A stretch of DNA of 9,840 nt from Burkholderiaceae bacterium (lineage in GTDB: Bacteria > Pseudomonadota > Gammaproteobacteria > Burkholderiales > Burkholderiaceae). This document shows positions 1 to 9,840 of this stretch, piece by piece (position 1 is the first letter of the stretch; every line of letters starts with the position of its first letter). A program made the translations under genes and the position numbers. The notes beneath the pieces were generated by a model that saw nothing but the letters and a program-made list of their open reading frames with translations, made no database searches and was not told the origin of the DNA. The DNA is taken from positions 1-9,840 of the forward strand of contig JALORV010000212.1 of the NCBI GenBank assembly GCA_025458735.1, in the 5' to 3' direction.

Positions 1-153
1 TCGTCCCAGACCTTCGGATCCTCGAGCGCAACGTTGATTTCCTGCAGCCGCGCTTCCTTCACATCGACGTCAAAGATACCTCCGCAGCTCGGCCAGGCGT
101 CCGCGCAGGTCCGCGATGGTTCCTTCGATCTGGTTGAGGCGTTCGGCTTCCAT
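1..153 (-). CDS. prfB: Peptide chain release factor 2 (5' part, programmed +1 frameshift)
   Basis: Release factor 2 reads UGA and UAA stop codons and releases the finished protein from the ribosome. Only the amino-terminal part is present; the gene continues beyond base 1. ATG at 153-151 opens 27 codons (MEAERLNQIEG...LAELRRYL) that end at an in-frame TGA at 72-70. Shifting +1 at the CTT codon continues as DVDVKEARLQEINVALEDPK and then VWD to the window edge. This matches the RF2 family pattern [20 protein letters not shown] followed by a P-x-VW motif. The zero-frame part is about the length seen in E. coli (25 codons before TGA). No strong Shine-Dalgarno sequence precedes the ATG; GGGA lies 6 bases upstream. 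RF2 autoregulates through the frameshift: low RF2 favours the shift. prfB normally follows recJ; here they are separated. Identification is firm from the frameshift site plus both flanking peptides. Confidence 0.94.
69..84 (-). promoter_or_regulatory. prfB programmed +1 ribosomal frameshift site
   Basis: The minus strand reads GGAGGTATCTTTGAC. An internal Shine-Dalgarno-like GGAGG (83-79) is followed by three bases, then the slippery CTT (75-73), the zero-frame stop TGA (72-70) and a C after the stop. This is the same architecture and spacing as the E. coli prfB site, where the internal SD pairs with 16S rRNA and the weak UGAC stop context pauses the ribosome so that it slips to the UUU frame. 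Translation then resumes at GAC (71-69). Confidence 0.93.
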
Positions 154-179
154 GATGTTCCCGACGAGGCAAAGGCGGG

Positions 180-185
180 ATTATA
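180..185 (-). promoter_or_regulatory. Candidate -10 box for prfB
   Basis: A perfect TATAAT hexamer lies on the minus strand, 26 bases upstream of the prfB ATG, giving a predicted leader of about 20 nt. No TTGACA-like -35 stands at 16-18 bp spacing (that position reads CGCGGC), so the promoter would be weak at -35 or rely on an activator. In such GC-rich DNA a perfect -10 hexamer in the only non-coding stretch upstream of prfB is unlikely to be accidental, but it is unproven. Confidence 0.55.
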
Positions 186-202
186 GGAAGCGCGCGAGCA
201 GC

Positions 203-222
203 GCCGCGGCAAAGCCGGCGGC
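203..222. other. Imperfect inverted repeat in the prfB/cyclase intergenic region
   Basis: CGGC-AAA-GCCG (207-217) forms a 4-bp stem with an AAA loop. It is extended by GCCG/CGGC (203-206 with 219-222) across one bulged base at 218. It lies just upstream of the prfB -10 box and of the candidate cyclase -10. There is no following T-tract on either strand, so it is not an intrinsic terminator. It could be an operator or chance structure in GC-rich DNA. Confidence 0.3.
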
Positions 223-230
223 CCGCCCAG

Positions 231-236
231 TAAGAT
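231..236 (+). promoter_or_regulatory. Candidate -10 box for the cyclase gene
   Basis: TAAGAT (4 of 6 matches to TATAAT) is the best -10-like hexamer on the plus strand between prfB and the repeat array. Its predicted start site near 243 would give a leader that begins at a GC hairpin (GCCGCC-GAC-GGCGGC, 246-260) and runs through the whole repeat array at 270-367. No -35 hexamer is recognisable at the right spacing. This is a weak call based on position and absence of competitors. Confidence 0.3.
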
Positions 237-269
237 GCGCGCGCCGCCGCCGACGGCGGCCCGACCGCG

Positions 270-367
270 CTGATGATCGTGCTCCGATGACCGTGCTCCG
301 ATGACCGTGCTCCAATGACCGTGCTCCGATGACCGCGCTCCGATGATCGCGCTCCGATGATCGCGTC
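270..367 (+). repeat. Seven-copy 14-bp tandem repeat, one ATG per copy, forming nested mini-ORFs
   Basis: Seven consecutive 14-bp units start at 270, 284, 298, 312, 326, 340 and 354. The consensus is CCGATGACCGTGCT; the variants are mostly C/T at unit positions 8 and 11, and the last unit ends TC. Each unit contains an ATG (273, 287, 301, 315, 329, 343, 357). The first six ATGs each open a five-codon ORF: MIVLR, MTVLR, MTVLQ, MTVLR, MTALR and MIALR. Each ends in a TGA that overlaps the next unit's ATG as ATGA. The seventh ATG (357) is the cyclase start. Because 14 is not a multiple of 3, successive ATGs rotate through all three frames. Copy number can therefore change without altering how the last mini-ORF meets the gene. 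No Shine-Dalgarno motif occurs in the unit. The repeat and the reading frames are direct observations; a regulatory role is inference. Confidence 0.9.
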
Positions 368-3011
368 GACCGCAGCAACCGTCACCTACCTGTTCTCCGA
401 CATCGAGGGCAGCACCCGGCTGTGGGAGAACGATCCAGCGCGGGCTGCGCGCAGCGTGGCCTGGCACGACGACCTCACCCGGGCAGCCGTGGGCCGGCAC
501 CGTGGCGTCGTCGTCAAGATGACCGGCGACGGCGTCCACGCCGCCTTCGACGATCCCCTGGAAGCCGTGGCAGCCGTGCTCGAGCTGCAGCTGGCGCTGG
601 CCGAGGACGATCCGGAGCGGCTGCCGCTGAAGGTCCGCTGCGGTCTGCACCTCGGCGCCGACGAGCGACGCGACAACGATTTCTTCGGTCCGGCGGTCAA
701 TCGGGCGGCCCGCATCATGGCGGCGGCCCATGGCGGCCAGGTGCTGGTGTCCGGGGCCGTCGCGCAACGGCTTCGATCGCAGCTGCCGGCCGCGACGTCA
801 CTGCGGGACCTGGGCCTGGTGCGCCTGCGCGACCTCGGCAGCGCCGAGCACCTTTACCAGCTGGTGCATCCGGGTCTACGCAGCGAGTTTCCGCCGCTGC
901 GATCGATGGCGAGCACTCCCAACAACCTGGCGCAGCAGCTCAACTCCTTCGTGGGGCGCGAACGCGAGATGGAGGAAGTCCGTCGCCTGCTGGCCAACAG
1001 CCGGTTGCTCAGCCTGCTGGGCATGGGCGGGCTCGGCAAGTCGCGGCTGTCGATGCAGGTGGCGGCCATCGTGCTCGAGGATTACCCGGACGGTGTCTGG
1101 TTCGTCGAACTGGCCGCGCTGGCTGACCCGTTGCTGGTGCCGCAGGCGACCGCCTCGGTGCTGGGGGTCAAGGAAGAGCCGGGCGGCAGCGTGACCGAGG
1201 CACTGGTGCGCTTCGTGGGCGAGCGCAAGCTGCTGATCGTGCTGGACAACTGCGAGCATCTGGTGGGCGCCTGCGCGGAACTCGCAAAGCGGCTGCTGCA
1301 GGCCGGCCCGCAGGTGCGCGTGCTGGCATCGAGCCGCGATGCCTTGCGCATTGCGGGGGAAACGGTGTTTCAGCTGGCGCCGCTGACGGCACCGCCAAGC
1401 GGCGCCGAAGTGCAGACCGAGCGGCTGCTTGCCAACGACGCGGTGCGGCTGTTTGTCGACCGCGCCACTGCGGCGCAGCCGGCGTTCCGGCTGCATCCGA
1501 GTTCGGCTGCGGCGGTGGCCGAGATCTGCCGCCGGCTGGACGGCATTCCGCTGGCGCTCGAACTGGCCGCGGCCCGCACGCGGTCGATGCCGGTCGAGAC
1601 CATCGCTGCCCGGCTTGGCGACCGCTTCAAGCTGCTCACCTCCAGCGACCGCACGGTGTTGCCGCGCCAGCAGACGCTGCGTGCGCTGATCGACTGGTCG
1701 TACGACCTGCTCGATGCCAACGAGCGCACGTTGTTCGCGCGGCTTGCGGTGTTCGCGGGCGGCTGGAACCTCGAGGCCGCCGAGGAAGTCTGCCCGGGCG
1801 GCGCGATCGGGGCCGACGCGGTGTGCGACCTGCTCGCCGGCCTGGTCGAGAAGTCGCTGGTCGTGTTCGATGCGGACCAACGGTCCTACCGGATGCTCGA
1901 CACCGTGCGGCAGTACGCCAGTGACCGCCTGGCCGAGCGTGACGATGGCGCAGACACGAGGACCCGACATCTCGCCTGGTGCCTGGCGCTGGCCGCCGCG
2001 GCAAGGGCGGGCCTGGCCGGGCCGGAACAAGGCCAGTGGCTGGAGCGGCTCGATCGCGAGCGCGAGAACCTGCTCGCGGCCCACCGCTGGTGCGACCGGG
2101 CCGACGATGGCGCCGAGCGGGGCCTGCAACTCGTGTTCCTGCTCAAGTTCTACTGGTACCAGCGCGGCCTGCTGACGCTCGGACTGCGCGTGACCGCGGA
2201 AGCGCTGGCGCGCACCCGCGCCGACCAGCGCACGCTGGCGCGCTGCCGTGGACTGGCCGACGTCGGCCAGTTCCATGTGTTCATGGGCCGCTACGCCGAG
2301 GCCCGCGGCTTCCTCGAAGAGAGCCTGGCGCTGGCGCGCGAACTCGGCGACGCCAACCGCATCGCCGCGGTGCTGCAGCCGCTCGGACAGGTCTGCCTCG
2401 GCGAAGGCGATCTCGAGGGCGCCGGGGGCTACTGGCGCGAGGCCGTCGAGAAAGCTCGTGCCGTCGGCAATCCGCGCCAGCTGGCCTCGGCCCTGAACGG
2501 GCATGCGCAACTGCTGCGGCAGCAGCACGATCTGGCCGGCGCCGAGACGCTGTGCACCGAGGCCGTTGAAATCCTCACCGGACTTGGCGACCAGGAGAGC
2601 ACGGCGATCGGCTGGCTCAATCTTGCCGCGGTCGCGGTCGAGCGCGGCCGTCTGGTCGAGGCTCGCGGTCTGCTCGACAACGTGCTGCGCGTGGCCACGT
2701 CACTCGGATCGCAGCAGCTCGGACAGTGTGCGCTGGACTTCGCCGCCGGACTCGCCGCCGCCGGCGGCGCAGCGCAGAGTGCACTGCGCTTCTTCGGCGC
2801 CGCCGAGGCACAGTCGCTGCGTTCGGGGATGCGGCGCGACAGCGCCGACGCTTCGTTCCTGCTGCCGTGGATCGAACGCGCGCGTGCTGCGCTGGGCGCG
2901 GACGCAGCACGCCGCGCCGAAGACGAGGGCGCGCGCTGGTCGTATGACGATGCGCTGCGCAGCGCCAGCATTCCGGCGCCGGCGCAGGGTGGGGGCGTCA
3001 CTCGAGATTGA
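357..3011 (+). CDS. Class III adenylate cyclase fused to STAND/AfsR-like ATPase and TPR-like region
   Basis: This predicted cytoplasmic signalling protein (884 aa) has no visible membrane segment or signal peptide. Residues 8-170 form a class III cyclase domain. D15 (FSDIEGST) and D58 (KMTGDG) are the metal ligands. K54 and D108 stand at the purine-specifying positions and favour ATP. N115 and R119 (VNRAAR) stabilise the transition state, so the enzyme looks active. From about residue 198 (FVGRERE) comes a STAND-type ATPase: Walker A GMGGLGKS (222-229), Walker B LLIVLDN (292-298, D297), a GIPLALEL motif (396-403) and a winged-helix-like segment around 440-485. The remainder is helical, TPR-like and Ala/Leu-rich. 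No LuxR or other DNA-binding HTH is visible, unlike many cyclase-ATPase relatives. ATG 357 is forced: the same frame has TGA at 330 with no start codon between, and conserved sequence begins at residue 8. It lacks a Shine-Dalgarno and overlaps a mini-ORF stop. The 3' end overlaps the opposing gene by 14 bp. The input signal is unknown. Confidence 0.92.
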   Translation: MIASTAATVTYLFSDIEGSTRLWENDPARAARSVAWHDDLTRAAVGRHRGVVVKMTGDGVHAAFDDPLEAVAAVLELQLALAEDDPERLPLKVRCGLHLGADERRDNDFFGPAVNRAARIMAAAHGGQVLVSGAVAQRLRSQLPAATSLRDLGLVRLRDLGSAEHLYQLVHPGLRSEFPPLRSMASTPNNLAQQLNSFVGREREMEEVRRLLANSRLLSLLGMGGLGKSRLSMQVAAIVLEDYPDGVWFVELAALADPLLVPQATASVLGVKEEPGGSVTEALVRFVGERKLLIVLDNCEHLVGACAELAKRLLQAGPQVRVLASSRDALRIAGETVFQLAPLTAPPSGAEVQTERLLANDAVRLFVDRATAAQPAFRLHPSSAAAVAEICRRLDGIPLALELAAARTRSMPVETIAARLGDRFKLLTSSDRTVLPRQQTLRALIDWSYDLLDANERTLFARLAVFAGGWNLEAAEEVCPGGAIGADAVCDLLAGLVEKSLVVFDADQRSYRMLDTVRQYASDRLAERDDGADTRTRHLAWCLALAAAARAGLAGPEQGQWLERLDRERENLLAAHRWCDRADDGAERGLQLVFLLKFYWYQRGLLTLGLRVTAEALARTRADQRTLARCRGLADVGQFHVFMGRYAEARGFLEESLALARELGDANRIAAVLQPLGQVCLGEGDLEGAGGYWREAVEKARAVGNPRQLASALNGHAQLLRQQHDLAGAETLCTEAVEILTGLGDQESTAIGWLNLAAVAVERGRLVEARGLLDNVLRVATSLGSQQLGQCALDFAAGLAAAGGAAQSALRFFGAAEAQSLRSGMRRDSADASFLLPWIERARAALGADAARRAEDEGARWSYDDALRSASIPAPAQGGGVTRD

Positions 3012-3405
3012 CGATGTGCGGGTCTTTCTGGACCAGTCGCTGATTCGCGTCCAGCAGCCGGATCGTGTACTTGAACCGCCCATTTTTCGAGTTGCGGTTG
3101 GTGCAGGTGAAGCGGCGGGGACCGCCACCGCAGTTGACGATCTGGTCCTGCGGCCGCAGGCTGCCGCCGGACTCCTCGCCTTCGACGACGATGCCCTGCG
3201 GGTCGAAGCGGTAGTTGGCGTCGCGCGGCAGATCCCACTGAATCACGACCGCGCCCCGGGCCCGTCTGACTTCGATCGGATCCGGCCGCGCCGTGATCGA
3301 GGTCCCGTCCAATGACACTTCGACAGGGATCGGCTGTGCGTGGGCTGCCGGTCCGGCGGCCAGTGCGGCAGCGGCCGCCAGGACCGCGAGGATGTGCTTC
3401 GTCAT
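2998..3405 (-). CDS. Small exported protein of unknown function
   Basis: This is a 135-aa protein with a clear Sec signal peptide: TKH, then an alanine/leucine core, with likely cleavage after AHA at residue 23. The mature product would be about 112 residues in the periplasm. It has two cysteines (QIVNC and RFTC) that could form a disulfide, and a conserved-looking end (GRFKYTIRL...DPHIVNLE). I do not recognise a named family. It resembles the adjacent upstream lipoprotein: both have a PxPIxVxR...VVIxWxLP segment and a KYT...DPxIVNxE terminus, so the two are probably tandem paralogues. The start is supported by GGGAG five bases upstream of ATG 3405. It sits 25 bp after the frameshifted gene, as the last gene of the leftward recJ operon. 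Its stop lies 14 bp inside the end of the opposing cyclase gene. Protein status is well supported; function is unknown. Confidence 0.82.
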   Translation of the reverse strand: MTKHILAVLAAAAALAAGPAAHAQPIPVEVSLDGTSITARPDPIEVRRARGAVVIQWDLPRDANYRFDPQGIVVEGEESGGSLRPQDQIVNCGGGPRRFTCTNRNSKNGRFKYTIRLLDANQRLVQKDPHIVNLE

Positions 3406-3430
3406 GGGCTCTCCCGCAGCGGCTTGGCTG

Positions 3431-3857
3431 CTACTCCATGTTGACGATGAAGGGATCGAGCACCAGCGGTTTGCCGCCCGAATCGGCCGTCAGCGTGTAC
3501 TTGTAGCGCGCGTGAGAGACGTAGTCGAAGCTGCAGACGAGGACCTTCCGAAGGGTGCGGGCCCGGGCGCCGGGCTTCCGGAGGGTTGGGCAGCCAGCCT
3601 GCGGCCGACCCTGCCGGCAGCGCCCAGGCGATGACCACGCGGTTGCCGGCCGCGAGGTCCCGCTTCCAGATCCGGATCGGCTCCTGGTCGATGACGAGCT
3701 GGCCGCCGACGACGAGCACGTTGGGCTCGGTCGGCCTCGGCCGGGAGACCAGCCCCGGATCGAAGCCGTCGTCATTGGGCAGGCGCGGATTCCGCTCGAA
3801 TCCAGCGCAACCGGCGAGTACCGCCGCGACGGCAAGCGCCCAGGCAATCCGCTTCAT
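3431..3857 (-). pseudogene. Lipoprotein gene with a frameshift, paralogue of the downstream exported protein
   Basis: ATG 3857 has an excellent GGAGAGG Shine-Dalgarno five bases upstream. It opens MKRIAWALAVAAVLAGC, a lipoprotein signal peptide with lipobox LAGC; C17 would be lipidated. The +2 residue is Ala rather than Asp, so Lol-dependent transport to the outer membrane is expected. The first frame stays plausible through QEPIRIWKRDL and NRVVIAWALPAG (about 3620), which match the neighbouring exported protein. The matching carboxyl end (VLVCSFDY, YKYTL, LVLDPFIVNME, TAG at 3433-3431) lies in the +1 frame, so the 427-bp gene contains one base too many or an equivalent indel between roughly 3544 and 3620. 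Read without a shift, the first frame gives an Arg/His/Leu-rich tail ending at 3402, typical of out-of-frame sequence. It could be a true pseudogene, a sequencing error or, less likely, programmed frameshifting. If intact it would be 141 aa. Function is unknown. Confidence 0.75.
3545..3586. repeat. Short direct repeat in the frameshift zone of the lipoprotein gene
   Basis: CTTCCGAAGGGT (3545-3556) and CTTCCGGAGGGT (3575-3586) match at 11 of 12 bases and are 30 bp apart. They flank a very GC-rich stretch containing GGGCCCGGGCGCCGGG. They lie inside the window where the reading frame of the lipoprotein gene changes, so slippage or misassembly here is a plausible source of the indel. Confidence 0.5.
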
Positions 3858-3880
3858 TGCATCCTCTCCGTCGTGCGCCG

Positions 3881-5569
3881 TCATCCGGCGTCGCAGGCCT
3901 CGATCTTCAGGGTCAGCTTCCGCTTGCCCTGGTATTCGTCGACGAGATGCGCCTGCCGCGGCAGCGGGTCGAGACGGCCGAAGAATATGGCATCGAACGG
4001 GCGACCGTCCAGTTCGAGCCGCAGTTTCAGGTGGCGGTCCTTGACGAGGCGCTGCTCGAGCACCATGAATTCGTTGGCATACACGGGCGCCGGAAAGCCC
4101 TGGCCCCAGACGTGCTCGTCGCAGGCTTCGATCAGCGAGGCAACGATCTCGCCGGGGGCGAGCGGGCCGTCGGTGGCCAGCGTGCGCTCGAACAGCGCGC
4201 GGTCGCAGCTGGCGCGCGTGGCGTCTTCGAAGGCGCGCACAAAGCCTTCGTAGTGCTCGATGCCGAGCGTCAGTCCGGCGGCCATGGCATGTCCGCCATA
4301 GCGACGCACGAGGTCCGGGGCGCGCTTGGTCACCAGGTCGAGCGTGTCACGCAGGTGCACGCCTTCGATCGAGCGGCCGGAGCCGCGCAGTTCCGACTCG
4401 CCGCTGCGGGCGAACGCGATGGTCGGGCGATGGAAGCGTTCCTTGACGCGCGAGGCCACCAGCCCGACGACGCCCGGATGCCAGTGCTCGTCGTACAGGC
4501 AGATGGTGCGGCTGCGCTCGACCGTGGCGGCATCGAGGGTGGCCAGCGCGTCCAGCTGCATGCCACCTTCGATCTCGCGCCGCTCGCGATTGAGCGCGTC
4601 GAGCTGCTCGGCAAGCTCGAGCGCGTGCTCGTAGCTGTCGGTCGCCAGGCATTCGATGCCGACCGTCATGTCCGTCAGCCGTCCGGCCGCGTTGATGCGG
4701 GGGCCGATGGCGAAGCCCAGATCGGCGGCGCGCGCCATACGGGCCTCGCGCCGCGCCACCTGGAAGAGCGCCGCAATGCCCGCGTGCAACCGGCCGCTGC
4801 GGATGCGCTGCAGGCCCTGGGCGACCAGCACGCGGTTGTTGCGATCGAGCCGCACGACGTCGGCCACCGTGCCCAGCGCCACCAGGTCGAGCAGGGCATC
4901 GAGCCGCGGCTGGGTCGCTGCATCGAAGCGGCCCCGCGCCCGCAGTTCGGCGCGCAGCGCCAGCAGCACGTAGAACATCACGCCGACGCCCGCCAGATGC
5001 TTGCTCGGGAAGCCACAGCCCGGCTGGTTCGGGTTGACGATGCAGGCCGCTGCCGGCAGCACGGCGCCCGGCAGGTGGTGGTCGGTCACCAGCACCTCGA
5101 TGCCCAGCTCGGCGGCGCGCGCCACTCCCTCCACGCTGGCAATGCCGTTATCGACCGTGATCAGCAGGTCGGGCGTGCGCCCGGCGGCGAGGTCGACGAT
5201 TTCGGGCGTCAGGCCGTAGCCGTACTCGAAGCGGTTGGGCACGAGGTAATCGATGCTCGCCTGCGTGCCGGCGGCAAGCAGGCGCAGTCCGCGCAGGCCC
5301 ACCGCACAGGCGGTGGCACCGTCGCAGTCGTAGTCGGCCACGATCAGCAGCCGCGCCTCGGCCTCGATGGCATCGGCCAGCAGCGACGCCGCCGCGTCGA
5401 TGTGCGACAGCGCCTGCGGAGGAGCTAGACCATCGAGCCCAAGCTCGAGTTCGCGCACGTCGCTGACGCCGCGTGCCGCCAGGGCGCGAGCGAGTGCGGA
5501 GGGCAGGCCGGCATCGGCCAGCCGCCGCGCCGCGGCTGGATCGAAGTCGCGCGCGATCAGTCGTGTCAC
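3881..5569 (-). CDS. recJ: Single-stranded-DNA-specific 5'-3' exonuclease RecJ
   Basis: RecJ degrades single-stranded DNA 5' to 3' in the cytoplasm and serves RecF-pathway recombination, mismatch repair and base-excision repair. The 562-aa length fits the family (577 in E. coli). DHH-superfamily motifs appear in order: VADYDCDGAT (77-86, metal-binding D79, D81, D83), TVDNG (138-142, D140), TDHHLPG (162-168), GTVADVV, then RINAAGRL. The DHHA1 part carries SGRSIEGVHLRDTLD and RRYGGHAMAAG, which includes the conserved GGH. GTG 5569 is chosen because it overlaps the TGA of the RpfE-type gene (GTGA), has GGAG two bases upstream and gives the normal family length. The in-frame ATG at 5686 would add 39 unrelated residues inside the upstream gene. 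A lipoprotein gene follows after 23 bp, so cotranscription of the four minus-strand genes is likely. prfB, its usual neighbour, lies about 3.7 kb further on. Confidence 0.97.
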   Translation of the reverse strand: MTRLIARDFDPAAARRLADAGLPSALARALAARGVSDVRELELGLDGLAPPQALSHIDAAASLLADAIEAEARLLIVADYDCDGATACAVGLRGLRLLAAGTQASIDYLVPNRFEYGYGLTPEIVDLAAGRTPDLLITVDNGIASVEGVARAAELGIEVLVTDHHLPGAVLPAAACIVNPNQPGCGFPSKHLAGVGVMFYVLLALRAELRARGRFDAATQPRLDALLDLVALGTVADVVRLDRNNRVLVAQGLQRIRSGRLHAGIAALFQVARREARMARAADLGFAIGPRINAAGRLTDMTVGIECLATDSYEHALELAEQLDALNRERREIEGGMQLDALATLDAATVERSRTICLYDEHWHPGVVGLVASRVKERFHRPTIAFARSGESELRGSGRSIEGVHLRDTLDLVTKRAPDLVRRYGGHAMAAGLTLGIEHYEGFVRAFEDATRASCDRALFERTLATDGPLAPGEIVASLIEACDEHVWGQGFPAPVYANEFMVLEQRLVKDRHLKLRLELDGRPFDAIFFGRLDPLPRQAHLVDEYQGKRKLTLKIEACDAG

Positions 5570-6612
5570 GCTCCGGACCTCTCGGCCAGTGCCGCGGCCA
5601 GCGTCGCAGCCGGTGACTGCTGCGGCAGCCAGCGCCGCCAGTTGCGCCAGCCGGCGCCTGGTCGCGTGGTGAAGCTGCGGGTGCAACGCCGGCCGATCAG
5701 CACCAGTTCGATGGTCGCGTGCGCGGGCAGGGTCGACAGCCGCTGGTCGATGGCATGCATCGCGGCCAGCCAGCGCCGCGGCTCGAATGGAACCTGATCG
5801 TGGCGCGCATCATCCCACTCGAACAGGGTATCGCCGTTGGCCGCTGCGAGCGCCGGTGCCGTGCGCGCACCAGCAGCCGCGGCGGCGCCCTGCAGTGCCG
5901 GCCGTTCGCTGTGCACCGCGGACCAGCGCAAGCGCGGCAGCGGTTTCCAGGTGCCTCCGCCATGCAGCCACAGGGCGTTGATGGCCGGGAGGCCCTCCTG
6001 CTCGCGCGCGCGGTTGACCGGATCGTCGTGCCAGCGCATCTGCAGTTCGTTGTGCAGTCGGCTCCACTGCAGCGCATGCTCATCTTCCAGCGCGGCCGCC
6101 GTCAGCGGGCTGCCGTGCACCGCCGCGAGCGGAGCCGCGTCCCAGCACCGCAGTCCGGCGGACTGCAGGAACCAGCCGGCGCCGCTGCGCTGCAGCTTGC
6201 AGCCGGCATCGGCCAGAACTTCGCTGGCTGCAGCGATCAGAGCCGTTGCCTCTTCCTCGCTCGGCGGCGCATCGATCATCTCGATCAGCAGGCTGTCGCG
6301 GCCGACCGCGACATGGATCGGATCGGCGTGCCAGACCGAGGTCTCGCCGGTGGTTTGGCCGCCGACGGCGGACCAGGCATACGGCGCTGTCGGCGCATGG
6401 CCGTCGGCCGCGAAGATCTGCCGCGCCAGCCAGCGGTCTTCCGCGGTCCCGATCGCACCGGTCTCGAGCTGCGTTACGACCGGCTCGACACCCGCGAGCA
6501 GTCGCGCCAGCGCGGGAGCCTGCAGGGCGGTCGAGAGTTCGCCCGCGAGTGGAGCCGGCAGCAGCGCTCCGGCTGCTTTCACGGTCAGAATCGAAGCGCT
6601 TCGGCCTGCCAT
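5566..6612 (-). CDS. RpfE-type uncharacterised protein (phosphoglycerate-mutase-like annotation)
   Basis: This 348-aa soluble protein has no signal peptide or membrane helix. It resembles the RpfE-type family (COG4255), named for a gene near recJ in the Xanthomonas rpf cluster and often annotated as a regulatory or phosphoglycerate-mutase-like protein. Its biochemical function is not established. Supporting features are the central LWLHGGG motif near residue 217, the acidic-aromatic segments ATAPYAWSAV-type and WHADPIHVAVGRD around residues 80-105, the QMRWHDDPVNRAREQEGLP segment before the LWLHGGG motif, and the position directly upstream of recJ. The ATG at 6612 has AAGG three bases upstream; GTG at codon 11 is a possible later start. 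The start lies only 4 bp from the divergent lolC start, so its promoter must be inside lolC. Translation is probably coupled to recJ through the GTGA overlap. The family call rests on remembered motifs and synteny, not on a search. Confidence 0.75.
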   Translation of the reverse strand: MAGRSASILTVKAAGALLPAPLAGELSTALQAPALARLLAGVEPVVTQLETGAIGTAEDRWLARQIFAADGHAPTAPYAWSAVGGQTTGETSVWHADPIHVAVGRDSLLIEMIDAPPSEEEATALIAAASEVLADAGCKLQRSGAGWFLQSAGLRCWDAAPLAAVHGSPLTAAALEDEHALQWSRLHNELQMRWHDDPVNRAREQEGLPAINALWLHGGGTWKPLPRLRWSAVHSERPALQGAAAAAGARTAPALAAANGDTLFEWDDARHDQVPFEPRRWLAAMHAIDQRLSTLPAHATIELVLIGRRCTRSFTTRPGAGWRNWRRWLPQQSPAATLAAALAERSGA

Positions 6613-6616
6613 CGCC

Positions 6617-7870
6617 TTGAATCTTCCCTACGAACTCCGCATCGGGCTGCGCTACACGCGCGCCGGCCGCCGCGCACGGCGGCGCAACGGCTTCATCTCG
6701 TTCATCTCGGGCATTTCGATGCTCGGCATCGCGCTCGGCGTGATGGCGCTGATCGTGGTGCTGTCGGTGATGAACGGCTTTGTCTCGCAGGTGCGCGACC
6801 GCATGCTGTCGGTGGTCTCACACATCGAGGTGTTCTCGCTCGGCGATCCGCTCGACTTCGCGCAGGTCGACGAGGCGCTGCGACGCCACCCGGCGGTGCT
6901 GGGCTCCGCACCGTATGTCAATGCGCAGGCGTTGCTGACGCGCGGCGAAGCCGTGCGTGGCGTGGCGGTGCGCGGCGTGCAGCCCGATGCGGAGCCGGCC
7001 GTCTCCGAGATCGCCTCGCAGATCCGTGGCGCATCGCTCTCTGCGCTGAGGGACGGGGAGTTCGGCATCGTGCTCGGCGGCGAGCTGGCGCGCGCCCTCG
7101 GCGTCACGCTGGGCGAAAAGATCACGCTGATCGCGCCGCAGGGGCAGGTCACGCCCGCCGGCGTGGTGCCTCGGCTCAAGCAGTTCACCGTCGTCGGGAC
7201 CTTCGATTCCGGACACTTCGAGTACGACAGTGCGCTGGCGCTGATTCACATCGGCGACGCCCAGCGGCTGTTCCGCGTGGCCGGGCCGACCGGGGTGCGG
7301 GTGAAGATCCGCGACATGCAGCGTGCGCCGGAGGTGGCGGCCGAGCTGGCGCGGACGATGCCGTCCGGCCTGCTGGCGCGCGACTGGACCCGCCAGAACC
7401 GCACCTGGTTCGCCGCGGTGCAGGTCGAAAAGCGCATGATGTTCATCATCCTGGCGCTGATCGTCGCGGTGGCCGCCTTCAACCTGGTGTCCACGCTGGT
7501 GATGACGGTGACCGAGAAGCAGGCCGACATCGCCATTTTGCGCACGCTGGGGGCGACGCCGCGCAGCGTGATGGCAGTGTTCATCGTGCAGGGCGCACTG
7601 ATCGGCGTGCTCGGCACGCTGCTGGGCGTGGCCGGCGGACTCTTCCTCGCCAGCAACCTCGATGCGATCTTCCCGACCATCGAGCGCATCGCGGGCTTCC
7701 CGCTGATCCCGAAGGACATTTACTTCATCAGCTCGCTGCCCTCCGATCCGCGCGCCAGCGACATCGTGCCGATCGCGGTGATCTCGATCGTGCTGTCGCT
7801 GGTGGCGACGCTGTATCCGAGCTGGCGGGCCTCGCGCGTGCGGCCGGCCGAGGCGCTGCGTTATGACTGA
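6617..7870 (+). CDS. lolC: Lipoprotein-releasing ABC transporter permease LolC/LolE type
   Basis: This inner-membrane permease (417 aa) releases outer-membrane lipoproteins from the inner membrane to LolA, with LolD as ATPase. It starts NLPYELRIGLRYTRA and continues into NGFISFISGISMLGIALGVM, the first transmembrane segment (about 26-52). A large periplasmic MacB-type domain of about 220 residues follows. Three more helices form the FtsX domain: about 274-300 (MMFIILALIVAVAAFNLVS), 317-345 and 383-403. The signature TEKQADIAILRTLGATPRSV and the ISSLPSDPRASD-IVPI segment are typical of LolC/E. TTG 6617 is the only family-length start; there is no ATG or GTG nearby and no good Shine-Dalgarno. 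It starts 4 bp from the divergent RpfE-type gene and overlaps lolD by 8 bp. No lolE follows, so it may be the single LolCE-type (LolF-like) permease or have a partner elsewhere. Confidence 0.94.
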   Translation: MNLPYELRIGLRYTRAGRRARRRNGFISFISGISMLGIALGVMALIVVLSVMNGFVSQVRDRMLSVVSHIEVFSLGDPLDFAQVDEALRRHPAVLGSAPYVNAQALLTRGEAVRGVAVRGVQPDAEPAVSEIASQIRGASLSALRDGEFGIVLGGELARALGVTLGEKITLIAPQGQVTPAGVVPRLKQFTVVGTFDSGHFEYDSALALIHIGDAQRLFRVAGPTGVRVKIRDMQRAPEVAAELARTMPSGLLARDWTRQNRTWFAAVQVEKRMMFIILALIVAVAAFNLVSTLVMTVTEKQADIAILRTLGATPRSVMAVFIVQGALIGVLGTLLGVAGGLFLASNLDAIFPTIERIAGFPLIPKDIYFISSLPSDPRASDIVPIAVISIVLSLVATLYPSWRASRVRPAEALRYD

Positions 7871-8606
7871 GCGTGGTTCCGCCGGTCCAACGGCGACTGC
7901 GCCCGCAGCGGGTGACGGCACGGCGCCGGCGATCGCGGTGCTGGCGGCGCGCGACGTGCACAAGTCCTATCGCGAGGGCGCGCTGGCGGTCGACGTGCTG
8001 CGCGGCGCGCAGCTCGACGTCGCCGCCGCGGAGATCGTCGCCATCGTCGGCGCCTCGGGCTCCGGCAAGAGCACGCTGCTGCACGTGTTGGGCGGTCTCG
8101 ATGCCGCCGACCGCGGGGCCGTGCTGGTGGAAGGCCGCGACCTGGCCGCGATGAGCGACGAGGAGCGCGGCCGGCTGCGCAACCAGCGCCTTGGCTTCGT
8201 CTACCAGTTCCACCACCTGCTGCCGGAGTTCACGGCGCTCGACAACGTCGCGATGCCGCTGGCGATCCGCCGCGTCGGCCTCGAGGCGGCCCGATCTCGG
8301 GCGCGCGAGGCGCTGGCGGCGGTCGGGCTCGAGAGCCGCCTGCAGCATCATCCGGCGGAACTGTCGGGCGGCGAGCGCCAGCGGACTGCCATCGCACGGG
8401 CGATCGTCACGCGGCCGGCCTGCGTGCTGGCCGACGAGCCGACCGGCAATCTCGACCGCGACACCGCGCGCGCCGTGTTCGGTGTCTTCGTCGAGCTGGC
8501 GCAGGTCAATCGCACTTCGGTGATCATCGTCACGCACGATCCCGAGCTGGCCGGGCGCTGCGACCGCGTGCTGCGGCTGGAGCATGGTCAGCTGCGATCC
8601 GCCTGA
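7863..8606 (+). CDS. lolD: Lipoprotein-releasing ABC transporter ATPase LolD
   Basis: This cytoplasmic ATPase (247 aa) powers LolC/E-mediated release of lipoproteins to the LolA chaperone. All ABC motifs are intact: Walker A GASGSGKST (63-71, K69), Q-loop Q115 in VYQFHHLLPEFTALDNVAMP (a LolD hallmark), signature LSGGERQR (167-174), Walker B CVLADEP (187-193, D191, catalytic E192), NLD D-loop, and H-loop H225 in VTHD. The first 25 or so residues (Ala/Thr/Gly/Pro-rich) are an extension relative to the 233-aa E. coli protein. ATG 7863 overlaps the lolC stop by 8 bp and has GAGG about 10 bases upstream, so translation is probably coupled. The 3' end overlaps the opposing DUF2062 gene by 19 bp. 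Confidence 0.97.
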   Translation: MTERGSAGPTATAPAAGDGTAPAIAVLAARDVHKSYREGALAVDVLRGAQLDVAAAEIVAIVGASGSGKSTLLHVLGGLDAADRGAVLVEGRDLAAMSDEERGRLRNQRLGFVYQFHHLLPEFTALDNVAMPLAIRRVGLEAARSRAREALAAVGLESRLQHHPAELSGGERQRTAIARAIVTRPACVLADEPTGNLDRDTARAVFGVFVELAQVNRTSVIIVTHDPELAGRCDRVLRLEHGQLRSA

Positions 8607-9151
8607 CCCGCAGCGTTGCGGCGGCGCGCCTGCCAGGTACGGCGCAGATGAGCGCTCCAGAGTGTGCGTACCGTGACGTAGCCGAGCGCTGAGAGCAGGC
8701 AGGCGAGCAGCAGCACGCCGAAGGCGAGCTGCGGACCCAGGCCGACCGCCCACTCGCCGAGGGCCCGCGCCGAGCCCATCGGGTCGCTCCAGGCCCAGTC
8801 GGGCGGCTTGGCGGCCGGTCCGGAACCCGAGGCACCCAGCACGAACGAACCGATCTGGTACGCCACCAGATACAGCGGCACGATCGTCACCGGGTTCGTA
8901 TAAAGGGTCGACACCAGCGCCACCGGCAGGTTGACGCGAAACAGCACGCAGGCCACACCGGCCCCCAGCATCTGCAGCGGGCCGGGAATCAGGCCGCAGA
9001 ACAGGCCAACGGCCACCCCGCCGGCCGCCGAGCGCCGGTTCAGGTGCCACAGCGATGGGTGGAACAGCGTGTCACCGAACAGCGCCAGCACGCGCATTTC
9101 GCGCACCTTGTCGACGCTGGGCATCCACTTTCGGAAGAACTTGCGGGGCAT
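8588..9151 (-). CDS. DUF2062 family inner-membrane protein
   Basis: This 187-aa membrane protein matches the DUF2062 family, whose function is unknown. The amino end is basic (MPRKFFRKWMPS), followed by HPSLWHLNRRSAAGGVAVGL and a run of hydrophobic segments: GGVAVGLFCGLIPGPLQMLGA, GVACVLFRVNLPVALVSTLY, and TNPVTIVPLYLVAYQIGSFV, the last carrying the family's TNP-T motif. Another helix lies near the carboxyl end (LAFGVLLLACLLSALGYVTV), before a basic tail. In several proteobacteria a gene of this family sits near lolCDE. Here it is oriented against lolD, overlapping its 3' end by 19 bp, and diverges from tatD. ATG 9151 is preceded by a TAGACT -10-like box only six bases away and no useful Shine-Dalgarno, suggesting a leaderless message. 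Confidence 0.9.
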   Translation of the reverse strand: MPRKFFRKWMPSVDKVREMRVLALFGDTLFHPSLWHLNRRSAAGGVAVGLFCGLIPGPLQMLGAGVACVLFRVNLPVALVSTLYTNPVTIVPLYLVAYQIGSFVLGASGSGPAAKPPDWAWSDPMGSARALGEWAVGLGPQLAFGVLLLACLLSALGYVTVRTLWSAHLRRTWQARRRNAAGQADRS

Positions 9152-9157
9152 GCTTGC

Positions 9158-9163
9158 AGTCTA
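9158..9163 (-). promoter_or_regulatory. Candidate -10 box for the DUF2062 gene (leaderless)
   Basis: TAGACT on the minus strand (4 of 6 to TATAAT) ends six bases before the DUF2062 ATG. Transcription normally starts about seven bases after the -10 box, which would place the first base at or next to the start codon. No -35 match is evident. The lack of a Shine-Dalgarno sequence fits a leaderless mRNA. Confidence 0.45.
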
Positions 9164-9216
9164 GCCGTCGCTCCGGATCCGCCTGCGTTCGGTGGCTCTG
9201 CCGGCACGGCCGTCTT

Positions 9217-9222
9217 TACACT
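9217..9222 (+). promoter_or_regulatory. Candidate -10 box for tatD (leaderless)
   Basis: TACACT on the plus strand (4 of 6 to TATAAT) ends seven bases before the tatD ATG at 9230 (spacer TGCCCGC). The predicted start site coincides with the A of ATG. There is no Shine-Dalgarno sequence and no clear -35. It mirrors the arrangement of the divergent DUF2062 promoter 54 bp away. Confidence 0.45.
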
Positions 9223-9229
9223 TGCCCGC

Positions 9230-9840
9230 ATGTGGATCGACACGCACTGCCACCTCGACGCCGAGGAGTTCGACGGCGACCGCGATGCCGTGGTGAGCCG
9301 GGCGCGCGCCGCCGGGGTCGGGATGCTGGTGATCCCGAGCGCGCACGTCGATGACTTCGGCGCCGTGCGCGAACTGGCGCATCGCCACGGCATGGCCTAC
9401 GCACTCGGGCTGCATCCGCTCTGGCTGGCTGGCGTCGACGACGGCAGCATCGAACGCCTGCGGGCCGCGGTGCGGGAGTCGCTCGACGATCCGCGCCTGG
9501 TCGCGGTCGGCGAGATCGGCATCGATCTGCTGGAACCCGTCGTCGACCTCGACCGGCAGCAGTGGATCTACGCTGAGCAGCTGAAGATCGCGCGCGACGC
9601 CGGGCTGCCGGTGATCGTGCACGTGCGGCGTTCGGCCGACGCGTTGCTCAAGTCGCTGCGGCGCGTCGACGTCGCTGGCGGCATCGTCCATGCGTTCAAC
9701 GGCAGCGAGCAGCAGGCGGCGCAGTTCGTGGCGCGCGGTTTCAAGCTGGGGTTCGGCGGTGCACTGACCTACACCGGCTCGCATCGGATCCGTCGCCATG
9801 CCGCCACGCTGGGCGAGCAGGCCTGGGTGCTCGAGACCGA
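9230..9840 (+). CDS. tatD: TatD family metal-dependent DNase (3' end outside window)
   Basis: TatD-family proteins are cytoplasmic TIM-barrel hydrolases with 3'-5' exonuclease activity linked to DNA repair and degradation. The first 203 residues are present, about three quarters of a usual 260-aa protein; the frame runs open to the window edge. Metal ligands and conserved motifs are intact: D4-T-H6-C-H8 (DTHCHLD), H62 in GLHP, E95 in VGEIGID, H131 in VIVHVRRS and H154 in GIVHAFNGS. The last visible residues are WVLET, just before the expected catalytic Asp of the LETD motif. ATG 9230 is the natural start because the DTHCHLD motif begins at residue 4. Which TatD paralogue (TatD, YcfH or YjjV type) cannot be decided from this part; the shortened EIGIDLLEPVVDLDRQQWIY segment looks YjjV-like. 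Confidence 0.93.
   Translation, partial: MWIDTHCHLDAEEFDGDRDAVVSRARAAGVGMLVIPSAHVDDFGAVRELAHRHGMAYALGLHPLWLAGVDDGSIERLRAAVRESLDDPRLVAVGEIGIDLLEPVVDLDRQQWIYAEQLKIARDAGLPVIVHVRRSADALLKSLRRVDVAGGIVHAFNGSEQQAAQFVARGFKLGFGGALTYTGSHRIRRHAATLGEQAWVLET

Follow-up and report, generated by a model that had tools for sequence, protein, structure and literature searches.

In the window analysed here (the whole 9,840 bp stretch of contig JALORV010000212.1 from a Burkholderiaceae bacterium), the start codon of a class III adenylate cyclase gene is preceded by an array of six five-codon mini-ORFs (273..360, + strand; sequence, tandem repeats finder (TRF) and frame listing), in which each TGA stop overlaps the following ATG. 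We give an even chance to the reading that this array is a termination-reinitiation relay or funnel, duplicated from the cyclase's own start, which lacks a Shine-Dalgarno (SD) sequence, and situated in the leader of the gene. Related arrays in other genomes bear on this reading: there, tandem copies of ATGA lead into genes more often than tandem copies of ATGC, ATGG or ATGT (ATGB) among the matches listed.

TRF reported a tandem repeat at 272-360 (+ strand) with a period of 14 bp, 6.4 copies, 93% matches and a score of 143, with the units as nearly identical as those of variable number tandem repeats (VNTRs). ATGA is present in all seven 14-bp copies (273, 287, 301, 315, 329, 343 and 357). Mini-ORFs 1-6 (273-290, 287-304, 301-318, 315-332, 329-346 and 343-360, + strand) encode the peptides MIVLR, MTVLR, MTVLQ, MTVLR, MTALR and MIALR in this order, and the stop/start overlap of the -4 ATGA type is found at 6/6 links. 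Both the sequence and TRF therefore confirm the seven ATG-bearing repeats and six linked mini-ORFs of the preliminary description. A degenerate, shorter copy of the unit, GACCGCGCTG, which has no ATG, can be read at about 263..272 (+ strand) and may belong to the array. In 20,000 base shuffles of positions 151-360, the longest chain of ATGA at 14-bp spacing had two members, compared with seven in the window. The near-identity of the copies suggests that the array is young.

That every stop meets the next start, as had been stressed at the outset, is true of the array but is an arithmetic consequence that does not on its own point to design: the geometry is forced because the unit length of 14 equals 2 modulo 3 and the unit contains one ATGA and no other stop. 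A unit of 1 modulo 3 would skip one copy, and a multiple of 3 would give an in-frame fusion. Since the relay geometry is arithmetic, the case for a relay must rest on other evidence. The same geometry follows, from ATGA and a 14-bp unit, if slippage simply duplicated 14 bp at the start, the mini-ORFs are a by-product, and initiation occurs de novo at ATG357 without any effect of the array. Such neutral expansion is possible, although we lean towards doubting it.

The gene that the array enters (357..3011, + strand) encodes a protein of 884 aa identified as a class III adenylate cyclase/STAND-type ATPase with TPR repeats from homologue N-termini, Pfam accessions and homologue source names; its relatives carry the names predicted ATPase or class 3 adenylate cyclase. 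The beginning of the gene, ATGATCG, is repeat copy seven. All 11 homologues whose N-termini were read begin with MI[EA]STA..VTYLF, so position 357 is the right start and Met-Ile (NTGAT) is native to the gene, which establishes that the ATG of the seventh copy is the cyclase start, as first described. A protein cluster (P0002, 99% identical, 8 members) was found for the cyclase, and its identity to relatives at the loci found is 35-62%, with a best value of 60% in the family of genome G001 (67 genomes). When 250 genomes of the order were searched with the cyclase at E <= 1e-180, the already known G001 was the only one to match. Four ATGA at 14-bp spacing occur in none of the fetched loci L001-L111, so that the suggested search for such repeats ahead of other cyclase-STAND genes turned up no second array at these loci.

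The syntenic orthologue (L006/L085, genome G001) has prfB and the cyclase gene in the same divergent arrangement as the window, without the array. In the window, the 5' end of the divergent gene occupies 1..153 (- strand); we take this gene to be prfB (release factor 2, RF2) from its RF2 features, presumably including the classic programmed frameshift context of the in-frame TGA in AGGTATCTTTGAC (81-69, after 27 codons). A perfect TATAAT of prfB (185-180, - strand) lies between prfB and the array. The same arrangement of prfB start, in-frame TGA and TATAAT is also seen in L006.

On the cyclase side, a -10-like hexamer, TAAGAT (231..236, + strand), precedes ATG273 by 42 nt and ATG357 by 126 nt. 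For comparison, 13 leaders with a clear start codon were hand-picked from 32 orthologue leaders, and in 11 of the 13 a -10-like hexamer (TAACAT, TAAAGT and similar) is positioned 34-47 nt ahead of the start codon. The chance of such a hexamer, estimated by shuffling, is 0.01-0.19 per leader, with a sum of about 1. In the window, a -10-like hexamer at this spacing fits ATG273 and is absent at that distance from ATG357. This test is not independent: the motif had been spotted by eye in those very leaders before they were counted, and the orthologues, two of which are near-duplicates, are related to one another. A sigma-70 consensus scan of window positions 1-800 gave no full match. Folding predicts a stable hairpin with a 7-bp stem (243..260, + strand), which would form the 5' end of the leader ahead of the first mini-ORF, with the transcript probably starting near 243. 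Read most simply, these spacings mean that the start originally lay approximately at the present copy 1 and that six added copies moved the gene by 84 nt, still within the transcript; the array is thus probably transcribed and grown from the gene's own start. The earlier alternative of a neutral repeat expanded over a pre-existing start codon holds for the origin of the array: the repeated unit derives from the start region of the gene, no array is present in the syntenic orthologue, and the promoter spacing suggests the 84-nt displacement. The first two of these points, together with the apparent youth of the copies, also favour neutral expansion as a full account of the array.

The position between divergent genes brings in a further explanation, in which the tandem 14-bp units are an iteron-like DNA element bound by a regulator that controls the cyclase or prfB. 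The palindrome CGATGATCG in copies 6-7 would suit such an element, but it is not kept in copies 2-5. Iteron and operator arrays have repeats at or upstream of the promoter that are conserved with the target; here, the repeats come after the cyclase's inferred -10, towards the start codon and about 87 bp past the prfB TATAAT, and are missing from the syntenic orthologue. The array does not match this class in either respect, and we regard binding at the DNA level as highly improbable.

How, then, could ribosomes enter the array? The statement that no SD sequence is present proved correct for the six ATGs from 287 to 357, for which pairing with the anti-SD CCUCCU gives +0.3 to +0.7 kcal/mol, compared with a mean of -2.5 for shuffled sequences of the same composition. 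For ATG273, the pairing is -4.1 kcal/mol via GGCGG, a stretch that falls inside the predicted hairpin at 243-260. The lack of an SD at ATG357 counts against de novo initiation there, as neutral expansion would have it. The missing SD is not peculiar to the array, since the starts of orthologues L085, L082 and L104 are also SD-less by eye; several others have GGAG-type sites. These values also bear on an opposite effect of the array, in which nearly all initiation would occur at ATG273, each poor hop would lose ribosomes and more copies would mean stronger repression of the cyclase, with output falling as r^6 for a hop probability r. ATG273 is alone among the array starts in having anti-SD pairing and in keeping the ancestral leader, its spacing from the -10-like hexamer is close to the ancestral one, and reinitiation is often SD-assisted and gene-specific according to PMC6728339. 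The location of the pairing stretch in the predicted hairpin speaks against such repression, as does the near-identical context of copies 2-7, at which de novo starts should be alike. We consider repression of this kind improbable.

Under the relay reading, the SD-less start region would have been tandemly duplicated between the promoter and the gene, inside the transcribed leader, and every added copy would bring its own overlapping stop because the native start reads ATGA. A ribosome starting on any copy would make five residues and stop at UGA; termination-reinitiation at the 4-nt overlap would place it on the next AUG, and this would be repeated until the cyclase start, so that ribosomes from upstream starts would be handed on rather than lost. 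If all copies had an equal start rate a and a hop probability r, the output would be a(1+r+...+r^6), which saturates with copy number at a ceiling of 1/(1-r)-fold over a single start. For seven copies versus one, this model gives a 1.43-fold (r = 0.3), 1.98-fold (r = 0.5) or 3.95-fold (r = 0.8) output, and at r = 0.5, a ribosome from ATG273 would arrive at the gene 1.6% of the time. What the sequences show is the array itself, the promoter-like spacing, its absence from the syntenic orthologue and the preference of such arrays for ATGA starts; transcription of the array, ribosome passage and a net effect on the gene are what we infer from them. Instead of having been selected for tuning, the relay may do no more than allow the expansion to be tolerated.

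Termination-reinitiation coupling at ATGA/TGATG overlaps, as described in PMC6728339 and PMC10666635, involves the same 4-nt stop/start overlap as the window array, and several related arrays likewise sit between two reading frames. In the window, by contrast, the overlap is multiplied six times, each upstream "gene" consists of just five codons derived by copying the start region, and the stretch ahead of the array yielded no + strand gene. The relay would thus amount to such coupling, multiplied by slippage. According to PMC10666635, coupling needs only 15 nt of the upstream gene, and reinitiation in E. coli is nearly abolished at +38 nt; on these figures, expanded junctions would become uncoupled if there were no hops in between, and mini-ORFs could keep them coupled. 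Removal of the SD lowered reinitiation in 4/5 E. coli gene pairs in Huber 2019 (PMC6728339), and the hops of the window array have no SD, which counts against the relay.

Two further classes invite comparison. Leader peptides and upstream-ORF attenuators share with the array the presence of short ORFs in a gene leader; this candidate was set aside, there being no conserved peptide, no Rfam match at the gathering score and no array in the syntenic orthologue. VNTRs and phase-variable repeats in promoters and leaders have similar near-identical short units that could slip, but in contrast to on/off switches, the unit length and ATGA would leave ribosomes a path to the gene however many copies there are, so that any effect would be graded. 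A literature search, with subscription papers mostly outside its scope, turned up nothing on tandem ATGA start/stop arrays among the titles and abstract openings of the matches listed.

To see whether ribosomes read such arrays, we searched 399 genomes from the order to which G001 belongs for four ATGA at 14-bp spacing, and 22 of them matched. The matches gave 26 distinct arrays, including two further listed ones; exclusion of six heptamer arrays left 20. Three of the excluded heptamer arrays reach genes (L122, Y1_Tnp; L127, MurB; L130, SCO1, just below its cut-off). L131, whose array has the same letters as that of L130, and two 7-bp ATGA arrays (G140 C1, second place, and G358 C78) were also left out. 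A gene start was counted when the ORF opened by the last ATG had at least 80 aa and contained a Pfam domain; ORF length alone was dropped, since long ORFs arise by chance in GC-rich DNA. By this rule, 11 of the 20 arrays run from their last ATG into a Pfam-confirmed gene, the genes being MbnB-type, GT87, ZIP, ABC permease, sigma-70, LpxB, multicopper oxidase, ABC ATPase, nucleotidyltransferase, DnaA/Hda and DctM. The strict next-copy relay is absent in two of the eleven (L113 and L124).

As a control, the census was repeated in the 399 genomes with ATGB, which matched 59/399 genomes, many of them via 7-bp repeats or non-repeat matches. From 48 ATGB arrays, five heptamer arrays and 16 with a unit identity below 0.6 were removed, leaving 27. 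L408 and L414 proved to be ATGA read from the other strand, L448, L451 and L453 were both-strand matches counted once, and L460 was added, giving a total of at least 23; those fetched were the real-looking repeats among the matches listed, plus G210 and three more genomes. Only one of the 23 reaches a Pfam-confirmed gene among the matches listed (L447, YceG), and this array is itself partly relay-capable because TTGA is present in three of its four copies. In ATGB arrays L434, L440, L442 and L445, TGATG or TAATG provides a 1-nt stop/start overlap, so that these too could relay, although none leads into a Pfam-confirmed gene.

The difference between 11/20 ATGA and 1/23 ATGB gene-start arrays (the latter among the matches listed) has a Fisher p of 2.6e-4. 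With three doubtful arrays admitted in a lenient count (L449, with an IspD domain from residue 91, and L451 and L453, whose real start is apparently further in), the figures are 12/20 vs 3/23 (ATGB among the matches listed; p = 0.0016), and for strict next-copy relays only, they are 9/20 vs 1/23 (ATGB again among the matches listed; p = 0.002). When the Pfam domain was required to start at most 60 aa from the last copy, the contrast shrank to 8/20 vs 2/23 among the matches listed (p = 0.02; L115 and L126 by judgement). The best stretch alone under the same rule, the narrowest comparison, gave six ATGA against two ATGB arrays (6/20 vs 2/23, ATGB among the matches listed; p = 0.08). Of the 126 annotated genes of Cupriavidus pHG1, 114 start with ATG, 49 with ATGA (43%) and 65 with ATGB; hence, if duplication were blind to translation, as neutral expansion predicts, gene starts should carry ATGB arrays roughly as frequently as ATGA arrays, whereas 1 and 11, respectively, were found (ATGB among the matches listed). 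Against the 43% expectation, the ATGA gene-start arrays give a binomial p of 7e-4. This bias suggests that duplicated starts are visible to ribosomes and survive mainly when each has its own overlapping stop. It fits mere tolerance of the array as well as use of the relay and does not separate the two.

Other periods were also considered. ATGA arrays of 17 bp matched in 9/399 genomes and those of 13 bp in 7/399. Period 17 gave Pfam-confirmed gene starts in 3/10 arrays (FtsB of the DivIC family, acetyl-CoA synthetase and GpsA), or 2/8 at a unit identity of 0.6 (L387 has 0.59). Period 13, which would allow a next-but-one relay, gave a gene start in 1/7 arrays (L143), in addition to the doubtful L148 with a TctC domain from residue 122; the difference between periods 14 and 13 is a weak trend that is not significant (p = 0.07). 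Read backwards, the pattern matched 11, 5 and 1 of the 399 genomes at periods 14, 13 and 17, respectively. In viral contigs, an ORF of 100 aa is opened in only 8 of the 144 period-14 arrays among the matches listed and in 6 of 105 period-13 arrays; this scarcity counts against the relay, as do the period-13 arrays that reach a gene.

Of the 19 gene-start arrays examined, 11 contain or adjoin the end of a long upstream frame (186-479 aa, judged by length alone), such as L116 (375 aa), L126 (352 aa) and L382 (427 aa); the last frame, before ftsB, is presumably enolase, judging from its C-terminal end and position. Arrays with an upstream frame ending inside them are apparently expanded operon overlaps, and such frames, together with the ATGA bias, suggest that the copies are read by ribosomes. 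The relay mechanism put forward in the preliminary description thereby gains indirect support from the 11/20 vs 1/23 comparison (among the matches listed) and the 11/19 upstream frames, but none from the geometry.

Among the 399 genomes, tandem ATGA units of 14 or 17 bp recur in expanded form ahead of genes or at the junction of two: L382 (1501-1552), L118, L392, L116, L126, L136 and L387 are examples, and the genes that follow are ftsB, lpxB, gpsA, a permease gene, a DnaA/Hda-like gene, dctM and an acetyl-CoA synthetase gene. Upstream of the listed copies in L117 and L136, copies of 12 or 15 bp stand beside 14-bp ones; as multiples of 3, they fuse mini-ORFs and the chain stays open.

If the relay works, slippage alone can create chains of coupled mini-cistrons and alter their length, which would tie the instability of repeats to translational coupling and offer a natural series for measuring per-hop reinitiation efficiency. 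A working relay would also account for which duplications of a start codon persist, and it would warn gene finders that several close ATGs may feed one start. A broader proposal, which we regard as unlikely, is that betaproteobacteria repeatedly make a translational device of their own by ATGA tandem expansion, in which slippage would add or remove five-codon stations in leaders and at junctions of adjacent genes (before ftsB, lpxB, gpsA and the cyclase) with graded control at any copy number. Under the same proposal, cyclase output could follow RF2 through the six UGA stops; RF2 activity could matter in this way because the relay would pass six UGA codons, which RF2 reads, and prfB is the divergent neighbour.

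At the other end of the gene, two small secreted proteins, one of them lipoprotein-like, are encoded on the - strand at 3402-3884 and about 3020-3400 and converge on the cyclase. The frame at 3402-3884 appears broken, with its C-terminal end likely in another frame. Relatives of the lipoprotein adjoin the cyclase in L001, L006, L007 and L090 of the 16 loci searched (L090 weakly, E = 0.001), and similar proteins are seen by eye beside the cyclase in L103 and L104, which suggests that the secreted lipoprotein-like neighbour is a conserved partner of the cyclase.
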